Assembly: GCF_022026155.1 (NCBI RefSeq)
Contig: NZ_CP085041.1
Coordinates: forward strand, 1,892,306 to 1,956,305
Origin: Dissulfurimicrobium hydrothermale
GTDB taxonomy: Bacteria; Desulfobacterota; Dissulfuribacteria; Dissulfuribacterales; Sh68
Direction of reading: 5' to 3'
Length of the DNA stretch: 64,000 nt
In this document: positions 1 through 64,000 of the stretch, piece by piece
Numbering within the stretch: position 1 is the stretch's first letter
How the letters are laid out: every line of letters begins with the position of its first letter
The notes under the pieces: generated by a model
Told to the model about the DNA's origin: nothing
Seen by the model: only the letters and a program-made list of their open reading frames with translations
The model's database searches: none
Program-made: the position numbers and the translations under genes

Positions 1-1
1 C

Positions 2-631
2 GCTTTTGGGCCAGATGGGTTGGAGAACGCCATTCTACCCGGGCTCTCCATAATCTCAAAAGAAAAAAGAATGGTCCTGACCTCCATGATGATGAACGGC
101 GTCAACATCCCGCTCACCTCAAGCTGCGGCAGGCTCTTTGATGCGATAGCCGCCATCCTTGGGGTCTGTCTCACGGCCGACTATGAAGGACAGGCAGCGA
201 TGCAGCTGGAAACCGTCTCATGGGAGGCAAAAGATGAAAAGGTGTCTAGGAGTTATCCCATGGAGATCTCGAAAAAGGATGGAATGCTGGTGCTTGACCT
301 TTCAACCATCGTAAAATCAGTATTAAAAGACCTTAAAGATGCGGTACCGCTCCCCTTGATAGGGATATCATTTCACAGATGGCTTGTCGAGGCGTTATGC
401 CTTATTGTAAAAAAACTATCTGAAGAGACTGGCGTAAAAGAGATAGTCCTTAGCGGCGGGTGCATGCAGAACAAGATACTTTTGGAGGGCTTGATGACCG
501 CCATGATTCGCAAAGGTCTTGATCCATATGCTGGGGAATTGATCCCGGCGAATGACGGCGGGTTATCGCTAGGTCAACTTGTTGTTGGAGGCACAAGGTA
601 TGTGTCTGGCCGTACCAATGGAGGTTGTTGA
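2..631 (+). CDS. hypF: Carbamoyltransferase HypF, C-terminal part (5' end outside the window)
   Basis: This is the end of HypF, which makes the CN ligands of the [NiFe]-hydrogenase active site by transferring a carbamoyl group from carbamoyl phosphate to HypE. The frame is open from the left edge, so the gene is cut by the window, and the first ATG at 20 is internal. What remains is the Kae1-like C-terminal domain. It carries the family motif LSGGCMQNKILLEGL near its end, followed by ANDGGLSLGQ, both typical of HypF. The stop overlaps hypC by 32 bases, so the two are probably co-translated in one hyp operon. The identification is secure; only the length is unknown. Confidence 0.93.
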   Translation, partial: AFGPDGLENAILPGLSIISKEKRMVLTSMMMNGVNIPLTSSCGRLFDAIAAILGVCLTADYEGQAAMQLETVSWEAKDEKVSRSYPMEISKKDGMLVLDLSTIVKSVLKDLKDAVPLPLIGISFHRWLVEALCLIVKKLSEETGVKEIVLSGGCMQNKILLEGLMTAMIRKGLDPYAGELIPANDGGLSLGQLVVGGTRYVSGRTNGGC

Positions 632-845
632 AATAAAGGATGGCGATGAGCTGACATCTCCGATCGCCCTGGTGGAGCTGGGGGGGATAAGGCGCGAAAT
701 CAGGCTCGATATCGTAGACCGACTCCCTCATATTGGCGACTATGTGATCGTCCATGCAGGTTTCGCCGTACACAGCCTCACAAAAGACGAGGCCGAGGAG
801 AGTATCTCACTTATCAGGCGAATGGCCGATGGATGGAGGGAATAA
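600..845 (+). CDS. hypC: Hydrogenase maturation chaperone HypC
   Basis: HypC (81 aa) carries the Fe(CN)2CO unit together with HypD and delivers it to the hydrogenase large subunit. The start is the ATG at 600, because the mature protein must begin MCLAVP with Cys2, the essential iron ligand of the family. An in-frame ATG at 579 would bury that Cys. The rest (VELGGIRREI, GDYVIVHAGFAVHSL) fits the HypC/HupF OB-like fold. It overlaps the end of hypF and is followed by hypD seven bases later. Confidence 0.95.
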   Translation: MCLAVPMEVVEIKDGDELTSPIALVELGGIRREIRLDIVDRLPHIGDYVIVHAGFAVHSLTKDEAEESISLIRRMADGWRE

Positions 846-851
846 GGCGTA

Positions 852-1940
852 ATGGGTCAGTCTGAAGATATATCCGATCCGGACCTTATAAAAGACCTGG
901 CCTTGAGGCTTAAAGGACTTGTCAAAAGGCCGATGAAGTTCATGGAGGTCTGCGGCACACATACTGTAAGCATATCCCGTTCCGGGCTGCGTTCCATAAT
1001 CCCGAAGGAGATAGAGCTTATCTCAGGTCCGGGCTGCCCTGTCTGCGTCACGGCCCAGGGCGATATCGATGCCTTTATCGAGACCGCCAAGATACCTGGG
1101 ATAACGGTTACAACCTTTGGAGACCTCTTAAAGGTCCCAGGATCAAGCGACTCGCTGGCCGGACGGCGGGCCAAAGGGGCACAGGTGGATGTCGTCTACT
1201 CGCCCGTGGATGCACTTCAGCTCGCAAGAAAGGATAGATCACGCGAGGTGGTCTTCCTGGCGGTCGGCTTCGAGACCACCATCCCATGCATCGCCGCCAC
1301 CATAAAAGATGCGGCGCGCGATGGAACAGGCAATTTTTCTATACTACCCGCCCTGAAGCTCATGCCACCGGCACTTGAGGCCTTACTCGAAACCGACATT
1401 GGCATCGACGGCCTAATCTGTCCAGGCCATGTAAGCGCTGTCATAGGGGCCGCAGCTTACAAACCTATAGCAGAAGGTTTTGGGATGCCGTGCGTAGTTG
1501 CAGGTTTTGAACCGGCCGAAATACTCTTTGCACTGATCCTTTTGGCGAGACAGGTGAATGCAGGGAGGGCCGAGGTTGAAAACGCCTATCCAAGGGCGGT
1601 CTCGTGGGAGGGGAACGGCAAGGCCTTGGGCATCATGAACGAGGTCTTCCTCCAGTGCGATACAGAGTGGAGAGGCCTCGGCGCGATAAGACAAAGCGGC
1701 CTTGCCCTAAAGCCTGAATACAATAAATTTGACGCAAAATACAGGTTCGGGATCGAGACAAGACACACACCTGAACCGAAGGGCTGCCTGTGCGGCGACA
1801 TAATAAAAGGATTAGACATCCCAAGCAACTGCCCGTTTTTTGCATCAATATGCACACCGGTCTCTCCGGTGGGCCCGTGCATGGTCTCGTCAGAGGGGGC
1901 ATGCGCAGCATATTTCAGATACGAAACAGGGGTAATATGA
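852..1940 (+). CDS. hypD: Hydrogenase iron-centre assembly protein HypD
   Basis: HypD (362 aa) is the [4Fe-4S] scaffold on which the Fe(CN)2CO group of [NiFe]-hydrogenase is built with HypC and HypE. Conserved cysteine motifs are visible: EVCGTHT near residue 30, SGPGCPVCVT near residue 60, and GCLCGDI plus later cysteines in the C-terminal cluster-binding region (NCPFFASICTPVSPVGPC). Length is normal for the family. A weak ribosome site (GGAGGGAATAAGG) precedes the ATG. The stop codon overlaps the hypE start (ATGA), indicating translational coupling. Confidence 0.96.
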   Translation: MGQSEDISDPDLIKDLALRLKGLVKRPMKFMEVCGTHTVSISRSGLRSIIPKEIELISGPGCPVCVTAQGDIDAFIETAKIPGITVTTFGDLLKVPGSSDSLAGRRAKGAQVDVVYSPVDALQLARKDRSREVVFLAVGFETTIPCIAATIKDAARDGTGNFSILPALKLMPPALEALLETDIGIDGLICPGHVSAVIGAAAYKPIAEGFGMPCVVAGFEPAEILFALILLARQVNAGRAEVENAYPRAVSWEGNGKALGIMNEVFLQCDTEWRGLGAIRQSGLALKPEYNKFDAKYRFGIETRHTPEPKGCLCGDIIKGLDIPSNCPFFASICTPVSPVGPCMVSSEGACAAYFRYETGVI

Positions 1941-2962
1941 GACTGGAAAATATCCTCCTCGATCATGGAAGCGGCGGGCTCTTTACGCAAGAGCTGGTTG
2001 AAAAGGTCTTTCTGCCCAGACTTGACAATCCGATCCTTTCGGAATTTGGAGACAGCGCCCTAATCGATATGGGGCCCTGGGGAGCCGGGCGGATCGCCTT
2101 CACAACCGACTCTTACGTAGTTGATCCCATCTTCTTCCCAGGCGGGGACATTGGGGCCCTGGCGGTAAGCGGGACGATAAACGACCTCTGCATGCGTGGG
2201 GCTGTGCCTTTATTCCTGAGCCTTGGACTCATCCTTGAGGAAGGCCTTGCGATGGATGACCTGGAGCAGGTTATAGGATCCATCCAGGCGGCGTCTTGTT
2301 CCGCAGGGGTCCAGGTGGTGACCGGAGACACAAAGGTGGTACCGAGGGGTAAGGCGGACAAGATATTCATAAACACCTCTGGGATCGGTGTCATAAAAAA
2401 TGGGGCTGATATATCCTCATCAAAGGCTTCTGTTGGGGATGCCGTGATCCTTTCAGGGACCATGGGGGATCATGGTGCAACCATCCTCGCCAGCCGACAT
2501 GGCCTTGCATTTGAAGGCAATCTAAAGAGCGACGTCACGGCCCTCAACAGAATGATCGAGGCCTTGATGAATGCAGTTCCTAAAGACGCGATACATACCA
2601 TGCGGGACCCGACGAGGGGCGGCGTAGCGACCGCACTGAACGAGATCGCCAGGACGGCAGGGGTTGCGATCGAGATAGACGAAGGCAATGTGCCGGTCAA
2701 GCCAGAGGTCAAAACGGCCTGCGAGATACTGGGTCTTGACCCGTTTTATCTGGCTAACGAGGGTAAATGTCTGGCGATAGTAGATGAAAAGGCCGCCGAG
2801 TCTGCAGTCTATTCCATGCGCCTCATGCCAGAAGGCCGGGATGCTGCTTTGATCGGCAGGATCAAAGATGGCAGGCCGGGGCAGGTGGTGCTGCGGACAA
2901 AGATCGGCGGGTGCCGGATACTCAGGCCTCTCTCTGGTGAACCTCTCCCGAGGATATGCTGA
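1937..2962 (+). CDS. hypE: Carbamoyl-dehydrating enzyme HypE
   Basis: HypE (341 aa) dehydrates the thiocarboxamide on its own C-terminal Cys to thiocyanate and hands CN to the HypCD iron. The start is the ATG at 1937, overlapping the hypD stop as ATGA. An upstream in-frame ATG at 1790 lies inside hypD and is unlikely. The protein begins LLDHGSGG, contains the PurM/AIR-synthase-like ATP motif region (VTGDTKVV, RDPTRGGVA), and ends exactly with PRIC, the catalytic C-terminal cysteine tail. The gene overlaps the following protease gene. Confidence 0.96.
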   Translation: MRLENILLDHGSGGLFTQELVEKVFLPRLDNPILSEFGDSALIDMGPWGAGRIAFTTDSYVVDPIFFPGGDIGALAVSGTINDLCMRGAVPLFLSLGLILEEGLAMDDLEQVIGSIQAASCSAGVQVVTGDTKVVPRGKADKIFINTSGIGVIKNGADISSSKASVGDAVILSGTMGDHGATILASRHGLAFEGNLKSDVTALNRMIEALMNAVPKDAIHTMRDPTRGGVATALNEIARTAGVAIEIDEGNVPVKPEVKTACEILGLDPFYLANEGKCLAIVDEKAAESAVYSMRLMPEGRDAALIGRIKDGRPGQVVLRTKIGGCRILRPLSGEPLPRIC

Positions 2963-3498
2963 TGATATATAGCTCAACCTTTGATGACCGCCATCTCGAG
3001 GCAGGTGTGCTTGGTGTTGGAAACCTCCTTTTAAGGGATGAGGGCTTTGGGGTGCATCTCATCCGTCACCTCGAGTCAAGGTATGTCTTTCCGGACACGG
3101 TAAGGCTTGTGGATGGTGGCACATCAGGCATATTCCTTTCCCCTTTTTTTGAAAAAACCAATAAGGTGCTCACCGTAGATATAATCAAATCTGATGAGCC
3201 GCCCGGCACTATTCTAAGATTTACCCAGGATGAGCTCAAGGCCCGATCGGCCCAGCTCAGGATGTCACCACATCAGATAGGTGTGCTTGAAATACTCGAA
3301 ATATGCAAACTCAGGGGAAGGGCCCCTGAGCATGTGGATTTTCTAGGCGTCGTACCTTTGGATCTATCCACTGGGATAGGGCTATCCACTGTCCTTGAAG
3401 AGAGACTCCCTGTTGTTGCAGCCATGGTACTTGATTATCTGGACGACCTTGGGCTGAGAGCTACGGTGCAGAAGGATCATCGGGTATGCACGAGTTGA
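2956..3498 (+). CDS. Hydrogenase maturation protease (HyaD/HybD family)
   Basis: This 180-aa endopeptidase removes the C-terminal extension of a [NiFe]-hydrogenase large subunit once nickel is in place. The family signature GVGNLLLRDEGFGVH lies near residue 22, with the nickel-sensing Glu in RDEG, a second acidic site in TVDIIKSDEP and the His in MSPHQIG. These correspond to the Glu/Asp/His ligands of HybD. A second ATG six bases downstream is an equally possible start. It sits between hypE and hypA, overlapping both. Which hydrogenase it processes cannot be told, because no structural genes lie in the window. Confidence 0.92.
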   Translation: MLMIYSSTFDDRHLEAGVLGVGNLLLRDEGFGVHLIRHLESRYVFPDTVRLVDGGTSGIFLSPFFEKTNKVLTVDIIKSDEPPGTILRFTQDELKARSAQLRMSPHQIGVLEILEICKLRGRAPEHVDFLGVVPLDLSTGIGLSTVLEERLPVVAAMVLDYLDDLGLRATVQKDHRVCTS

Positions 3499-3833
3499 GC
3501 CTTGCCCAGGCGGTGATCGACGAGATCGTACAGCTTGCAAGGGAACATAAGGCAGACAAGGTCTTGAAGGTAAGGGTAATGATCGGCGCCCTGTCAGGCG
3601 TGGTTAAGGACTCTTTTGCGTTTGGTTTCAAGGCCATGGCCATGACCAATGAGATTACAAAGGGCGCAGCACTTGTGATCGAGACCCCGGCGGTTCCTTA
3701 CAGATGCATTGGATGTGGACATGAGTTCAAGACCGAGGGCGGCCGCCCTGATTGCTGCCCTAGGTGCGGCGCGAGAGATGTTTTCCCGCAGGGCGGAGAT
3801 GAGCTCCTCCTTATGCAGGTTGAGATGGAATAG
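3486..3833 (+). CDS. hypA: Hydrogenase nickel incorporation protein HypA
   Basis: HypA (115 aa) works with HypB to insert nickel into the hydrogenase large subunit. The N-terminus MHEL carries the nickel-binding His2. The C-terminal half has the zinc ribbon, with two Cys pairs (YRCIGCG and CCPRCG). The start overlaps the preceding protease gene by 13 bases. After the TAG stop the same frame remains open for about 200 bases without a start codon (described separately), so hypB is displaced from hypA. Confidence 0.95.
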   Translation: MHELSLAQAVIDEIVQLAREHKADKVLKVRVMIGALSGVVKDSFAFGFKAMAMTNEITKGAALVIETPAVPYRCIGCGHEFKTEGGRPDCCPRCGARDVFPQGGDELLLMQVEME

Positions 3834-4034
3834 TTTAAATTTCAATGTAGGATTAAGGCCTCATACATAAATGGTCTGACCAAACCCAGATTCGGCATCC
3901 CTTTTTCTGACGTTGGACATAGCGCCCACAACCAGGCCGAGACCATCCATGGCCTCCTTATCGACATATTAGACACGGTAGCCGGACCAAAGCGTAACCA
4001 GACCATAAATGAATTATGTGCAATGATATTTTGA
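3834..4034 (+). pseudogene. Unrecognised open stretch between hypA and hypB, no start codon
   Basis: Directly after the hypA stop the same frame stays open for 66 codons and ends at TGA 4032-4034. It has no ATG, GTG or TTG start near its beginning. The predicted peptide looks protein-like rather than random: it includes SYINGLTKPRFGIPFSD, then GHSAHNQAETIHGLLIDIL and a KRNQTINELC tail. I do not recognise the family. It may be the 3' remnant of a decayed gene, or a stretch open by chance. It separates hypA from hypB by 259 bases in an otherwise overlapping operon. Confidence 0.3.
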
Positions 4035-4092
4035 AGACAGGATGCGAAGGCGAAGCGATGAATACAGTACACTTGGGATAGGAGGAAAGGAC

Positions 4093-4794
4093 ATGTGTGA
4101 GACCTGTGGCTGCCCAGGCGCAAAAAAAGTGGATGTGAACAAGGTCATTCTTGCGGCGAACGAGGCCCAAGCTCGGATAAACCGGCGTCATATCGAGGCC
4201 ATGGGCGCAGTGGCTATAAATCTTATTAGTAGCCCGGGCTCAGGCAAGACCACACTCCTTGAAAAGACAATAGATATGCTGGACGGCGTAATGAAAATCG
4301 GGGTTATAGAAGGCGACATAGAGACCGAGCGGGATGCAGAGCGCATAAGGACGAAAGGGATACCTGCAATCCAACTGACTACAAGCGGGGCGTGTCATCT
4401 CGACGCCCCGCTTGTACACCGCGGACTCCACGAGCTCGAGGAACAGCTCGATGGGGCCCACCTTGATATCATCTTCATAGAAAACGTAGGCAATCTCGTC
4501 TGCCCTGCGGCCTTCAACCTTGGGGAACATGAACGGGCCGTTTTGTTATCGGTCCCCGAGGGTTCAGACAAACCAGCCAAATACCCGACGGTCTTTCTGA
4601 ACTCCCAGGTCTTTTTGGTCACCAAAACAGACCTCCTGCCGTATTTCCCTGATTTTTCCCAGGAAGAGGCAAAAAAAGAGGCCTTACGGCTGAATCCCCA
4701 CCTAAAGATCATCTCCCTTTCGGCCGTAACTGGCCTCGGCATGGACGATTGGATGATGTATTTGCAACGGATTCGTCGTAAAAATATAATATAA
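4093..4794 (+). CDS. hypB: Hydrogenase nickel GTPase HypB
   Basis: HypB (233 aa) is the SIMIBI-class GTPase that drives nickel delivery with HypA. The start at 4093 is chosen because a strong ribosome site (GGAGGAAAGG, 4081-4090) precedes it and the protein then begins MCETCGCPG, the N-terminal high-affinity metal motif of the E. coli type. An in-frame ATG at 4042 would add 17 unrelated residues. The P-loop SSPGSGKTT lies near residue 46, the metal-binding GACHLDA site near 105, and IENVGNLVCPA follows. The long C-terminus ends with VTGLGMDDW. Confidence 0.95.
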   Translation: MCETCGCPGAKKVDVNKVILAANEAQARINRRHIEAMGAVAINLISSPGSGKTTLLEKTIDMLDGVMKIGVIEGDIETERDAERIRTKGIPAIQLTTSGACHLDAPLVHRGLHELEEQLDGAHLDIIFIENVGNLVCPAAFNLGEHERAVLLSVPEGSDKPAKYPTVFLNSQVFLVTKTDLLPYFPDFSQEEAKKEALRLNPHLKIISLSAVTGLGMDDWMMYLQRIRRKNII

Positions 4795-4875
4795 AATAAA
4801 TCTCATTGAGGCGGATTTAAGCAGGCCAAGGTTATAGACTAGATCCGTTACGCATCAAATCAAACGATTTAAATT

Positions 4876-5000
4876 TGATGGTCTTGTAAAAATTATATAC
4901 GATGCTAAGCGAAAATCGTCAAATGCAAGGCTGCAGGGCCTGACAAATGAGGCATACTTCCTGTACGCCTCATTGACAAAGGATGCAGCACAATACACTG
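4876..5000. repeat. Degraded copy of a MITE-like imperfect palindromic repeat
   Basis: The stretch from TGATGGTCTTGTAAAAA through GCTAAGCGAAAATCGT, AAATGCAAGGC, AATGAGGCATACTT and GGATGCAGCACAATAC matches, block by block, the reverse complement of 37274-37430. The left end is intact, but the right terminal arm is unrecognisable, so this copy is probably truncated. It lies in the 235-base gap between hypB and the convergent universal stress gene. The rest of that gap (4795-4875 and 5001-5029) shows nothing further to me. Confidence 0.6.
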
Positions 5001-5029
5001 GATCAAAGAGACCCAATATCTTTTTATAT

Positions 5030-5881
5030 TTATTTTACTACGAGGACTGGACGGTCTGAATAGCCAATGACCTTTTCAGTGACGCTCCCCATAAGGAGTC
5101 TCTTTAGCCCTGTCCTTCCATGAGAGCCCATCACTATAGCGTCTACACCCAGCTCCCTTGCGGTCTCAAGTATTACCTTATAGGTCGTGCCTTCTTTGAC
5201 AATAGCCTCGGCCTTTATACCTTCATTTTCGGCAAGTTTTACAGCGCCTTCAACATATGTCCTCGCCTTTTTTACCAGATCATCAACGGCCCCAAGTGCC
5301 CTTTCGTAAAGTTCAGGAGGTACATCGACAACGGAGACGGCCTTCAATTCGCCTCCGTAGGACCTTGCAAAATTTATCGCCCTTAAGACCGCAACATTGC
5401 TGTATTTTGAGCCGTCAACAGCCACAAGGATCTTGCCCCAACCTATCCTGGCCCCCTCAGGGACAACAAGGACATCTATCGGGCTATGCCCAATGACCCT
5501 CGCCGTGACGCTACCCACGAACATCCTTTCGAGGTCAGACAGACCTCTTCTTCCCATGACGATCAGCTCGCAGTTTTCAGATATTGCGAGCTCGATGATC
5601 TTCTCGTGCGCCTCTCCCTCTTCGAGGACCATCTTTGCCAACACCCTCTCAGCCTGAACCATCTCCCTTGCCTTTAAAAGCGCATCTTCGCACGACCGCC
5701 TCATAGAGGCCGTCAAATCGCCGAATATGGCAAGGCCGATGTCTCCATCGTGGGGCGGCGCAATACATGTCACGGTGATCCAGCTTTTCTCGTCTGAGGC
5801 AAACCCGAGAGACTCTTTCAAGACATGAAAGGCCGATTCCGAACCATCTAAACATACAAGCATCTTTTTATACGTTCCCAT
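5030..5881 (-). CDS. Tandem-domain universal stress protein (UspA family)
   Basis: This 283-aa cytoplasmic protein has two full Usp domains in tandem, roughly residues 4-140 and 147-283. Each has the ATP-binding loop G-x2-G-x9-G-S: GRRGLSDLERMFVGS in the first half and GSHGRTGLKRLLMGS in the second, so both are likely of the nucleotide-binding kind. Each half also starts with the typical KxLVxxDGSxxS strand (MLVCLDGSES, ILVAVDGSKYS). It is the last gene of a minus-strand unit 63 bases after the TauE/SafE gene, suggesting a link to stress from sulfur-anion export. The exact role is not predictable. Confidence 0.9.
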   Translation of the reverse strand: MGTYKKMLVCLDGSESAFHVLKESLGFASDEKSWITVTCIAPPHDGDIGLAIFGDLTASMRRSCEDALLKAREMVQAERVLAKMVLEEGEAHEKIIELAISENCELIVMGRRGLSDLERMFVGSVTARVIGHSPIDVLVVPEGARIGWGKILVAVDGSKYSNVAVLRAINFARSYGGELKAVSVVDVPPELYERALGAVDDLVKKARTYVEGAVKLAENEGIKAEAIVKEGTTYKVILETARELGVDAIVMGSHGRTGLKRLLMGSVTEKVIGYSDRPVLVVK

Positions 5882-5944
5882 ACCTCACCCCTGCTTGCTG
5901 CCCCTTCGCCTGCAAAAAAGGATAACAAAATGATTTTTAGATCC

Positions 5945-7039
5945 TTAGATCTTACCGGGAGACATCACTTCTTTTGCAGCCATTCTTTCCTCGCGAAGTC
6001 CCTGCCATATGGCCTTTAAAACTATGAAGGCGCCAAGAAACAACGCAAAGAGCATTATAGCGAAGCTTGTATTCTTCAATATCTTCTGCGTGCCTTCCGT
6101 TATGGGTTGAATCAGGCCAAGATGTGACATATAGACAGGGACCATCAGGCCCCTGCTGAATAGGACAATGACCATTATTAGCCCCATGACGACCTTTATC
6201 ATATACGCCTTTACATAGGTTGTTCCTATAGCTCCGAGCTGGACACCGAAAAGAGAGCCGGCAAGTATGATCATGGCGAGCCTTATATCGACAAGCCCGT
6301 GTATGGCATACTTGAGAGACCCACCAAACCCCATAACAAATGCCACAACCAGCTCTGTTGCAGACGCCATGATGCTGGGCGCGCCGAGCACATAGATCAT
6401 TGAAGGCACGCCAATAAACCCGCCTACCGCGATTGTTGCTGCAAGCAGGCCGGTTGCAAACGCCAGAGGTATGATAAATAATATCGATATCTTTGCATTG
6501 AGCGACCTGAAATATATCATCGTGCCCGGGATCGGTATGTTGACAGACTGAACCCACCTTGCGATCTTTGTCGTCTTTTCCTTCGCCTCAGTAGTCCCTG
6601 ATCTGTAGGTGCCATATGCATCTTTCAAGACGTATGTCCCGACTATCCCAAGAACCAGCACAAATATCACGCTGACATAAAGGTTTGAGCCATCGTTGCC
6701 AAAGGTATTCTTGATCACCTCCTGCACATGGGCGCCATACATGACGCCAGCCTCGGCAAATATACCGAAGATGAGTCCCAGCTTCAGATCCACCTGACCA
6801 TACTTGGCACGCTTTATAGCACCCACAAGCGCCTTCGGGAATTTATGACACATGTTGCTTGCAACCGCGACGAGCCCTGGGACGCCCAGACTCATCATCG
6901 CAGGCGTAAGCACAAAGGCGCCGCCAGATCCTATGAAACCGCTTACAAGACCACCGACAAACCCCACAAAAAACAGATAGGTCACGATTATCCAGTTAAG
7001 CTCTATAAAGTTGGATAGTTGAGGCGCGATATCATGCAT
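5945..7039 (-). CDS. TauE/SafE family anion exporter (likely sulfite or related sulfur anion)
   Basis: This 364-aa inner-membrane protein has the TauE/SafE pattern: two repeats of about four membrane spans with glycine-rich starts (FVGGLVSGFIGSGGAFVLTPAMMSLG near residue 25, ATIAVGGFIGVPSMIYVLG near residue 205). Members export sulfite, sulfoacetate or other anions. In sulfur-metabolising bacteria a role in sulfite or sulfate traffic is likely, but the substrate is inferred. A small membrane-protein gene ends two bases upstream, indicating co-translation, and a universal stress gene follows. The central loop (residues 130-165) is charged and probably soluble. Confidence 0.85.
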   Translation of the reverse strand: MHDIAPQLSNFIELNWIIVTYLFFVGFVGGLVSGFIGSGGAFVLTPAMMSLGVPGLVAVASNMCHKFPKALVGAIKRAKYGQVDLKLGLIFGIFAEAGVMYGAHVQEVIKNTFGNDGSNLYVSVIFVLVLGIVGTYVLKDAYGTYRSGTTEAKEKTTKIARWVQSVNIPIPGTMIYFRSLNAKISILFIIPLAFATGLLAATIAVGGFIGVPSMIYVLGAPSIMASATELVVAFVMGFGGSLKYAIHGLVDIRLAMIILAGSLFGVQLGAIGTTYVKAYMIKVVMGLIMVIVLFSRGLMVPVYMSHLGLIQPITEGTQKILKNTSFAIMLFALFLGAFIVLKAIWQGLREERMAAKEVMSPGKI

Positions 7040-7041
7040 GT

Positions 7042-7290
7042 CTATTTAACCCCCTTTGTCTTTTTGGCATCCACGCCTAGAACCGACCAAAAGCTGCCGG
7101 TGAACCCCCCGTGGACATATGAAAAAACAAACGCCATTGCAATTGGGAGAAACGCATATACACCGCCTTTGGCGCATATCTGCACAACAAAATCCCCCTT
7201 GAGCAACAAAAACGTATAGAGCGACGCAGATATCGCCCCCATGATTATCATCTTTATGTAAGGTCTCTTTTTTTCATAAACACCATCCAT
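7042..7290 (-). CDS. Small membrane protein upstream of the TauE/SafE gene
   Basis: This 82-aa protein has two hydrophobic segments, about residues 13-32 (MIIMGAISASLYTFLLL) and 42-62 (GVYAFLPIAMAFVFSYVHGG), with a Lys-rich C-terminus. A strong ribosome site (AAGGAGG) precedes the ATG. It ends two bases before the exporter gene, so it is likely a partner or accessory subunit of that exporter. I know of no assigned function. Confidence that it is a real gene is high because of spacing, ribosome site and clear membrane topology. Confidence 0.75.
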   Translation of the reverse strand: MDGVYEKKRPYIKMIIMGAISASLYTFLLLKGDFVVQICAKGGVYAFLPIAMAFVFSYVHGGFTGSFWSVLGVDAKKTKGVK

Positions 7291-7356
7291 CTATCTATTA
7301 CCTCCTTGAACAAACTTATTGTAAAAAGGATTGATCCCGTCTCGTCGTCTTTTCAT
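7291..7356 (-). CDS. Possible 21-residue leader ORF before the TauE/SafE operon
   Basis: An ATG at 7356 opens a 21-codon frame rich in Lys/Arg at its start and containing DGINPFYNKF. Its TAG stop abuts the ATG of the small membrane protein gene, and the strong AAGGAGG site of that gene lies inside its last codons. It could be a tiny structural protein or a leader peptide coupling translation of the operon. No clear ribosome site of its own is visible, so chance is quite possible. Confidence 0.25.
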   Translation of the reverse strand: MKRRRDGINPFYNKFVQGGNR

Positions 7357-7649
7357 CCATCCGTTTTTCTTTTCGCAACACCTCCCGTTTATTTTTTTAT
7401 CCTACTGATCTCCTATCCTTGGTAGTTTTTTATTTTATATCTTTTTTTTCAAATTTAAACATAATTTAATCAAGTTATTTTTAGCGAATTAAGAAAATTA
7501 AAATAATTATTTGATTTAATTATATTTTAAAAATTTGAAAAATTTATTACTGTTTCATTTTACAACTTTATTTAAAGATCTTTGGAATGAAATAGGGATT
7601 TCTTGTTAAGATAATGAGCCAAAAAGGCGACCGGTTAGATGGAGATAGG
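7357..7649. other. AT-rich intergenic region, promoter side of the exporter operon
   Basis: This gap holds an extremely AT-rich core (about 7420-7580), the probable promoter region for the minus-strand exporter operon, and the 3' side of the radical SAM gene. I see no terminator with a clear GC stem, no tRNA, and no convincing small ORF that could encode a precursor peptide for the radical SAM enzyme. Confidence 0.5.
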
Positions 7650-9473
7650 CTAAATATGTCTGACAGCAAGCCCCAGGACCTTGCCATCCTGCTCGAACAT
7701 AAGCCTCTTTGTAACAAGGTCCGTTAAAAAGGCCGCAATCTCTCCTTGAGATTTATCTGGAAACCGCTCAAAAATATCCTGAACCGGCCTTGGCTCAAGG
7801 CAAGTGAGATAAATCGCCCTTGATGACCCTTTTAGCCTGTGTGTGAGCACCTCGCCAGAGGGTCTGATCTGTCTTATAAGGAGATAATCCCCGCCGTCAC
7901 GGTATGTGAGGGGTCTTTGCAGCCCAAGCACCGCCCTCTCCCTTCGCCATGCCGCGATTTTTTGTTCGACCCACTTCCAGCGCCTTTGTTGAACAAGCCT
8001 GTCACCCTTATATCCAAGCACCAGCGGCATGATGCCGGCCAATATCTCCTCTGGAAACATATAGCGCCAGAATGTATGGATCGTCACGGATCTTATCCCG
8101 AATATAGACGGGTCAGAGGCCATGGGGCTCCCAAGGCCAAGCCAAAACGAGACGGCCTTAAGGGGTCTAAAGGGCCATACAAAATCAAGCACACGAAGGG
8201 TCTCATTAACCTCTTCATCCGTGCTGCCAGGAAAGTGAAGGATCAGATTTGCTGAGAGGTTCAGCCCTGACTCCTCGGCATGTCGCATCGTCTTGACATT
8301 GTCCATGACACTTACGCCTTTGCGCATCCGCCCAAGCAGGGATTGACTCAGGGCCTCTATGCCTACCTGGATGTCTTTCAGACCGCCCCTGGCCATGGCA
8401 TATAACTCATCACGGCTGTAACCCACCCTGAGTTCGGCAAAAAAGCTGTAATCCCTGCCATGTCCTTCAAGGATATCAAATAGCTTAGAGGCATCCCGCC
8501 TAGGGAGGGAATTGTCCATAAAGGCGAAATCAAGCAGGCCGTAACGCCTGGCAAGCTGATCTATCTCTGTCGCCATCCTCTCTGCCGATTTTGCCCGATA
8601 TGCCGTCCACTGGATGTTCAAATTGCAAAAATTGCAACGCCCCCACCAGCACCCGCGGGAAAACTCCACAGGCAGCACAGGGAAAAAGCGTTTGCTAGGC
8701 CCTAACTTTAAAATATCACAGAAATAGTCGTCAAAATCAGGAACGGGAAGCCCATCCAGGCCATCGATCTGAGACTTCGGCCGATCCCCGACCGATCCTT
8801 TTGACTTATCATCCTTAATACCTCGTTCTCCATTGTCAGACAGGATCACCTTTCCATAAACGGCCTCCGGCAATGACGTCTCTTTGCCGCTCAGAAAATC
8901 TGCAAGACCTACAAGTGGACGCTCTCCCTCACCGTCAACAATATAATCAATCCAAGAAAACGACCTCAAAATAGAGGCACCTGCAGCGCCGGAGACGGCG
9001 GCACCGCCCAACACGATGGGAAGGGATGGGGCAAGGGCCTTTACAGCCCTTGCAATCACAAGCGCAGCCGTAAGTTGATTTACGGAGACAGTCAAACCAA
9101 CGAGGTCAAGGGCGTCCAGAGCAAGAAAAGAAACGAACTCCGTCAGCACTTTATCCACAGCCTCGCGCACACAGACGGGCTGCAGGAGTCCCCTACCCTT
9201 TCCTTTTCTAACCGTCCTTAAAAATAGTCTGTCACATTCCTGTTCCATCTCAGGAAACAAGATGCCTGCAGAGATAGCCTCAGACGCCCATATTGATTCG
9301 CTGATGGATTGATAGACCTCAAAACCGATTTGGGAGGCCAATTCGAGATATGGGTGGTGACAGGATATGTCCACCCATGGGCGCTCCCTTCTCAAATAGG
9401 CCTTAAGAGAAGCAATCTGGATAGATGGCCTGTTGAAAAGAGGCCATGGCGGTGCGATCAAGGCGATTTTCAT
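7650..9473 (-). CDS. B12-binding-domain radical SAM protein, RiPP C-methyltransferase-like
   Basis: The 607-aa product starts with a cobalamin-binding-like Rossmann domain (residues 1-200; MKIALIAPPWPLFNRPSIQ, then VGLTVSVNQL and LPIVLGGAAVSG) followed by a radical SAM barrel. The cluster motif is SRGCWWGRCNFCNLN, i.e. C-x4-C-x2-C, then YRAKSAERM, VGIEALSQSLLGRMRKGVS and NLILHFPGSTDEEV. This order and wording match the family of RiPP-maturation radical SAM C-methyltransferases, although that family usually has a longer spacer in the Cys motif. A C-terminal region of about 130 residues resembles a winged-helix-like domain. A DMT transporter gene lies 13 bases upstream. Substrate unknown. Confidence 0.8.
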   Translation of the reverse strand: MKIALIAPPWPLFNRPSIQIASLKAYLRRERPWVDISCHHPYLELASQIGFEVYQSISESIWASEAISAGILFPEMEQECDRLFLRTVRKGKGRGLLQPVCVREAVDKVLTEFVSFLALDALDLVGLTVSVNQLTAALVIARAVKALAPSLPIVLGGAAVSGAAGASILRSFSWIDYIVDGEGERPLVGLADFLSGKETSLPEAVYGKVILSDNGERGIKDDKSKGSVGDRPKSQIDGLDGLPVPDFDDYFCDILKLGPSKRFFPVLPVEFSRGCWWGRCNFCNLNIQWTAYRAKSAERMATEIDQLARRYGLLDFAFMDNSLPRRDASKLFDILEGHGRDYSFFAELRVGYSRDELYAMARGGLKDIQVGIEALSQSLLGRMRKGVSVMDNVKTMRHAEESGLNLSANLILHFPGSTDEEVNETLRVLDFVWPFRPLKAVSFWLGLGSPMASDPSIFGIRSVTIHTFWRYMFPEEILAGIMPLVLGYKGDRLVQQRRWKWVEQKIAAWRRERAVLGLQRPLTYRDGGDYLLIRQIRPSGEVLTHRLKGSSRAIYLTCLEPRPVQDIFERFPDKSQGEIAAFLTDLVTKRLMFEQDGKVLGLAVRHI

Positions 9474-9486
9474 AGAAACTCAGGCT

Positions 9487-10389
9487 TTAATCAGTGATCA
9501 TGATCAACGCCACCCCAAGGGTCATAAGTCCGGCACCGATCAACCGTTTAAGGGTCTCATCCTCGGAAAAGACAAATCTTCCATATAAGACACTAAAGAT
9601 GGCACTGGTCCTCTTGACCGCAATCATATATGCAGCCGCCACAAGATGTATGGCCCACATATGGCTAACAACCATTACGGACTGCGAAAACCCTGCAGCT
9701 ATCAAGGCCCGCCACCCGCCCATAATGGCTGACGCCGCGCGGCATCTTGGTCGACCTCTCAGGCACCACCTGAAGACCCCTGGAATGACACAGAAGATCA
9801 TAATGGTCGCGAGACCAAGTATTACAAAATAAAAACAGGCAAAGAAAAAAGGCCCCGACTCAGAAACCGCCTTTTTCCCAAGGACGCTGGTTACCGAATA
9901 GACGGCGGATACAAAAAACATCAGCCTTGAACCGCCATCCTTGATGGCTATTCTAAGTGTCTGCAAGACCCCTGGGGTGTTTGATCTGAAATGGAGCAAA
10001 TAGGCCCCTGCGACCGTAAACAAGATACCGACCATACCCCTAAGGTTGATCCTCTCTCCAAGGATCAACCAACCGGTCAGTACCGTGAATGCGGGCGTAA
10101 AGGCGAGAAATGGGACAGATAGGGAAAGTGGGGAGGTCTTGATGGCCTTCATGTAAAAAAAAAGCGCAAAGATCTCCAGAGGCAGGAGTATGGACAACGT
10201 CTCCCAAAAGGCCAGGGTAAGTTTCGGCCACGGCATGAACATCAGCGGCAGGAGCAAAAATGGGACAGGGGCTGCAGCCCTTATCGCCATCATATCCTGT
10301 GGGGAAAGATGGGCGAAACGGGCCTTGATGACCACATCGGTTGTAGCGGTTGAAAAGGCCGTGAGGAGGGCCAGAGGCAACCAATTCAC
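9487..10389 (-). CDS. EamA/DMT-family transporter
   Basis: This 300-aa inner-membrane protein has about ten hydrophobic segments arranged as two EamA repeats (residues 1-135 and 155-300). The repeat ends TPAFTVLTGWLILGERINLRGMVG and RTSAIFSVLYGRFVFSEDETLKRLIG show the usual glutamate-containing signature of the drug/metabolite transporter superfamily. It is translated just before the radical SAM gene (13-base gap), so it may export the product of that enzyme, but this is inference. A Cys/Arg-rich cytoplasmic loop (CLRGRPRCRAAS) is unusual for the family. Confidence 0.85.
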   Translation of the reverse strand: MNWLPLALLTAFSTATTDVVIKARFAHLSPQDMMAIRAAAPVPFLLLPLMFMPWPKLTLAFWETLSILLPLEIFALFFYMKAIKTSPLSLSVPFLAFTPAFTVLTGWLILGERINLRGMVGILFTVAGAYLLHFRSNTPGVLQTLRIAIKDGGSRLMFFVSAVYSVTSVLGKKAVSESGPFFFACFYFVILGLATIMIFCVIPGVFRWCLRGRPRCRAASAIMGGWRALIAAGFSQSVMVVSHMWAIHLVAAAYMIAVKRTSAIFSVLYGRFVFSEDETLKRLIGAGLMTLGVALIMITD

Positions 10390-10449
10390 GGCCCATCCTC
10401 ATGCGAACCGGTCAAGGCCAGGTGCTGCAGCACAGGACAAACGCCGAGA

Positions 10450-11310
10450 CTAGAAGCCACGACCCATGGCCATCTCGTTCAGTCTCCTTATACGCTCCTC
10501 GATCGGCGGATGTGTGCTGAAGAGATTGGCCAACGCTCCACTGGTCAAGGGGTTTACGATATACATCTGGGCTGTGGCTGGGTTTACATCCATCGGGAGA
10601 CGATGATTCCAGTCCTCAAGCTTTTTTAGCGCGCCAGCAAGTGCAAGGGGACGACCGCATATCTTCGCCCCTGTAGCGTCGGCAAGGAACTCCCTGCTCC
10701 TCGAAATGGCCATCTGTATAAGCATAGCCGCTATCGGGGCGACTATCATCATGACAAGGACCCCAATCACCCCTCCGGAATCATCATCGTCAGAGCGGCG
10801 GAAACCACCAAACAACATGGCCCATTGCGCCATGTTGGCAAGATAGCTTATGGCCCCTGCAATCATGGCCGCTATAGAACTTATGAGTATATCTCTGTTC
10901 TTAACGTGTCCAAGTTCATGGGAGATGACCCCTTCAAGCTCGTCTTTTGAGAGGAGCCTCAATATCCCCTCGGTCACAGCCACCGCTGCACGCTCCGGAT
11001 TTCTGCCGGTCGCAAAGGCATTGGGGGTCTCTGTATGGATTATATAGACCCTTGGTTTGGGCAAGCCAGCCTTCCTGGCGAGATCCCTAACGACTGCATG
11101 CAGCTCCGGTTCATCCGTCTCAGATACCTCGACAGCCCCAGCCATTGCAAGGGCCAACTTGTCGCTGAACCAATATGCGCCGAAATTCATAACACCCGCC
11201 ATAACCAAGGCAACGGTCATACCCTGATTGCCGCCGATGGCCTTGCCCACCGCCAGGAACAAGGCGGTAAGGGCTGCAAGAAGAACAGTTGTCTTTAATA
11301 GATTGGACAT
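10450..11310 (-). CDS. htpX: Membrane zinc metalloprotease HtpX
   Basis: HtpX (286 aa) degrades misfolded membrane proteins together with FtsH. The zinc site HELGH (within [13 protein letters not shown]) is near residue 129, with the distal Glu in [11 protein letters not shown]. Membrane segments lie at the N-terminus and either side of the protease core. The start is set at the ATG at 11310 (MSNLLKTTV), 12 bases after GGAGG. A TTG four codons earlier directly abuts the ribosome site and is less likely. It is codirectional with the DMT transporter gene 60 bases downstream. Confidence 0.93.
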
Positions 11311-11560
11311 AATTGTAAACAACCTCCAGCCGATGCTGTACTATATTTTAAAAATTCACTGCACCATCTGCCCGGTCGCGTCTGACACCCAGGCAAAGAG
11401 ACAAACAATATCCGCTGCCAGGTAAAGAATGCCCGCCTACCAGACTAGTAAAATAGGAATTTTTTATAAAATAATCATTTCTTTGGTCATATGGAAGAGG
11501 TGCACAAACCAGACGGGCATTAAAACGGCCAAAGGGCACTGACGCTGGACCACGCCTGAT

Positions 11561-12580
11561 TTAAACATCGCCTTTCATTATGGCCGTAGCCGTTTCTACG
11601 TCCCTCCTACTGCCTATAAAGAGCGGGGTTCTCTGATGCAGATGGGCCGCCCTGATATCTAATATACGCTCCCTTCCATCGGTTGCCGCCCCCCCAGCCT
11701 GTTCGGCCACAAACGCCAACGGCGCAGCCTCGCAGAGCAATCTCAGTTTACCGCTGGGTTTTGCCGGGTCTTTATTGTCCGCAGGGTACATAAAGATACC
11801 GCCATCCAAGAGGTTTCTGTGAAAATCCGCCACCAAGGCCCCGATATACCTTGCGGTATACGGCTTGCGGCGGGCGTTCTCTGTTGACTTGAAATAATCG
11901 ACGACTTTTTTTGTGCGCCCATCCCAATAATTGGTATTTGATTCGTTTACTGAATATATCCGGCCCTGTTCCGGTATGCGTATGTCTGGGTGAGAGAGGA
12001 GGAACTCCCCAACCGTAGGATCAAGGGTAAAGCCATGAACGCCCTTGCCGGTCGTATATACCAGCATGGTGCTTGGGCCGTAGAGAAAATAACCGGCCGC
12101 CACCTGTTCCGATCCCTTTCTCAAAAATTCCTCCATGGTAACATAAGGCCTCTCGCCGACCACCCTGTAGATAGAAAAGATAGTACCTATATTTACATTT
12201 ACATCTATATTCGACGAACCGTCCAACGGATCGAATATTAGGATGTAGTTCCCCCTGGGCATGTCATCAGGCACCTCGATGACATCCGCATTTTCCTCGG
12301 ACGCCATGGCGCACAAAACCCCTGAACGCTGCATCCTGTAGATCAAGACCCTGTTCGAGAACTCGTCCAACTTCCTGACCTGCTCTCCTTGGACGTTTAT
12401 ATCGCCCGTAAGACCAAGGATGTCCACAAGTCCAGCCTTTTTGACCTCTCTGGCTATGATCTTGGCAGAGAATATGAGTTCACTCAGAAGCCTTGTAAAC
12501 TGTCCGGTCGCCGCAGGCGATTCCTTCTGGTGTATCAAAAGGTGCTCCGTTACTGTTATCCCCAGTCCTTCCATGCGCAT
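11561..12580 (-). CDS. fbp: Fructose-1,6-bisphosphatase class I
   Basis: This 339-aa enzyme hydrolyses fructose 1,6-bisphosphate to fructose 6-phosphate in gluconeogenesis and, in autotrophs, in carbon fixation. The class I metal/phosphate signature is present ([18 protein letters not shown], near residue 115), as are SEENAD and the substrate-binding region ([44 protein letters not shown] given in two parts of the sequence). A strong ribosome site (GAGGAGG) precedes the ATG. A CDS-free stretch of about 250 bases separates it from htpX. Confidence 0.95.
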
Positions 12581-12755
12581 TTAGTCCTCCTCACAACAGG
12601 ATTTCAAAGGATTTTGACCTCTTACAATTCCATCAATCTTGACGGCCTTTATGAAAATCCAAGGTTTTTTATCAAACGGATTTGCAAAAATTCAAAATTA
12701 AGCTAAGTTGCCAGTTTGTTTATCTTTTAAATAACATAAGGGAGGCATTTTTTCT

Positions 12756-13535
12756 ATGTCTTTAGATGAGGTCAAGATAAGCCGCGCCATCATTTCGCGC
12801 TACATGTCAAAGCTCTCGGAGTATTTGGAACTGGACGCAGCTATCGTTGGCGCAGGCCCTTCCGGGCTTATCGCCGCACTGAAGCTTGCGGAAAAAGGCC
12901 ACAAGGTGGCCCTCTTCGAAAGAAAGCTCAGCATCGGTGGCGGCATGTGGGGAGGCGGCATGATGTTCAATGAAATAGTCCTCCAGGAAGAAGGTGCGGC
13001 CATATTAAAAGAGTTGGGTATAAGGGTAGAGGACGTTGGAGACGGATATTACACATCCGACTCGGTAGAGTGCGTGACCACCCTTGCAAGCCTCGCGTGC
13101 AAGGCCGGGGCCAAACTGTTCAATCTTATAACTGTTGAAGACGTCATGGTGAGAGATAATCGAGTAACAGGGCTTGTCATCAACTGGACTGCGGTCGATA
13201 TGGCCGGACTCCACATAGATCCGCTCGCCGTAAGGGCCAAGTATGTAATAGAAGCTACAGGGCACCCCACAGAGGTCTTGAAGGTGGTGCAACGGAAGAT
13301 GGGGGCCCGTCTTCTCACCGAGACCGGCGCTATAATGGGCGAACGTTCCATGTGGGCCGAGGTTGCCGAAAACACCACCCTCGACAACACCAAAGAGGCC
13401 TTTCCAGGGATATTCGTGGCTGGTATGGCCGCAAACGCCACATTTGGATCGTTCCGCATGGGCCCTATATTCGGCGGGATGCTACTCTCAGGACAAAAGG
13501 TCGCAGAGCTGGTAGATGAAAGGCTCAAGGCCTAA
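12756..13535 (+). CDS. thi4: Thi4-type thiazole synthase, probably sulfide-dependent
   Basis: The 259-aa product belongs to the Thi4 family, which makes the ADP-thiazole precursor of thiamine from NAD and glycine. A dinucleotide-binding motif ([18 protein letters not shown]) begins at residue 31 and the [11 protein letters not shown] signature follows. Where yeast Thi4 has the sulfur-donating, self-sacrificing Cys, this protein has His153 (GLHIDP), as in archaeal enzymes that use free sulfide and iron catalytically. That suits a sulfidic habitat. The 3' end overlaps pcnB by 20 bases. A GGGAGG site precedes the ATG. No TPP riboswitch is seen upstream. Confidence 0.92.
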
Positions 13536-14841
13536 ACCGAGGCTGATACAGCCTGATCTCTTCGGCACCGATGAAAGGCCAGGGCCCTTCATAATCCCAA
13601 GGCCAGAGCACTGCCTGAGCAGAAAAGATGTGGACAGAGAGGCGCTCAAGGTCCTCTATCGCCTGAAAGACCACGGATTCATAGCGTACCTGGTCGGCGG
13701 GAGCGTCAGGGATCTGCTCATAGGGAAGCGCCCCAAGGACTTTGACGTAGGGACCAATGCCACACCCGAGGAGATAAAGAGGCTCTTTCCACACAGCCGC
13801 ATCATAGGCAGACGGTTCAGGCTTGTACATGTGTATTTCAAGGGTGGTAAAGTGATAGAGGTCTCAACCTTTAGGCAAAAGGCCGAATATGACGCTGTAC
13901 AGTCTCAAGACAGCGCAGGGGATGATGGCGACAATATCTTTGGAACACCACAGGAAGATGCAATGCGCAGGGACCTGACGATCAACGGCCTCTTTTACAA
14001 TATCGCCGATTTCAGTATAATAGATTATGTAGGTGGCATGGCCGATCTCAAGGCCGGGATAATCCGCACGATAGGCGATCCTGAAAGGCGCTTTCTGAAA
14101 GACCCAGTGAGGATGCTTAGGGCGATCAGACATGCTGCGCGCACCGGGTTTGCAATAGAAAAGGCGACCTGGGACGCCATATTAATACATAAAGACATGA
14201 TACGCCTGTGTGCCGTTCCGAGGGTGCGTGATGAATGGCTCAAAGACCTGCATTCAGGGGCAAGCTGGAAATGGGCGGAACTCCTGTTTGAAAGCGGTCT
14301 CTTTTCATCTATATTCCCCAATTACTTCAAGGGAATAAAAGAAGGAGACCGCGGGCTTGCAAAGACACTCCTTTCAGGGCTGCTGTCATGGCTTGACAAG
14401 GCGGCCGGCGGCGATAAAAAACCTACGGAATCGTTTATACTTGCGCTCTTTGCGTATCCGAGGCTCCATGTTGCACCAGGATGGAGATCTCTCTATTCTG
14501 AACGCATAAGATGGCCTGTCCAGGAGACACGGGATTTGTTAAATGAGACGATCGCCCCGTACGACTTCAAGAAGTCAGTGAGGGATGAGGCAGCCCAGAT
14601 ATTGTCAGGTCTGTGGCCGATAATAAGGTGCCTTGAGATCGGCAATTGGCCGAAACGCGTCTATTGCAAATCTAGGTTCGCCGACAGCGTATTGCTTTAT
14701 GACCTGATTCAGGAACAGCTTGGACTACCTGCCATAGGTCCTAATCCGCACCTCAACCCCAAATACCAAAAGGAGGCGCAGGTGCGCAGAAAAAGGCGCA
14801 GAAAAAGACCAAAAAGGGAGAAAGAAGTCGAAATATCATGA
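13516..14841 (+). CDS. pcnB: Poly(A) polymerase / CCA-adding family nucleotidyltransferase (PcnB-like)
   Basis: The 441-aa product is a class II nucleotidyltransferase. The catalytic motif [20 protein letters not shown] is near residue 57 with the DxD pair in [12 protein letters not shown] and the [11 protein letters not shown] region follow. The polypeptide then has the RNA/ATP-binding [12 protein letters not shown]-like segment ([18 protein letters not shown]). The RRFRLVHV wording and the very basic C-terminus ([14 protein letters not shown]) point to PcnB, which adds poly(A) tails to RNA for decay, rather than to a tRNA CCA enzyme. It overlaps thi4 and the next gene (ATGA). Confidence 0.87.
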
Positions 14842-15290
14842 GATTGAGCCAAAATGCAAAAGACCTAGTACTTATAGAACTTGACGATGTCGGGCTGTTG
14901 CTTGGAGAAATAAGATACAACCGCCAGACTGAAACGGCCAGTTTTGCGCTTGAAAAGGCCGGCTTTTTCGATCTTTATCTCCCATGCACCGTTTTATATG
15001 ACCAACAACGCGGTCCGATCGTCCATCCCCACATACTCTCGGCGCTCACGACGTCTTCCGTACGTATTCAAAGAAGCCGGGTCTCGTGTTTCATCCTCGA
15101 GCCTGACATCAATCCTGTAATTGCGGAACAATACCATGCGATAAAGGCTGCCCTTGCCCAAAAGCCCGAACCGGATCCCGAGAAAAAACGAGACAATGGG
15201 CCGGAAGATAAAAAGGCAGGCAAAAAGCGGGTGATAAGCATACATTCACTGAAAGATGCAATAAAAGACCCAGACAAGGCCAAGGATTAA
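14838..15290 (+). CDS. Conserved-looking protein of unknown function between pcnB and lgt
   Basis: This 150-aa protein is not one I recognise. The first 105 residues look like a mixed alpha/beta domain (LVLIELDDVGLLLGEIRYNR, FDLYLPCTVLYD). The last 45 are highly charged and Lys-rich (EPDPEKKRDNGPEDKKAGKKR), probably disordered. The start overlaps the pcnB stop (ATGA) and lgt begins four bases after its stop, so it is translated as part of this operon. No signal peptide or membrane span is visible. Confidence 0.75.
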   Translation: MRLSQNAKDLVLIELDDVGLLLGEIRYNRQTETASFALEKAGFFDLYLPCTVLYDQQRGPIVHPHILSALTTSSVRIQRSRVSCFILEPDINPVIAEQYHAIKAALAQKPEPDPEKKRDNGPEDKKAGKKRVISIHSLKDAIKDPDKAKD

Positions 15291-15294
15291 TACC

Positions 15295-16134
15295 ATGCTC
15301 CCCTATCCACAGATAGACCCTGTCATTTTAGAAGCGGGCCCATTTGCGCTCCGCTGGTATGGACTCATGTATCTCATCGGCTTCCTCGCCTCATACTCGC
15401 TTGTACGCAGACAGATAACAAGACATGCGGTGACAAGCGGTGTAGGCGGCGGTGACCAATCCCTCGACCTTGACATGGAAGCGGAATTAAATCATTTAGA
15501 CGGGCTTTTCCTCTGGCTTGCGATAGGGGTAATCGTGGGGGGAAGGCTGGGCTATGTCCTTTTTTACAATCTGCCCTATTATCTAAACCACCCCTTTGAG
15601 ATACTGGCCACATGGCATGGAGGCATGTCTTTTCACGGCGGCGCGGCCGGCGCCATGGCTGCTGGATGGGCCTATTGCATACGACACAGGATAAACTTCT
15701 GGCTGTGGGCCGACAGATTCGCTGTAACAGCCCCTATTGGATTGGGGTTCGGCAGGATCGGTAATTTCATAAACGGCGAACTCTATGGAAGGCCCACCAA
15801 TGTACCATGGGCCATGATATTCCCGCAAGGAGGCCCGATTCCAAGGCATCCATCGCAACTCTACGAGGCCTTTCTGGAAGGCATACTTCTCTTCATCATC
15901 CTTTGGCCTCTGAGTAAAAGGCCTTGGCCACATGGAAGGAAGCTCGCCCTTTTCCTCATGCTCTATGCAATAGTACGCTCGGTTGCAGAGCTGTTCCGCG
16001 AGCCTGATCCACAGCTTGGCTTTGTGCTGCTGGGGAGTCTGACCATGGGCCAGATCCTTAGCATCGGCTTTTTTGTCCTAGGACTGTTTCTCTGGTGGTA
16101 TCTTGGCAGACCCCTTACATCCAAGTCCTCTTGA
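15295..16134 (+). CDS. lgt: Prolipoprotein diacylglyceryl transferase
   Basis: Lgt (279 aa) is an inner-membrane enzyme that attaches diacylglycerol from phosphatidylglycerol to the lipobox Cys of prolipoproteins. Seven membrane spans are expected and hydrophobic segments are seen throughout. The signature GRIGNFINGELYGRPT is near residue 154, and WHGGMSFHGG contains the catalytically important His. The 3' end overlaps the convergent metal-binding SBP gene by 57 bases, so the last residues of both proteins share DNA. Several lipoproteins in this window would be its substrates. Confidence 0.95.
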   Translation: MLPYPQIDPVILEAGPFALRWYGLMYLIGFLASYSLVRRQITRHAVTSGVGGGDQSLDLDMEAELNHLDGLFLWLAIGVIVGGRLGYVLFYNLPYYLNHPFEILATWHGGMSFHGGAAGAMAAGWAYCIRHRINFWLWADRFAVTAPIGLGFGRIGNFINGELYGRPTNVPWAMIFPQGGPIPRHPSQLYEAFLEGILLFIILWPLSKRPWPHGRKLALFLMLYAIVRSVAELFREPDPQLGFVLLGSLTMGQILSIGFFVLGLFLWWYLGRPLTSKSS

Positions 16135-17061
16135 AAGGGCTGCTAAGTTTCTGTACATAAGTTTTATAAATGTGGTCTTGTCGACTATGTCATTTTTTTT
16201 AAGGCTCTCCCCAGGCGTTATTACAAAACACTGCGCCCCGGTCTCTCTTGAGATGGCCTTTCCAAGACTGTCATTTACCGTATCGTCAAAAAAAATGGCC
16301 TTAACCCCCTCTTTTTTTACAAGTTCAATCACATCGGCCATCTTCTTCGGGCTCGGGCTTGCATCAGGGGATATGCCGTACAGAGCCACCTGTCTCAAGC
16401 CATATGCCTCAGCCAGATAACCGAATGCCGCGTGCCCAGCCACTACAAGCGTCTTTTGCTCGCAAGAAGAAAGCGTCCGTCGATAAGAAGTATCCAGCGC
16501 CTCCAAGGCCTTTGCATATCTCCTGGCATTTTCTTCATAAAAACCAGCGCCTGCAGGATCAAGGTCGGCCAATTTTTTGGCGATCCTCATCGTGGCCTCC
16601 GCATCCCATTTGAAATCAAGCCATATGTGTGGATCAGCCCAGCCATGACCATGGTGATCATGTCCTTCAACCTCGCTGGTCCTCCCTCGCCAACCCTTAA
16701 GGTCTGAACCCTCAGCCAGCACCAGGACGCCGCCTCCTCCGCTACGGACTTTATTTACAATCCCTCCGGCCCACGGCTCAAGCCCTGCCCCGATCAACAC
16801 CACCAGATCGGCCTGCTCAAGACACAGCATATCACTGATTTTAGGCTCCCAGGAATGCGGATCGGAACCGGGGGGAAGGAGCTGTCTTACATCCACCCTA
16901 TCTCCACCAACGGCCCTTACCATCTCGGAGACAGGGAATATGCTCGTAACCACGGCCAACCGCCCCTCAGCCGTGGCGCCCTCCGCCGAATACAGACCAA
17001 AAAACACAAAGACAATGCAGACAATCGCAAAAAATCTCATAACAGCCCTATTCATCCCCAT
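16078..17061 (-). CDS. Metal ABC transporter substrate-binding protein (ZnuA/TroA family)
   Basis: This 327-aa periplasmic protein has an N-terminal signal segment (about residues 8-27, ending near YSAEGA) and the cluster A-I fold of zinc/manganese binders. Candidate metal ligands are His in DPHSWEP, the His-rich loop EGHDHHGHGWADPHIWLDF (typical of zinc-specific members), AGHAAFGYLAEAYG and the Asp in FFDDTVNDSL. No ATPase or permease adjoins it. The nearest related ATPase in the window is at 55794. Its ATG overlaps the end of the GGDEF gene by 14 bases. The 3' end overlaps lgt antisense. Confidence 0.88.
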   Translation of the reverse strand: MGMNRAVMRFFAIVCIVFVFFGLYSAEGATAEGRLAVVTSIFPVSEMVRAVGGDRVDVRQLLPPGSDPHSWEPKISDMLCLEQADLVVLIGAGLEPWAGGIVNKVRSGGGGVLVLAEGSDLKGWRGRTSEVEGHDHHGHGWADPHIWLDFKWDAEATMRIAKKLADLDPAGAGFYEENARRYAKALEALDTSYRRTLSSCEQKTLVVAGHAAFGYLAEAYGLRQVALYGISPDASPSPKKMADVIELVKKEGVKAIFFDDTVNDSLGKAISRETGAQCFVITPGESLKKNDIVDKTTFIKLMYRNLAALSRGLGCKGSAKIPPEKQS

Positions 17062-17989
17062 TATTCTGCCCTCTCCTGTCTATAAGATAAACGCTGCCAG
17101 GCATGCCTTTTACCTTGTGCTTCAACTGGGCGGCCGTTTCAGCCACCTCGCCATAGTGGCTATAACGCCCTGGCATACATCTGACCACTGCTATTGAAAG
17201 ACTGGTCAGTGGGAAGGTCACCTTCTCGCCCCTGCGATCGATGCCCACAAAACAACCGGCATCTATATCTTTTTCGTCCAGAAAAAGGGGGATCAAGGCA
17301 CTAAAATCATCGATAATCTTCTCGCATACGTCCCTTACGATCTCAATTGGTGTCGAAAATACAAAATCATCACCGCCTATATGCCCGACGAACCCCTTTG
17401 CGCCAGCCATCTCCCGAACTGCATTTACAAGTATGCGGGCCACCATCCTGATGACCTCATCACCCCTTGAAAACCCATAAAGATCATTATAAGGTTTAAA
17501 ATTATCTATATCAACATAACTGATCGCAACAGACAACCTTGCATCCAACACCTCTTGTATATATCTCAATATGGATGAATTGCCGGGGAGCTTTGTAAGC
17601 GGGTTGTTGTCGGCCACCCTCTTCGTGCGCTCCAGTGCAAGCCCTATCCTGGCATTTATTTCCCTAAGGCTTGCATCGGTGAAGATGATGTCGTCTACCC
17701 GATATTCACCCCAATCCATGCCGGAGGTCAGATCCTGTCTGGATATACAAAGAATGATCGGAAGAAGGGCGAGCTGAAGGCTGTCTTTAAGGGCCTGGAT
17801 TACGGTCTTGTCAAGGTCGTTGGGCAATCCTTTCTGCATAATCAGGAGATCGGGTGGGTCGTTTACTATATCTTCTACGGCCGCCTGGACATCCTGCTCA
17901 AACATAAATTCGTGGCCCCTCGCCTCAAGAAAGAGGCGCTCTCCCTGCCTATTAAATAAAACAGGGGCTACGACAGCTATGCGTGCCAA
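17048..17989 (-). CDS. GGDEF-domain protein with a degenerate receiver-like N-terminus
   Basis: The product (313 aa from the TTG at 17989) has an N-terminal Rossmann/receiver-like domain (residues 1-125; RIAVVAPVLFNRQGE, PPDLLIMQKGLPND) without the usual phosphoacceptor pattern. A diguanylate cyclase domain follows (DNNPLTKLPGNSSIL, then HIGGDDF, i.e. GGDDF in place of GGDEF). GGDDF is within the tolerated range, so c-di-GMP synthesis is possible. The TTG start is preferred because it follows the HDOD stop by one base with GGAG upstream. An ATG at 18049 would overlap that gene by 59 bases. Likely partner of the HDOD protein. Confidence 0.8.
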   Translation of the reverse strand: MARIAVVAPVLFNRQGERLFLEARGHEFMFEQDVQAAVEDIVNDPPDLLIMQKGLPNDLDKTVIQALKDSLQLALLPIILCISRQDLTSGMDWGEYRVDDIIFTDASLREINARIGLALERTKRVADNNPLTKLPGNSSILRYIQEVLDARLSVAISYVDIDNFKPYNDLYGFSRGDEVIRMVARILVNAVREMAGAKGFVGHIGGDDFVFSTPIEIVRDVCEKIIDDFSALIPLFLDEKDIDAGCFVGIDRRGEKVTFPLTSLSIAVVRCMPGRYSHYGEVAETAAQLKHKVKGMPGSVYLIDRRGQNNGDE

Positions 17990-17990
17990 T

Positions 17991-18872
17991 TTATTCTCCA
18001 GCGCCCCCCTTGGTCTGCTGCATCCGAAGGGTGAAGTCTTTAAGCTCAATTATTTTTTCATCGAGCTCATTCAAGACCTCTTTCATCTCACCCTTACCCA
18101 TCTTTATCCTCTCCCAGGCCTTGTGGTCGAGCGGCGGGACCCATTTGTCCCCGCCTGAGCCGAAACCCACAGCCCTGATTAGGATATCGGAAAAGTGCAC
18201 TATGGCGGCAATATCTCTAAAGTCAGTGGCATCTTCCGGATTATGATGATAAATAACAGGCAGGATCAGCCGATCAGGAAGATTCCACTGCTTAATGAGC
18301 CATCCGCCTATCTCTGGGTGGGCGACTCCAAGACACTCAAGCTCGGCCTCCCTCATAGAGATGCCGCGCTCCTTAACCATATTTTGTATCTCTTCATATT
18401 CTTTTGTAAATTCCGCCCTTATCACCACCTTGCCTAAGTCATGTATAAGCCCTGCCGTCGAGACTTCTTCGGGATTTTTCAGCCCATGCCTCTTGGCAAA
18501 AATGCCTGCGGCTGTCGCACACCCGAGCGAATGCTCCCAAAGCCCTACGTCGGAAGACTGCATTACATCAAAGATGGAGGAGGTCACGATCAGGGTCTTT
18601 ATAACGTTAAACCCCAAAAGCACTATGGCGTTCGAGACCGCGCCGATCCTCTGCGGAAAGCCGAAAAAAGACGAATTAACCATCTTCAAGAGCTTACTTG
18701 TCAAGACCTGATCTTTTTCTATGACCGAACCGAGCCTTGAGGCCGTCATCTCTTCGTCTTCGACCATCTTATTCAGCATGGAGGCGATAGGCGGGAGAGT
18801 CGGAAGCGATTTTATATATCTCAATCTATGTCTTATATCCTGTCTCTTTTGCCCCTGGTCCTGTTTATCCAT
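17991..18872 (-). CDS. HDOD-domain signalling protein
   Basis: This 293-aa protein carries an HDOD domain (residues 20-220). The segments SLPTLPPIASMLNKMVEDEE, KLLKMVNSSFFGFPQRIGAVSNAI and the degenerate metal site GLIHDLGKVVI plus YHHNPEDATDF are typical. HDOD proteins are regulatory relatives of HD phosphohydrolases and act in chemotaxis, c-di-GMP or stress signalling. This one ends one base before the start of the GGDEF gene, so the pair is probably functional together. A good ribosome site (GGGAGGG) precedes the ATG. Confidence 0.87.
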   Translation of the reverse strand: MDKQDQGQKRQDIRHRLRYIKSLPTLPPIASMLNKMVEDEEMTASRLGSVIEKDQVLTSKLLKMVNSSFFGFPQRIGAVSNAIVLLGFNVIKTLIVTSSIFDVMQSSDVGLWEHSLGCATAAGIFAKRHGLKNPEEVSTAGLIHDLGKVVIRAEFTKEYEEIQNMVKERGISMREAELECLGVAHPEIGGWLIKQWNLPDRLILPVIYHHNPEDATDFRDIAAIVHFSDILIRAVGFGSGGDKWVPPLDHKAWERIKMGKGEMKEVLNELDEKIIELKDFTLRMQQTKGGAGE

Positions 18873-18985
18873 CTTGTTTGGATCCCTCCCATGAGCAGAT
18901 TATACACCGTTGCGAGGCAGAAAATCCAATTTCAGGCAATATCTATGCGTCATCAGACCGCAATCAGAGATTCCGCATAGATTCA

Positions 18986-19294
18986 TTATGTCTTTGCCTC
19001 TTCTATGATGTGTTCGGCGATAAGCCTCATAAGCGCCCGCAATACCGGGTCGTCCTTTACCTTTGCAAATCTCTCCTCAAGCTCCTTAATCATCTCTGCA
19101 AGGGACTTTTCACCCGGCATCTGGACGGGATGGCCTTTTACAACGACGACATGCACACCGCTCTTTGAAAGTCGACTTATAAGCTCTGCGGTCAATTCCA
19201 CCCCAGGCCCACACAATATCTTACCGTCTTCGGTCTTGACCGCCTTTGCAAGTATCATTTCAGGTGCGGCAAGGGATATGGGGATGCTCTGCAT
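18986..19294 (-). CDS. Small unknown protein downstream of gatA
   Basis: The 102-aa protein begins LAAPEMILAKAVKTEDGKIL then VELTAELISRLSKSGVHVVVVKGHPV. This resembles the short N-terminal beta-rich module found ahead of some HD-type phosphodiesterases, but no HD domain follows. The C-terminal third is a likely amphipathic helix (EMIKELEERFAKV). It starts 12 bases after the gatA stop with a GAGGT site, so it belongs to the gatC-gatA unit. Function unknown. Confidence 0.7.
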   Translation of the reverse strand: MQSIPISLAAPEMILAKAVKTEDGKILCGPGVELTAELISRLSKSGVHVVVVKGHPVQMPGEKSLAEMIKELEERFAKVKDDPVLRALMRLIAEHIIEEAKT

Positions 19295-19306
19295 CTGCTA
19301 CCTCAC

Positions 19307-20770
19307 TCAAACCTCAGGCCATCTAGATATCTTCCCGACAAAGGTCTCGAGACTATACGCCACCCTAAGGAGTTTCTCATCCTCAAACGAATCGGCCATA
19401 AGCTGAACACCTATTGGAAGGCCATCTTTACTGAAGCCGCAAGGCGTTGAGATGCCCGGAACGCCAGCTAGATTCGTCGCTATTGTAAATACATCACTTA
19501 AATACATCTGAAGCGGATCCCCTGTCTTCTCACCAAGCCTGAAGGCAGGGGTTGGAGCGACAGGTGTTATAAGACAATCGCACCTTTTAAACGCCTCAAC
19601 GAAATCCTGCTTTATCAAGTTTCTGACCTGGGATGCCTTTTTGTAATAGGCATCGTAATAACCTGAGGAAAGGACATAGGTCCCGAGCATGATCCTGCGC
19701 TTGACTTCGGGCCCAAAGCCCTCGGAACGGGTCTTCTTATACATTTCAGACAGGTTCCGATAACCGGAGGCGCGCAGTCCATATTTCACGCCATCATATC
19801 GCGACAGGTTAGATGCAGCCTCGGCAGTGGCGATGATATAATAAGTTGCAATGGCATATTCAGTATGCGGGAGACTTACCTCGACCATCTTGCAACCCAT
19901 GGCCTCAAGGGCCCCTATGGCCTTTCTGACGACCGCCTCGACATCAGGATCAAGGCCGCCAACTAGATATTCCCTCGGCAAACCTATGGTATAACCGCTG
20001 ATCCCCTTACCAAGTCCGGCTGTATAATCAGGGACATCCCTTGAGGAAGAGGTGGAGTCCATCGGATCATTTCCTGCAATGGCGCCAAGGAGTATAGCTG
20101 CATCGGTTACATCTTTTGTTATAGGACCAATCTGGTCAAGGGAAGAGGCAAAGGCAACAAGCCCGTATCTAGAAACCCTGCCGTAGGTTGGTTTAAGGCC
20201 AACTACGCCGCAATGTGAAGATGGCTGACGGATTGAACCACCAGTATCGGAGCCTAAGGCGCCTGCACAGAGCCTTGCGGCCACAGCCGCCGCTGAACCG
20301 CCGCTTGATCCCCCAGGTACTCTGGTAAGATCCCATGGGTTATAAGTAGGATGAAAGGCCGAGTTCTCGGTCGAAGATCCCATGGCGAACTCGTCCATGT
20401 TGAGTTTGCCCAACATCACAGCCCCCGCCCTGTTTAACCTCTCGATCGCTGTCGCATCATAAGGTGGGATGAAGCCTTCAAGCATACGCGAGGCACAGGT
20501 CGTCTTAATACCCTTTGTACAGATGAGATCTTTTATGCCGAGCGGGACGCCGGTAAGGGGTGTGATATCCTCGCCCTTATCAAGACGTCTCTGCGCATCC
20601 TTCGCCTGATTCAATGCGAGCTCATGGGTGACGGTTATATAGGCCCTTATCTTGGGATCAACCTGATCAATCCTGTCTAGATATGCCTTTGTCACCTCGA
20701 CAGGGCTTATCTCGCCCTTGGCGTACAACTCACCTAATTCTTTAATAGTTAAGTCTATAAGATCCGGCAT
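19307..20770 (-). CDS. gatA: Asp-tRNA(Asn)/Glu-tRNA(Gln) amidotransferase subunit A
   Basis: GatA (487 aa) is the amidase of the GatCAB complex, which converts Glu-tRNA(Gln) and Asp-tRNA(Asn) to the amidated forms. The catalytic triad is visible: Lys in [12 protein letters not shown], the cis-Ser in [14 protein letters not shown] and the nucleophile Ser in [13 protein letters not shown]. The start is placed at the second ATG ([12 protein letters not shown]), 10 bases after GGAG. An ATG three codons upstream is only one base from the ribosome site. gatC lies directly upstream; gatB is not in the window. Confidence 0.95.
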
Positions 20771-20804
20771 GCCTCTCATTCTCCATTCTTAAAGATGGTC
20801 CTGA

Positions 20805-21089
20805 TCAAATGATTTTCGGGACAGCAAAGGCGCCGTCTTCCTTCTGAGGGGCATTTTTCAGTGCATCTTCGACAGAGAGCGAGGGCATCTCCACATCATC
20901 TCTGAAGCGATTAACACAATCAAGGGAATGGGCCAAAGGGGATACGCCGCCTGTATCCAATTCGCCAAGCTTCGCTACATATTCAAGTATCTCGTTCAGC
21001 TGTACAGTAAATCCCTCAATCTCATCTTGATCAAAACTTAAACATGCCAAATTAGCAATATGCTCGACCTCAAGGCGCGTGATCTTCAC
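20805..21089 (-). CDS. gatC: Amidotransferase subunit C
   Basis: GatC (94 aa) stabilises GatA in the GatCAB amidotransferase. The sequence follows the family pattern closely: MKITRLEVEHIANLACLSFD, then a central helix (LNEILEYVAKLGELDT), VSPLAHSLD, FRDD and a C-terminal APQKEDGAFAVPKII tail. It lies 34 bases before gatA on the same strand and is very probably the first gene of the operon. The 175 bases upstream, facing the divergent polyprenyl synthase gene, should hold both promoters. Confidence 0.94.
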   Translation of the reverse strand: MKITRLEVEHIANLACLSFDQDEIEGFTVQLNEILEYVAKLGELDTGGVSPLAHSLDCVNRFRDDVEMPSLSVEDALKNAPQKEDGAFAVPKII

Positions 21090-21309
21090 TGTTTACCCCT
21101 CCTGAGACAGACTGTCCAGCCTTTGCCCATACGATCCAAAAGACACCAGTCTCAATCAGACCTTCCAGGGTCTTAGACCTCATTAAAGCCTATAAAGTTT
21201 CAAAATTCAATAATCCACAGACTATTACATGTAGCCCTTACTGGTTTTATATGTTATTTCCTTAATGATTGAAAACTGCGCACCTACCAAACAATTAAAA
21301 AATAAAGTC

Positions 21310-22287
21310 ATGGAAACCGATATACTTGAACAGTTAAAACCGTATTTTGAGCGCCTTGACAGCCGGATGTCTAGCTGCTTTGCCTCACACATGCCATTTA
21401 TAAATGAAATAACAGGGCACATACTCTTTGCCGGCGGCAAGAAGGTCAGGCCGCTGCTGACAGTGCTTTCAGCCATACTATGCGGAAGGGAGGAGATAGA
21501 TGAAGCCTATGATCTTGCACTGGTCCCTGAATATCTACATGCGGCAAGCCTCTTGCATGATGATGTAGTCGATGACGGGAAATTAAGGCGAGGCAAACCG
21601 CCTGCATATACTATCTGGGGAAACAAGGCTACGGTCCTTGCAGGGGATTTTCTATATGCAAGGGCCATAGAGCTGGCCACACGCTTCGAAGACATCCGCA
21701 TAGCAAGGGTCACCGCCGAGACCGTGGCCCTTATGTCCGAAGGCGAGGTCATGCAACTCCTGCATTCAAAGAACCCGGACTTTTTTGATGAACAGACCTA
21801 TATGGATATTATATACAGAAAGACGGCTGCACTGATCTCGATGTCATGCAAGATCGGTGCGCTCTTTGCCGGGGCGGATGACACCAGGGTCAATGCCCTT
21901 TCCAACTACGGCCTTTGTCTGGGCAAGGCATTTCAAATGATAGACGACCTCTTGGACTATACCGCTGACACAAAAGAATTCGGAAAGGCCGTCGGCGCAG
22001 ATCTTGCCGAAGGAAAGCTCACGCTGCCCCTGGTTTACGGGCTCAGCATAGCCTCTCCCAAAGAAAAGAGTGAGATATTTTTGATATTGAAAAAGGATAA
22101 ACATTCTCCTGAGGAGCTTGCATGGATAAAAGACCTTCTCGAGACCAAGGGTGCCTTCAAATACACGAAAGACAAAGCCGAAGAACTCATAAGGATAGGT
22201 TGCAACGGCCTCGATATATTCGGATCATCGGAAACAGCCGGGATATTGAAAAGGCTTGCAAGGTTTGTGGTTGAGCGTAGGAAATAA
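21310..22287 (+). CDS. Trans-isoprenyl diphosphate synthase (long-chain, IspB-like)
   Basis: The product (about 325 aa) condenses isopentenyl units onto an allylic diphosphate. Both aspartate-rich motifs are present: DDVVDD (in LLHDDVVDDGKLRRGKP) and DDLLD (in FQMIDDLLDYTADTKEFGK). GGKKVRPLL is the substrate-binding segment near the N-terminus. Length and wording fit an octaprenyl/heptaprenyl synthase for the menaquinone side chain. Start choice is uncertain: the ATG at 21310 gives the usual N-terminus (METDILEQLKPYF), while an ATG at 21265 would add 15 residues. It is divergent from gatC. Confidence 0.88.
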   Translation: METDILEQLKPYFERLDSRMSSCFASHMPFINEITGHILFAGGKKVRPLLTVLSAILCGREEIDEAYDLALVPEYLHAASLLHDDVVDDGKLRRGKPPAYTIWGNKATVLAGDFLYARAIELATRFEDIRIARVTAETVALMSEGEVMQLLHSKNPDFFDEQTYMDIIYRKTAALISMSCKIGALFAGADDTRVNALSNYGLCLGKAFQMIDDLLDYTADTKEFGKAVGADLAEGKLTLPLVYGLSIASPKEKSEIFLILKKDKHSPEELAWIKDLLETKGAFKYTKDKAEELIRIGCNGLDIFGSSETAGILKRLARFVVERRK

Positions 22288-22336
22288 ATCTGTTTAATTT
22301 ATGCGTTGCAATATGAAGAGCTAATAAGGATGCAAA

Positions 22337-23104
22337 ATGGGCTTAAATAGATCTAAGATAATAAAAGGACTAGCCGTCCTGGCCGGAACGGGGGCGGCCG
22401 CTGGTGCAGCGTATGAGATTTTTTGCCCAAAGGCCGAATTTTTTGGCAGGGTGATAACCCACGGGCCGAGGACGACCAATGCGGTTGGGATCGTGTTCGA
22501 TCAGGGCCCAAATCAGGCCACAGCCGCTGTCTGCAAAAGACTGCATGAATTATCCATCCCGGCTGCATTTTTCATTGAAGGCAAAAAGGCCAGGAGCCTT
22601 CCGTGGGCAATGGACCATATTCAGGCGTTTGAAATAGGCATACACGGCGAGGACTACAGACCTCTCATATTCAAAAAGGAACAGGATATAAGGCGCTCAC
22701 TCAGATCAACCCAATTCCTTGTAAGAGAATTCCAAGACAAAGGTGCGAGATACTTCATGCCGCCCTATGGCTTTAAAGACCTGCGCCTGATGCGTGTAGC
22801 GCACGAACTTGGACTTATTGTAGTAAACCCTTCGCTCACCCTTAAAATCATGCCCCTCCGCCCATATGCGGCAGGCATGCAAGCCAGGCAAGATCCGGCA
22901 AAGTCGATCTCGGGCGCGATATCCAGGCTACTACTCAAGGTGAGATCGGGCGACATAATCCTCATACCTTCCTACCTGACCGCCGGACAGGGGGGCGGGC
23001 GGCACGACATGGCCGGACTGATGCCGGAACTACTCACCGAGCTGGTCATCGGCCTGAAGACGATAGGGCTCCGGCCATGGGGTTTAAAGGCCCTTATCGG
23101 ATGA
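22337..23104 (+). CDS. NodB-fold (polysaccharide deacetylase-like) protein with altered metal site
   Basis: This 255-aa protein has a hydrophobic N-terminal segment (residues 8-27), then a NodB-like fold. The first motif, normally TFDDGP, reads VFDQGP: the general-base Asp55 is kept but the metal-ligand Asp is Gln56. The second, normally H(S/T)xxH, reads HGEDY: His103 is kept and the second His is Tyr107. The third motif RYFMPPYG is conserved. Deacetylase activity is therefore doubtful; it may bind glycan or use another mechanism. It lies between polyprenyl synthase and argH on the same strand. Confidence 0.75.
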   Translation: MGLNRSKIIKGLAVLAGTGAAAGAAYEIFCPKAEFFGRVITHGPRTTNAVGIVFDQGPNQATAAVCKRLHELSIPAAFFIEGKKARSLPWAMDHIQAFEIGIHGEDYRPLIFKKEQDIRRSLRSTQFLVREFQDKGARYFMPPYGFKDLRLMRVAHELGLIVVNPSLTLKIMPLRPYAAGMQARQDPAKSISGAISRLLLKVRSGDIILIPSYLTAGQGGGRHDMAGLMPELLTELVIGLKTIGLRPWGLKALIG

Positions 23105-23198
23105 GATCGCCATCATAAATAAATGTATGTGTGCCGGCGGGAACTGCCCGCATATTGCACTGTTCGGCCAAATGATAAATAAAAAATATGCAATGGCT

Positions 23199-24608
23199 AT
23201 GAATAACGACAAAAAAACCGTAAAGAAACCATGGGGCGGGAGATTCGCCGAGGATACAGACAAGCTGGTTGAGCGTTTTACAGCCTCGATCCATTTTGAC
23301 AAAAGGCTCTACAGACAAGACATAGCTGGCAGCAAGGCACATGCCACTATGTTGGTGAAACAGGGTATCATAAGCCCCGAAGAGGGCATGGCGATCGTCC
23401 GCGGCCTAGACGAGATACAGCATGATATCGAGGCCGGGAAGTTCGTCTGGCAGGAGGCGCTGGAAGACGTCCACATGAACATCGAACAAGCCCTCGTGGA
23501 ACGGATCGGGGATGCGGGCAAAAAACTCCATACGGCCAGGAGCCGCAACGACCAGGTGGTAACTGATACAAGGCTTTATCTGAGGGATGAGACAGACAGA
23601 ATAAGCGATCTTATTCATGGACTGCAACTTGCCCTGCTGTCACAGGCAAAGCGCCACCCTGAACTCATAATACCTGGATATACACACCTTCAGAGGGCGC
23701 AACCTGTACTCTGGCCGCATCACATGCTTGCATATTATGAGATGTTCAAGAGGGACAAGGAGAGACTCGCTGACTGCAGACGGCGTATCAATATCTGTCC
23801 ACTTGGAAGCGCCGCGCTCGCAGGCACCGGCCTTCCCATAGACAGGGAATTTACCGCAAATGAACTAGGCTTTGATGACATCTCTGCAAATAGTATGGAT
23901 GCCGTAGCTGACAGGGATTTCGCGGTGGAATTCCTGGCCGCACTCTCCATTATCATGGCCCACTTGAGCAGGCTTTCCGAGGAGCTTATCCTGTGGTCAA
24001 CGGTTGAATTCGGCTTTATAGAACTCCCTGATGCATTTTGCACAGGATCGAGCATAATGCCGCAGAAAAAAAATCCTGACGTACCGGAACTCATCAGGGG
24101 AAAGACCGGCAGGGTATACGGCTGCCTGATGGCCATGCTGACACTTATAAAGGCGTTGCCCATGACCTACAACCGTGACCTCCAAGAAGACAAGGAGGCA
24201 TTGTTCGATGCAATCGACACAGTAAGTGCATCTTTAGAAATGATGACAGCCATCATCTCCAGACTTGAGCCTAAGAAAGAACACATAGGAAAGGTTCTTG
24301 AAAAGGGATTTCTGACTGCTACCGATCTTGCTGACTATCTTGTAAAAAAAGAACTTCCATTCAGAAGCGCCCATGAAGTCGCCGGCAGGATAGTTGCAAG
24401 GTGTATAGAGACAGGCAGGGATATCAAAGACCTCAGTCTCGACGAATTCAAGGCGTTCTCGCCGCTCATCGAAGAAGATGTGTATGATGTCCTGACGGTC
24501 GAAGGTTCTCTAAGGTCCAGGTGCTCTATTGGCGGCACGGCGCCCGAGACAGTGGCCGAGGCCGTGAGGCGGGCCGAGATAGAACTGAATGGATTTAATA
24601 AGCAATGA
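23199..24608 (+). CDS. argH: Argininosuccinate lyase
   Basis: ArgH (about 469 aa) cleaves argininosuccinate to arginine and fumarate. The fumarase-superfamily signature GSSIMPQKKNPD is near residue 280 and contains the mobile-loop catalytic Ser. The segments TARSRNDQV and TGLPIDREFTA are also typical. The start is uncertain: several ATGs lie in frame from 23127 onward, and none has a good ribosome site. The ATG at 23199 gives MNNDKKTVKKPWGGRF, closest to known N-termini, and 23193 is equally possible. The stop overlaps the next lipoprotein gene by four bases. Confidence 0.94.
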   Translation: MNNDKKTVKKPWGGRFAEDTDKLVERFTASIHFDKRLYRQDIAGSKAHATMLVKQGIISPEEGMAIVRGLDEIQHDIEAGKFVWQEALEDVHMNIEQALVERIGDAGKKLHTARSRNDQVVTDTRLYLRDETDRISDLIHGLQLALLSQAKRHPELIIPGYTHLQRAQPVLWPHHMLAYYEMFKRDKERLADCRRRINICPLGSAALAGTGLPIDREFTANELGFDDISANSMDAVADRDFAVEFLAALSIIMAHLSRLSEELILWSTVEFGFIELPDAFCTGSSIMPQKKNPDVPELIRGKTGRVYGCLMAMLTLIKALPMTYNRDLQEDKEALFDAIDTVSASLEMMTAIISRLEPKKEHIGKVLEKGFLTATDLADYLVKKELPFRSAHEVAGRIVARCIETGRDIKDLSLDEFKAFSPLIEEDVYDVLTVEGSLRSRCSIGGTAPETVAEAVRRAEIELNGFNKQ

Positions 24609-25684
24609 AACGATCTTGTAAAAACTACCTTGCTTTCCTCGCCGCCCTATGCGGCTTGATTATGCTCTCGGGCTGCGGAAGAAAGGGGGCGCCTGTCCCC
24701 CCAGGCACTATCCGTCCGGTCGCGATAAAAGACCTCTCATACACGATAACACCTGAAGGCGCCGAACTGTCCTGGACCGTCCCGATCAGAAACCTGGACG
24801 GAAGCCCTATAGAACGCATCAAGGGTTTTGAGATCTATAAGGCAGAGGCGTCTGTGAATGAGACCTGCGACGGATGTCCCCCAAGATTTGGACCACCCAT
24901 AGAGATACCGTTTGAGGCCCATCCAGAAGAGGCGAGAAAGATGTATTACGACGACCGCACGCTGCACCAGGGAATGAGGTATATTTATGAAGTGCGCACA
25001 GTCAAGGGCTGGCTCAACATAAGTGACCCGTCAAACAGGATATCCTTTGCATGGCATGTCCCTGCATCGCCGCCTTCACAGATTTCGGCACAACCTTCGG
25101 CTGATGGCATATATCTATCATGGGTTCCACCTGGAACATGGGCGGATGGAAGCCCAATAGATAAAAAGATCTCGTATAAGATATACAAGGCAGAGGCAGT
25201 TGAAGGGCAATGGAAGGCGATCGGCCCTCCGGTTGACTCAACAGGCTTTTTTGATACATCCGTGAAAAAAGGTGTAACATATAAATATTCCATATCCTCC
25301 GTCCTCATCTATCACGGCACGGAGATCGAAGGCCGGCGCAGCCGTGAAATAACCGCCCAGCCAATTGACCTGACACCACCTAAGCCCCCTGAAGGCCTGG
25401 TGGCGGTCTACAGGAAGGCCTTGGCAGGAAGCGGCGGTGAAGGAGGCGTCGAATTGTTGTGGCAGGAAAACTCCGAGCCTGACCTTGCGGGCTATATAGT
25501 TTACCGCCGCAACAAAAACGGCCTTATCGACAAATTGAACCATTCACCGATCCCAATCCCCAAGTTCATCGACTTTACGCGGCTGTCACCTGGTATCTAC
25601 GAATACTGGGTTACGGCCGTTGATCGGGCGCACCCCCCCAACGAAAGTCGCCCGTCGAAACCGGCAAGTGTCGAGATATATTGA
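24605..25684 (+). CDS. Lipoprotein with LptM-like head and fibronectin type III repeats
   Basis: The 359-aa protein has a signal peptide with lipobox LSGC (Cys about residue 24), followed by GRKGAPVPPG, which resembles the start of the small lipoprotein LptM/YifL (GCGxKGPLxxP). The rest is beta-rich, with about three fibronectin type III-like domains: one ends at RISFAWHVPASPP, one starts SQISAQPSADGIYLSWVPP, and one spans PPEGLVAVY to the C-terminus, ending SVEIY. It lies between argH and lysA, the place the LptM/LppL gene often has before lysA-dapF. Surface or periplasmic role unknown. Confidence 0.8.
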   Translation: MKRSCKNYLAFLAALCGLIMLSGCGRKGAPVPPGTIRPVAIKDLSYTITPEGAELSWTVPIRNLDGSPIERIKGFEIYKAEASVNETCDGCPPRFGPPIEIPFEAHPEEARKMYYDDRTLHQGMRYIYEVRTVKGWLNISDPSNRISFAWHVPASPPSQISAQPSADGIYLSWVPPGTWADGSPIDKKISYKIYKAEAVEGQWKAIGPPVDSTGFFDTSVKKGVTYKYSISSVLIYHGTEIEGRRSREITAQPIDLTPPKPPEGLVAVYRKALAGSGGEGGVELLWQENSEPDLAGYIVYRRNKNGLIDKLNHSPIPIPKFIDFTRLSPGIYEYWVTAVDRAHPPNESRPSKPASVEIY

Positions 25685-25705
25685 TTCCGACTGAAAGGTA
25701 GCTAT

Positions 25706-26974
25706 ATGGATCACTTTGTTTTCAAAAACGGCGAACTTTATTGTGAAGATATACCGGTAAAGAAAATAGCCGAAGAGGCAGGCACTCCGCTTTACATATA
25801 TAGCACGGCCACACTGGAGAGACACTTCAAGGCCTTTGAAAAGGCCCTTGTCCACCGCAACCACATCATCTGTTTCGCCGTCAAGGCAAACAGCAACATA
25901 GCTGTGTTAAACATCCTTGGCCGTCTCGGCGCTGGTGCCGACATAGTCTCAGGTGGGGAGCTCTTCAGGGCGTTGAAGGCCGGAATACCCGCCGACAGGA
26001 TAACCTACTCAGGCGTAGGCAAGACCAGACGGGAGATCGAATACGCCCTCAAGGCCGGCATCTTGATGTTTAATGTGGAGTCATTAGACGAACTCTACAC
26101 AATCGGCGAGACGGCGGCAAGGATGGGAAAGCGGGCTGGCATATCATTCCGTGTAAATCCGGATATCGATCCAAAGACGCACCCTTACATCTCGACGGGC
26201 CTCAAGAAAAACAAGTTCGGACTGCCGGTTCAAGAAGCCGTTGAGGCATATCGGCTTGCCTCTGGGATGGACTGGCTCGAAACGATCGGCGTAAGCTGCC
26301 ATATCGGCTCACAGATCACAGAGACTGGTCCCTTTAAAGCTGCGGCCGAAAAGATAGGTAGCCTCGTAAAAGGGCTCGAGACAGAAGGCATAAGGCTAAA
26401 ATTCATTGACTTGGGAGGCGGGCTCGGCGTCAGATACAAAGATGAAACACCGCCTGAACCTGAGGAATATCTCGCCGCAGTAATCCAAGAGATATCATCG
26501 CTCCCGCAGACCTTGATACTCGAACCAGGCAGGGCCATATGTGCAAATGCAGGGATCATGGTCACCAAGCTCCTCTACACAAAGGACTCTGGGGAAAGAC
26601 GTTTTTATATAGTGGACGCAGGCATGAACGACTTCGCAAGGCCGAGCCTCTATCAGGCATATCATGAGATCGTGCCGGTGACCGGGCCGACCGCCGGAAC
26701 GGCCGCCTTGCTCAAACCGACTGACGTCGTTGGACCTATATGCGAGACAGGCGACTTCCTGGCCAGGGGATGCCCGATGCCGTCCATGAAAAACGGCGAC
26801 CTCATTGCAGTAAGGGGCGCCGGAGCCTACGGCTTCAGCATGTCCTCCAACTACAACTCGAGGCCAAGGGCAGCTGAGGTATTGGTGGCCGGAGACAGAT
26901 TCAAGGTCATAAGGACAAGGGAGACCTATGAAGACCTCATAAGGGGCGAGGAGATCTGGGAGGCCTGGAGGTAA
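25706..26974 (+). CDS. lysA: Diaminopimelate decarboxylase
   Basis: LysA (422 aa) decarboxylates meso-diaminopimelate to lysine. It is a fold-type III PLP enzyme: Lys60 in CFAVKANSN forms the Schiff base, HIGSQI and the glycine-rich DLGGGLGVRY bind the phosphate, and the C-terminal GPICETGDFLARG holds the catalytic Cys. Length is normal. dapF begins four bases downstream, so the two last steps around diaminopimelate are co-expressed. Confidence 0.96.
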   Translation: MDHFVFKNGELYCEDIPVKKIAEEAGTPLYIYSTATLERHFKAFEKALVHRNHIICFAVKANSNIAVLNILGRLGAGADIVSGGELFRALKAGIPADRITYSGVGKTRREIEYALKAGILMFNVESLDELYTIGETAARMGKRAGISFRVNPDIDPKTHPYISTGLKKNKFGLPVQEAVEAYRLASGMDWLETIGVSCHIGSQITETGPFKAAAEKIGSLVKGLETEGIRLKFIDLGGGLGVRYKDETPPEPEEYLAAVIQEISSLPQTLILEPGRAICANAGIMVTKLLYTKDSGERRFYIVDAGMNDFARPSLYQAYHEIVPVTGPTAGTAALLKPTDVVGPICETGDFLARGCPMPSMKNGDLIAVRGAGAYGFSMSSNYNSRPRAAEVLVAGDRFKVIRTRETYEDLIRGEEIWEAWR

Positions 26975-26978
26975 CGCA

Positions 26979-27797
26979 ATGGAACCGTTGAAATTCAAAA
27001 AGATGCACGGAAGCGGCAATGACTTCATCCTGATAGACAACAGAACCAGTCTCATTCAAGCAGATACGGCCCATGATCTGGCTAGGCGTCTATGCCGTCG
27101 TAGATTCTCAATCGGGGCGGATGGCCTTATCCTTATCGAGGGGTCAGAAACGGCTGATTTTAGATGGCGCTTCTTCAACGCTGATGGAAGCGAGGCTGAG
27201 ATGTGCGGAAACGGCGGCAGATGCGCTGCAAGGTTTGCAGTTCTTACAGGGATCGCCGGACCGAAATTAAAATTTGAGACAGGGGCCGGGCTGATCCATG
27301 CCGAGGTGAAAGGTGCGAAGGTAAAGCTTGAACTTCCAGCCCCAGCCGACATGGAACTGAACATATCCATTGATGTGAAAGACGACCGAGTCACAACACA
27401 CTTCATAAATACAGGCGTGCCGCATGCAGTGGTTTTGGTGGACGACCTCAAAAGATGCGACGTTGTAGGACTTGGAAGGGCGATAAGATTTCATGAACGC
27501 TTTAAACCCGCAGGTGCAAATGTAGACTTCATCAAGCTTGAAGGCCGGGATGTCCTTATCCGCACCTACGAACGCGGCGTAGAAGGTGAAACGCTTGCAT
27601 GCGGTACCGGCTCAGTGGCAGGGGCCATTATAGCGGCGGTCAAAATCGGGCTTGCCCCACCCTTAAGGGTTAAAACAAGAAGTGGAGAGGTCCTGAAGGT
27701 CTATTTCGATCTGAACGGTGGAGAGGCAAGGGATGTATTCCTGGAAGGCGAGGCTGTGCTTGTATATTCCGGGACACTAGATGGAGACATCTGCTGA
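26979..27797 (+). CDS. dapF: Diaminopimelate epimerase
   Basis: DapF (272 aa) interconverts LL- and meso-diaminopimelate for lysine and peptidoglycan. Its two catalytic cysteines are Cys76 in EMCGNGGRC and the one in LACGTGSV near residue 208. The N-terminal FKKMHGSGNDFILID is the family signature. The ribosome site GGAGG precedes the ATG. The stop and the mltG start share one base. Confidence 0.96.
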   Translation: MEPLKFKKMHGSGNDFILIDNRTSLIQADTAHDLARRLCRRRFSIGADGLILIEGSETADFRWRFFNADGSEAEMCGNGGRCAARFAVLTGIAGPKLKFETGAGLIHAEVKGAKVKLELPAPADMELNISIDVKDDRVTTHFINTGVPHAVVLVDDLKRCDVVGLGRAIRFHERFKPAGANVDFIKLEGRDVLIRTYERGVEGETLACGTGSVAGAIIAAVKIGLAPPLRVKTRSGEVLKVYFDLNGGEARDVFLEGEAVLVYSGTLDGDIC

Positions 27798-28861
27798 TGC
27801 GTCTTTTAAAAGACCTCTGGTGGCTCCTACTTTTCTATGTCGTATTTCTAGGGAGTTATGAGGCATGGAACACCTGGAACTACTGGATGACACCTAAAAA
27901 TACAGCCGCCCCGTCAAAAATCATCAACATAACGCCTGGCATGAAGTTCTCAGAGGTGGCCAACCTACTTGAAAGCGAGGGATTGATTAGGTCGAAGACG
28001 GGCTTCACCATTCTTGCTTGGATAAAAGGCATGAGCGGCAGGCTCCAGGCCGGCGAATACCAGCTTTCTCCGGCCCAAAGCCCGGATGACATCCTAGACT
28101 ACCTGGTAAACGGGAAGGTGCTCAAACATGTCGTGACCATACCCGAGGGATTCAATATCTATGACATAGCCGGACTCATCGAGAACGCCGGGATCATGCC
28201 CAGAAATCGTTTTCTTGACGCCGCCAAAGATCAGGCCCTCCTCAAGAGACTCGGCATCGACGGCCGGACGGCTGAAGGCTATCTCTTCCCCGATACATAT
28301 TTCTTCACTAAAGATACCCCTCCTCAGAAAATCATCGCCACAATGGTAGAGAGACTGAAAGATGTCTGGCGGAAACATGGCCTCCAAGAAAGGGCCAATG
28401 CGCTTGGAGTCACCATGAAAGAGGTCTTGATCTTGGCCTCGATGGTGGAAAAGGAGGCTGCAATACCCTCCGAGCGCCCAATAATCGCAAGTGTCTTTTG
28501 GAACAGGATCAAGAAAGGCATGCCGCTGCAGTGCGACCCAACCGTTTACTACGGTATCTTGGACAAACTGGAGTCCGAATCAGGGACTGGAAAAGGGCCA
28601 AGCCTGCCGACAAGGCTTACCAAAAAAGACCTGCATACTAAGACGCCATATAACACATATTGCATAGACGGCCTACCGCCTGGCCCGATTGCAAACCCGG
28701 GTCTCGATTCCATAAAGGCAGTCCTTTATCCTGAGAAGACGGATTTTTTATATTTTGTGTCGAAAAACGATAACACACACTATTTTTCAAAAACCCTCGC
28801 CGAACACGACAAGGCGGTGGAAAGATATCAAATAAGAAAAAACGACGAAGGAGGTGTCTGA
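27797..28861 (+). CDS. mltG: Endolytic murein transglycosylase MltG
   Basis: MltG (354 aa) cleaves nascent glycan strands and is thought to end their polymerisation. One N-terminal membrane anchor (about residues 6-25, LWWLLLFYVVFLGSY) is followed by a LysM-like subdomain (ITPGMKFSEVANLLESEGLI). The YceG catalytic region has its Glu in ILASMVEKEAA, then RLKKGMPLQ-like IKKGMPLQCDPTVYYG and the terminal TPYNTYCIDGLPPGPIANPG motif. It sits between dapF and a sulfite reductase gene with one-base overlaps at both ends. Confidence 0.95.
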   Translation: MRLLKDLWWLLLFYVVFLGSYEAWNTWNYWMTPKNTAAPSKIINITPGMKFSEVANLLESEGLIRSKTGFTILAWIKGMSGRLQAGEYQLSPAQSPDDILDYLVNGKVLKHVVTIPEGFNIYDIAGLIENAGIMPRNRFLDAAKDQALLKRLGIDGRTAEGYLFPDTYFFTKDTPPQKIIATMVERLKDVWRKHGLQERANALGVTMKEVLILASMVEKEAAIPSERPIIASVFWNRIKKGMPLQCDPTVYYGILDKLESESGTGKGPSLPTRLTKKDLHTKTPYNTYCIDGLPPGPIANPGLDSIKAVLYPEKTDFLYFVSKNDNTHYFSKTLAEHDKAVERYQIRKNDEGGV

Positions 28862-29520
28862 TGGATAATACAATCCCAATACCAGGTCTTGTAATTCAAG
28901 GAGACGGCTCCTACGCCCTTACTATTGAATGCCCAAACGGGATTATAACCCCTGAGGTCATCGATACATTATCAAGGGTCGTAAAAGAGTTGGGGATAAC
29001 CGTCCACATCACCACTGCTCAGAAGATCATGCTCCTGGGGCTTGACCAAAAGACAGGCCGGAGGGCAATAGAGCTCCTGGAAGAAGGCGGGGCTGGCGTA
29101 AGGAAGGCCAGGGATATCTCCCAGCCAAGGGTGTGCGTAGGTAAACCATATTGCAAGCTTGCACTGCAGAAGACCTTTCCGTTTGGGGAGTATATCTACA
29201 AAGAGCTTGCCAGGATCCCTATCCCGCCGAAATTGAAGGTGGCGGTGGCTGGTTGTCCGGCCTGCTGCTCATGGGCGAATATGGTGGATATAGGTTTTTC
29301 AGGCAGAAAGAGCGGCTTTGTGGTCATGCTCGGAGGCCATGGCGGGAGCAGACCCAAGGAGGGATGCGAGGTGGGCAGGATCTCGTCGCCTGAAGAGGCG
29401 GGCGAGATAATAAAGAGGCTTGCCGCGATGTTCTCAAGGCATGTAAAGATAAAATCAAGGATGGACAGGCTGATGGAGAAGATCGGCATTGAAGAGTTAA
29501 AAAGAGCGATAGGGTTTTAG
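28861..29520 (+). CDS. Small siroheme sulfite/nitrite reductase-like protein
   Basis: The 219-aa protein matches the low-molecular-weight assimilatory-type sulfite reductase known from Desulfovibrio vulgaris (about 218 aa). The siroheme-[4Fe-4S] ligands follow the C-x5-C...C-x3-C pattern: Cys92 and Cys98 in RVCVGKPYC, Cys132 and Cys136 in GCPACC. The N-terminal ferrodoxin-like half (TIECPNGIITPEVI, TTAQKIMLLG) is the family's substrate-binding domain. A strong ribosome site (GGAGGTG) precedes the ATG. Electron donor and physiological role remain unproven even in studied homologues. Confidence 0.87.
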   Translation: MDNTIPIPGLVIQGDGSYALTIECPNGIITPEVIDTLSRVVKELGITVHITTAQKIMLLGLDQKTGRRAIELLEEGGAGVRKARDISQPRVCVGKPYCKLALQKTFPFGEYIYKELARIPIPPKLKVAVAGCPACCSWANMVDIGFSGRKSGFVVMLGGHGGSRPKEGCEVGRISSPEEAGEIIKRLAAMFSRHVKIKSRMDRLMEKIGIEELKRAIGF

Positions 29521-30350
29521 CTGTTTTTTATCCTGTCAATCAGCACAGAGAGTGGCAATATCCTCCCCTGGCAAAACGGCGCTGGGTCAAACAAAGAGAC
29601 ATCGGGCCGTCGGGGCAGGATCTTCTTAAGATCGACATCGATCTTCAACCCCAAACCCGCCATCTCAAGATGAAAACCTGTAGGGTACGGCGAACCGTCA
29701 GGCAGTCCGTCAGGGGCACTGTAGCGTACATCGAGGCCTTCAAGCCTTAGATAAAGCGGGGCCAGGGTCTTTGGGTCAAGACCTACCACGCCCCGCCGCC
29801 CGTCTTCCACAAACCCTATGCACAGTGGCCGAACTGATGACCCTTCCCACTGCCCTGCAGGACACTCCGAGACATCTTTGTCACCACCCATGCCGTATGC
29901 TGACCATGGGGCGAGGACCAGCATAGCCTCATCGGCGATACCATTTAACATGCGGCCATCCGGCAGCAATGCCTCATCACCAAGATCCGCCGTATAGATG
30001 ACGCCATGGGATGGTATGTAGAGGTAAAGCCAATCGTCTGTGAGCAGACAGTCAAAGACAGTAACACCCATAGCCCCAAGACCTGTCGCCCTGAGTTTCA
30101 GGCCGTTCTCTGCGCGCTCCCAGTTTATTATACCCGTGACCCTTGGCTGGGCCTTGCCCTTCAAGGTAAATTGAACCAGCGCATTTGCGCTCATGGCCGC
30201 TGGAAGCCTCGTCTGACGCTCCAGGGCCTCTTTAATGGGAAGCGAAATCTGCTTGAGCGGCCCAAGCTGAATAGTACTCGATGGGGCGACGATAGCGCAC
30301 CCGCCTATCGCCATCAATAATAACGCCGAGAAAATGACTTTAACCAACAT
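29517..30350 (-). CDS. Outer-membrane-type lipoprotein, LolB/DUF4292-like fold suspected
   Basis: This is a 277-aa predicted lipoprotein. The start is placed at ATG 30350 (MLVKVIFSALLLMAIGGCAIV), because it follows AAGGGAAA and puts the lipobox IGGC directly after the signal. An upstream in-frame start would add 14 residues before it. The body is beta-rich with repeated hydrophobic strands (LVQFTLKGKAQPRVTGIINW, GVTVFDCLLTDDWLYLY), reminiscent of LolA/LolB-like lipoproteins, but I cannot name it firmly. The 3' end overlaps the convergent sulfite reductase gene by four bases. Confidence 0.7.
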   Translation of the reverse strand: MLVKVIFSALLLMAIGGCAIVAPSSTIQLGPLKQISLPIKEALERQTRLPAAMSANALVQFTLKGKAQPRVTGIINWERAENGLKLRATGLGAMGVTVFDCLLTDDWLYLYIPSHGVIYTADLGDEALLPDGRMLNGIADEAMLVLAPWSAYGMGGDKDVSECPAGQWEGSSVRPLCIGFVEDGRRGVVGLDPKTLAPLYLRLEGLDVRYSAPDGLPDGSPYPTGFHLEMAGLGLKIDVDLKKILPRRPDVSLFDPAPFCQGRILPLSVLIDRIKNS

Positions 30351-30475
30351 AAAATTTCCCTTAAACAAATAAACCACCGACATGCAAAACAATTCATTAA
30401 ACCGTAACTATGATACCCCGAAGTAGATTTTTTAGAAAGGATGAATAAAAAAATAAAAAAACCGACGATAAAGAC

Positions 30476-32959
30476 TTACAGCACGACGCCCTTTTTCATA
30501 GCACCTTCTATTGACCTCTTCACTATACCGACGATCTCGTCATAATCCATCCCGTTCGGAAAGACAGGTGGCAAGAATTTCAAATGTATCTCATAAGGTC
30601 TTGGGATAAGGCTTCCTAATGGAAAGGCCCTGAATGCACCGTCTATCGCAACCGGAACCACAGGGACACCGATCTCCTTGCTCAAGATGGCAAAGGCCTT
30701 TTTAAAAGGCAAAAGCCCTCCGTCCCTTGTACGCGCACCCTCAGGAAAGATTACTATTGACTTGCCCCTTCTAAGGAGGACGGCGGCCTTTTTCAGGGCT
30801 GATGCAAGGTTTCTGTTCAAATCGAACGGGATCACATGCATCCTTGGGGCTATAGCTCGCCTAAGCGGCGACCTAAAATATTCCTCTGTGGCTATAAAAT
30901 AACTGTCTCTCAGGGCGTACGACGGAAGGGCCGCTATTATCAAAAAGCCGTCAAGGAGGCTCTGATGGTTGGGGGCAAGGATAAAAGGCCGCGCTGGTAG
31001 GACATCGGCGCCACTGACCTTGAAGCGGAAATACGGTCTGGCCGTAAGGGATAATACAGCCTTCAAGGTCAGGATAGACAAATCGCCTTCATATATATCT
31101 ATATCGACCACCCCATCGGCACCAAGGACATCCCGCCAGCCGACCTCACCCCTTTCAACCCTTACAGCATCCTGTTTTATATAGACATAAAGATCCTTAA
31201 CAAGGAGGAGGTGCGAGAGCTCATCTTCCGTCACAGACATCCCGAAGGTCTTTTCAATGAAGCTCAAAAGCTCAATCTTGCCAAGGGAATCAAGGCCGAG
31301 ATCCATCTCAAGGTGGTCTTCCAGGAAGACCTCCTTGCCGGAAACTTCCTTGAGATATGCACTCAAGGCAGTGAATACCTCATCAGAGGGACCTTTTGAC
31401 CTTCTCTCAGACCTCTTCGCCGCCGTAACAACCGAACCAAGCAGATGCCTCTTTATCTTCCCAAGCCTTGTCTTGGGAAATTCAGATGAAACCACATCAA
31501 AACCTGATATCTTCTTGTAATCAGGGACAGACCTGTTGTATTCATCTATAACCTTCCATTTAATGAACTCGTTTATATTGCTAATGTTAGCTGCCTTTAA
31601 GGCCTCAAGATCAGGGCGCACGAGACAAAAAAGTCTGCCATTTTTCTCCATAACGGCCGCCTCCTTCACACAGGCCGCTGTAGCAAGCACCATACCCTCT
31701 ATCTCCTCGGGATTGATGTTCTTGCCATTCGAAAGGACGATCATGTCCTTTTTTCTGCCCGTGATATATAGATAACCGTCCTGGTCCAGTGCGCCTAGAT
31801 CGCCGGTATAGAACCAACCGTCCCTTATGGCGTCTCTAGTCCTATCAGGCAGATTCAGATAGCCCTTCATTACATTGGGGCCCCTTACTGCAATCTCGCC
31901 CCCTTCGATCTTCACTTCGACTCCTGGGAGAGGCCTACCTACCGAACCTATTTTAATGACACGGGGCAAATTGAAAGAGATGATGGGAGAGGTCTCCGTG
32001 AGCCCGTAGCCCTCAACCACAGGGAGACCAAGGGCAGCGAAATCTCTTGCAATCTGCGGTGAGAGCCTTGCCCCGCCGCTTACAAGATACCTCAGTGCAC
32101 CTCCCAGACGAACGCGAAGCCGTCTGAATATGAAACGGGATATAGCCAGCCGATCAAGGGATCTCGACAACATAAAAAACATGAAAAGGATGGGATTTTT
32201 GCGTACGCGGCCCATTATCGACCGATAAAAGAGCTCGAAGACCCTGGGGACCCCTACAAATATGGTAACCTTATAGGTCCTGCAGGCCGTAATGATCTCA
32301 TCCGAAGACGGCTTGTCCACCATCACGATAGTGGCGCCGAGAAAGAGGGGGGTCAGGACAGTCGTCATTATAGGATATGTATGATGAAATGGCAGGATCG
32401 AGAGCAGTCGGTCATCCCTTGAGGCGATCCCTGTACTTATGATGCCTTCTATGTTTGAGAGGAGATTTCTTTGCGTTAGCACCACACCCTTTGGTCTTCC
32501 CGTAGTCCCTGATGTGTATGGGATCAAGGCCGCATCGTCGTCCGAAAGGGCCGAGCTGAATCTCCCGCCATGTACAACCAAGCTGGACAAATCCTCGAAT
32601 ACGAAGATATGTCCGGGTCTCGCACCTGAAGAAACGGCATCCAACAGGACCTTTTCAAGCACCTTTGATGTAAAGATCGCCTTCGGCATGGAATCGTTGA
32701 ACACATGCACTATATCGGTTGGAGATGAAAGGGCATCTATCGGGACAACCGCAGCACCCCTTTGCCAAGCTGCATAGACAGCACATATCCATTCAGGCCT
32801 GTTTTCGGAAAAAATAGCCACCCTGTCCCCATGTCCAACAGGAATGAGATCTGAAAAGGCCTTGATCCAGGCGTGAAGCCAGGGAAACGAGATCTCCCTT
32901 CCCTGATAAATAATGGCCGTCTTGTCAATATCTGCTATCTTCATTGGATGTACTTGCAT
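30476..32959 (-). CDS. Fused acyl-CoA/acyl-ACP synthetase, acyl carrier domain and PlsC acyltransferase
   Basis: This 827-aa protein has three domains in order. An AMP-forming acyl-activating domain spans residues 1-500 (YTSGTTGRPKGV near 148; GYGLTETSP; YTGDLGALDQDGYLYITGRKKD). A phosphopantetheine carrier domain lies at about 535-605 (DLGLDSLGKIELL, Ser being the attachment site). A PlsC-type acyltransferase follows at about 640-827 (NHQSLLDGF and FPEGARTRDGGLLPFK). It probably activates a fatty acid, holds it on its own carrier and transfers it to a lysophospholipid. The order is opposite to E. coli Aas (PlsC first). The start may be the ATG five codons later. Confidence 0.88.
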   Translation of the reverse strand: MQVHPMKIADIDKTAIIYQGREISFPWLHAWIKAFSDLIPVGHGDRVAIFSENRPEWICAVYAAWQRGAAVVPIDALSSPTDIVHVFNDSMPKAIFTSKVLEKVLLDAVSSGARPGHIFVFEDLSSLVVHGGRFSSALSDDDAALIPYTSGTTGRPKGVVLTQRNLLSNIEGIISTGIASRDDRLLSILPFHHTYPIMTTVLTPLFLGATIVMVDKPSSDEIITACRTYKVTIFVGVPRVFELFYRSIMGRVRKNPILFMFFMLSRSLDRLAISRFIFRRLRVRLGGALRYLVSGGARLSPQIARDFAALGLPVVEGYGLTETSPIISFNLPRVIKIGSVGRPLPGVEVKIEGGEIAVRGPNVMKGYLNLPDRTRDAIRDGWFYTGDLGALDQDGYLYITGRKKDMIVLSNGKNINPEEIEGMVLATAACVKEAAVMEKNGRLFCLVRPDLEALKAANISNINEFIKWKVIDEYNRSVPDYKKISGFDVVSSEFPKTRLGKIKRHLLGSVVTAAKRSERRSKGPSDEVFTALSAYLKEVSGKEVFLEDHLEMDLGLDSLGKIELLSFIEKTFGMSVTEDELSHLLLVKDLYVYIKQDAVRVERGEVGWRDVLGADGVVDIDIYEGDLSILTLKAVLSLTARPYFRFKVSGADVLPARPFILAPNHQSLLDGFLIIAALPSYALRDSYFIATEEYFRSPLRRAIAPRMHVIPFDLNRNLASALKKAAVLLRRGKSIVIFPEGARTRDGGLLPFKKAFAILSKEIGVPVVPVAIDGAFRAFPLGSLIPRPYEIHLKFLPPVFPNGMDYDEIVGIVKRSIEGAMKKGVVL

Positions 32960-33004
32960 GTGTTGCTTCAGCGGGTCGCAAAGGCCAAATGAATGTATGA
33001 GCGG

Positions 33005-35203
33005 CTACTGAAAAGAACGCCTAAGCCATTCAAGAAGGGGCAAGACGTCTTTATCTTCGAATACGGCCTCAAGATCTTTTGAAAGTCTCCTCTTCCAGTT
33101 CGGATACTCATTCACCGTGCCAGGCAGATTCGCCTGATCCAGCTCGCCAGTCAGGTCTTCCATCTGAACCGCAAGTATCTTCGAACGGCATCTAACAAGA
33201 TAGCTATATACTGCAAAGACCAGCTGTGGCGTCATTTTTTTTGGCAGACCGGTCTTGTCATCGATCTCATGGCCTCGCAACATATCATTGGATACAAGGC
33301 CTTCTTTTTTGAGCGCCTCAAAAAGCCAAGCCTTGGCCCTGTCTCGCCAGGTGATCTCACGCCCCTTAATCTCTTTCGTCGGAAAGAGATTAAGCCTGTC
33401 TCTGATCTCCACATCTCGCCCCTGCCAAAAGCCGTAGAGGGTCGGAAGATCATGTGTGGTCACCGAAACCAGGGCATTGGTCGGATATTCGGCAGGCGGC
33501 CTGAAAGAGCCGTCTTCCTTGGTTTCAAAATAAAAGACCCTGGTGGAGAATACGTCGGCCTCCCCAAGCCCTGAACGCACCTCATCAGGTACGGTTCCAA
33601 GATCCTCTCCTATGACCATACACCTGTTTCTATGGCTCTCAAGTGCAAGGACCCCAAGGAGGTCTTCAAATGGATACCTCACATACACCCCTTTGTCAGG
33701 CTTCATACTGCAAGGCACCCAAAAGAGGCGCATAAGACCCATTACATGATCGATCCGAAGGGCGCCATTATGGCACATGTTCCTACGGAGCATCTTGATA
33801 AACGGCAAGTAAGCAGACTCCTTGAGCCTGATAGGGATTATAGGCGGCAGGCCCCAGTCTTGGCCATTGGGATTGAAAGCATCAGGCGGGGCCCCAATGC
33901 CTGCATTCAGTGCAAAAAGTCCCTTGTGGTACCAGACATCAAAGCCTGTTCTGTCGACGCCTACCGGCAGGTCCAAATAGAGTCCGACCTTGAGCCCAAG
34001 CTCGAACGAGCGTTGCCCAATAGCGGCAAGCTGCCTCTCGGCCTGCCACTCCAGATAGCAATAAAAATCTACACGATCCCCTCTTTTTGATGCAAAGTCT
34101 GTAACCTCGACTGAATCTGGATCTTGATATGCCTCCGGCCAAACCGGCCAGCCCCAGATCGCTGAGTCCCGTCCCTTGAAATACTCGCTGATGGCATTAA
34201 ATGTACTGTATAATTTAAGCGCCTTGCCACCTTCTTTTTTAAACGTCAAAAACTCCTTGGCCCTCTGACTGTTGTTTACTAGGTGATTTCTCTTAAAGTG
34301 CCTAAAAAGCACCTCAAGCACCTCCAATTTCAGGCCCGCCACCCCCTCATAGTCCACAAATCCGCCCTCTCTTAGATGTGAAAGCCTGGCCTGAAAGGCC
34401 TGCCCCCCGGCCAAAGCCTTCGCCTCTTCGCATTCAGCAAAATCGGGCACTGCCTCTATATCAATGTTGAGATAATTCAAAAAAAGGCGGCTCGACGGGC
34501 TGTAAGGACTTATGTGCGACGGATCGCAGGGGGAAAGGGCGCACAGCGGATTTGTACCCACAATCCCTGCACTGAAAGCTGAAAAACGCTCAATAACCGT
34601 CTTCAGGTCTCCAAAGTCTCCAATGCCCCAATTACGCCTTGAACGCAGGGCATACAGCCCGACGGTCGGACCCCAGGTCCTGCCGTCTCTGAAAAGCCCA
34701 TCCGGAACATAGCACCTCTTGGGGCACACGATAAGAGACATGGATAAACCGCCTGGCTCTTCATCGGAAAACAGCAAAAAGCGGTGATAGCCCATGGGCA
34801 TTGATACAGGCAGCATAAGGGAATAACGGAAGATGCGCCTGCCATTGATCTCATGCGATCCCTTGACCTGGAGATCGGATGGCCTAAACGCCCCGGCATG
34901 CGATACCCCAGCCTCTTCCAAAACCGCCCATTCGAACCTGAAACCATCCTTTTCATGCGGCAATGTCAACAATATCTCGACAGGAGAGCCAAACGATACC
35001 ACCCTGACCGGCTCAAGCACCCTCAACCACAGGTCCTCTTTGAGCCTCGACAATGCGGCCTCATAGCCATCGCCGTCCAATACCCCCATACCATGGAGGA
35101 TATTCATCACGGCCTCGTCCTGTGCAACATGCCATTTGCCCCAGATATCCCAATAGCCATGTTCAATGCCGCAAAGCCTGAGAAGCTCTTTGATGTCCTC
35201 CAT
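33005..35203 (-). CDS. malQ: 4-alpha-glucanotransferase (amylomaltase)
   Basis: MalQ (732 aa) disproportionates maltodextrins in glycogen or maltose metabolism. The size fits the long E. coli-like type with an N-terminal extension of about 150 residues before the GH77 barrel. Barrel motifs include GIGDFGDLKTVIERF, PYSPSSRLFLNYLNIDIEAV, YLDLPVGVDRTGFDVW (nucleophile region), LRIDHVMGLMRLFWVP, VIGEDLGTVPDEV (acid/base) and TTHDLPTLYGFWQGRD, with the conserved NLPGTVNEYPNWKRRL near the end. It precedes the acyl-activating fusion gene on the same strand. Confidence 0.93.
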   Translation of the reverse strand: MEDIKELLRLCGIEHGYWDIWGKWHVAQDEAVMNILHGMGVLDGDGYEAALSRLKEDLWLRVLEPVRVVSFGSPVEILLTLPHEKDGFRFEWAVLEEAGVSHAGAFRPSDLQVKGSHEINGRRIFRYSLMLPVSMPMGYHRFLLFSDEEPGGLSMSLIVCPKRCYVPDGLFRDGRTWGPTVGLYALRSRRNWGIGDFGDLKTVIERFSAFSAGIVGTNPLCALSPCDPSHISPYSPSSRLFLNYLNIDIEAVPDFAECEEAKALAGGQAFQARLSHLREGGFVDYEGVAGLKLEVLEVLFRHFKRNHLVNNSQRAKEFLTFKKEGGKALKLYSTFNAISEYFKGRDSAIWGWPVWPEAYQDPDSVEVTDFASKRGDRVDFYCYLEWQAERQLAAIGQRSFELGLKVGLYLDLPVGVDRTGFDVWYHKGLFALNAGIGAPPDAFNPNGQDWGLPPIIPIRLKESAYLPFIKMLRRNMCHNGALRIDHVMGLMRLFWVPCSMKPDKGVYVRYPFEDLLGVLALESHRNRCMVIGEDLGTVPDEVRSGLGEADVFSTRVFYFETKEDGSFRPPAEYPTNALVSVTTHDLPTLYGFWQGRDVEIRDRLNLFPTKEIKGREITWRDRAKAWLFEALKKEGLVSNDMLRGHEIDDKTGLPKKMTPQLVFAVYSYLVRCRSKILAVQMEDLTGELDQANLPGTVNEYPNWKRRLSKDLEAVFEDKDVLPLLEWLRRSFQ

Positions 35204-35391
35204 TTGATGGGAGGTCCTCCATTCTTACCCTGCCCTTATGGGAGGAATGTCGCAACTATATTTTATATTTTTAATATACCTGAGATTTCGGTCGTGGGCA
35301 AAGGCAACCAGCGGCGGCCGATTTATCAGGATACCGGTGACTGTCAGTTCGACGGCCACTATTTTTATGACATCTTTGAGACGGTTGGAAT

Positions 35392-35426
35392 AAAGAAAGG
35401 CCCTGCAACAGCAGGGCCTTTCTTTT
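35392..35426 (-). terminator. Intrinsic terminator after the porin gene
   Basis: A perfect stem AAAGAAAGGCCCTGC / GCAGGGCCTTTCTTT with loop AACA lies 40 bases after the porin stop codon. Read on the minus strand it ends in a T-rich run (TTTCTTTATT). The symmetric A/T flanks mean it could also work on the plus strand. It separates the porin transcript from malQ. Confidence 0.85.
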
Positions 35427-35465
35427 AATAGGAGGCTACAATATGCCCTTGCTAGTTCTTCATTG

Positions 35466-37037
35466 CTAGAAGAAGTATTGATACTGAACCCTTACACCGA
35501 CATCGTCTTCATCGCTTGGATTATGGCTTATCGGATAGGTGAAGCCGAGCCTCTTGGCCTCTGACACACTGATCTCATTAAAGTTGCGGCGCATCCAACG
35601 GACATCGGCCGATACATACTGATTGAAGCCATGGATATAATAGTTTACACCAAATATATACTGCTGAAGATTGTCTTCCACCGCGTAGCCATCGCTGAGT
35701 TTTACAAGACCGAGACCACTTCTGAGGCTTTTTTCCAGGTTGTTGCTGTTAATACGCTCGAAGTATGCGGCCTTAAACACAGCCTCCCACTTCTTAGGCA
35801 CGATAAAGTAACCGACATTCGCCCTGGCCGCCCAGCGGTCCCATGTTTGCTCCAGACCCTTTGAGTCGCCAGGATCCTGCTTGAACTCCTCCCACCCGGC
35901 CTCAAGGTCGGTGGAAAAGCCCAGATACCTGAAGAGAAGCGCCGAATCAAAACCGTAGTTTTCGACGTCATGGATTCCGGTCTTTTTAGTACCTGCATTG
36001 TTGTTGGAGGTATCGAGCTTTGTGTCGAAGTAGTTGTTCACCCTATCTCTGTTTGTGAAGCTGGCAAGGACGAGGGCTGCAAGCGGTTTTGTGTTGTAGC
36101 CATAATCGCCCTGCATGAAGTAGTGATTAAACCCACTTGGCCCCATCGGACCTCTCGGATCAGAGCCCGGCAGGAAATTAATCCCTATCCGTGCCACATA
36201 CAGCATATTGGAGTCCGTATTAGTAAATCCTCTTGTATCGCGGCCATTATAAACACCAAGCCAGTAGGCAAGGAAATCTTTCTGGCCAAGCATGTCCACA
36301 TAGCCGTTCACGTTTATGCCCTGGGAACGAAAGAGCTCCATACCGCCGGCAGGGAACCCATTTGCAAGCAATTGGTTGGAGACGTTTAGTGGGGCATTAT
36401 TACTCGGGAAATTATAGGTAGTCTGACCGAATTGGTCCTTGGTAACCTCTGAATCCCCTGTAAATATGGTGCGGTCAGCGCCGTTTTGCATGAAACCGCT
36501 CTGCCAAAACTCTATGCTGTATGGTATTTTCATACGGCCTAACTGCACCCTGGCGAATTTATACTTCTGCCACTGAATAGTCGCATCGTGGATATTGACT
36601 GCACTCTGGGGCTCAAGCTGGACATGTACAAAATATTCCCAATCTTTGTTGGGTGCACTGCCATCTACAAAGAAACGGATGCGGCGGAAATTGAAGTTGC
36701 TGTAATTTTCTGTATTCTTGGCAACGGTATCGTCTGTAAAGACATAGGTGTATCTTGGCTGGATCCCGGTCCTGAAACGGAACTTGTATTCATTGTCGGT
36801 CTTCGGGTCTTTATACTCGATACGGAAACCATCATTCCAGTAGACGTTCAAGTTGGAAGGGGGGGCCTCCTTTTTATTCTTTTCAAGTTGATCGATCCGC
36901 TGCATAAGCTCCCTTACCTGGGCCTTGAGCGCTTTTATATCCCCGCTTTCATCAGCCCTTACCTGCAGAGACAGGGCCAAGATCCATGCCGATACACATA
37001 ACAATACAAAAAAAACAAGATAAATCCTCTTTCCCAT
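35466..37037 (-). CDS. Outer-membrane porin, OprO/OprP (phosphate-selective) type
   Basis: This 523-aa outer-membrane protein has a signal peptide (residues 1-28, ending QVRA), then a short coiled coil rich in Leu/Lys/Glu (about 31-58, IKALKAQVRELMQRIDQLEK), then a long beta-barrel of alternating strands. It ends in a C-terminal Phe (VQYQYFF), the usual assembly signal. FRTGIQPRYTYVF, FRRIRFFVDGSAPNKDWEYFVHVQLE and LGRMKIPYSIEFWQSG fit the OprO/OprP porin family. Specificity for phosphate is a family label and not shown here. GGAGGAATGTA precedes the ATG, and a terminator follows. Confidence 0.88.
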   Translation of the reverse strand: MGKRIYLVFFVLLCVSAWILALSLQVRADESGDIKALKAQVRELMQRIDQLEKNKKEAPPSNLNVYWNDGFRIEYKDPKTDNEYKFRFRTGIQPRYTYVFTDDTVAKNTENYSNFNFRRIRFFVDGSAPNKDWEYFVHVQLEPQSAVNIHDATIQWQKYKFARVQLGRMKIPYSIEFWQSGFMQNGADRTIFTGDSEVTKDQFGQTTYNFPSNNAPLNVSNQLLANGFPAGGMELFRSQGINVNGYVDMLGQKDFLAYWLGVYNGRDTRGFTNTDSNMLYVARIGINFLPGSDPRGPMGPSGFNHYFMQGDYGYNTKPLAALVLASFTNRDRVNNYFDTKLDTSNNNAGTKKTGIHDVENYGFDSALLFRYLGFSTDLEAGWEEFKQDPGDSKGLEQTWDRWAARANVGYFIVPKKWEAVFKAAYFERINSNNLEKSLRSGLGLVKLSDGYAVEDNLQQYIFGVNYYIHGFNQYVSADVRWMRRNFNEISVSEAKRLGFTYPISHNPSDEDDVGVRVQYQYFF

Positions 37038-37273
37038 TACATTCCTCCTTTTTCTCTTTTCTTTCCTAATAAATCACTGCGGATGCATTTTATTATGTTA
37101 TCTCCATCACCTCCTTCCTAGCCTGGATCGTCTCCATAAACAGACTTAAAAGTGAAATTTTGTTACAAATTTCTCAAACTTTTTAATTAGTTAGATCATC
37201 TAAAAACGATGATAGAAGAAAAAAATATATTTTGCAACCCAAATTCGTTATATATTTTTACGATATAAAAAGT
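37038..37273. other. Porin upstream region
   Basis: This AT-rich stretch should carry the porin promoter on the minus strand. It contains the porin ribosome site and, further upstream (about 37108-37118 on the minus strand), a perfect anti-16S match AAGGAGGTGAT followed only by a four-codon frame, so no second gene is supported. I see no clear -35/-10 pair I would commit to. Confidence 0.4.
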
Positions 37274-37430
37274 TGATAGCATCGCAAAAGGTCGCCGACT
37301 GCCGTGTTGCGCTGCATCCTTCGTCACCGCGACGTACAAGAAAATACGCCTCATTCCTCAGGATCTGCGCGCCTTGCATTTACGATTTTTGCTTAGCCAT
37401 CTCATATAATGACTTTTTACGAGATCATCA
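37274..37430. repeat. MITE-like imperfect palindromic repeat, better-preserved copy
   Basis: About 157 bases with imperfect terminal inverted repeats: one end reads TGATAGCATCGCAAAAGGTC, and the other end, GACTTTTTACGAGATCATCA, is nearly its reverse complement. Read on the minus strand it contains GGCTAAGCAAAAATCGTAAA, ATGCAAGGC, AATGAGGCGTATTTTCTTG and GAAGGATGCAGCGCAACAC, shared with 4876-5000. There is no ORF. The size, terminal repeats and dispersal suggest a non-autonomous mobile element or a structured dispersed repeat. The following 37431-37593 is AT-rich and shows nothing else. Confidence 0.7.
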
Positions 37431-37593
37431 AAAATTATTTCGGCTATATCATTCTACACAGAATAAATATTTATCTTCATTGCTTCATTGTGGCACGTTA
37501 GGTTTTTTCCGTTATATTAACTTATATATAACTAAATTTAAACCATTATACAACGACACCCTTATCAGCTAAAGAAAAAGAAATAGTCTGTTT

Positions 37594-38190
37594 TTACTGG
37601 CCAGGTGTTTTCTCGCGTATCCCTTGAAGGAAAAATTCGCTTATCTGTTTTGCCGCAGTCGATACACTATATTTTTTGCGGCTTGAAAGCACCCAAAAGC
37701 GGGACATCTCGTCCAGCGCCCCAAAAAACGCCCTTTTGAATATGCCCGGCATCACGTCCGCCCTGAATACACCTGCCGCCTGCCCTTGTCTTACTATCTG
37801 GGAGATGATGTTTACATATTCGGCGAACTTTTTATTGCGATATTCCTTCATAAATTTACTGCTCTGACGCAGCTCGACCTGGATGATCTCCGCCAGGTCT
37901 CTATTTTCTTCTACGAGGCTTAAGTGCAATGCAGCAAAACGCTCCAGCTTCTCCTCTGGGCTCTCAAGCAAGGCCAGCTCTTGTTTGACCTTTGCAATTA
38001 TTTTCCCTATCTCTTCCTCAAAGATTGTAACTAATATATCATATTTATTGTTAAAATAGAGATAAATAGTACCATCGGCGACATTTGCCTCTTTCGCTAT
38101 CTCGGATATCCGCGAGTTAAAAAAACCATTTCTTGCGAAGACCTTAATGGAAGACTGGATGATCTTTTCGTGTTTGTCGGCTATCTTCAT
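37594..38190 (-). CDS. TetR-family regulator, FadR (YsiA)-like
   Basis: The 198-aa repressor has the TetR helix-turn-helix at residues 10-55 (ISEIAKEANVADGTIYLYFNNKYDIL). Its ligand domain contains IQVELRQSS and FFGALDEMSRFWVLSSRKK, closely similar in order and wording to Bacillus FadR, the acyl-CoA-responsive repressor of fatty-acid degradation. A palindrome almost matching the FadR box lies upstream (38225-38242) just downstream of its own -10, implying autoregulation. It is divergent from a histidine kinase gene. The regulon is inferred to concern fatty acids; the acyl-activating fusion at 30476 is a candidate target. Confidence 0.85.
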   Translation of the reverse strand: MKIADKHEKIIQSSIKVFARNGFFNSRISEIAKEANVADGTIYLYFNNKYDILVTIFEEEIGKIIAKVKQELALLESPEEKLERFAALHLSLVEENRDLAEIIQVELRQSSKFMKEYRNKKFAEYVNIISQIVRQGQAAGVFRADVMPGIFKRAFFGALDEMSRFWVLSSRKKYSVSTAAKQISEFFLQGIREKTPGQ

Positions 38191-38224
38191 AATATATAAT
38201 TTTATATAGATACGGCTTTTATTG

Positions 38225-38242
38225 TGAATGAATATACATTCA
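38225..38242. promoter_or_regulatory. FadR-type operator palindrome
   Basis: TGAATGAATATACATTCA has perfect 6-base arms. From memory, the Bacillus FadR box is TGAATGANTANTCATTCA, and 15 of its 16 fixed positions agree here. It sits five bases downstream of the tetR -10 element, where the transcript should begin, the usual place for a repressor to block its own gene. Confidence 0.75.
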
Positions 38243-38246
38243 GAAT

Positions 38247-38276
38247 AAAATATCTCATCCTGACTCCGTCTGTCAA
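38247..38276 (-). promoter_or_regulatory. Sigma-70-type promoter of the tetR/fadR-like gene
   Basis: On the minus strand the -35 is TTGACA (38271-38276), followed by an 18-base spacer and TATTTT (38247-38252) as -10. Transcription would start near 38240, inside the palindromic operator, and leave a leader of about 50 bases. Confidence 0.6.
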
Positions 38277-38348
38277 GTTTTAACTCAATGCCCTTGAAAG
38301 GACGAATGAGATTGTCTATAAAATATAGTTATTTTAAATATATGTCTA

Positions 38349-39431
38349 TTGTCTATTTTAATACAAACAACAGGGAAAGTGGCTAAAATTAATCCGCCGC
38401 CCGCGAAAGAAATCACACAGGAATTTATAGAATACTGGCAGGAAATAAGCCAGCCGGCAGTCATCCATATAAAAGATACGATCATTGTCGCAAACGAGGC
38501 CTTTTCAACACTCTTCGGACAACAAAGAAATGAAGACGTGCCAGGGCGATCTATGGCTGACTTCATATCTCCATGGCCCATGGATACACCCAGGCCTGGA
38601 TGGAGAAGCGCCATGGGCAGGCGTGGAGACGGTTCAAACATAGACATTGAGGTCGTATGTCTACCGTTGTCCGTCAGCAGCGGCATACTGCATCAGAGCC
38701 TCATCAAAGACGTCTCAGAGATCAAATCATGGGAAGACAAGCTTCTTCAGGCTGAGCGGCTTACGGCCATGGGAAAGCTTGCAGGCGAAATAGCACATGA
38801 GATCAACAATCCCCTTGGCGGGATACTGCTTTATGCGAACCTTATAAAAGAAGAACTGAACGAAGAAGACGTCTCATATGAAAACATAGGAAAGATCATA
38901 AAGCTTGCGACAAGATGCCGTATCATAGCAAAAGGGCTTTTGAATTTCGGCAGGTCTTCTTCAAAAAGCTATGCGCCGGTCGATTTGAATCAAATTATAA
39001 AAGATGTCTACGCCCTCATCGAAGATCATCATATACTGAAAAATATAGAGGTAGATATGCGCTTTAAAAAAGACCTGCCCCATTTCATGGGCGACAAAGG
39101 CCAGATTGAACAGGCAATACTTAATCTTATCATAAATGCAGGGGAGGCCCTGAACAACAAGGGAAAACTCATTATAGAAACGGATTTTTCAAAGGAACAG
39201 AGGCTTGTATGTCTTACCGTCGAAGACAATGGTCCAGGGATACCTGATGATCTACTGCCAAGGATATTTGAACCATTTTTTACTACAAAACGGGCCGGAA
39301 AGGGGACGGGACTGGGTCTTTCGATAACGCATGGCATAGTACAAAGGCACGGCGGAAAGATAACTGTAAATAGCAAACCAGGGTATGGGACCCGTTTTGA
39401 GGTAAAAATACCCCTTTCAGGCGGAGGATAG
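38349..39431 (+). CDS. Soluble PAS-domain sensor histidine kinase
   Basis: The 360-aa kinase has an N-terminal PAS domain (about 25-120; QPAVIHIKDTIIVANEAFSTLFG), then the dimerisation/phosphoacceptor helix with His in MGKLAGEIAHEINNPLGG, and an HATPase domain with N box (NLIINAGEAL), G1 (VEDNGPGIPDD), and G2 ([13 protein letters not shown]). There is no membrane segment, so it senses something in the cytoplasm. The start is a TTG at 38349; an alternative GTG lies at 38379. The sigma-54 response regulator gene follows seven bases later and is its obvious partner. Confidence 0.88.
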   Translation: MSILIQTTGKVAKINPPPAKEITQEFIEYWQEISQPAVIHIKDTIIVANEAFSTLFGQQRNEDVPGRSMADFISPWPMDTPRPGWRSAMGRRGDGSNIDIEVVCLPLSVSSGILHQSLIKDVSEIKSWEDKLLQAERLTAMGKLAGEIAHEINNPLGGILLYANLIKEELNEEDVSYENIGKIIKLATRCRIIAKGLLNFGRSSSKSYAPVDLNQIIKDVYALIEDHHILKNIEVDMRFKKDLPHFMGDKGQIEQAILNLIINAGEALNNKGKLIIETDFSKEQRLVCLTVEDNGPGIPDDLLPRIFEPFFTTKRAGKGTGLGLSITHGIVQRHGGKITVNSKPGYGTRFEVKIPLSGGG

Positions 39432-39438
39432 CCATAAG

Positions 39439-40848
39439 ATGAAAGAGGACATCTTGATTATAGATGATGACGCGGCCATAAGAGATGGATGCGCTCAGGT
39501 CTTAAGGCGGAGAAAATTCGATGTCTCTGAGGTCTCGAGGGGTAAGGAGGCATCTGAACTCCTTGACCGATATGAATACGATCTCATACTGCTCGACCTC
39601 AAGATGTCTGACATAAACGGCCTTGATCTGCTCAGGACCATCAGGGAAAAAGACCCGATCGTGCCAGTGGTTATAATTACGGCCTATGGCACCATACAAA
39701 ACGCCATAGAGGCTATGCGCCTCGGAGCCAATGATTTCCTGTCAAAACCCTTTGAGCCCGACGAACTCCTTATAACTGTAGAGCGGAACCTTAAAGCCAG
39801 GCAACTTGCCATGGAAAACCTCTTTTTAAAAGAAGAGCTCAAACGCAAAGAGGGTGAGGTCAAGATCATAGGCGAAAGCAAGGCTATAAAGACCCTCTTG
39901 GAACAGGTGGCAAGACTCGCACCTACCGACAGTACAGTATTGATAACTGGGGAAAGCGGAACAGGTAAGGGTCTCATTGCAAGGCGCATCCACGAATTGA
40001 GTCCAAGGCGCGACCACCCATTCGTGCCGGTCGACTGTTCTACTCTTGTTCCATCGCTGTTTGAAAGCGAACTGTTCGGACATGCAAAGGGTGCCTTCAC
40101 AGGGGCCAATGCAAATAAGATGGGTAAATTTGAACTTGCAAACCATGGGACGCTCTTTCTGGATGAAATAGCAAACATAGGCTTTGAGCGCCAGGCAAAG
40201 CTCCTTAAAGCTGTAGAGGAAAAAGAAATATCAAGGGTGGGCAGCAACAGACTCACCAAAGTGGATGTCAGAATAATAGCGGCTACGAATCAAGACCTAA
40301 AGCAGGCCGTACAAAACGGGACTTTTCGCGAAGACCTCTATTTCAGATTAAACGTAGTTGCAATAAAGACCCCACCTCTTAGGGAACGAAAAGACGATAT
40401 ACCAGCCTTGGCCGAATACTTTTTGAAGAAATTCGGTGAAAAGCATGGACGCCGTGGCCTTTTTCTTACAGAAGAAGTAATCCGTCTCCTGTCACAATAT
40501 CAATGGCCTGGCAACGTAAGGGAATTTGAAAACAGCATGGAGCGCCTGGTGATCTTTGCCGACAAAGAGGCCATAGGACCGGACGATATCGAACTCAGCG
40601 GACTTCCAATAACAGCAGGCGGCCAAGACACTTTCCAGAGACATGGCATCGATGGTGTTGATGGAACCGAAAGCGGCTCATACGAGACATACGAACTCAT
40701 GCCCCTGAATGAGATGGAACGCAGATATGTCGTGCAGGTATTGAGAGCAAGCAAAGGAAACCGCACAGAGACCGCGCGCATCCTCGGCATAGATAGAAAA
40801 ACGCTACGCCAAAAACTCAAGAAGTGGGGCATAGAAGAAATAGAATGA
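39439..40848 (+). CDS. Sigma-54-dependent response regulator (NtrC family)
   Basis: The 469-aa regulator has a receiver domain (residues 1-120; phosphoacceptor Asp in LILLDLKMSD), an AAA+ sigma-54 activation domain (about 143-375; Walker A GESGTGKG; the sigma-54-contact loop GAFTGA; Walker B LFLDEIANI) and a Fis-type helix-turn-helix (TETARILGIDRKTLRQKLKK). It receives phosphate from the upstream PAS kinase. Target promoters are not visible nearby. A CDS-free stretch of 76 bases separates it from the tRNA genes. Confidence 0.93.
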   Translation: MKEDILIIDDDAAIRDGCAQVLRRRKFDVSEVSRGKEASELLDRYEYDLILLDLKMSDINGLDLLRTIREKDPIVPVVIITAYGTIQNAIEAMRLGANDFLSKPFEPDELLITVERNLKARQLAMENLFLKEELKRKEGEVKIIGESKAIKTLLEQVARLAPTDSTVLITGESGTGKGLIARRIHELSPRRDHPFVPVDCSTLVPSLFESELFGHAKGAFTGANANKMGKFELANHGTLFLDEIANIGFERQAKLLKAVEEKEISRVGSNRLTKVDVRIIAATNQDLKQAVQNGTFREDLYFRLNVVAIKTPPLRERKDDIPALAEYFLKKFGEKHGRRGLFLTEEVIRLLSQYQWPGNVREFENSMERLVIFADKEAIGPDDIELSGLPITAGGQDTFQRHGIDGVDGTESGSYETYELMPLNEMERRYVVQVLRASKGNRTETARILGIDRKTLRQKLKKWGIEEIE

Positions 40849-40924
40849 ATTCATCAAGCCTTCTTGACAGTATATGCCTGTGACAGTAACTTGTTCAGGT
40901 TTTCAACGGGTCATGAATATCCCG

Positions 40925-41012
40925 GGAGGGATGGCCGAGTGGTTTAAGGCGGCGGTCTTGAAAACCGTTGTGCCGAAAGGCACCGTGGGTTCGAATCCTA
41001 CTCCCTCCGCCA
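40925..41012 (+). tRNA. tRNA-Ser (anticodon TGA)
   Basis: A full serine tRNA with acceptor stem GGAGGGA / TCCCTCC, long variable arm, T-loop GGTTCGAATCC, and anticodon loop CTTGAAA giving anticodon TGA. The CCA end is encoded (41010-41012) after discriminator G. It reads UCA and probably UCG codons. Confidence 0.95.
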
Positions 41013-41057
41013 TACCTTAAAAATTTCAAGGTCATTAGACCTCGAAAAGAAAAGCCT

Positions 41058-41149
<92 letters not shown>

Positions 41150-41184
41150 GAAAACAGGCGTAGGATTAATCGCCCTGGCTAATC

Positions 41185-41207
41185 AACCGGCGACGGCCGG
41201 TTTTTTT
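41185..41207 (+). terminator. Intrinsic terminator between the tRNA-Ser pair and metK
   Basis: Stem AACCGGC / GCCGGTT, loop GACG, followed by a run of T. It ends the tRNA transcript 39 bases before the metK start. I considered SAM or SAH riboswitches here and saw neither. Confidence 0.8.
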
Positions 41208-41245
41208 ATAGAAGTGAAAAGTCTATTTTTTAGGAGATTCAAGCC

Positions 41246-42400
41246 ATGATGCCCAACTTCCTCTTTACATCGGAGTCGGTAACCGAGGGCCATCCAGACA
41301 AGGTAGCCGATCAGATTTCAGACGCAATTCTGGACGCGATCATCGCCAAAGACCCTTATGCAAGGGTGGCATGCGAGACCTTGGTAACCACAGGGCTTGC
41401 CCTTATCGCGGGCGAGATCACGACGGATTGCTATGTTGACATGCCGCAGGTAGTGCGCGGCACTATAAAAGAAATCGGGTACTCCGACTCGAGCATGGGA
41501 TTCGACTGGCAGACCTGTGCGGTCCTGACCAGCATCGACAAGCAGTCACCCGACATCGCTATGGGCGTTGATAGAAACGGCGACATTGGCGCAGGGGACC
41601 AGGGGCTCATGTTCGGCTATGCCTGCGAGGAGACCCCCGATTATATGCCGATGCCGATCTGGTATGCGCATCGACTGGCCCAACGCCTCGCTGAGGTAAG
41701 AAAGAAAGGGATATTGCCCTTCCTGAGACCGGACGGCAAGACCCAGGTAACCATCCGCTATGAAGATCACAAACCAATCGCCGCACACTCAATAGTGGTA
41801 GCAGCCCAGCATGAACCTCAAGTGAGCCATAAAGAGATAGAAGAAGCCGTTATAGAAGAGGTAATAAAAAAGATCGTGGCCCCCGAACACCTCACCAGGG
41901 AGACTGAATTCTTCATAAACAGCACAGGTAGATTCGTCGTAGGTGGACCGCTTGCCGATTGCGGCGTTACAGGCAGGAAGATCATCGTCGACACATACGG
42001 GGGACGCGGGCATCACGGCGGCGGTGCATTCTCCGGGAAAGACCCGACCAAGGTAGACCGCTCTCCGTCCTATATGGCCAGGTATGTGGCCAAAAATATC
42101 GTGGCAGCCGGCCTCGCCGGTGAGTGCGAGGTCCAGGTGGCCTATGCTATCGGGGTGCCGAGGCCACTAGCAATAAACGTGCGCACCTACAATACAGAGA
42201 GGATACCGCAGGGACGCATAGTTGAACTCATAGAGAAGAACTTTAGCTTTAAGCCAAGGGATATAATCGAATATCTGGATCTTAGGCGGCCTATATACAA
42301 AAAGACTGCCGCATATGGCCACTTCGGGAGGATGGAACCCGAATTCACATGGGAACGTCTCGACATGGTGGAAACTTTAAAAGACCAGGCTGGGCTCTAG
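41246..42400 (+). CDS. metK: S-adenosylmethionine synthase
   Basis: MetK (384 aa) makes SAM from methionine and ATP. The hallmark [17 protein letters not shown] is near residue 15, [13 protein letters not shown] near 113 and [16 protein letters not shown] near 258, together forming the ATP/methionine sites. The start may be this ATG or the next codon (also ATG). The ribosome site TAGGAGA precedes it. ahcY starts nine bases after the stop, so synthesis and recycling of SAM are coupled. Confidence 0.97.
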
Positions 42401-43666
<1,266 letters not shown>

Positions 43667-43689
43667 CCGCTCGGTTCAACCAAAAAACA

Positions 43690-43725
43690 AGCCGCTCCTT
43701 TCCGGTTTTCGCAAAGAGAGCGGCT
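43690..43725 (-). terminator. Terminator between ahcY and the Mo-enzyme operon
   Basis: Stem AGCCGCTC / GAGCGGCT with a 20-base loop. On the minus strand it is followed by TTGTTTTTTGG, so it mainly ends the ferredoxin/Mo-enzyme transcript; on the plus strand GTTGATTTT gives a weaker tail after ahcY. Confidence 0.65.
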
Positions 43726-43753
43726 GTTGATTTTCAGCTGCCTGTCAAGGTTA

Positions 43754-44206
43754 TCAGAGTTCTTTAAGGGCTACAAACTTTAAGGCATGGGTCGTACACT
43801 TTGCCACGCATGCTGGTCTGAGCCCCTGATCGACCCTGTCCATGCAATAGTCGCATTTAATCGCCTTTCCTGTGGCCGGATTGAACTGAGGCACACCCCA
43901 CGGACACGCCCCGGCGCAGGCCATACAGCCTATGCACTTTTCCTGATCCACAAAAACTATGCCGTCCGACCGCTTTTGCATGGCGCCGGTCGGACAGATA
44001 GGGACACAGAAAGGATCTTCACAGTGATAGCAGGACCTGAAATGGAACTCGGACTTGGGCACACCCTTTACGGCCTTCAACGGTTCATGGCTTATTTCAC
44101 ACAGAATAGGGCCGACCGGGAGTCCCTTGTTGACCTTGCAGTGCACCTCACAGCCATGACACCCTATGCAACGCTTTGAATTGAGATAAAGCATGTATTT
44201 GTTCAT
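43754..44206 (-). CDS. Four-cluster ferredoxin subunit of a molybdopterin oxidoreductase
   Basis: This 150-aa electron-transfer subunit has cysteine motifs for four [4Fe-4S] clusters: CIGCHGCEVHC near residue 13, CYHCEDPFCVPIC near 59, CIGCMACAGACPWG near 91, and the split motif CDYCMDRVDQG...CVAKC at the end. It is of the DmsB/PhsB/PsrB type but short. The ATG overlaps the stop of the catalytic subunit gene (ATGA), so the two form a complex. No NrfD-like membrane anchor is encoded nearby. Confidence 0.9.
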   Translation of the reverse strand: MNKYMLYLNSKRCIGCHGCEVHCKVNKGLPVGPILCEISHEPLKAVKGVPKSEFHFRSCYHCEDPFCVPICPTGAMQKRSDGIVFVDQEKCIGCMACAGACPWGVPQFNPATGKAIKCDYCMDRVDQGLRPACVAKCTTHALKFVALKEL

Positions 44207-46320
44207 AGCTCAACGCTCCTCTTCGGATTTTTGGGGCTCCGCCTTACCTCAATAAAACACTCACACAGGCAAAGCCCGCCGCCGGACTGATCCATGTCTT
44301 TAAGGAAACACCCTGTCATAAGCTTTTGGTCGCTCATGCCCGCGTGATAGGCCCTTGTCTGAAGCGGTATCTGTCGGCCGAAGCCATGAATTAGATACAC
44401 GGCCTCGGGATGGATAAACTCGGTCACATTGGCCTTAATGGTGCCGCTGGCACCATCAGCCATCACATCCACCCAATCTCCGTTGGCTATGCCCAATTTA
44501 TCCGCGGCACGCTTGTTGATCCACAGACTATTCGTAGGTAATAGCTCATAAAGTAGGGGGTTATTGATAGTATGCCCGTGGGTGTTGACCGCTGAACGGC
44601 CAAAGACCAGTCTGAACATACCCTTCGGCGGCTTTATGGGGCTCTTATATGGCTTGAGGGAGGGAAGCCCCACCTCTGTCAATACACCGCTTACAATCTC
44701 TATCTTGCCGGACGGCGTCTTAAACTTGTCATCCAGCTTTTCCCTGTCGTACATAACAGGCTTGTCAGAGAGTTCGATGAAACCCTTTTCGTTAAAGTCC
44801 TCGATCTTGTAACCAGTGGGCTCAAGCTGCCAGTTCCAGAGCTCCTCTATAGTATTGTATGGGAAATATCGGCCGATGCCGACCCTATCCGCCAGTTGTT
44901 TGAATATCCACCAGGCAGGCTTTGTATCAAAACGCGGCTCAAGGGCCTTTTGTCTGACTATAAAGCGGGGTTTGGGCCCCTTCTGTGTCGCAATGATGCT
45001 CTCCCTCTCAAGATATGCCGACTCAGGCAGGATCACATCGCTGTACCAACCAAACTCGCTGTAGTGGGTATCAAGCGAGACCAGGAGATCCATCTTGTCA
45101 AGCGCCCTCTTTTGCGCCGGAGGATCGGGGAAACATGTAAAGGGATCATGCCTATAGGCTATAAGTGCCTTTACAGGATAGGGCTCCCCTGTCTCGATGG
45201 CGTCATAAAAGAGATGGAATAGGCCCGGCCCCTTGTCAAAGTGCTTGTACTTCCAGCCCACGCCGTCAGCCCGCTTCTCAGTGGGCTTCGGCACCTGGGC
45301 ATCGAGACTTCTAAGGCCTTTCACCCCACAGTCTCCCGGACCCTTGGCGAATATCTGACCACCTTTTATCTCTACGTTGCCCATGAGGACATTCAGGATG
45401 TGCAACGCCCGGCTTGCATAGAAGGAATCGTGATATCTGGCGAGCATCCACCCTGGATGAAATATGACCTTCGGACGGTCTTCGCCGAGCTCGTCTATAA
45501 AATCCATAAGCTTGTTTAGTTTTATCTCGCATTCCTTTGCCGCCCATTCCGGCGTATAAGGCTCGATAAACGCCACAAGCTCATCAAAATCCTTTACATA
45601 GTGCTCGATAAACTCCTTGTCATAAAAACCCTTCTTTACGACGCCGTTGATCATGCCGAGCGCGAGGGCATAGTCTGTCCCAGGCCTTACCTGGAAAAAA
45701 CGCGTGGCCTTAAGTCCTGTCACTGACTGGCGTACGTCCACATAGGTAAGACGCCCGCCAGCATCAAGCATGTCCATTACTTGATTTACCTCGGCGACCC
45801 TCAACGACTCAAGGAGATTGCGCCCGAATAGTATCAGGTGTCTTGCGTTTTTTATGTCATAGGCAAAGGCCTTGCGCCCAAGCCCGTAGACGGAAAGGCT
45901 GGCGTGATGGACATTTCTGCCGCAGGCGCTGTCGTGGTTTGTAAAATTCGGAGAACCAAGGGCATGGATAAACGCCTTGGGAAGGTCCACAAATGGCCCC
46001 CCTCGACAGCTCAACATGATACTTCTGCCGCCGTATTTGTTTATTATATTATTTATCTTTTCAGCTATATAATCGAGCGCAGTATACCAACTCACCTTTT
46101 CCCACCGGCCAGCGCCGCGCCCGCCTATCCTGATGAGCGGCTGCTGGGGCCTTTCGTCGTCCTGAACCAATGCAACACCTGCCGACCCCTTGGCGCACAA
46201 CGCCCCACCAAGTATATGGGGGTTGCCTTCAAGCCACTTTATCTTGTTGTCTTCTACCTCCACCCTTATAGGGCACCTGACGGTACACATGCCGCACATG
46301 CTCCATACGGTCTTTTTCAT
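44203..46320 (-). CDS. Molybdopterin oxidoreductase catalytic subunit, cytoplasmic (polysulfide/thiosulfate reductase-like)
   Basis: This 705-aa subunit of the DMSO-reductase superfamily starts at ATG 46320, preceded by a strong GGAGG. It begins MKKTVWSMCGMCTVRC with Cys9, Cys12, Cys16 and Cys42 for a [4Fe-4S] cluster. A Cys (about 133, DSACGRN) lies at the usual Mo/W-ligand position. There is no twin-arginine signal, so the enzyme is cytoplasmic, unlike typical PsrA/PhsA. The C-terminal dinucleotide-binding domain contains VFGRSAVNTHGHT. Substrate unknown; a sulfur-compound or formate-like reaction is possible. Pairs with the downstream ferredoxin gene. Confidence 0.85.
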   Translation of the reverse strand: MKKTVWSMCGMCTVRCPIRVEVEDNKIKWLEGNPHILGGALCAKGSAGVALVQDDERPQQPLIRIGGRGAGRWEKVSWYTALDYIAEKINNIINKYGGRSIMLSCRGGPFVDLPKAFIHALGSPNFTNHDSACGRNVHHASLSVYGLGRKAFAYDIKNARHLILFGRNLLESLRVAEVNQVMDMLDAGGRLTYVDVRQSVTGLKATRFFQVRPGTDYALALGMINGVVKKGFYDKEFIEHYVKDFDELVAFIEPYTPEWAAKECEIKLNKLMDFIDELGEDRPKVIFHPGWMLARYHDSFYASRALHILNVLMGNVEIKGGQIFAKGPGDCGVKGLRSLDAQVPKPTEKRADGVGWKYKHFDKGPGLFHLFYDAIETGEPYPVKALIAYRHDPFTCFPDPPAQKRALDKMDLLVSLDTHYSEFGWYSDVILPESAYLERESIIATQKGPKPRFIVRQKALEPRFDTKPAWWIFKQLADRVGIGRYFPYNTIEELWNWQLEPTGYKIEDFNEKGFIELSDKPVMYDREKLDDKFKTPSGKIEIVSGVLTEVGLPSLKPYKSPIKPPKGMFRLVFGRSAVNTHGHTINNPLLYELLPTNSLWINKRAADKLGIANGDWVDVMADGASGTIKANVTEFIHPEAVYLIHGFGRQIPLQTRAYHAGMSDQKLMTGCFLKDMDQSGGGLCLCECFIEVRRSPKNPKRSVEL

Positions 46321-46542
46321 GATCTTCCTCCACACATCTTATTGGCAATAAAAATAGATGTTGAACTAAAAACCTTAAAGAATTTAACTGCTAAATCATA
46401 AGCAATATTGTTCACAAATATCTTAACTATATATTGATTAAATCAAATGAAAGAAAAAATCAAGTCTTAAATACTAAAAATATATAACTTGCCAATTATA
46501 TCTTTAAGATTATAATGAGAAAAAATGCACAAAGACAATGTA

Positions 46543-46560
46543 TTGTATATCTATATACAA
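46543..46560. repeat. Perfect 18-base AT-rich inverted repeat
   Basis: TTGTATAT-CT-ATATACAA directly follows the stop codon of the membrane sensor kinase gene and lies about 220 bases upstream of the Mo-enzyme gene. It may be a regulator site, but nothing here links it to a protein. The rest of the gap 46321-46542 is AT-rich and shows no further feature. Confidence 0.4.
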
Positions 46561-48129
46561 CTATTTCTCTTGATCGATACCTTCTATATAAGCAGGAAGA
46601 CTGACTATAAATACCGTCTCCATACCAGCATTTATCAGCCCCTGTTCTTTGGGTGGGGATTCGACGTCTATATTGCCGCCGTGATCCTTCACTATGCCAA
46701 AGGATACAGAAAGACCCAAACCCGTCCCCTTACCGACCTCCTTGGTGGTGAAAAAGGGATCGAATATCTTTTTTAAAATCTCTGGCGGGATACCCGGCCC
46801 GGTATCGCCGATCAATATTTCAACAGTCTTTTTGGCTGGGTTATAGCGTGTCCATATGCCTACAAGTCCTTCTTTTTGTATTGCATGGTGGGCATTATTC
46901 AAGATGTTTACAAATACCTGCCTGAGCCTCTCCTTATCAGCAAACACCATAGGCAGATTTTCGCCATAGACCCTGTGGACATATATCCTGTCCATATTCA
47001 GCGAATGCTCAATCACGGCCATGACCTCTTCAAGGCAGTGATTTATATCCACTGGTCCCTTTTCCTGTCTTATGGAATCCCGTGAGAAATTCAGTAGATC
47101 GGATACGATATTTTTGCATATCTTCGCCTGTTTTTCTATAGTCTCAAGGGTTTCGTATACATCTTTCTGGTCCTTGAAATCCTCTTCAAGGAGCTGAGTA
47201 TAGCCGAGTATTATGCCAAGGGGGGTATTTATTTCATGGGCCACACCTGCCGCCATCTGTCCGAGCGAGGCCATCTTCTCCGACTGTATCAAATTTGCCA
47301 TGACCTGTTTATAGCGTGTAAGGTCCTTGGCAATGCCTTCACAACCTATCACAGTACCGTTTTCATCGCTTATGAGATCGGACGTAACCAAGAGATAAAG
47401 GATGGAGCCATCCTGTCTTCCATATTCTATCTCAAGATCTTTTATATGCCCCGCCGAATGGAGAGTCGCGCAAAAATTCTCCCAATCGGCCTTATTTACA
47501 AAAAACTCTGCCATTGTCTTACCGATAATCTCATTTTTGTCCTTAAATCCCAGGAGCTCGACCCCGCTGTCGTTCATATCAAGGAGCCTCCCCTCATTAT
47601 TGCAAAAAAAGATAACATCTTTTGAACTCTCGAAGAGGTGCCTGAACTTCTGTTCAGATATCTTTAACGCCCTAGTCCTCTCTTCCACGCGCTGTTCAAG
47701 GGTCTGATTCAAGTCCATGAGGGATTTGTTGGCCTGAGCAAGTCCGATCCTGGCCTCCTCAAGCTTCTTTGCGTCTTCCTTAACTCGGCCTATTATCTTT
47801 CTAACGCCTGGGAAATAAAAGGTGAGCGTGGTGATCGAAACAAACGTCATTGTATTGAGCCCACCGCTGTACGGGGCGAAAAAATTCCATATATTAGGGA
47901 ATCCCATAAATATGAATACAAACCTGAGGATATGCCCTATACTGCGCGAGAGTGCAAAGGCCACCATAGCCATGCACAGCCAGAAAAAATAGCTCCAGAG
48001 GACGCTCTTGGGCTCAAGTCTTGTAAGTCTCCAGGAGTAATAAAAGGCAGTGAGGGAAAAAACAACCATAAGGCTTGCGCCTATAAAATCCACCACATAG
48101 ATAGGGAGGAGCGGCAGACATTGTGTCAT
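46561..48129 (-). CDS. Membrane-anchored PAS sensor histidine kinase
   Basis: The 522-aa kinase has about three N-terminal membrane segments (residues 9-30, 40-72 and 88-103), a coiled linker, a PAS domain (about 165-275; [23 protein letters not shown]), the His-containing [14 protein letters not shown] near residue 300 and an HATPase domain ([30 protein letters not shown]). Its start overlaps the stop of a small membrane-protein gene (ATGA), so the pair probably senses together. The divergent NtrC-type gene at 49019 is the likely response regulator. Confidence 0.88.
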
Positions 48130-48680
48130 TGTTCGGCTGCCTCTTTATCTCTCTTCTCTTCTGCCTGGCGCTCGGCCTCACGACAGAAGGTCTTAAGCGC
48201 CATGGTAAGGAAGAACATGGCCGGCACGCAGAGGAGATGATCGAACTTGCCTACATAATATACCCAACTTTTAAAAACCGCTGGCATGCAGATATAACAA
48301 GGTAGAGGACCTTCTTGAACAACAAGCGACTCTGGCGGGATGGTCAATTCGAGACTGTGCGTGATTATGGCATTTACATTCCATATCGAAAAAAACAGGA
48401 GGGAGAGTCTCAAGTAAACCCAGGCCCTTCCATAGCCCAAAGGGTGCCTGAAAAGGATGGAGAACAAAAACACCATGGCGGCCAGGAAAAATACATGGGC
48501 CATCTGATGGGTGTACAGACCCTCTGGACCGGAATGGACCTGTAAGGCCAAGGCGCTACACGGCCAGATTGCAGAAATCGCCCAGAATCCGAGTATCATG
48601 GCCAAGGCCTGCGCCGCCTTCAAGGAAGTATTTAACACGCAGACACATCTAAGAATCAGTTTTAACAAGGTCTGCATCAC
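48126..48680 (-). CDS. Membrane protein coupled to the sensor kinase
   Basis: This 184-aa protein has about four hydrophobic segments, the first possibly a signal anchor (residues 22-46, QALAMILGFWAISAIWP). Conserved-looking His residues lie near membrane boundaries (THQMAHVFFL, ITHSLEL, KFDHLLCVP), as does an isolated CYIC motif. The C-terminus is charged and cytoplasmic. Translational coupling to the kinase gene suggests a sensory input subunit, perhaps binding heme or a metal, but this is speculation. No known family recognised. Confidence 0.7.
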   Translation of the reverse strand: MMQTLLKLILRCVCVLNTSLKAAQALAMILGFWAISAIWPCSALALQVHSGPEGLYTHQMAHVFFLAAMVFLFSILFRHPLGYGRAWVYLRLSLLFFSIWNVNAIITHSLELTIPPESLVVQEGPLPCYICMPAVFKSWVYYVGKFDHLLCVPAMFFLTMALKTFCREAERQAEEKRDKEAAEQ

Positions 48681-49018
48681 CTCCCTCCATTTGCAATTTT
48701 ACAATCTGAACCGGGGAAAGATAGGCTTTTGCTTTTATTAAAAACTATTTCACGAATCCATGCCCTAATTTAAACATCCATATATTTTAATAATAATTTA
48801 ATTCTCTCGGAAAGACAAAAAATTATATTATTAAGTAATTTTATCTGACGGTTTCGATGTACAAAGTAATATATTGCACAAAATCTCAGGCCAAGTAATT
48901 TATACATAGAGTCCCTTATAGCGATCTATTTTATCGTTCCGAACAAAATAATGAAGAATCGTTGCATTGATTCCGTCAAGGTTTATCCCTTCGGTTGAGA
49001 TGGCAACGGGAGGGTTAA
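48681..49018. other. Divergent intergenic region between sensor operon and NtrC-type gene
   Basis: This 338-base AT-rich region must hold promoters for both the minus-strand sensor operon and the plus-strand regulator gene. A ribosome site GGGAGGG precedes the regulator ATG. I looked for GG-N10-GC sigma-54 elements and TTGACA-type boxes and found none convincing. Confidence 0.4.
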
Positions 49019-50542
49019 ATGGCAACGGCCGAAAATAACAAGAATATGTGCCTTAGGCCTTTGCAAGAACCTCTAGCTACCTCAAGACCGGGCATGAGAG
49101 AAGATTTTAAAATTATCAACCATAGCCACCGACAGCCCCATATTTTAATAGTAGACGACGACAGGGAGATGCTCACACTCCTTGGCAAGGTGATAGGGCG
49201 AAAATGCAAATGCGAACTCACTCTCGCATCATCAGGCAGAGAAGCGGCTGAGGTGCTTAAACAGGACCTGCCGGAGGTCATCCTTACGGATGTAAAGATG
49301 CCCGATATGGATGGCATAACACTGATGACCCTTGCTAGAGAACTTGACCCAACCATTTCTGTAATCATAATGACCGGCTTTGGGACCATTGAACTTGCGG
49401 TAAGCGCCATGAAAGAAGGGGCCTATGACTTTCTCCAGAAGCCGTTCGACAACGACTATCTTGTACATGTCATCAGACGCTCGATAGAGCGGACGCTTCT
49501 CCTCAGGGAAAACCGGCGACTTCAAAAAAAAATAGAAGATCAGGAGGCATTTCATGGCCTCGTCGGACAATCGCCGCGTATCCGCCGCGTCTTCGATCTT
49601 ATATCAAAGATTGCCGATACGGACGTGACGGTGCTTATACGCGGGGAAAGTGGAACTGGTAAAGAATTGGCCGCAAGGGCCTTGCATGAATTAAGCAGCC
49701 GCTCAAGCCGACCGATGGTTGCCGTAAACTGCCCAGCCCTGCCTGAACACATCCTTGAAAGCGAACTCTTCGGCTATGTAAAGGGGGCGTTTACCGGGGC
49801 CGTCAAGGACAAAAAAGGGCTTTTTTTGGAGGCGGACGGCTCGACCATACTGCTTGATGAAATAGCAGACATACCGCTGTCCATTCAGACAAAGCTCCTG
49901 CGCGTCCTACAGGCAAAAGAGATAAGACCGCTCGGATCGACACAAAGTATCAAGATCAATGTGCGCGTCCTGGCGTCTACAAACCAAGACCTCGAGAGCA
50001 AGATCAGGGAAGGCAGTTTTCGGGAGGATCTCTTTTACCGACTCAACGTCATAACCGTCGTCATGCCGCCTTTAAGGGAGATTCAAGAAGATATAGCGTT
50101 TCTTGCCTACCATTTTTTAAGATTATATGCCAAGGAATATGAAAGAAACGTGACTGAATTCACGCCGAGGGCCATAAAATGCCTTGAGAGAAGACAATGG
50201 AACGGCAATGTCAGAGAGCTCCAAAATACTATAAAGAGAGCCGTTCTCCTGAGTTCAGGCAATACTATAGACCTGTCTGATATATATGCAAACGGAGAAG
50301 GAGCTGAAAAGGAAATAACATGGCAACATATTCCCTGCTTTGAACAATTAAGCTACAATAAAGCAAAAATACAAGTTGTCAGCCTATTTACAAGAAATTA
50401 TATTAGAAGGGCGCTGGAAAAAACTATGGGCAATGTAACCGAGGCCGCAAACATAAGCGGGATTGAAAGGCAGGCCTTCCAGCGTTTAATGAGGCGGTAC
50501 GGCATAAAATCAGAGGAATTTCGTTCAAAGGATAAAAGCTAG
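49019..50542 (+). CDS. Sigma-54-dependent response regulator (NtrC family)
   Basis: The 507-aa regulator has a 38-residue N-terminal extension, then a receiver domain (phosphoacceptor Asp in VILTDVKMPD, switch residues MTGFGT and QKPFDN), an AAA+ domain (GESGTGKE, GAFTGA, ILLDEIADI) and a C-terminal Fis-like helix-turn-helix (VTEAANISGIERQAFQRLMR). It is divergent from a membrane sensor kinase operon, its likely partner, and is followed eight bases later by a stand-alone receiver gene. Confidence 0.93.
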   Translation: MATAENNKNMCLRPLQEPLATSRPGMREDFKIINHSHRQPHILIVDDDREMLTLLGKVIGRKCKCELTLASSGREAAEVLKQDLPEVILTDVKMPDMDGITLMTLARELDPTISVIIMTGFGTIELAVSAMKEGAYDFLQKPFDNDYLVHVIRRSIERTLLLRENRRLQKKIEDQEAFHGLVGQSPRIRRVFDLISKIADTDVTVLIRGESGTGKELAARALHELSSRSSRPMVAVNCPALPEHILESELFGYVKGAFTGAVKDKKGLFLEADGSTILLDEIADIPLSIQTKLLRVLQAKEIRPLGSTQSIKINVRVLASTNQDLESKIREGSFREDLFYRLNVITVVMPPLREIQEDIAFLAYHFLRLYAKEYERNVTEFTPRAIKCLERRQWNGNVRELQNTIKRAVLLSSGNTIDLSDIYANGEGAEKEITWQHIPCFEQLSYNKAKIQVVSLFTRNYIRRALEKTMGNVTEAANISGIERQAFQRLMRRYGIKSEEFRSKDKS

Positions 50543-50550
50543 AGGTCTGT

Positions 50551-50910
50551 ATGGCGCAGATATTGGTGCTTGATGATGTGATTGATGCAGGCATCATGAT
50601 AAAAAAGATCCTTGAGAGAAAGGGACATGATGTCCATGTCTTCGATGAAGAAGAGGGTGCGCTGGATTACGCAAAGGGGCATCCTGTCGAGCTTGCAATC
50701 CTGGATATAAAGCTCAAGAAATTGACCGGAATCGAGGTCCTTGAAGAGCTGAAGAAGACAATGCCGGACATAAAGGTCATAATCTTGACCGGCTACCCCA
50801 CCATAGAAACCGCGAGACAGGCAGTCGACCTCGGCGCAGTCGAATATTGCATAAAGCCGATAGATAAAGACGAACTTGAGAAAAAGGTCGCGCAGGTGCT
50901 CAAGTCCTAG
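50551..50910 (+). CDS. Single-domain response regulator
   Basis: This 119-aa protein is only a receiver domain: acidic pocket LVLDDV, phosphoacceptor Asp in LAILDIKLKK, the Thr in ILTGYPT and the Lys in CIKPIDKDE. With no output domain it may act as a phosphate sink or relay for the neighbouring sensor kinase and NtrC-type regulator. It ends overlapping the convergent phosphatase gene by four bases. Confidence 0.9.
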   Translation: MAQILVLDDVIDAGIMIKKILERKGHDVHVFDEEEGALDYAKGHPVELAILDIKLKKLTGIEVLEELKKTMPDIKVIILTGYPTIETARQAVDLGAVEYCIKPIDKDELEKKVAQVLKS

Positions 50911-51962
50911 GCCTTAAGGAGGCTGTAAAAATAGGTCTGTACAAACCTACCGGAAACCACATCATAAAACGGGAATATCAACACATTCTCGTCGGCGAAT
51001 GTGCCCGAAAGGGCAAAAAACATATTTTTCGAAACGCCCAAAAGCATGTCTTCGATCAGTCCATAACTTGAGACATCAACGGGGATACCGCAAGACCTAC
51101 ATCTCAAAGGCCGGTATTCATAAAGAACGCATTTACCCGCTGCGTTCAAAGGACACAGGAAATCCGTCAGATGATCTTCCCGTCTGACCCTGCTATCTTC
51201 ATCCTTCGCTTGAACGGCCATCCCCTTTTTTATCGCAGCGGAAAGCCCTGCGGCCCTCGCTATGATCTCAAGCCGCTCTTTGCTTGTGAGGGTGCTGTTG
51301 AGCTTGTTGTTTATATAAACAGCCTCTATAAATTTTACCTCAAAACCATCATGGCAACAGAAATCGGAATCGAGCCCACAGTCTTCGTATCCCGGCACCT
51401 TGCGCCTGTATTCCTCTTTTTTTTCTTCAAACCCTTGAACGACCGCCTCATATTGCGCAAAAAAACTAGAAAGGTTTACAGTGTGCCTATACTCCAAGAT
51501 CGGCTCTCTTATCTTTAATTCACCGGTCTTTTTCCCATATTTCTTTAAAAGATGCCATTGTTCGTAATTGGCCGGAGTAGCATATGTGGGCTTCAACTTT
51601 TTAACTGCAAGCTTGAGCCCAAGACCTCTACGTATAAGATATGCTGTCACAAACGTCCCGGTCCTCCCGATCCCATGTCTGCAATGGACCAACACCCTTT
51701 TGCCGAGATAAACCGCCTCGTCCAGCCATGCGAGGGCCTTTTCCATCTCCTCAATGGCAGGAACGCCCTCGTCCTCGATAGGGAGATAATAGACCTCAAA
51801 GCCGGTCTGCTCCTCAATCTTATGGAGATCGCAAAATTCAGCGCAAAGATTCATGATGGCGTTTATGCCCTGCCTCTTAAGCGAATCGAGCTCTTCATAT
51901 GACATGGGTGCATAGCCTACGGCAAGATGCGATGTGATCCAGTTAAGCCTGTATTCAGCCAT
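50907..51962 (-). CDS. Dual-specificity phosphatase fused to a cysteine-cluster domain
   Basis: The 351-aa protein joins two domains. Residues 1-150 form a tyrosine/dual-specificity phosphatase: the nucleophile loop HCRHGIGRTG contains Cys94 and Arg100 (C-x5-R) and Asp64 (PIEDEG) is a candidate general acid. Residues 185-345 hold a YkgJ-like cysteine cluster: DCGLDSDFCCHDG and later CPLNAAGKCVLYEYRPLRCRSCG, likely to bind iron-sulfur or zinc. The combination suggests redox- or metal-controlled dephosphorylation. No substrate is suggested by the neighbours. Confidence 0.82.
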   Translation of the reverse strand: MAEYRLNWITSHLAVGYAPMSYEELDSLKRQGINAIMNLCAEFCDLHKIEEQTGFEVYYLPIEDEGVPAIEEMEKALAWLDEAVYLGKRVLVHCRHGIGRTGTFVTAYLIRRGLGLKLAVKKLKPTYATPANYEQWHLLKKYGKKTGELKIREPILEYRHTVNLSSFFAQYEAVVQGFEEKKEEYRRKVPGYEDCGLDSDFCCHDGFEVKFIEAVYINNKLNSTLTSKERLEIIARAAGLSAAIKKGMAVQAKDEDSRVRREDHLTDFLCPLNAAGKCVLYEYRPLRCRSCGIPVDVSSYGLIEDMLLGVSKNMFFALSGTFADENVLIFPFYDVVSGRFVQTYFYSLLKA

Positions 51963-52001
51963 ACTATCCTGACGTTACCTCAATTCACATGACAACATGC
52001 A

Positions 52002-53183
52002 TCAGACCTGGAATCCGCCGGGACCATCATATCTGAAATCATATCTCCCTGCCATAAACTCCGCCACCCATCTCTCTACGGTCGCCTCGTCCTTGATATC
52101 CATATCCATCAGCCTGGTAACGGCCAGGAGACGTCCAAGAATATCGAGCCGCCCTTCTATTTCGAGCCGCCCAAGCCTATCAATGCGGGCGTTTATAACA
52201 TCTTTTTTTGTCCTGACATCAAAATCCAATCCATTCAAAACGCCAGCCAAAAACGCTACCCTCAAGGTCCTTCCCCGAAAGTCGCCGCCTCCCCCAGTAA
52301 AGCTGAACATAATGTAGTTTTGATCTAGATCCTCCCCGCAGAGGGCGTCAACAACGACAAAATGATATCCAAATTTTATACTTATGTTCATGTAATCAGC
52401 AGATATGGCAGCATAACTAGCAAAGGTCGGGGAATCCCTGCTTGCAATGCCACCCGCCGAGACCGCCTCACCGAAAGACCGCCAATCAAAAGGCATCTGT
52501 CCAGACCGCTTGATGTCAGGATAGACGATCCCCTGCCATAAGGCGCGCATAGGTATGGAACAGACCATCGATATGTCAATCTCCTCAAGCCCCTCGCACC
52601 CCTTGCAGAGACCGCCATCCATATCCAACAAATAAAGGTTGACAGGGTGTTCCGATATGAGCCTCTTTGCCCCCTTGATCTTGCCGCTTATAATATCAGT
52701 GCCGGTCGAAAACATCTCGTATATGGCCTTTTCGTGCACAAAACGGATGATGTCATACATCGAACGGCAACCCTGCGGACGGAACGAGTGATGAGAGGGA
52801 TCCAAGAGATTCAAGTGGTCTATAAAGACCATCATATCTTTGAAATCGTGATAGGGAGACAAACGGCCCGACATATGCCTCATGATGTCGTCGTCTATCT
52901 TTTTAAAAGACCACGGTAAAGCAAGATAAGAGCCTGGGACCATCTCCAGTAGACACTCAATCATGTTGCCGACCGCATCCCTGAGACTTTTGTAGAGGCC
53001 TTGAACGGCCTCATTGCTTGCGGCATCTTTGCCGTAAACCAACTCTTGAAGCCCAGCTATTACTGCGTGCGCCTCCTTGTCACTCTCCAAAAGACTTTTA
53101 AATGCCCTGTATCTGTCTCTCAGGAAGACACCGGGATGAAACACCCGGCGGACAAGGCGCCTGATAAGCTTAATCACGAACAT
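52002..53183 (-). CDS. Stand-alone homologue of the C-terminal domain of PEP-synthase-like proteins
   Basis: The 393-aa protein has no transit signal. From family knowledge, the segments YDIIRFVHEKAIYEMFS, LYLLDMDGGL, SIPMRALWQGI, FASYAAISADYMNISIKFGYHFVVVDAL, FSFTGGGGD and ILGRLLAVTRLMDMDI resemble the tail of large PEP/pyruvate-binding (PEP-synthase-like) proteins found in Desulfobacterota. Here the ATP-grasp and phosphohistidine parts are absent. It may be a partner or regulator of such an enzyme. A basic first 25 residues could be membrane-associated. Function unknown. Confidence 0.5.
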   Translation of the reverse strand: MFVIKLIRRLVRRVFHPGVFLRDRYRAFKSLLESDKEAHAVIAGLQELVYGKDAASNEAVQGLYKSLRDAVGNMIECLLEMVPGSYLALPWSFKKIDDDIMRHMSGRLSPYHDFKDMMVFIDHLNLLDPSHHSFRPQGCRSMYDIIRFVHEKAIYEMFSTGTDIISGKIKGAKRLISEHPVNLYLLDMDGGLCKGCEGLEEIDISMVCSIPMRALWQGIVYPDIKRSGQMPFDWRSFGEAVSAGGIASRDSPTFASYAAISADYMNISIKFGYHFVVVDALCGEDLDQNYIMFSFTGGGGDFRGRTLRVAFLAGVLNGLDFDVRTKKDVINARIDRLGRLEIEGRLDILGRLLAVTRLMDMDIKDEATVERWVAEFMAGRYDFRYDGPGGFQV

Positions 53184-53209
53184 AACTCATCCGGCCGGAA
53201 GCCATAAAC

Positions 53210-53629
53210 TTATTCGCCTATAATCTTCACCAACACCCTTTTTCTTCTCCTGCCATCGAACTCGCCGTAAAAAATCTGCTCCCACGGCCCAAAATCCAGA
53301 CCGCCGCCCGATATTGCGATCACCACCTCCCTACCCATGACCTGCCGCTTGAGATGCGCATCTCCATTGTCTTCCCCTGTCAGGTTGTGCCGATATCTCG
53401 ATATAGGCTCATGGGGGGCGAGGCCTTCCAGCCAGTCTTCGTAGTCCTTGTGCAGTCCTGGTTCATCGTCATTAATAAACACAGAGGCGGTTATGTGCAT
53501 GGCATTTACCAAACAGAGGCCCTCCTGTATCCCGCTTTCGCGCACACAGTCTTCAACCAGTGGGGTAATGTTAACAAACCCCATCCTAGCAGGCACATTG
53601 AACCAAAGTTCCTTCCGGTAGTGCTTCAT
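53210..53629 (-). CDS. YjbQ family protein (UPF0047)
   Basis: The 139-aa protein matches the YjbQ family, some members of which have weak thiamine-phosphate synthase activity. Typical segments are [23 protein letters not shown] (first part), [35 protein letters not shown] (metal-binding His and the conserved glycine loop) and [11 protein letters not shown]. The ribosome site GGAG precedes the ATG. It starts 26 bases upstream of the PEP-synthase-like tail gene on the same strand. True role uncertain, as for the whole family. Confidence 0.9.
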
Positions 53630-53763
53630 GGCGTTTCTCCAAGGCCCCCTTAAAGATTCAATTTATTTAAGTCTATCAAAAAATCACAGGCAATAAAAGG
53701 ATAATAAAACCATTCCCTGATCTTAAAAAAATTATCTTTAGAGCAGCCACTCCAACAAAAAAT

Positions 53764-53796
53764 TCCCTTGACAACCAGGGATCCAACATTTATATA
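53764..53796 (+). promoter_or_regulatory. Sigma-70 promoter with operator-like inverted repeat before the cupin regulator
   Basis: The -35 TTGACA (53768-53773), a 17-base spacer and the -10 TATATA (53791-53796) make a near-consensus promoter 72 bases before the regulator ATG. TCCCT (53764-53768) and AGGGA (53777-53781) form an inverted repeat across the -35, a plausible autoregulatory operator. The remaining gap (53630-53763) holds nothing I can name. Confidence 0.7.
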
Positions 53797-53868
53797 AGCG
53801 CCCAACATAAATCACTTTGTTTAATAACAGTAAACTCAATTCCGGTCGAGGCCGGATAGCAAAAGATA

Positions 53869-54414
53869 ATGGAAATCAAGATAGGCGAAAGGCTCAAGCG
53901 CCTGCGGCTCGCCAGTAATCTGACTCAAGAAGAGCTTGCGAACCGGACGGATCTTACAAAAGGCTATATAAGTCAGCTCGAGCGCGACAACACCTCCCCG
54001 TCGCTTGCAACCCTTGGCGACATCCTTGAGGTGCTGGGGATAAATCTTGCTGATTTCTTTAAAGAGAGCCCGCAGGAACAAACGGTCTTTAAACGCTCGA
54101 ATCGGAAGTTATTGGCTGATTCCACCGAGGAGGCAAGGGTTGAACTCTTGATACATGCCTCTCAAAGGCAGGAGATGGAGCCAGTACTTGTAACCTTGGC
54201 GCCTGGTGCAAAGACAAGGGAGGACAGGCAACACCAGGGTGAAGAGTTCGGCTTTATCCTTTCGGGCAAGGTAATGCTGCGTCTAGGCAGACAGAGCCAT
54301 GAGCTTGAAGAAGGGGATTGTTTCTATTTTTCAGCTGACAGAAGACATTTCGTGCAAAACACCGGTCAGGCTGAGGCCAGGATATTGTGGGTGGTTACGC
54401 CACCAACTTTTTAA
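53869..54414 (+). CDS. XRE-family regulator with C-terminal cupin domain (PuuR-like)
   Basis: The 181-aa protein has an HTH_3 domain at residues 1-60 (LKRLRLASNLTQEELANRTDLTKGYISQLERD, given in parts) and a cupin_2 domain at 105-180 (APGAKTREDRQHQGEEFGFILSGKV; LEEGDCFYFSADRRHFVQNTG) with candidate metal ligands. Such regulators often control polyamine genes, and speD and speB follow directly, so regulation of this operon by a polyamine or related ligand is likely. The promoter upstream carries an inverted repeat. Confidence 0.88.
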   Translation: MEIKIGERLKRLRLASNLTQEELANRTDLTKGYISQLERDNTSPSLATLGDILEVLGINLADFFKESPQEQTVFKRSNRKLLADSTEEARVELLIHASQRQEMEPVLVTLAPGAKTREDRQHQGEEFGFILSGKVMLRLGRQSHELEEGDCFYFSADRRHFVQNTGQAEARILWVVTPPTF

Positions 54415-54431
54415 ACAAGGAGGACAAAAAG

Positions 54432-54872
54432 ATGATGGAAGACATCGAATACGGCTTCGGGCAGCACCTGATGATGGATGGTTACGGATGTGACCAGGAA
54501 AAACTAAAAGATCTAGACGGGATCTATGACTTTTTGAGCCGTTATCCCGAAGAGATAAACATGACCAAGATCATGCCGCCCTATGTATTCAAATATTCAG
54601 GTCTAATCCCTGAAGACTGGGGCATATCAGGTTTTGTGCTCATAGCCGAAAGTCATATAAGCATCCATACCTTTCCAGAAAAGTTATACCTGAGTCTGGA
54701 CATCTTTTCCTGCAAGGCCTTTGACACTCAAGGGGCCATAAAATATATTACAAATCTCTTTGACATCAAAAAGGTTGAGATCAAGCTACTCGACCGCGGG
54801 CTTGAATTTCCAAAGGTTATCCGTAAGGTACACGACTTTGTGCGCGCCGAAAGGACAGGCATGACAATTTAA
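54432..54872 (+). CDS. speD: S-adenosylmethionine decarboxylase proenzyme
   Basis: SpeD (146 aa) makes decarboxylated SAM, the aminopropyl donor for spermidine. The self-cleavage site is in ESHISIHTFPE, with cleavage between Glu73 and Ser74, whose Ser becomes the pyruvoyl cofactor. The start is the ATG at 54432 after AAGGAGG; an ATG at 54387 lies inside the regulator gene in another frame. FDIKKVEIKLLDRG is the usual C-terminal part. It sits between the cupin regulator and agmatinase. Confidence 0.93.
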   Translation: MMEDIEYGFGQHLMMDGYGCDQEKLKDLDGIYDFLSRYPEEINMTKIMPPYVFKYSGLIPEDWGISGFVLIAESHISIHTFPEKLYLSLDIFSCKAFDTQGAIKYITNLFDIKKVEIKLLDRGLEFPKVIRKVHDFVRAERTGMTI

Positions 54873-54873
54873 C

Positions 54874-55770
54874 GTGGATCAATTCCTCGGACTCTCATCA
54901 TCTTGCCCGAACAGGGACCAGGCAAAAGCGATCCTGGTCCCTGTTCCTTTTGATCTCACCACATGCTACAAGGCAGGTGCCAGAGATGGACCGGCACGCA
55001 TCATCGAGGCATCTCCACACATGGAGTTCTATGATGAAGAGACGGATTCAGAGGCCTTCAGAAAAGGTATCTTCACGGCTACGCCGATTGAGCCTGAACT
55101 GCCGCCTGAAAATATGGTCCGAAAGGTCAGGGAGGCTGTAATCCCGATTGTACGTTCAGGCCAGATACCATGTGTAATCGGTGGTGACCACTCTGTAAGC
55201 ATCGGTGCCATAGAGGCAATATACAGCGAGCTGGGACGGCTCAATCTAGTCCACTTCGATGCACATACTGACTTGAGGGATTCCTATCTCGGAAGCCGAT
55301 ACAGCCATGCCTGCGTTATGAGGCGTGTTTGGGGACTCGGCGATATAATACAAATAGGTGTGCGTGCCGTCTCCAGGGAGGAAATGGAATTTCTAAAGGG
55401 GCAGAGACACTGGCCGACCTGCCGACCTATCTGGGCCAACATGGTCATCGAAGACAGGGAGGCCTCAATAGCCGAGACGATCTCAAGGCTCAAGCAACAG
55501 CCGACATATGTCACTATAGACCTCGACTGTCTAGATCCATCGATTATGCCGGCAGTCGGTACGCCAGAGCCAGGTGGACTTTCCTGGAGCGATATCACAA
55601 AATTTTTAAAGGCCATCGCAGCGTCGACTATGGTCGTCGGATTCGATGTCGTGGAGCTTGCGCCGATCCCTGGTTATCATGCAGCCGATTTCTTAGCTGC
55701 AAGGCTGATATACAAATTCCTAAGCTATATCTTCAATATCAAAAACTTGATCCCTGTGGATCAGGATTAA
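54874..55770 (+). CDS. speB: Agmatinase
   Basis: This 298-aa ureohydrolase converts agmatine to putrescine and urea. The binuclear manganese site is complete: GGDHSVS, HFDAHTDLRDSY, SRYSHA and the TIDLDCLDPSIMPAVGTPEPGG signature (in parts). The start is a GTG one base after the speD stop, so both are co-translated. With speD it covers part of the route from agmatine to spermidine; speA and speE are not in the window. Confidence 0.94.
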   Translation: MDQFLGLSSSCPNRDQAKAILVPVPFDLTTCYKAGARDGPARIIEASPHMEFYDEETDSEAFRKGIFTATPIEPELPPENMVRKVREAVIPIVRSGQIPCVIGGDHSVSIGAIEAIYSELGRLNLVHFDAHTDLRDSYLGSRYSHACVMRRVWGLGDIIQIGVRAVSREEMEFLKGQRHWPTCRPIWANMVIEDREASIAETISRLKQQPTYVTIDLDCLDPSIMPAVGTPEPGGLSWSDITKFLKAIAASTMVVGFDVVELAPIPGYHAADFLAARLIYKFLSYIFNIKNLIPVDQD

Positions 55771-55793
55771 ATCAGTCGTAAAAATAATAAAAT

Positions 55794-56567
55794 ATGGATA
55801 CAACAACCAACACTACTAAAAAGGGAGGCGTCCTTGTCCGGATCGAACACGTCGACTTTTCATATAGGGAACAACAGGTTTTAAAAGACATAACATTTGA
55901 TATCGCTCGTGGGGACTTCCTGGCCATCATAGGCCCTAACGGGTCAGGCAAATCAACCCTCATAAGGCTTATTTTAAGGCTTCTCTCACCTGACAGTGGC
56001 GAGATCTACATCCTCGGCAGGCCTGTCAGGACCTTTTTCAATTGGGACATGATCGGTTATGTCCCACAAAAGGCCACCCACATAGACCCGATCTTCCCTA
56101 TAACAGTCGAAGAAGTGATAGCCCTTGGCAGACTTTCAGGCAAGAAATTCCCTCGATGGCTGGACAAAAAAGACAGGGATGCGGCAAGACAGGCGGCCAA
56201 TCTTGTAGGGATCGGTGAATACGTTGACTGCCGCATAGGTGCGCTTTCCGGGGGTCAGCAGCAGCGCGTATTCATAGCCAGGGCCATAGTCAACAGTCCC
56301 GAAATACTCTTTCTTGATGAACCGACCACTGGCGTCGATGTAAAGGCACAGGATGACTTCTATGAAATGCTTGACAACCTCAACCGCAGCGGGGTTACAA
56401 TAGTCCTTGTTACACACGACATAGGTATAGTAAATAAACATGTCAATAAGGTGGCATGCCTCAACCAGACCCTTGTCTTTCACGGGACACATGATGAATT
56501 CTGCTCATCGGCAAGGGTAAGGGAGCTGATCCCTGGAGACCACCACCTAATACTCCACAGACACTGA
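55794..56567 (+). CDS. Metal ABC transporter ATP-binding protein (ZnuC/MntB-type)
   Basis: The 257-aa ATPase has Walker A GPNGSGKSTL near residue 45, the Q-loop YVPQKA, signature LSGGQQQRV near 146, Walker B ILFLDEPTTGVD and the H-loop VTHD. The wording (FAWDMIGYVPQK-like NWDMIGYVPQKATH, TVEEVIALGR) fits the zinc/manganese family. No permease gene follows: the next gene is the selenoprotein. The only matching substrate-binding protein in the window is at 16078, so the transporter may be split across the chromosome or incomplete. Confidence 0.9.
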   Translation: MDTTTNTTKKGGVLVRIEHVDFSYREQQVLKDITFDIARGDFLAIIGPNGSGKSTLIRLILRLLSPDSGEIYILGRPVRTFFNWDMIGYVPQKATHIDPIFPITVEEVIALGRLSGKKFPRWLDKKDRDAARQAANLVGIGEYVDCRIGALSGGQQQRVFIARAIVNSPEILFLDEPTTGVDVKAQDDFYEMLDNLNRSGVTIVLVTHDIGIVNKHVNKVACLNQTLVFHGTHDEFCSSARVRELIPGDHHLILHRH

Positions 56568-56758
56568 CTCAAAGACTCAAAAGTCCTGTGCGATATGTCC
56601 TTAATATGTCATTGAAGATGCTGCCTATAGCAAAAAAATCTATGCCATACGGCCTTGCATTGACGATGGCGACCTACGCCGCAGCGTCACCAGTTCTATC
56701 ATTGCCCCTTGCACATGTCGATACAGATAAGGTGGAAAAAGAAAGGAGATATAGACAG

Positions 56759-57010
56759 ATGGAAATGAATACCTCAAACCCAACGAGGATCGATGAGGTC
56801 ATAGACAGCAAAGATGACTGCTGAAAGGGACTTGTGGGCGTAGGTCTGCGCCTCAGATCCCCTAATACGCCCAGAGAATACAGGATCAAGGTATTGATAA
56901 TGCCCGATGTCATGCCGAAGATGATCCGTCTGCTGAATATTGTCGGTGGAAAGGTCATAAAGGAACACCACGGCCATGGCTTTATCGAGCTCATAATCGA
57001 GAAGAGATGA
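56759..57010 (+). CDS. Predicted small selenoprotein with in-frame UGA (Cys21-Sec22)
   Basis: The frame starts at ATG 56759 (10 bases after AAAGGAG), runs 21 codons to KDDC, meets TGA at 56822-56824, then stays open another 61 codons to TGA 57010. The final stop overlaps the dus start (ATGA), as expected for a real gene. With Sec inserted the protein has 83 residues: a Cys-Sec pair, then GLVGVGLRLRSP, a strand (EYRIKVLIM), a helix (PKMIRLLNIVGG) and a His-rich end (KEHHGHGFIELII). The SECIS hairpin described below supports Sec insertion. I do not recognise the family; a redox or metal/chalcogen role is inferred from Cys-Sec. Confidence 0.75.
56822..56861 (+). promoter_or_regulatory. Bacterial SECIS hairpin downstream of the in-frame UGA
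   Basis: The hairpin has a lower stem GGGA (56827-56830) with TCCC (56858-56861), a bulged middle, and an upper stem GGCGT (56837-56841) with GCGCC (56848-56852) closing the loop AGGTCT (56842-56847). The E. coli fdhF element, recalled as GGUUGCAGGUCUGCACC, has the same AGGUCU loop. In both, 17 bases separate the UGA from the loop. Confidence 0.75.
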
Positions 57011-58152
57011 GCGGCGCCAAATCAATAAAACTCGGAACCCTTGAATTCACCCCTATAATACTTGCGCCAATGGCCGGTATAACAGACTATCCGTTCAGGC
57101 GTTTGGCACGCAGATTCGGCGCCGGGCTTGCCGTAAGCGAGATGATATCATCCGAGGCGATGACCAAAAGGGTCGAACGATCACTTAGACTTTCGGCCAC
57201 CGCCTCAAAAGAATACCCGCTCTCGGCACAGATCGTGGGCAAAGACCCGATCTCGATGGCAGAGGCTGCAAGGATGAACGAATCTATTGGCGCGGCAGCC
57301 GTCGACATAAATATGGGCTGTCCCCAGCCGAAAATAGTACGTGCAGGTGCCGGGGCCGCTCTCATGCGCGATGAAGCTGCGGCCGCAAGGTTAATGGAGG
57401 CCGTGGTAAAGGCCGTGAATATCCCGGTCACCATAAAGATCAGGCTCGGCTGGGATCGTAACCTGCAGAATGCGCGGGAGATCGCCATGATTGCCGAAAA
57501 GGTCGGGGTGTCGCTAATAACCGTACATGGACGTACCAGGAACCAATTCTTTTCAGGGCAGGCTGATTGGATCTCTATAAAAAAGGTGAAGGAGGCTGTA
57601 TCGATCCCGGTGATAGCAAACGGCGATATCCGGGATCCGACATCGACCATCAAGTGCCTCTTGGAGTCCGGGGCCGATGGGGTGATGATAGGAAGGGGTG
57701 CACTCGGAAGGCCTTGGATATTTTCGGCTATAGCCGATTGCCTGGCAAACAAAGACCGCTTCGCTCCACGAATCAAGCCGCACAGCCCTACAATTGATGA
57801 ACAGTGTGCAGTCGTCCTTGAACACCTTAAATACATCAAGGATTTTTACGGCATGCCAATAGGTCTCTGGATGGCAAAAAAACACCTTGCATGGTATTCA
57901 AAGGGGTTGCCGCACGGCTCAACCTTTAGAGGCCTGGTCAACAAGGCGCGATCACTCGATGAGCTGACCGCACTTACATATGCCTTCTACGAGAAGATCT
58001 TTGAATCCTCATCTCCAAGGATATCGCCTTCAACAAGCCTTGCCCCTGTTTCACCTTTGTCGGCAGCGGAAACCAGTTTAGCAACACCTGCGACTTTTGC
58101 GGACGAATCGGCCTCCGTAGCATCTTTTTGGTCGCCCTCCCCGTTGGATTGA
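57007..58152 (+). CDS. tRNA-dihydrouridine synthase
   Basis: This 381-aa FMN enzyme reduces uridines in tRNA. The N-terminal LAPMAGITDYPFRRLARRFG, NMGCPQPKIVRAGAGAALM (with the catalytic Cys), VTIKIRLGWD, VHGRTRNQFFSGQADW and IANGDIRDP are DusB-type. The family domain ends near YEKIFES; the last 45 residues are a Ser/Ala/Pro-rich tail lying antisense over the 3' end of the divIVA-like gene. The start overlaps the stop of the predicted selenoprotein. Confidence 0.92.
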   Translation: MSGAKSIKLGTLEFTPIILAPMAGITDYPFRRLARRFGAGLAVSEMISSEAMTKRVERSLRLSATASKEYPLSAQIVGKDPISMAEAARMNESIGAAAVDINMGCPQPKIVRAGAGAALMRDEAAAARLMEAVVKAVNIPVTIKIRLGWDRNLQNAREIAMIAEKVGVSLITVHGRTRNQFFSGQADWISIKKVKEAVSIPVIANGDIRDPTSTIKCLLESGADGVMIGRGALGRPWIFSAIADCLANKDRFAPRIKPHSPTIDEQCAVVLEHLKYIKDFYGMPIGLWMAKKHLAWYSKGLPHGSTFRGLVNKARSLDELTALTYAFYEKIFESSSPRISPSTSLAPVSPLSAAETSLATPATFADESASVASFWSPSPLD

Positions 58153-58652
58153 ACCGCACGCACCTCTGATGCGATATCTCTCAAGACCTCGTCCACCTCT
58201 TGCGGAGGCAAGGCCTCTTCGTCCAAAAACCTAAGATATCCCTCTATCGACGAGCGTATTTTGGAAACGACCTCGCGCTGCATACGTCTGAGCCTTCTTA
58301 TGCGCTCCTCCAGCTGTACGGCCTCATGGTGGGCATCCGCCACGATTCGTTCCGCATCCATCCTGGCCCTCTCCAATATGAGTCCCGCCTCCTTGGCGGC
58401 CTGGGCTTTCATGTCCTCGGCCAGCTTGTTTGCGGTAGTCAAGGCCGACATGAATTCATCTTCTTTCTTCTTAAATTCATCGAGCTTGGCCTTATAGCCT
58501 GCCACATAACCTTTTAAGGCATTTCTCTCCTTGATCACCTCAGTAAGCTCAGCCGCAACCTCTTCGAGAAAATCCTGCACCTCGGACGGGTCATAACCCC
58601 TGAAGCGCATCTTAAATTCTTTCTCGAGTATCTCGTTTGGTGTAACGCCCAT
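57987..58652 (-). CDS. DivIVA-domain protein
   Basis: The 221-aa protein starts with the DivIVA/GpsB membrane-curvature domain (TPNEILEKEFKMRFRGYDPSEVQDFLEEVA) and continues as a long coiled coil (residues 30-150). The C-terminal 60 residues are acidic and low in complexity. It probably marks poles or division sites, but targets are unknown. It ends overlapping the dus gene by 166 bases on the opposite strand, and is preceded by yggT 13 bases upstream. Confidence 0.88.
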   Translation of the reverse strand: MGVTPNEILEKEFKMRFRGYDPSEVQDFLEEVAAELTEVIKERNALKGYVAGYKAKLDEFKKKEDEFMSALTTANKLAEDMKAQAAKEAGLILERARMDAERIVADAHHEAVQLEERIRRLRRMQREVVSKIRSSIEGYLRFLDEEALPPQEVDEVLRDIASEVRAVQSNGEGDQKDATEADSSAKVAGVAKLVSAADKGETGARLVEGDILGDEDSKIFS

Positions 58653-58665
58653 TTCAAACCCCTTT

Positions 58666-58965
58666 TCAGTAAAGATGTATTGCGAGATCGTAAAGCGTAG
58701 GTACGAGGAAACCCCGAAGAAACACTATTACAATGATAAGCACCATAGGAGTCAGGTCTATGCTGCCGAATACAAGGGGCAAAAACCGCCTCACGCGGTA
58801 CATCAAAGGGTCTGTAATGCCATAAAGGATACGCACCAAAGGGTTGTACGGGTCAGGATTCACCCAAGACACAACAGCCCGGACAATAAGCACCCACATA
58901 TAAAAACCAAGTACAAGATCTATAACCGACGCAACAGCCTCTATGAAATGCCTCAGGACGAACAT
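58666..58965 (-). CDS. YggT family membrane protein
   Basis: The 99-aa protein has two YggT-type membrane segments, about residues 13-33 (ASVIDLVLGFYMWVLIVRAVV) and 68-90 (IDLTPMVLIIVIVFLRGF). The linking motif SWVNPDPYNPLVRILYGITDP is the family signature. Together with DivIVA downstream it forms the widespread yggT-divIVA arrangement near cell-division genes. GAGGAG precedes the ATG. Confidence 0.92.
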   Translation of the reverse strand: MFVLRHFIEAVASVIDLVLGFYMWVLIVRAVVSWVNPDPYNPLVRILYGITDPLMYRVRRFLPLVFGSIDLTPMVLIIVIVFLRGFLVPTLYDLAIHLY

Positions 58966-58987
58966 GACAACTCCTCAAACAAGCTTA

Positions 58988-60019
58988 TTATCCCTTGCCG
59001 AAAGGGCAGACCGGATATCTGCACCTCTTGCAGTTCAGACACAGCCCCCCGTGGCCTAGGGCCGCCATCGCGGTCCTATCGATCCTTTCTCCGGCCATGA
59101 CCCTCGGAAGCACGAGATCAAGCACGGTCGCCTTGAAATACATGCCGCATGCAGGGACCCCGAGGACCGGCATATCGCCGATATATGCCACAAGAAACAT
59201 AGCGCCCGGCAAGACAGGGGACCCATACACCACATCCTTGCCCCCGGCCTTTGCAATAGCAAGACGTGTTACGTCATCCGGATCGACGGACATGCCGCCA
59301 GTGCACAGTATCAGCTCTACACCGGCATCCATGGCCTTTTTTATCTCGCCTGAAATGAGGTCTACATCATCAGGTGCCATGGCCGAATATGCTACTTCAA
59401 GGCCCATGCCGACCAACTTTTCCCTCATCACCGGACCAAACGCATCTTTTATCCTGCCTTCATAGACCTCACGCCCCGTGACAACGATACCGGCCTTTTT
59501 TATCTTGAATGGTGCTACTGACACAATGCCGCCTGCATCCCTGGCTATTGAAGCCGCTCGCTCCACTACGGAACGCCGGATCACAAGTGGAATAGCGCGA
59601 CCCGCGGCGACCGCCATGCCCTCACTTACAACGGTATCTTCATGGAGCGTTGCGATCATCACCTCACCAAGCATGTTGAATTCAAAAAGGGCCTGACGAT
59701 CGACCTTCAACACCCCTCGGGTGGCGGCCCTGAAACCGACCTTACCCTCGGATGGTTTTTCATCATAACTTATGAACGGGCCGCTTATGGCCCTTGCCAT
59801 AAAAAGCGCCGCCTCATCCTCATGCATTTCATCTTCGGAGAGCTCAATGACATAGATATGATTTTTGCCAATCCGCTTCAGATGCGGTATATCGGCCTCT
59901 GTAATCACATGCCCCTTTCGAAAGGCCGGACCCTTTTTTTCTCCGCGGACTATCTCGGTCAAATCATGGGGGATCACCATCCCGACCGCATCGTCGACAG
60001 GGACCTTCTTAATCGCCAT
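58988..60019 (-). CDS. Molybdopterin-binding protein with C-terminal cysteine cluster
   Basis: The 343-aa protein has the MoaB/Mog/MoeA molybdopterin-binding fold in its second half (residues 175-315; VVTGREVYEGRIKD, LILCTGGMSVDPDDVT, PVLPGAMFLVAY, GVPACGMYF). Its N-terminus is a MoeA-like first domain (VDDAVGMVIPHDLTEI, FRKGHVITEADI). The last 20 residues hold CLNCKRCRYPVCPFGKG, likely to bind metal or an iron-sulfur cluster. It is preceded by a structured leader and a promoter. A role in molybdenum or tungsten cofactor handling is likely, fitting FmdE beside it. Confidence 0.85.
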   Translation of the reverse strand: MAIKKVPVDDAVGMVIPHDLTEIVRGEKKGPAFRKGHVITEADIPHLKRIGKNHIYVIELSEDEMHEDEAALFMARAISGPFISYDEKPSEGKVGFRAATRGVLKVDRQALFEFNMLGEVMIATLHEDTVVSEGMAVAAGRAIPLVIRRSVVERAASIARDAGGIVSVAPFKIKKAGIVVTGREVYEGRIKDAFGPVMREKLVGMGLEVAYSAMAPDDVDLISGEIKKAMDAGVELILCTGGMSVDPDDVTRLAIAKAGGKDVVYGSPVLPGAMFLVAYIGDMPVLGVPACGMYFKATVLDLVLPRVMAGERIDRTAMAALGHGGLCLNCKRCRYPVCPFGKG

Positions 60020-60058
60020 TCAAGACCTCCAGCTTTTTGTTTTGACAACTCTGCAAAA

Positions 60059-60101
60059 GTCCGTCGCGGCACCGACCGCTGCATCCGGGGCATGGGCGGA
60101 C
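60059..60101 (-). promoter_or_regulatory. Possible structured 5' leader before the molybdopterin-binding gene
   Basis: On the minus strand the leader contains GTCCG...CGGAC as an outer stem enclosing CAT-GCCCCGG-ATG and GCGG...CCGC, a three-way-junction-like fold about 40 bases before the ATG. I could not match it to a named riboswitch such as Moco. Confidence 0.35.
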
Positions 60102-60123
60102 ACAATACCAGCTTTACTTGCCC

Positions 60124-60156
60124 ATTATATTTTAAACTTTATAATGAAAACGTCAA
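60124..60156 (-). promoter_or_regulatory. Promoter of the molybdopterin-binding gene
   Basis: On the minus strand TTGACG (60151-60156) lies upstream of TAAAAT (60129-60134, 16-base spacing). A TATAAT (60124-60129) further downstream is a second possible -10, but its spacing from TTGACG is 21 bases. The transcript would carry a leader of roughly 100 bases. Confidence 0.5.
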
Positions 60157-60194
60157 TTTTTCGTTTGTAAAGCAAAAAAACGCCATCGACGACC

Positions 60195-60827
60195 TCAGAT
60201 GGACATCTTTGATGCGGCCTCATAATAACGGCTGCCGGCACAGGCACGACACAATACCTCACCATCTCTTTCCACATCTCGACAGTCCTGAACATATTCC
60301 CCGCAACGGCTGCACCTTACGCGCCTCAAGGGTCTACCAGGGAGGTCACATTCCGGGATATCAACCTTCACCTCCTGGACATCAAAAAGCTCATCGTCGC
60401 GCATACGTTTATATGCCTCAAGCTGCTGACGGTATCTGTCTTCTATCTCAGGACAGTAGTTTTTGGCAATCTCACGGGCCTCTTCCCTTGCCAGGATCCT
60501 GAATGCCCTTTTTGTCGGCAGATGAACAAATGTAGCGGCCATTATGCCAAAATCCATCCACTTAAGCGACCTCTTCCCAAGGGAACAGCCGGTTACAGAC
60601 TGGATCGCATCTGTAGCGCACCGGTCTATCTCCACATAGACAACCAGATTCTTCCTGTCCCTGCCCTTCGGGTCGGTGATACCAAGCAGCCTGAGCCCCA
60701 GCATAGCTAGCCTGACCCCTATCACTTGCCCTGCGCACAGATGCCCGTGGAGCCTTACCGATTCGGTAAGTAGCTCTTCAAAAGAGCCGACAGCACCCTG
60801 GATCTCATTTAGAGTCTCTACCGACAT
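60195..60827 (-). CDS. FmdE family protein with C-terminal zinc finger
   Basis: The 210-aa protein has the FmdE domain (residues 15-150; LHGHLCAGQVIGVRLAMLGL with the conserved His-x-His-x-Cys, IDRCATDAIQSVTGCSLGKRSLK) and a C-terminal zinc ribbon (CSRCGEYVQDCRD...CRACAG). FmdE copurifies with tungsten formylmethanofuran dehydrogenase and is common near molybdenum genes, though its role is unproven. The start is the ATG at 60827, nine bases after AAGGAGG. The molybdopterin-binding gene lies downstream on the same strand. Confidence 0.88.
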   Translation of the reverse strand: MSVETLNEIQGAVGSFEELLTESVRLHGHLCAGQVIGVRLAMLGLRLLGITDPKGRDRKNLVVYVEIDRCATDAIQSVTGCSLGKRSLKWMDFGIMAATFVHLPTKRAFRILAREEAREIAKNYCPEIEDRYRQQLEAYKRMRDDELFDVQEVKVDIPECDLPGRPLRRVRCSRCGEYVQDCRDVERDGEVLCRACAGSRYYEAASKMSI

Positions 60828-60911
60828 CGCCGTCAACCTCCTTTATATTTATAGGTTATAGATCATAATAACAGACTGCCATTGTAAACTGAATAGACTA
60901 TGAGCGATTAG

Positions 60912-61485
60912 CCATACCTTAAAATCCTGATAGATGCCCTCCTGCTCCTGTCTACCCTTACCGGGATCGGACTTTACACATATGAGATCGCAAGGGAGCT
61001 TGCAAGATCGGATGATACACATGAATATCTCTAATTATTACGGCTATATCAACCGCTATTTGATCCATCCAGATGAAGATGAAGCTGCTTCAAAAAAGAT
61101 CAAAGACATCATCGTCAAAAATCAATTTATAAAAAAGATCGTGCGCAAGGCCATTGCTGTATCACAAGGATCATTGCCCCACAGGTCAATATATCTATTG
61201 GCAGCCCAATTTTATCTCTGAACCAGGTATTTGTGCAAGGAAGATGATCATATCCGTACCGGAGGTATGCAGAGCTGAGGCCTTGTATATAGATCCCAGC
61301 GACAACGAGGATCTGGCGGACAAGATCGAGTTGCCCCTGAATGACGGCAAGTTGCAACAGATACTGCGGTCAAAGGGATTTGGAAGGGCCAGGGCCTTCA
61401 GCTGGCCAAGATCGGCACGCAGTACCTGGCGGTCTTTAACGAGGTGGTAAAGATTTATAAAAGACAGGCCGAAAAGATGATAAGG
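60912..61485 (+). pseudogene. Decayed glycosyltransferase (GT4-type) with internal deletion
   Basis: Fragments of a group 1 glycosyltransferase appear in different frames. The first is KILIDALLLLSTLTGIGLYTYEIAREL (in parts), ending at a TAA near 61033. Next, in another frame, comes YYGYINRYLIHPDEDEA. The last is EALYIDPSDNEDLADKIELPL followed by KGFGRARAFSW and, after a further shift, AKIGTQYLAVFNEVV. The central catalytic part is missing, so this is a pseudogene. No intact copy lies in the window. Confidence 0.75.
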
Positions 61486-61510
61486 TTAGGAAGGAATAAA
61501 AAAAGACGTT

Positions 61511-63196
61511 ATGCGTGGGATATTTTTTAGAATGACAAGGGACGGGCGGATACTATATCTCAACCGATATGGCAGACAATACCTCGGACTTGGAGATCCA
61601 GCGTCGGATGGCGCGAACCTGTCAGTCTTTTTCCCTTCGCAAAGGGCGTGGGATAGATTCATCAAAGAGATAGATACGCAAGGAGAGGTCGGCGGTCTCG
61701 AGCTTGAATGGAGACGCGGCGACGGCAAAAAGACATTCGTAAATATATTTGCATGTCTCGAAGAGGTTGAAGGCGCTTCATACATATCAGGGCATATCTG
61801 CGACCTTGAGGGAATCAACAGGCTTTTGCCGGTGCTGAAGAACAGCCGCGACAAATTTCGAAATATATTTGACGCCATACCCGACCTGATCCTTGGCATA
61901 GATAGAGAATACAAAATAGTCTCTGCAAACAGGGCCGCAGCCAGATGGCTTGGCAAGGACGTAAAAGATGTAATAGGCCTGTCATGTAGCGAACTCTTCG
62001 CAAGAGAGACGACCTGCCCCAGGATGTCGGGCGACAAATGCCCTGCCGAGATCGCCTTTAAGTCAGGACGAATGTTCAATACAGATGTGCTGTTAAAAGA
62101 CAGCGAGGGTCGGATCAGATGGTTTTCCGCCCACGCATTTCCGGTCTTAGACGACAATGAAGAGACAAGACAGGTCACGCTTTTTTTAAGGGACATCACC
62201 TCTCAAAAGGAAGCTGAAAGACAGGTCACGCTTCTAAACCAAGAATTGAAGCAGACTCTTGCAGATCTGACGGAAAAAAATTCAAGGCTTAATGCGGCGT
62301 TGAATAGCCTCAAAGAGACCCAGGCCCATCTTTTACAGTCAGAAAAGATGTCGTCCATCGGTCAACTTGCCGCAGGGGTGGCCCACGAGATAAACAACCC
62401 TGTCGGCTTTGTAAGCAGCAACCTCCACACCCTTCTTTCATACAGCAAAGATTTGGTCGAAATCATAAGGCTCTACCTGTCGCTAGATGAGAAGATCTCA
62501 AAGGCTCAAGGGGTGCCTGAAGACGCCATTGCACTTATCGCGACCATCAAAAGGCGAAGGGAAGAAATAGACCTTGATTTCCTACTGAAAGATATGAATG
62601 ACCTGATACTCCAAAGTATCGAAGGTACAGAAAGGGTAAAGAAGATCGTCGCCGACTTGAAGGACTTCTCCCATGTGGACCAGGCCGAACTCAAGGATGT
62701 AGATATAAACCGCTGTCTTGAGAGCACGATAACCATCGTGTGGAACGAGATCAAATACAAGGCCGTCTTGAAAAAGAACTACGGCGAATTGCCGACCATT
62801 ATCGGATATCCCCAGCAATTAAACCAAGTATTCATGAACATCCTTGTAAATGCTGCTCAGGCAATAAAAGGCAAGGGAGAGATCACGGTGACCACCAGGG
62901 CGGTTGACAAGCCCAGGCGTGGGGTTGAGGTCGAGATCAAAGATACTGGCGAAGGCATACCAGAAGATGTCATGCCAAGGATTTTTGACCCGTTTTTTAC
63001 CACAAAATCCGTTGGCAAAGGCACAGGGCTTGGACTCCATGTCTCATACAAGATCGTCAAGAGGCATAAGGGCGAGATAAGGGTCGAGAGCACACCTGGA
63101 AAAGGCTCAATATTTACAGTCTTTCTTCCCATATTAAATGAAGATGAACTAGGAGACGCCGAAGAAGATGATGCAAGGCCGCATCCTCATAGTTGA
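61511..63196 (+). CDS. Soluble PAS-PAS sensor histidine kinase
   Basis: The 561-aa kinase begins inside a PAS-like domain (MTRDGRILYLNRYGRQYLGL), followed by a second PAS domain (about 115-235; IFDAIPDLILGIDREYKIVSANR, then a cysteine-bearing ETTCPRMSGDKCP loop). A coiled linker, the His-containing [15 protein letters not shown] near 290 and an HATPase domain ([34 protein letters not shown]) follow. Because the first PAS looks truncated and a pseudogene lies directly upstream, the original N-terminus may be lost. A response regulator overlaps its 3' end. Confidence 0.85.
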   Translation: MRGIFFRMTRDGRILYLNRYGRQYLGLGDPASDGANLSVFFPSQRAWDRFIKEIDTQGEVGGLELEWRRGDGKKTFVNIFACLEEVEGASYISGHICDLEGINRLLPVLKNSRDKFRNIFDAIPDLILGIDREYKIVSANRAAARWLGKDVKDVIGLSCSELFARETTCPRMSGDKCPAEIAFKSGRMFNTDVLLKDSEGRIRWFSAHAFPVLDDNEETRQVTLFLRDITSQKEAERQVTLLNQELKQTLADLTEKNSRLNAALNSLKETQAHLLQSEKMSSIGQLAAGVAHEINNPVGFVSSNLHTLLSYSKDLVEIIRLYLSLDEKISKAQGVPEDAIALIATIKRRREEIDLDFLLKDMNDLILQSIEGTERVKKIVADLKDFSHVDQAELKDVDINRCLESTITIVWNEIKYKAVLKKNYGELPTIIGYPQQLNQVFMNILVNAAQAIKGKGEITVTTRAVDKPRRGVEVEIKDTGEGIPEDVMPRIFDPFFTTKSVGKGTGLGLHVSYKIVKRHKGEIRVESTPGKGSIFTVFLPILNEDELGDAEEDDARPHPHS

Positions 63197-64000
63197 TGAT
63201 GAACAAAATATCCTCCATGCCATAAAGCGCCTACTGCGCAAGGAAAGTTATGAAATCAGCACGGCGGTGAGTGGGGAAGAGGCACTCGCCTTCTTAAACG
63301 ACCATCAAGTGGATGTGATAATATCTGACCATAGGATGCCCGGGATGAGCGGAATAGAGTTTTTGGAACACGCAAAAGGGCTTTGTCCCCTGTCCGTAAG
63401 GATAATCCTTAGCGGGTATGCAGACCTCAAGACCGTCACCGAGGCCATCAATCGCGGATATATATACAAATTCATATTGAAGCCCTGGGATGACGAGGAA
63501 TTCAAGGCCGCCATACGCGAGGCCATAAACGTCGCCCATCTCCAAAATGAGAATTACAGGCTAACCGAGGAACTGAAGATAAAAAATGAAAGGCTTCAAT
63601 GGCTCAACAACAATCTGGAAGATGAGATCGAAAAGAGGACACAGGAGCTCCAGATGCGAAACATGGTCCTCGAGAGATTTCACTATATCATACACCAGAT
63701 GCCGATAGGCTTTATTGGGTTGGGGGATGATAAGAGGATCGCATTTGCAAACAACTGGGCCTACGTACACATCGGCAGACTGAAGGATCTGTTGGATCAA
63801 GACATCGAGGCGGTTCTTGGTACGGATGCGGCCTCTAGGCTCGATGGCCTTACACATGGGGAAGGTCCTCTATCAATGACCGTCGATATCGACGGGATGA
63901 ACGATCCGATCGAGATGCGTGGCACGGTGGTAAGGTATCCGGATGGGGCTTACGGCTATTTATTGATCTTCATCGACCATCCCATATCCTCTTTGAAAGA
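63168..64000 (+). CDS. Response regulator with C-terminal PAS-like extension (3' end outside the window)
   Basis: The frame starts at ATG 63168 or 63171, inside the end of the kinase gene, 12 bases after AGGAGA, and runs open to the window edge. The receiver domain (ILIVDDEQNILHAIKRLL, phosphoacceptor Asp in VIISDHRMPGMSG, ILSGYAD, LKPWDDEEF) is of the RpfG-like subgroup. A coiled coil (EELKIKNERLQWLNNNLEDE) leads to a PAS-like domain (MPIGFIGLGDDKRIAFANNW). The output domain is not visible. It is cognate to the overlapping kinase. Confidence 0.88.
   Translation, partial: MMQGRILIVDDEQNILHAIKRLLRKESYEISTAVSGEEALAFLNDHQVDVIISDHRMPGMSGIEFLEHAKGLCPLSVRIILSGYADLKTVTEAINRGYIYKFILKPWDDEEFKAAIREAINVAHLQNENYRLTEELKIKNERLQWLNNNLEDEIEKRTQELQMRNMVLERFHYIIHQMPIGFIGLGDDKRIAFANNWAYVHIGRLKDLLDQDIEAVLGTDAASRLDGLTHGEGPLSMTVDIDGMNDPIEMRGTVVRYPDGAYGYLLIFIDHPISSLK

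Follow-up and report, generated by a model that had tools for sequence, protein, structure and literature searches.

The closest described relatives of the gene considered here are RiPP C-methyltransferases, B12-type radical SAM enzymes recognised by the NCBIfam model TIGR03975 (rSAM_ocin_1). They are found in RiPP clusters, where several copies can be present. An example is a plasmid of Streptomyces globosus, on which the enzyme gene adjoins dpgA-C and a gene annotated as "pheganomycin family RiPP precursor". In Sinorhizobium meliloti, the enzyme gene adjoins four Nif11-like precursors and an epimerase gene; in both cases the names are those of the annotators. The corresponding region of a third plasmid record carries no annotation. 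These RiPP-associated enzymes are called clade A below. Variations of the CxxxCxxC motif are described in a review (PMC5682303).

The window is the whole stretch of DNA analysed, 64,000 bases corresponding to bases 1892306-1956305 of the 2,025,450-base, single-contig genome of Dissulfurimicrobium hydrothermale Sh68. It carries a gene for a B12-type radical SAM enzyme (rSAM) behind a gene for a DMT/EamA transporter (Table 1). On the minus strand the genes follow each other in the order fbp, htpX-like, DMT, rSAM, and 13 bp (9474-9486) lie between DMT and rSAM. The original prediction had described both reading frames, this spacing and a C-x4-C-x2-C motif, all of which were borne out. Elsewhere in the window, 5945-7290 (minus strand) encodes a TauE/SafE-type exporter with an 82-residue ORF without Pfam match directly upstream, and 40925-41146 (plus strand) holds two tRNA genes that are 85 and 89 bases long and 48 bp apart.

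Table 1. Features of the rSAM locus, in window positions.
Feature	Position	Strand	Remarks
B12-type radical SAM enzyme (rSAM), clade B of TIGR03975 (very probable placement)	7650-9473	-	607 aa, ATG start
C-terminal winged-helix-like domain, about 91 aa, common with clade A	7656-7928	-	residues 516-606
Radical SAM core	8190-8669	-	residues 269-428
Cluster motif and clade signature	8607-8651	-	residues 275-289; C-x4-C-x2-C, then NLNxQW
B12-binding-like (Rossmann) domain	8904-9140	-	residues 112-190; under Pfam cut-off
DMT/EamA transporter, optional neighbour	9487-10389	-	300 aa, GTG start
HtpX-like M48 protease	10450-11322	-	conserved upstream gene of block
Fructose-1,6-bisphosphatase (fbp)	11561-12580	-	first gene of conserved block

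The rSAM protein matches TIGR03975 over the entire length of the model, with 365 bits (E 6.9e-109) against a cut-off of 281.85, and on this point the predicted likeness to B12 radical SAM enzymes of the RiPP C-methyltransferase type held. It is the only gene of its genome above the cut-off; the next-best match has 91 bits. The second-best NCBIfam match of the protein is ApyD (NF050148), a RiPP radical SAM protein, with 87 bits over residues 121-429 only, far under the cut-off of 750. Like the class B radical SAM methylases, rSAM has a three-cysteine motif (C275-x4-C280-x2-C283) together with a radical SAM core. Pfam Radical_SAM scores 53.6 bits (cut-off 29.5), and the B12-binding model (PF02310) gives 26.4 bits, below its cut-off of 32.1. 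The DMT protein matches Pfam EamA in two stretches with 87.9 bits, as is typical of a DMT/EamA transporter.

The family covered by TIGR03975 divides into two sister clades. In a careful tree of 42 rows, clade A has support of 100/98 and the other, clade B, of 100/100. These rows comprise 19 of clade B, 20 of clade A and three other radical SAM proteins that serve as outgroup on long branches, and the split between A and B is independent of the latter. A quick tree of 70 rows supports clade A with 96 and clade B with 99; excluded from it were 15 clade-B loci that were short or nearly duplicated others, and also two fragments from the largest set. The rSAM of the window very probably belongs to clade B. 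A placement outside the RiPP enzymes had been named as the result that would speak against the original prediction. Both trees tell against the RiPP reading, in that the gene belongs to the sister of the RiPP-associated clade and not to that clade itself.

The two clades can also be told apart by a short signature at the third cluster cysteine. The sequence FCNLNxQW is present in all 75 clade-B loci (74 genomes), and CNLNxQW in every one of the 57 clade-B rows in the first alignment; clade A mostly has FCGLNG at this place. An exact degenerate DNA pattern for the signature matched 56 of 395 phylum genomes, and the reversed control none of the 395. The pattern occurs once per genome, with the exception of G268, where the gene is split over two contigs. 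TIGR03975 scores fall likewise into two groups: across 247 phylum genomes, 36 of them above the cut-off, they range from 571 to 662 and from 284 to 403 bits, with one further fragment at 184. By score and motif, 27 of these 36 are clade B with one gene each and nine are clade A with up to four copies, while none has both; the clade-B counts refer to Desulfobacterota genomes. A scan of genome contigs with the single protein added one distant relative, in an Elusimicrobia MAG (L036), which falls in clade A. Viral contigs gave no match. In two single genomes (G060 and G132; L146 and L147), four clade-A paralogues lie close together, and these clusters perhaps make a multiply methylated RiPP. A search of titles and the beginnings of abstracts found no description of clade B, and the term "radical SAM" is absent from the main text of the D. 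hydrothermale genome paper (PMC8780430).

The cluster motif had been regarded as shortened. Among the 75 clade-B loci, the first two cysteines are separated by 4 residues in 42, by 13 in 19, by 9 in four and by 14 in three; the remaining seven have 8, 12, 15 or 17. The spacing of 4 is also found in 4 of 16 Desulfobacterota clade-A rows. A short motif as the mark of a special enzyme was thus rejected, since it is the commonest state of clade B and occurs in clade A as well.

Within the window's order, rSAM is widespread. A protein search in 60 genomes, including its own, found a match in 40, and in 39 of the 46 genomes of the order, again including its own. It is missing from seven (G001, G007, G011, G014, G017, G032 and G041), several of which are incomplete. 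Because it is missing from these and from most of the phylum, the gene is not essential there. Nine close rSAM pairs have dN/dS values of 0.13-0.29, and the protein is therefore in use.

The gene is vertically inherited within the order, and its surroundings are partly conserved. A block fbp-(phosphoglycerate-mutase-like)-htpX-(DMT)-rSAM-TPR protein recurs in seven families (f1, f2, f3, f4, f5, f9 and f10), in which members are sometimes missing. The genome of the window is without the TPR gene of the block, and in the closest relative by sequence (G006, 58%) no other block gene was found beside rSAM. The TPR protein, of approximately 280 residues ("c3"), stands behind rSAM in most native loci of the order; in f28 the two overlap over 4 bp. 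As a dedicated partner it was rejected, being absent from the window's own genome. Among 80 phylum genomes it was present in 7 of the 40 that have the signature and in 6 of the 40 that lack it, the latter 40 being hand-picked in handle order and non-random. Its PDB profile matches are almost all to the TPR part. A family of approximately 280 residues with a TPR tail (A3, as at L044:12749-13606) has a nearly invariant FHEAMKLKE in its N-terminal part, which has no Pfam match at cut-off; A3 occurs with and without rSAM.

One proposal in the original prediction was that enzyme and exporter form a small biosynthetic unit. The spacing of 13 bp suggests this, as does the adjacency of the two genes in nine genomes from six families of the order (G000, G004, G005, G013, G016, G021, G022, G030 and G031). 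These nine, however, are a minority of the 39 rSAM-bearing genomes of the order: the DMT gene is elsewhere in the genome in 16, and no orthologue was detected at E 1e-15 in the other 14. Two of the seven genomes without rSAM (G007 and G011) keep DMT, and outside the order an EamA-like gene was found nearby only in f28, where it is of half length. The conserved neighbourhood that had been expected is therefore seen within the order as a household block, but the exporter is an optional part of it. A common unit of rSAM and DMT is very unlikely; the DMT gene is an optional household-block member rather than the dedicated exporter of rSAM.

Further evidence against such a unit is provided by the genus g3 of family f2 (L073-L078 with L059-L064). 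In the six genomes read, the native rSAM is gone from between DMT and the TPR gene, and some 11-27 bp lie between the matches to these two. The rSAM of g3 is located elsewhere, flanked by TrmO-like and DUF3795 genes, and carries a long cysteine spacing. It groups with f59, from another part of the phylum. Constraining the g3 copies to the rest of the order was rejected (delta lnL 269, AU p 1.7e-10) in a tree of 56 rows. Of the order loci, this tree retained 18 plus four of g3 and omitted the others; L140, L141, L070, L155, L135 and L138 were omitted as well. The genus has thus lost its native rSAM from an intact block and acquired a foreign clade-B copy horizontally. As gene and place changed while the function was kept, this argues against a close coupling of rSAM to either DMT or the TPR protein.

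A precursor was sought at the clade-B loci. The comparison between loci covered all ORFs of 20-130 aa that lie within 4 kb of rSAM but not inside a larger gene; 620 came from 36 loci of the order and 641 from 39 loci outside it. Among the best 25 of each set, no small ORF was common to different families, and matches were confined to one genus or to near relatives. The largest group among these was made up of the g3 DUF3795 gene with its overlapping ORFs, and one such small ORF also matched L047. As a control, the same script was applied to 12 clade-A loci (262 ORFs), where Nif11-type precursors common to four loci came out on top. The earlier finding that no precursor lies nearby therefore extends, for the best 25 of each set, to all 75 loci. 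The Nif11 leader model had no match in the window's own genome; four of 60 genomes matched, three of them over the cut-off (G040, G042 and G051). In G040 and G042, which belong to the window's order, the over-cut-off matches are to 77-residue frames on contigs other than that of rSAM. The NHLP leader model matched nothing, neither in the own genome nor in any control, so that its result carries little weight.

The C-terminal domain of approximately 91 residues is common to both clades (hhalign probability 99.5, E 3e-22, clade A against clade B). Single clade-B members show weak matches to winged-helix families, the best being HxlR at 2e-4 (2 of 27) and Lant_dehydr_N (1 of 27), and PqqD matched none of the 27 members. 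A search of PDB profiles gave chance-level matches only, and AF2 modelled the C-terminal 102 residues alone with a pLDDT of 43.9. The RRE, for comparison, is described as a winged helix in which three strands are followed by three helices (PMC12710340). At a core identity of 0.42-0.50, the non-independent pairs of the domain are more similar in clade B (0.373, 419 pairs) than in clade A (0.292, 91 pairs). The same holds for the N-terminal 120 residues (0.352 against 0.300), whereas the B12-binding part is less similar in B (0.427 against 0.535). We read the clade-B domain, from these non-independent pairs, as a putative docking domain for an unchanging partner.

Outside the order, the 39 loci have mixed neighbours. 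In f71, LolA lies upstream and CobU/CobD-like genes downstream of rSAM; f83 likewise has CobU/CobD, and f105 a LolA cluster. A POR-domain gene is found near rSAM in f58, in one genome of which rSAM faces CobD. Other neighbours are a half-length EamA gene and a TPR gene (f28), a cation-efflux gene (f59), a carbonic anhydrase (f60), an ORF directly upstream (f77), an HD domain and an M24 peptidase. One f72 genome has a Peripla_BP_2 protein that weakly resembles BtuF and overlaps rSAM by 4 bp. Beyond the scanned representatives, neighbour names come from blastp clustering. Genes were called with simple ORF scripts, and minor details may therefore be inaccurate.

Taken together, these observations are best explained if rSAM is a conserved B12-radical C-methylase whose cellular substrate, perhaps a protein, is not linked to it, a reading to which we give a probability of about one half. 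Chemistry and class of substrate are both inferred, the former from the family. The [4Fe-4S] cluster and SAM would generate a 5'-deoxyadenosyl radical; the methyl group placed on an unactivated carbon would come from methylcobalamin held by the N-terminal domain. The substrate would be a conserved component of the cell, either with its gene elsewhere or not gene-encoded. This fits the original suggestion of a distant or unusual substrate, or one that is not a peptide. It is likely that rSAM is not a RiPP enzyme of the ordinary, clustered kind.

A true RiPP enzyme with a far-off precursor would also pass the TIGR03975 cut-off, and the C-terminal domain common with RiPP-type relatives and the RiPP association of the sister clade speak for this explanation. 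It is nevertheless improbable: the search that recovers precursors in clade A finds no conserved small ORF among the best 25 of each set here, the own genome has no Nif11 leader match (two leader families having been searched genome-wide), and clade A does not share the single copies, the inheritance throughout the order or the household operons. Methylation of a small molecule, such as a lipid, a cofactor or a cobamide-related metabolite, is also unlikely, if marginally less so. Small molecules are the substrates of other families of B12 radical SAM enzymes, and the CobU and CobD-like genes of f71 and f83, the CobD of f58 and the overlapping protein of f72 point in this direction. Against it stand the otherwise mixed neighbours outside the order (LolA, POR-domain, carbonic anhydrase, cation efflux, HD, M24), because of which the cobamide theme is weak, and the lack of any cobalamin riboswitch at the gathering threshold in the six sources scanned (the window, L132, L137, L126, L140 and L141). 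Cobamide salvage as the function was rejected, as the suggestive neighbours occur in few lineages only. Since clade B keeps the C-terminal winged-helix-like domain that presumably binds leaders in clade A, we think a protein or peptide somewhat likelier as the substrate than a small molecule.

A more specific form of the preferred reading, offered tentatively, is that many Desulfobacterota possess, in clade B, a household C-methylase of proteins, which reuses a peptide-docking domain on one conserved protein. Such a methylase may have arisen out of the RiPP C-methyltransferases or in parallel with them, and the post-translational modification that it makes would be one still to be assigned in these sulfur bacteria. 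Should the substrate be a conserved protein or metabolite, an unassigned methylation would exist in this large phylum, whose members are sulfur bacteria, and would be present in a cultured one, Dissulfurimicrobium hydrothermale Sh68. There is also a practical consequence. TIGR03975 covers both clades, so that clade-B genes pass a cut-off by which they are named for RiPP maturation, and genome mining with this model may count RiPP clusters that do not exist.

Compared with known systems, rSAM is closest to the clade-A enzymes, with which it shares the domain order, the 606-position model from end to end and the C-terminal domain; the listed plasmid relatives of clade A are 26-31% identical to it. 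The differences lie in signature and setting. Clade A mostly has FCGLNG and is found in RiPP clusters with precursors, whereas the rSAM of the window has FCNLNxQW and is a single-copy gene in a household operon, where no precursor was found. A working analogy for a B12 radical SAM enzyme that acts on an ordinary protein, and an analogy only, is the methyl-coenzyme M reductase glutamine C-methyltransferase (TIGR04014), a different family that rSAM matches weakly, with 35.7 bits where the cut-off is 360.
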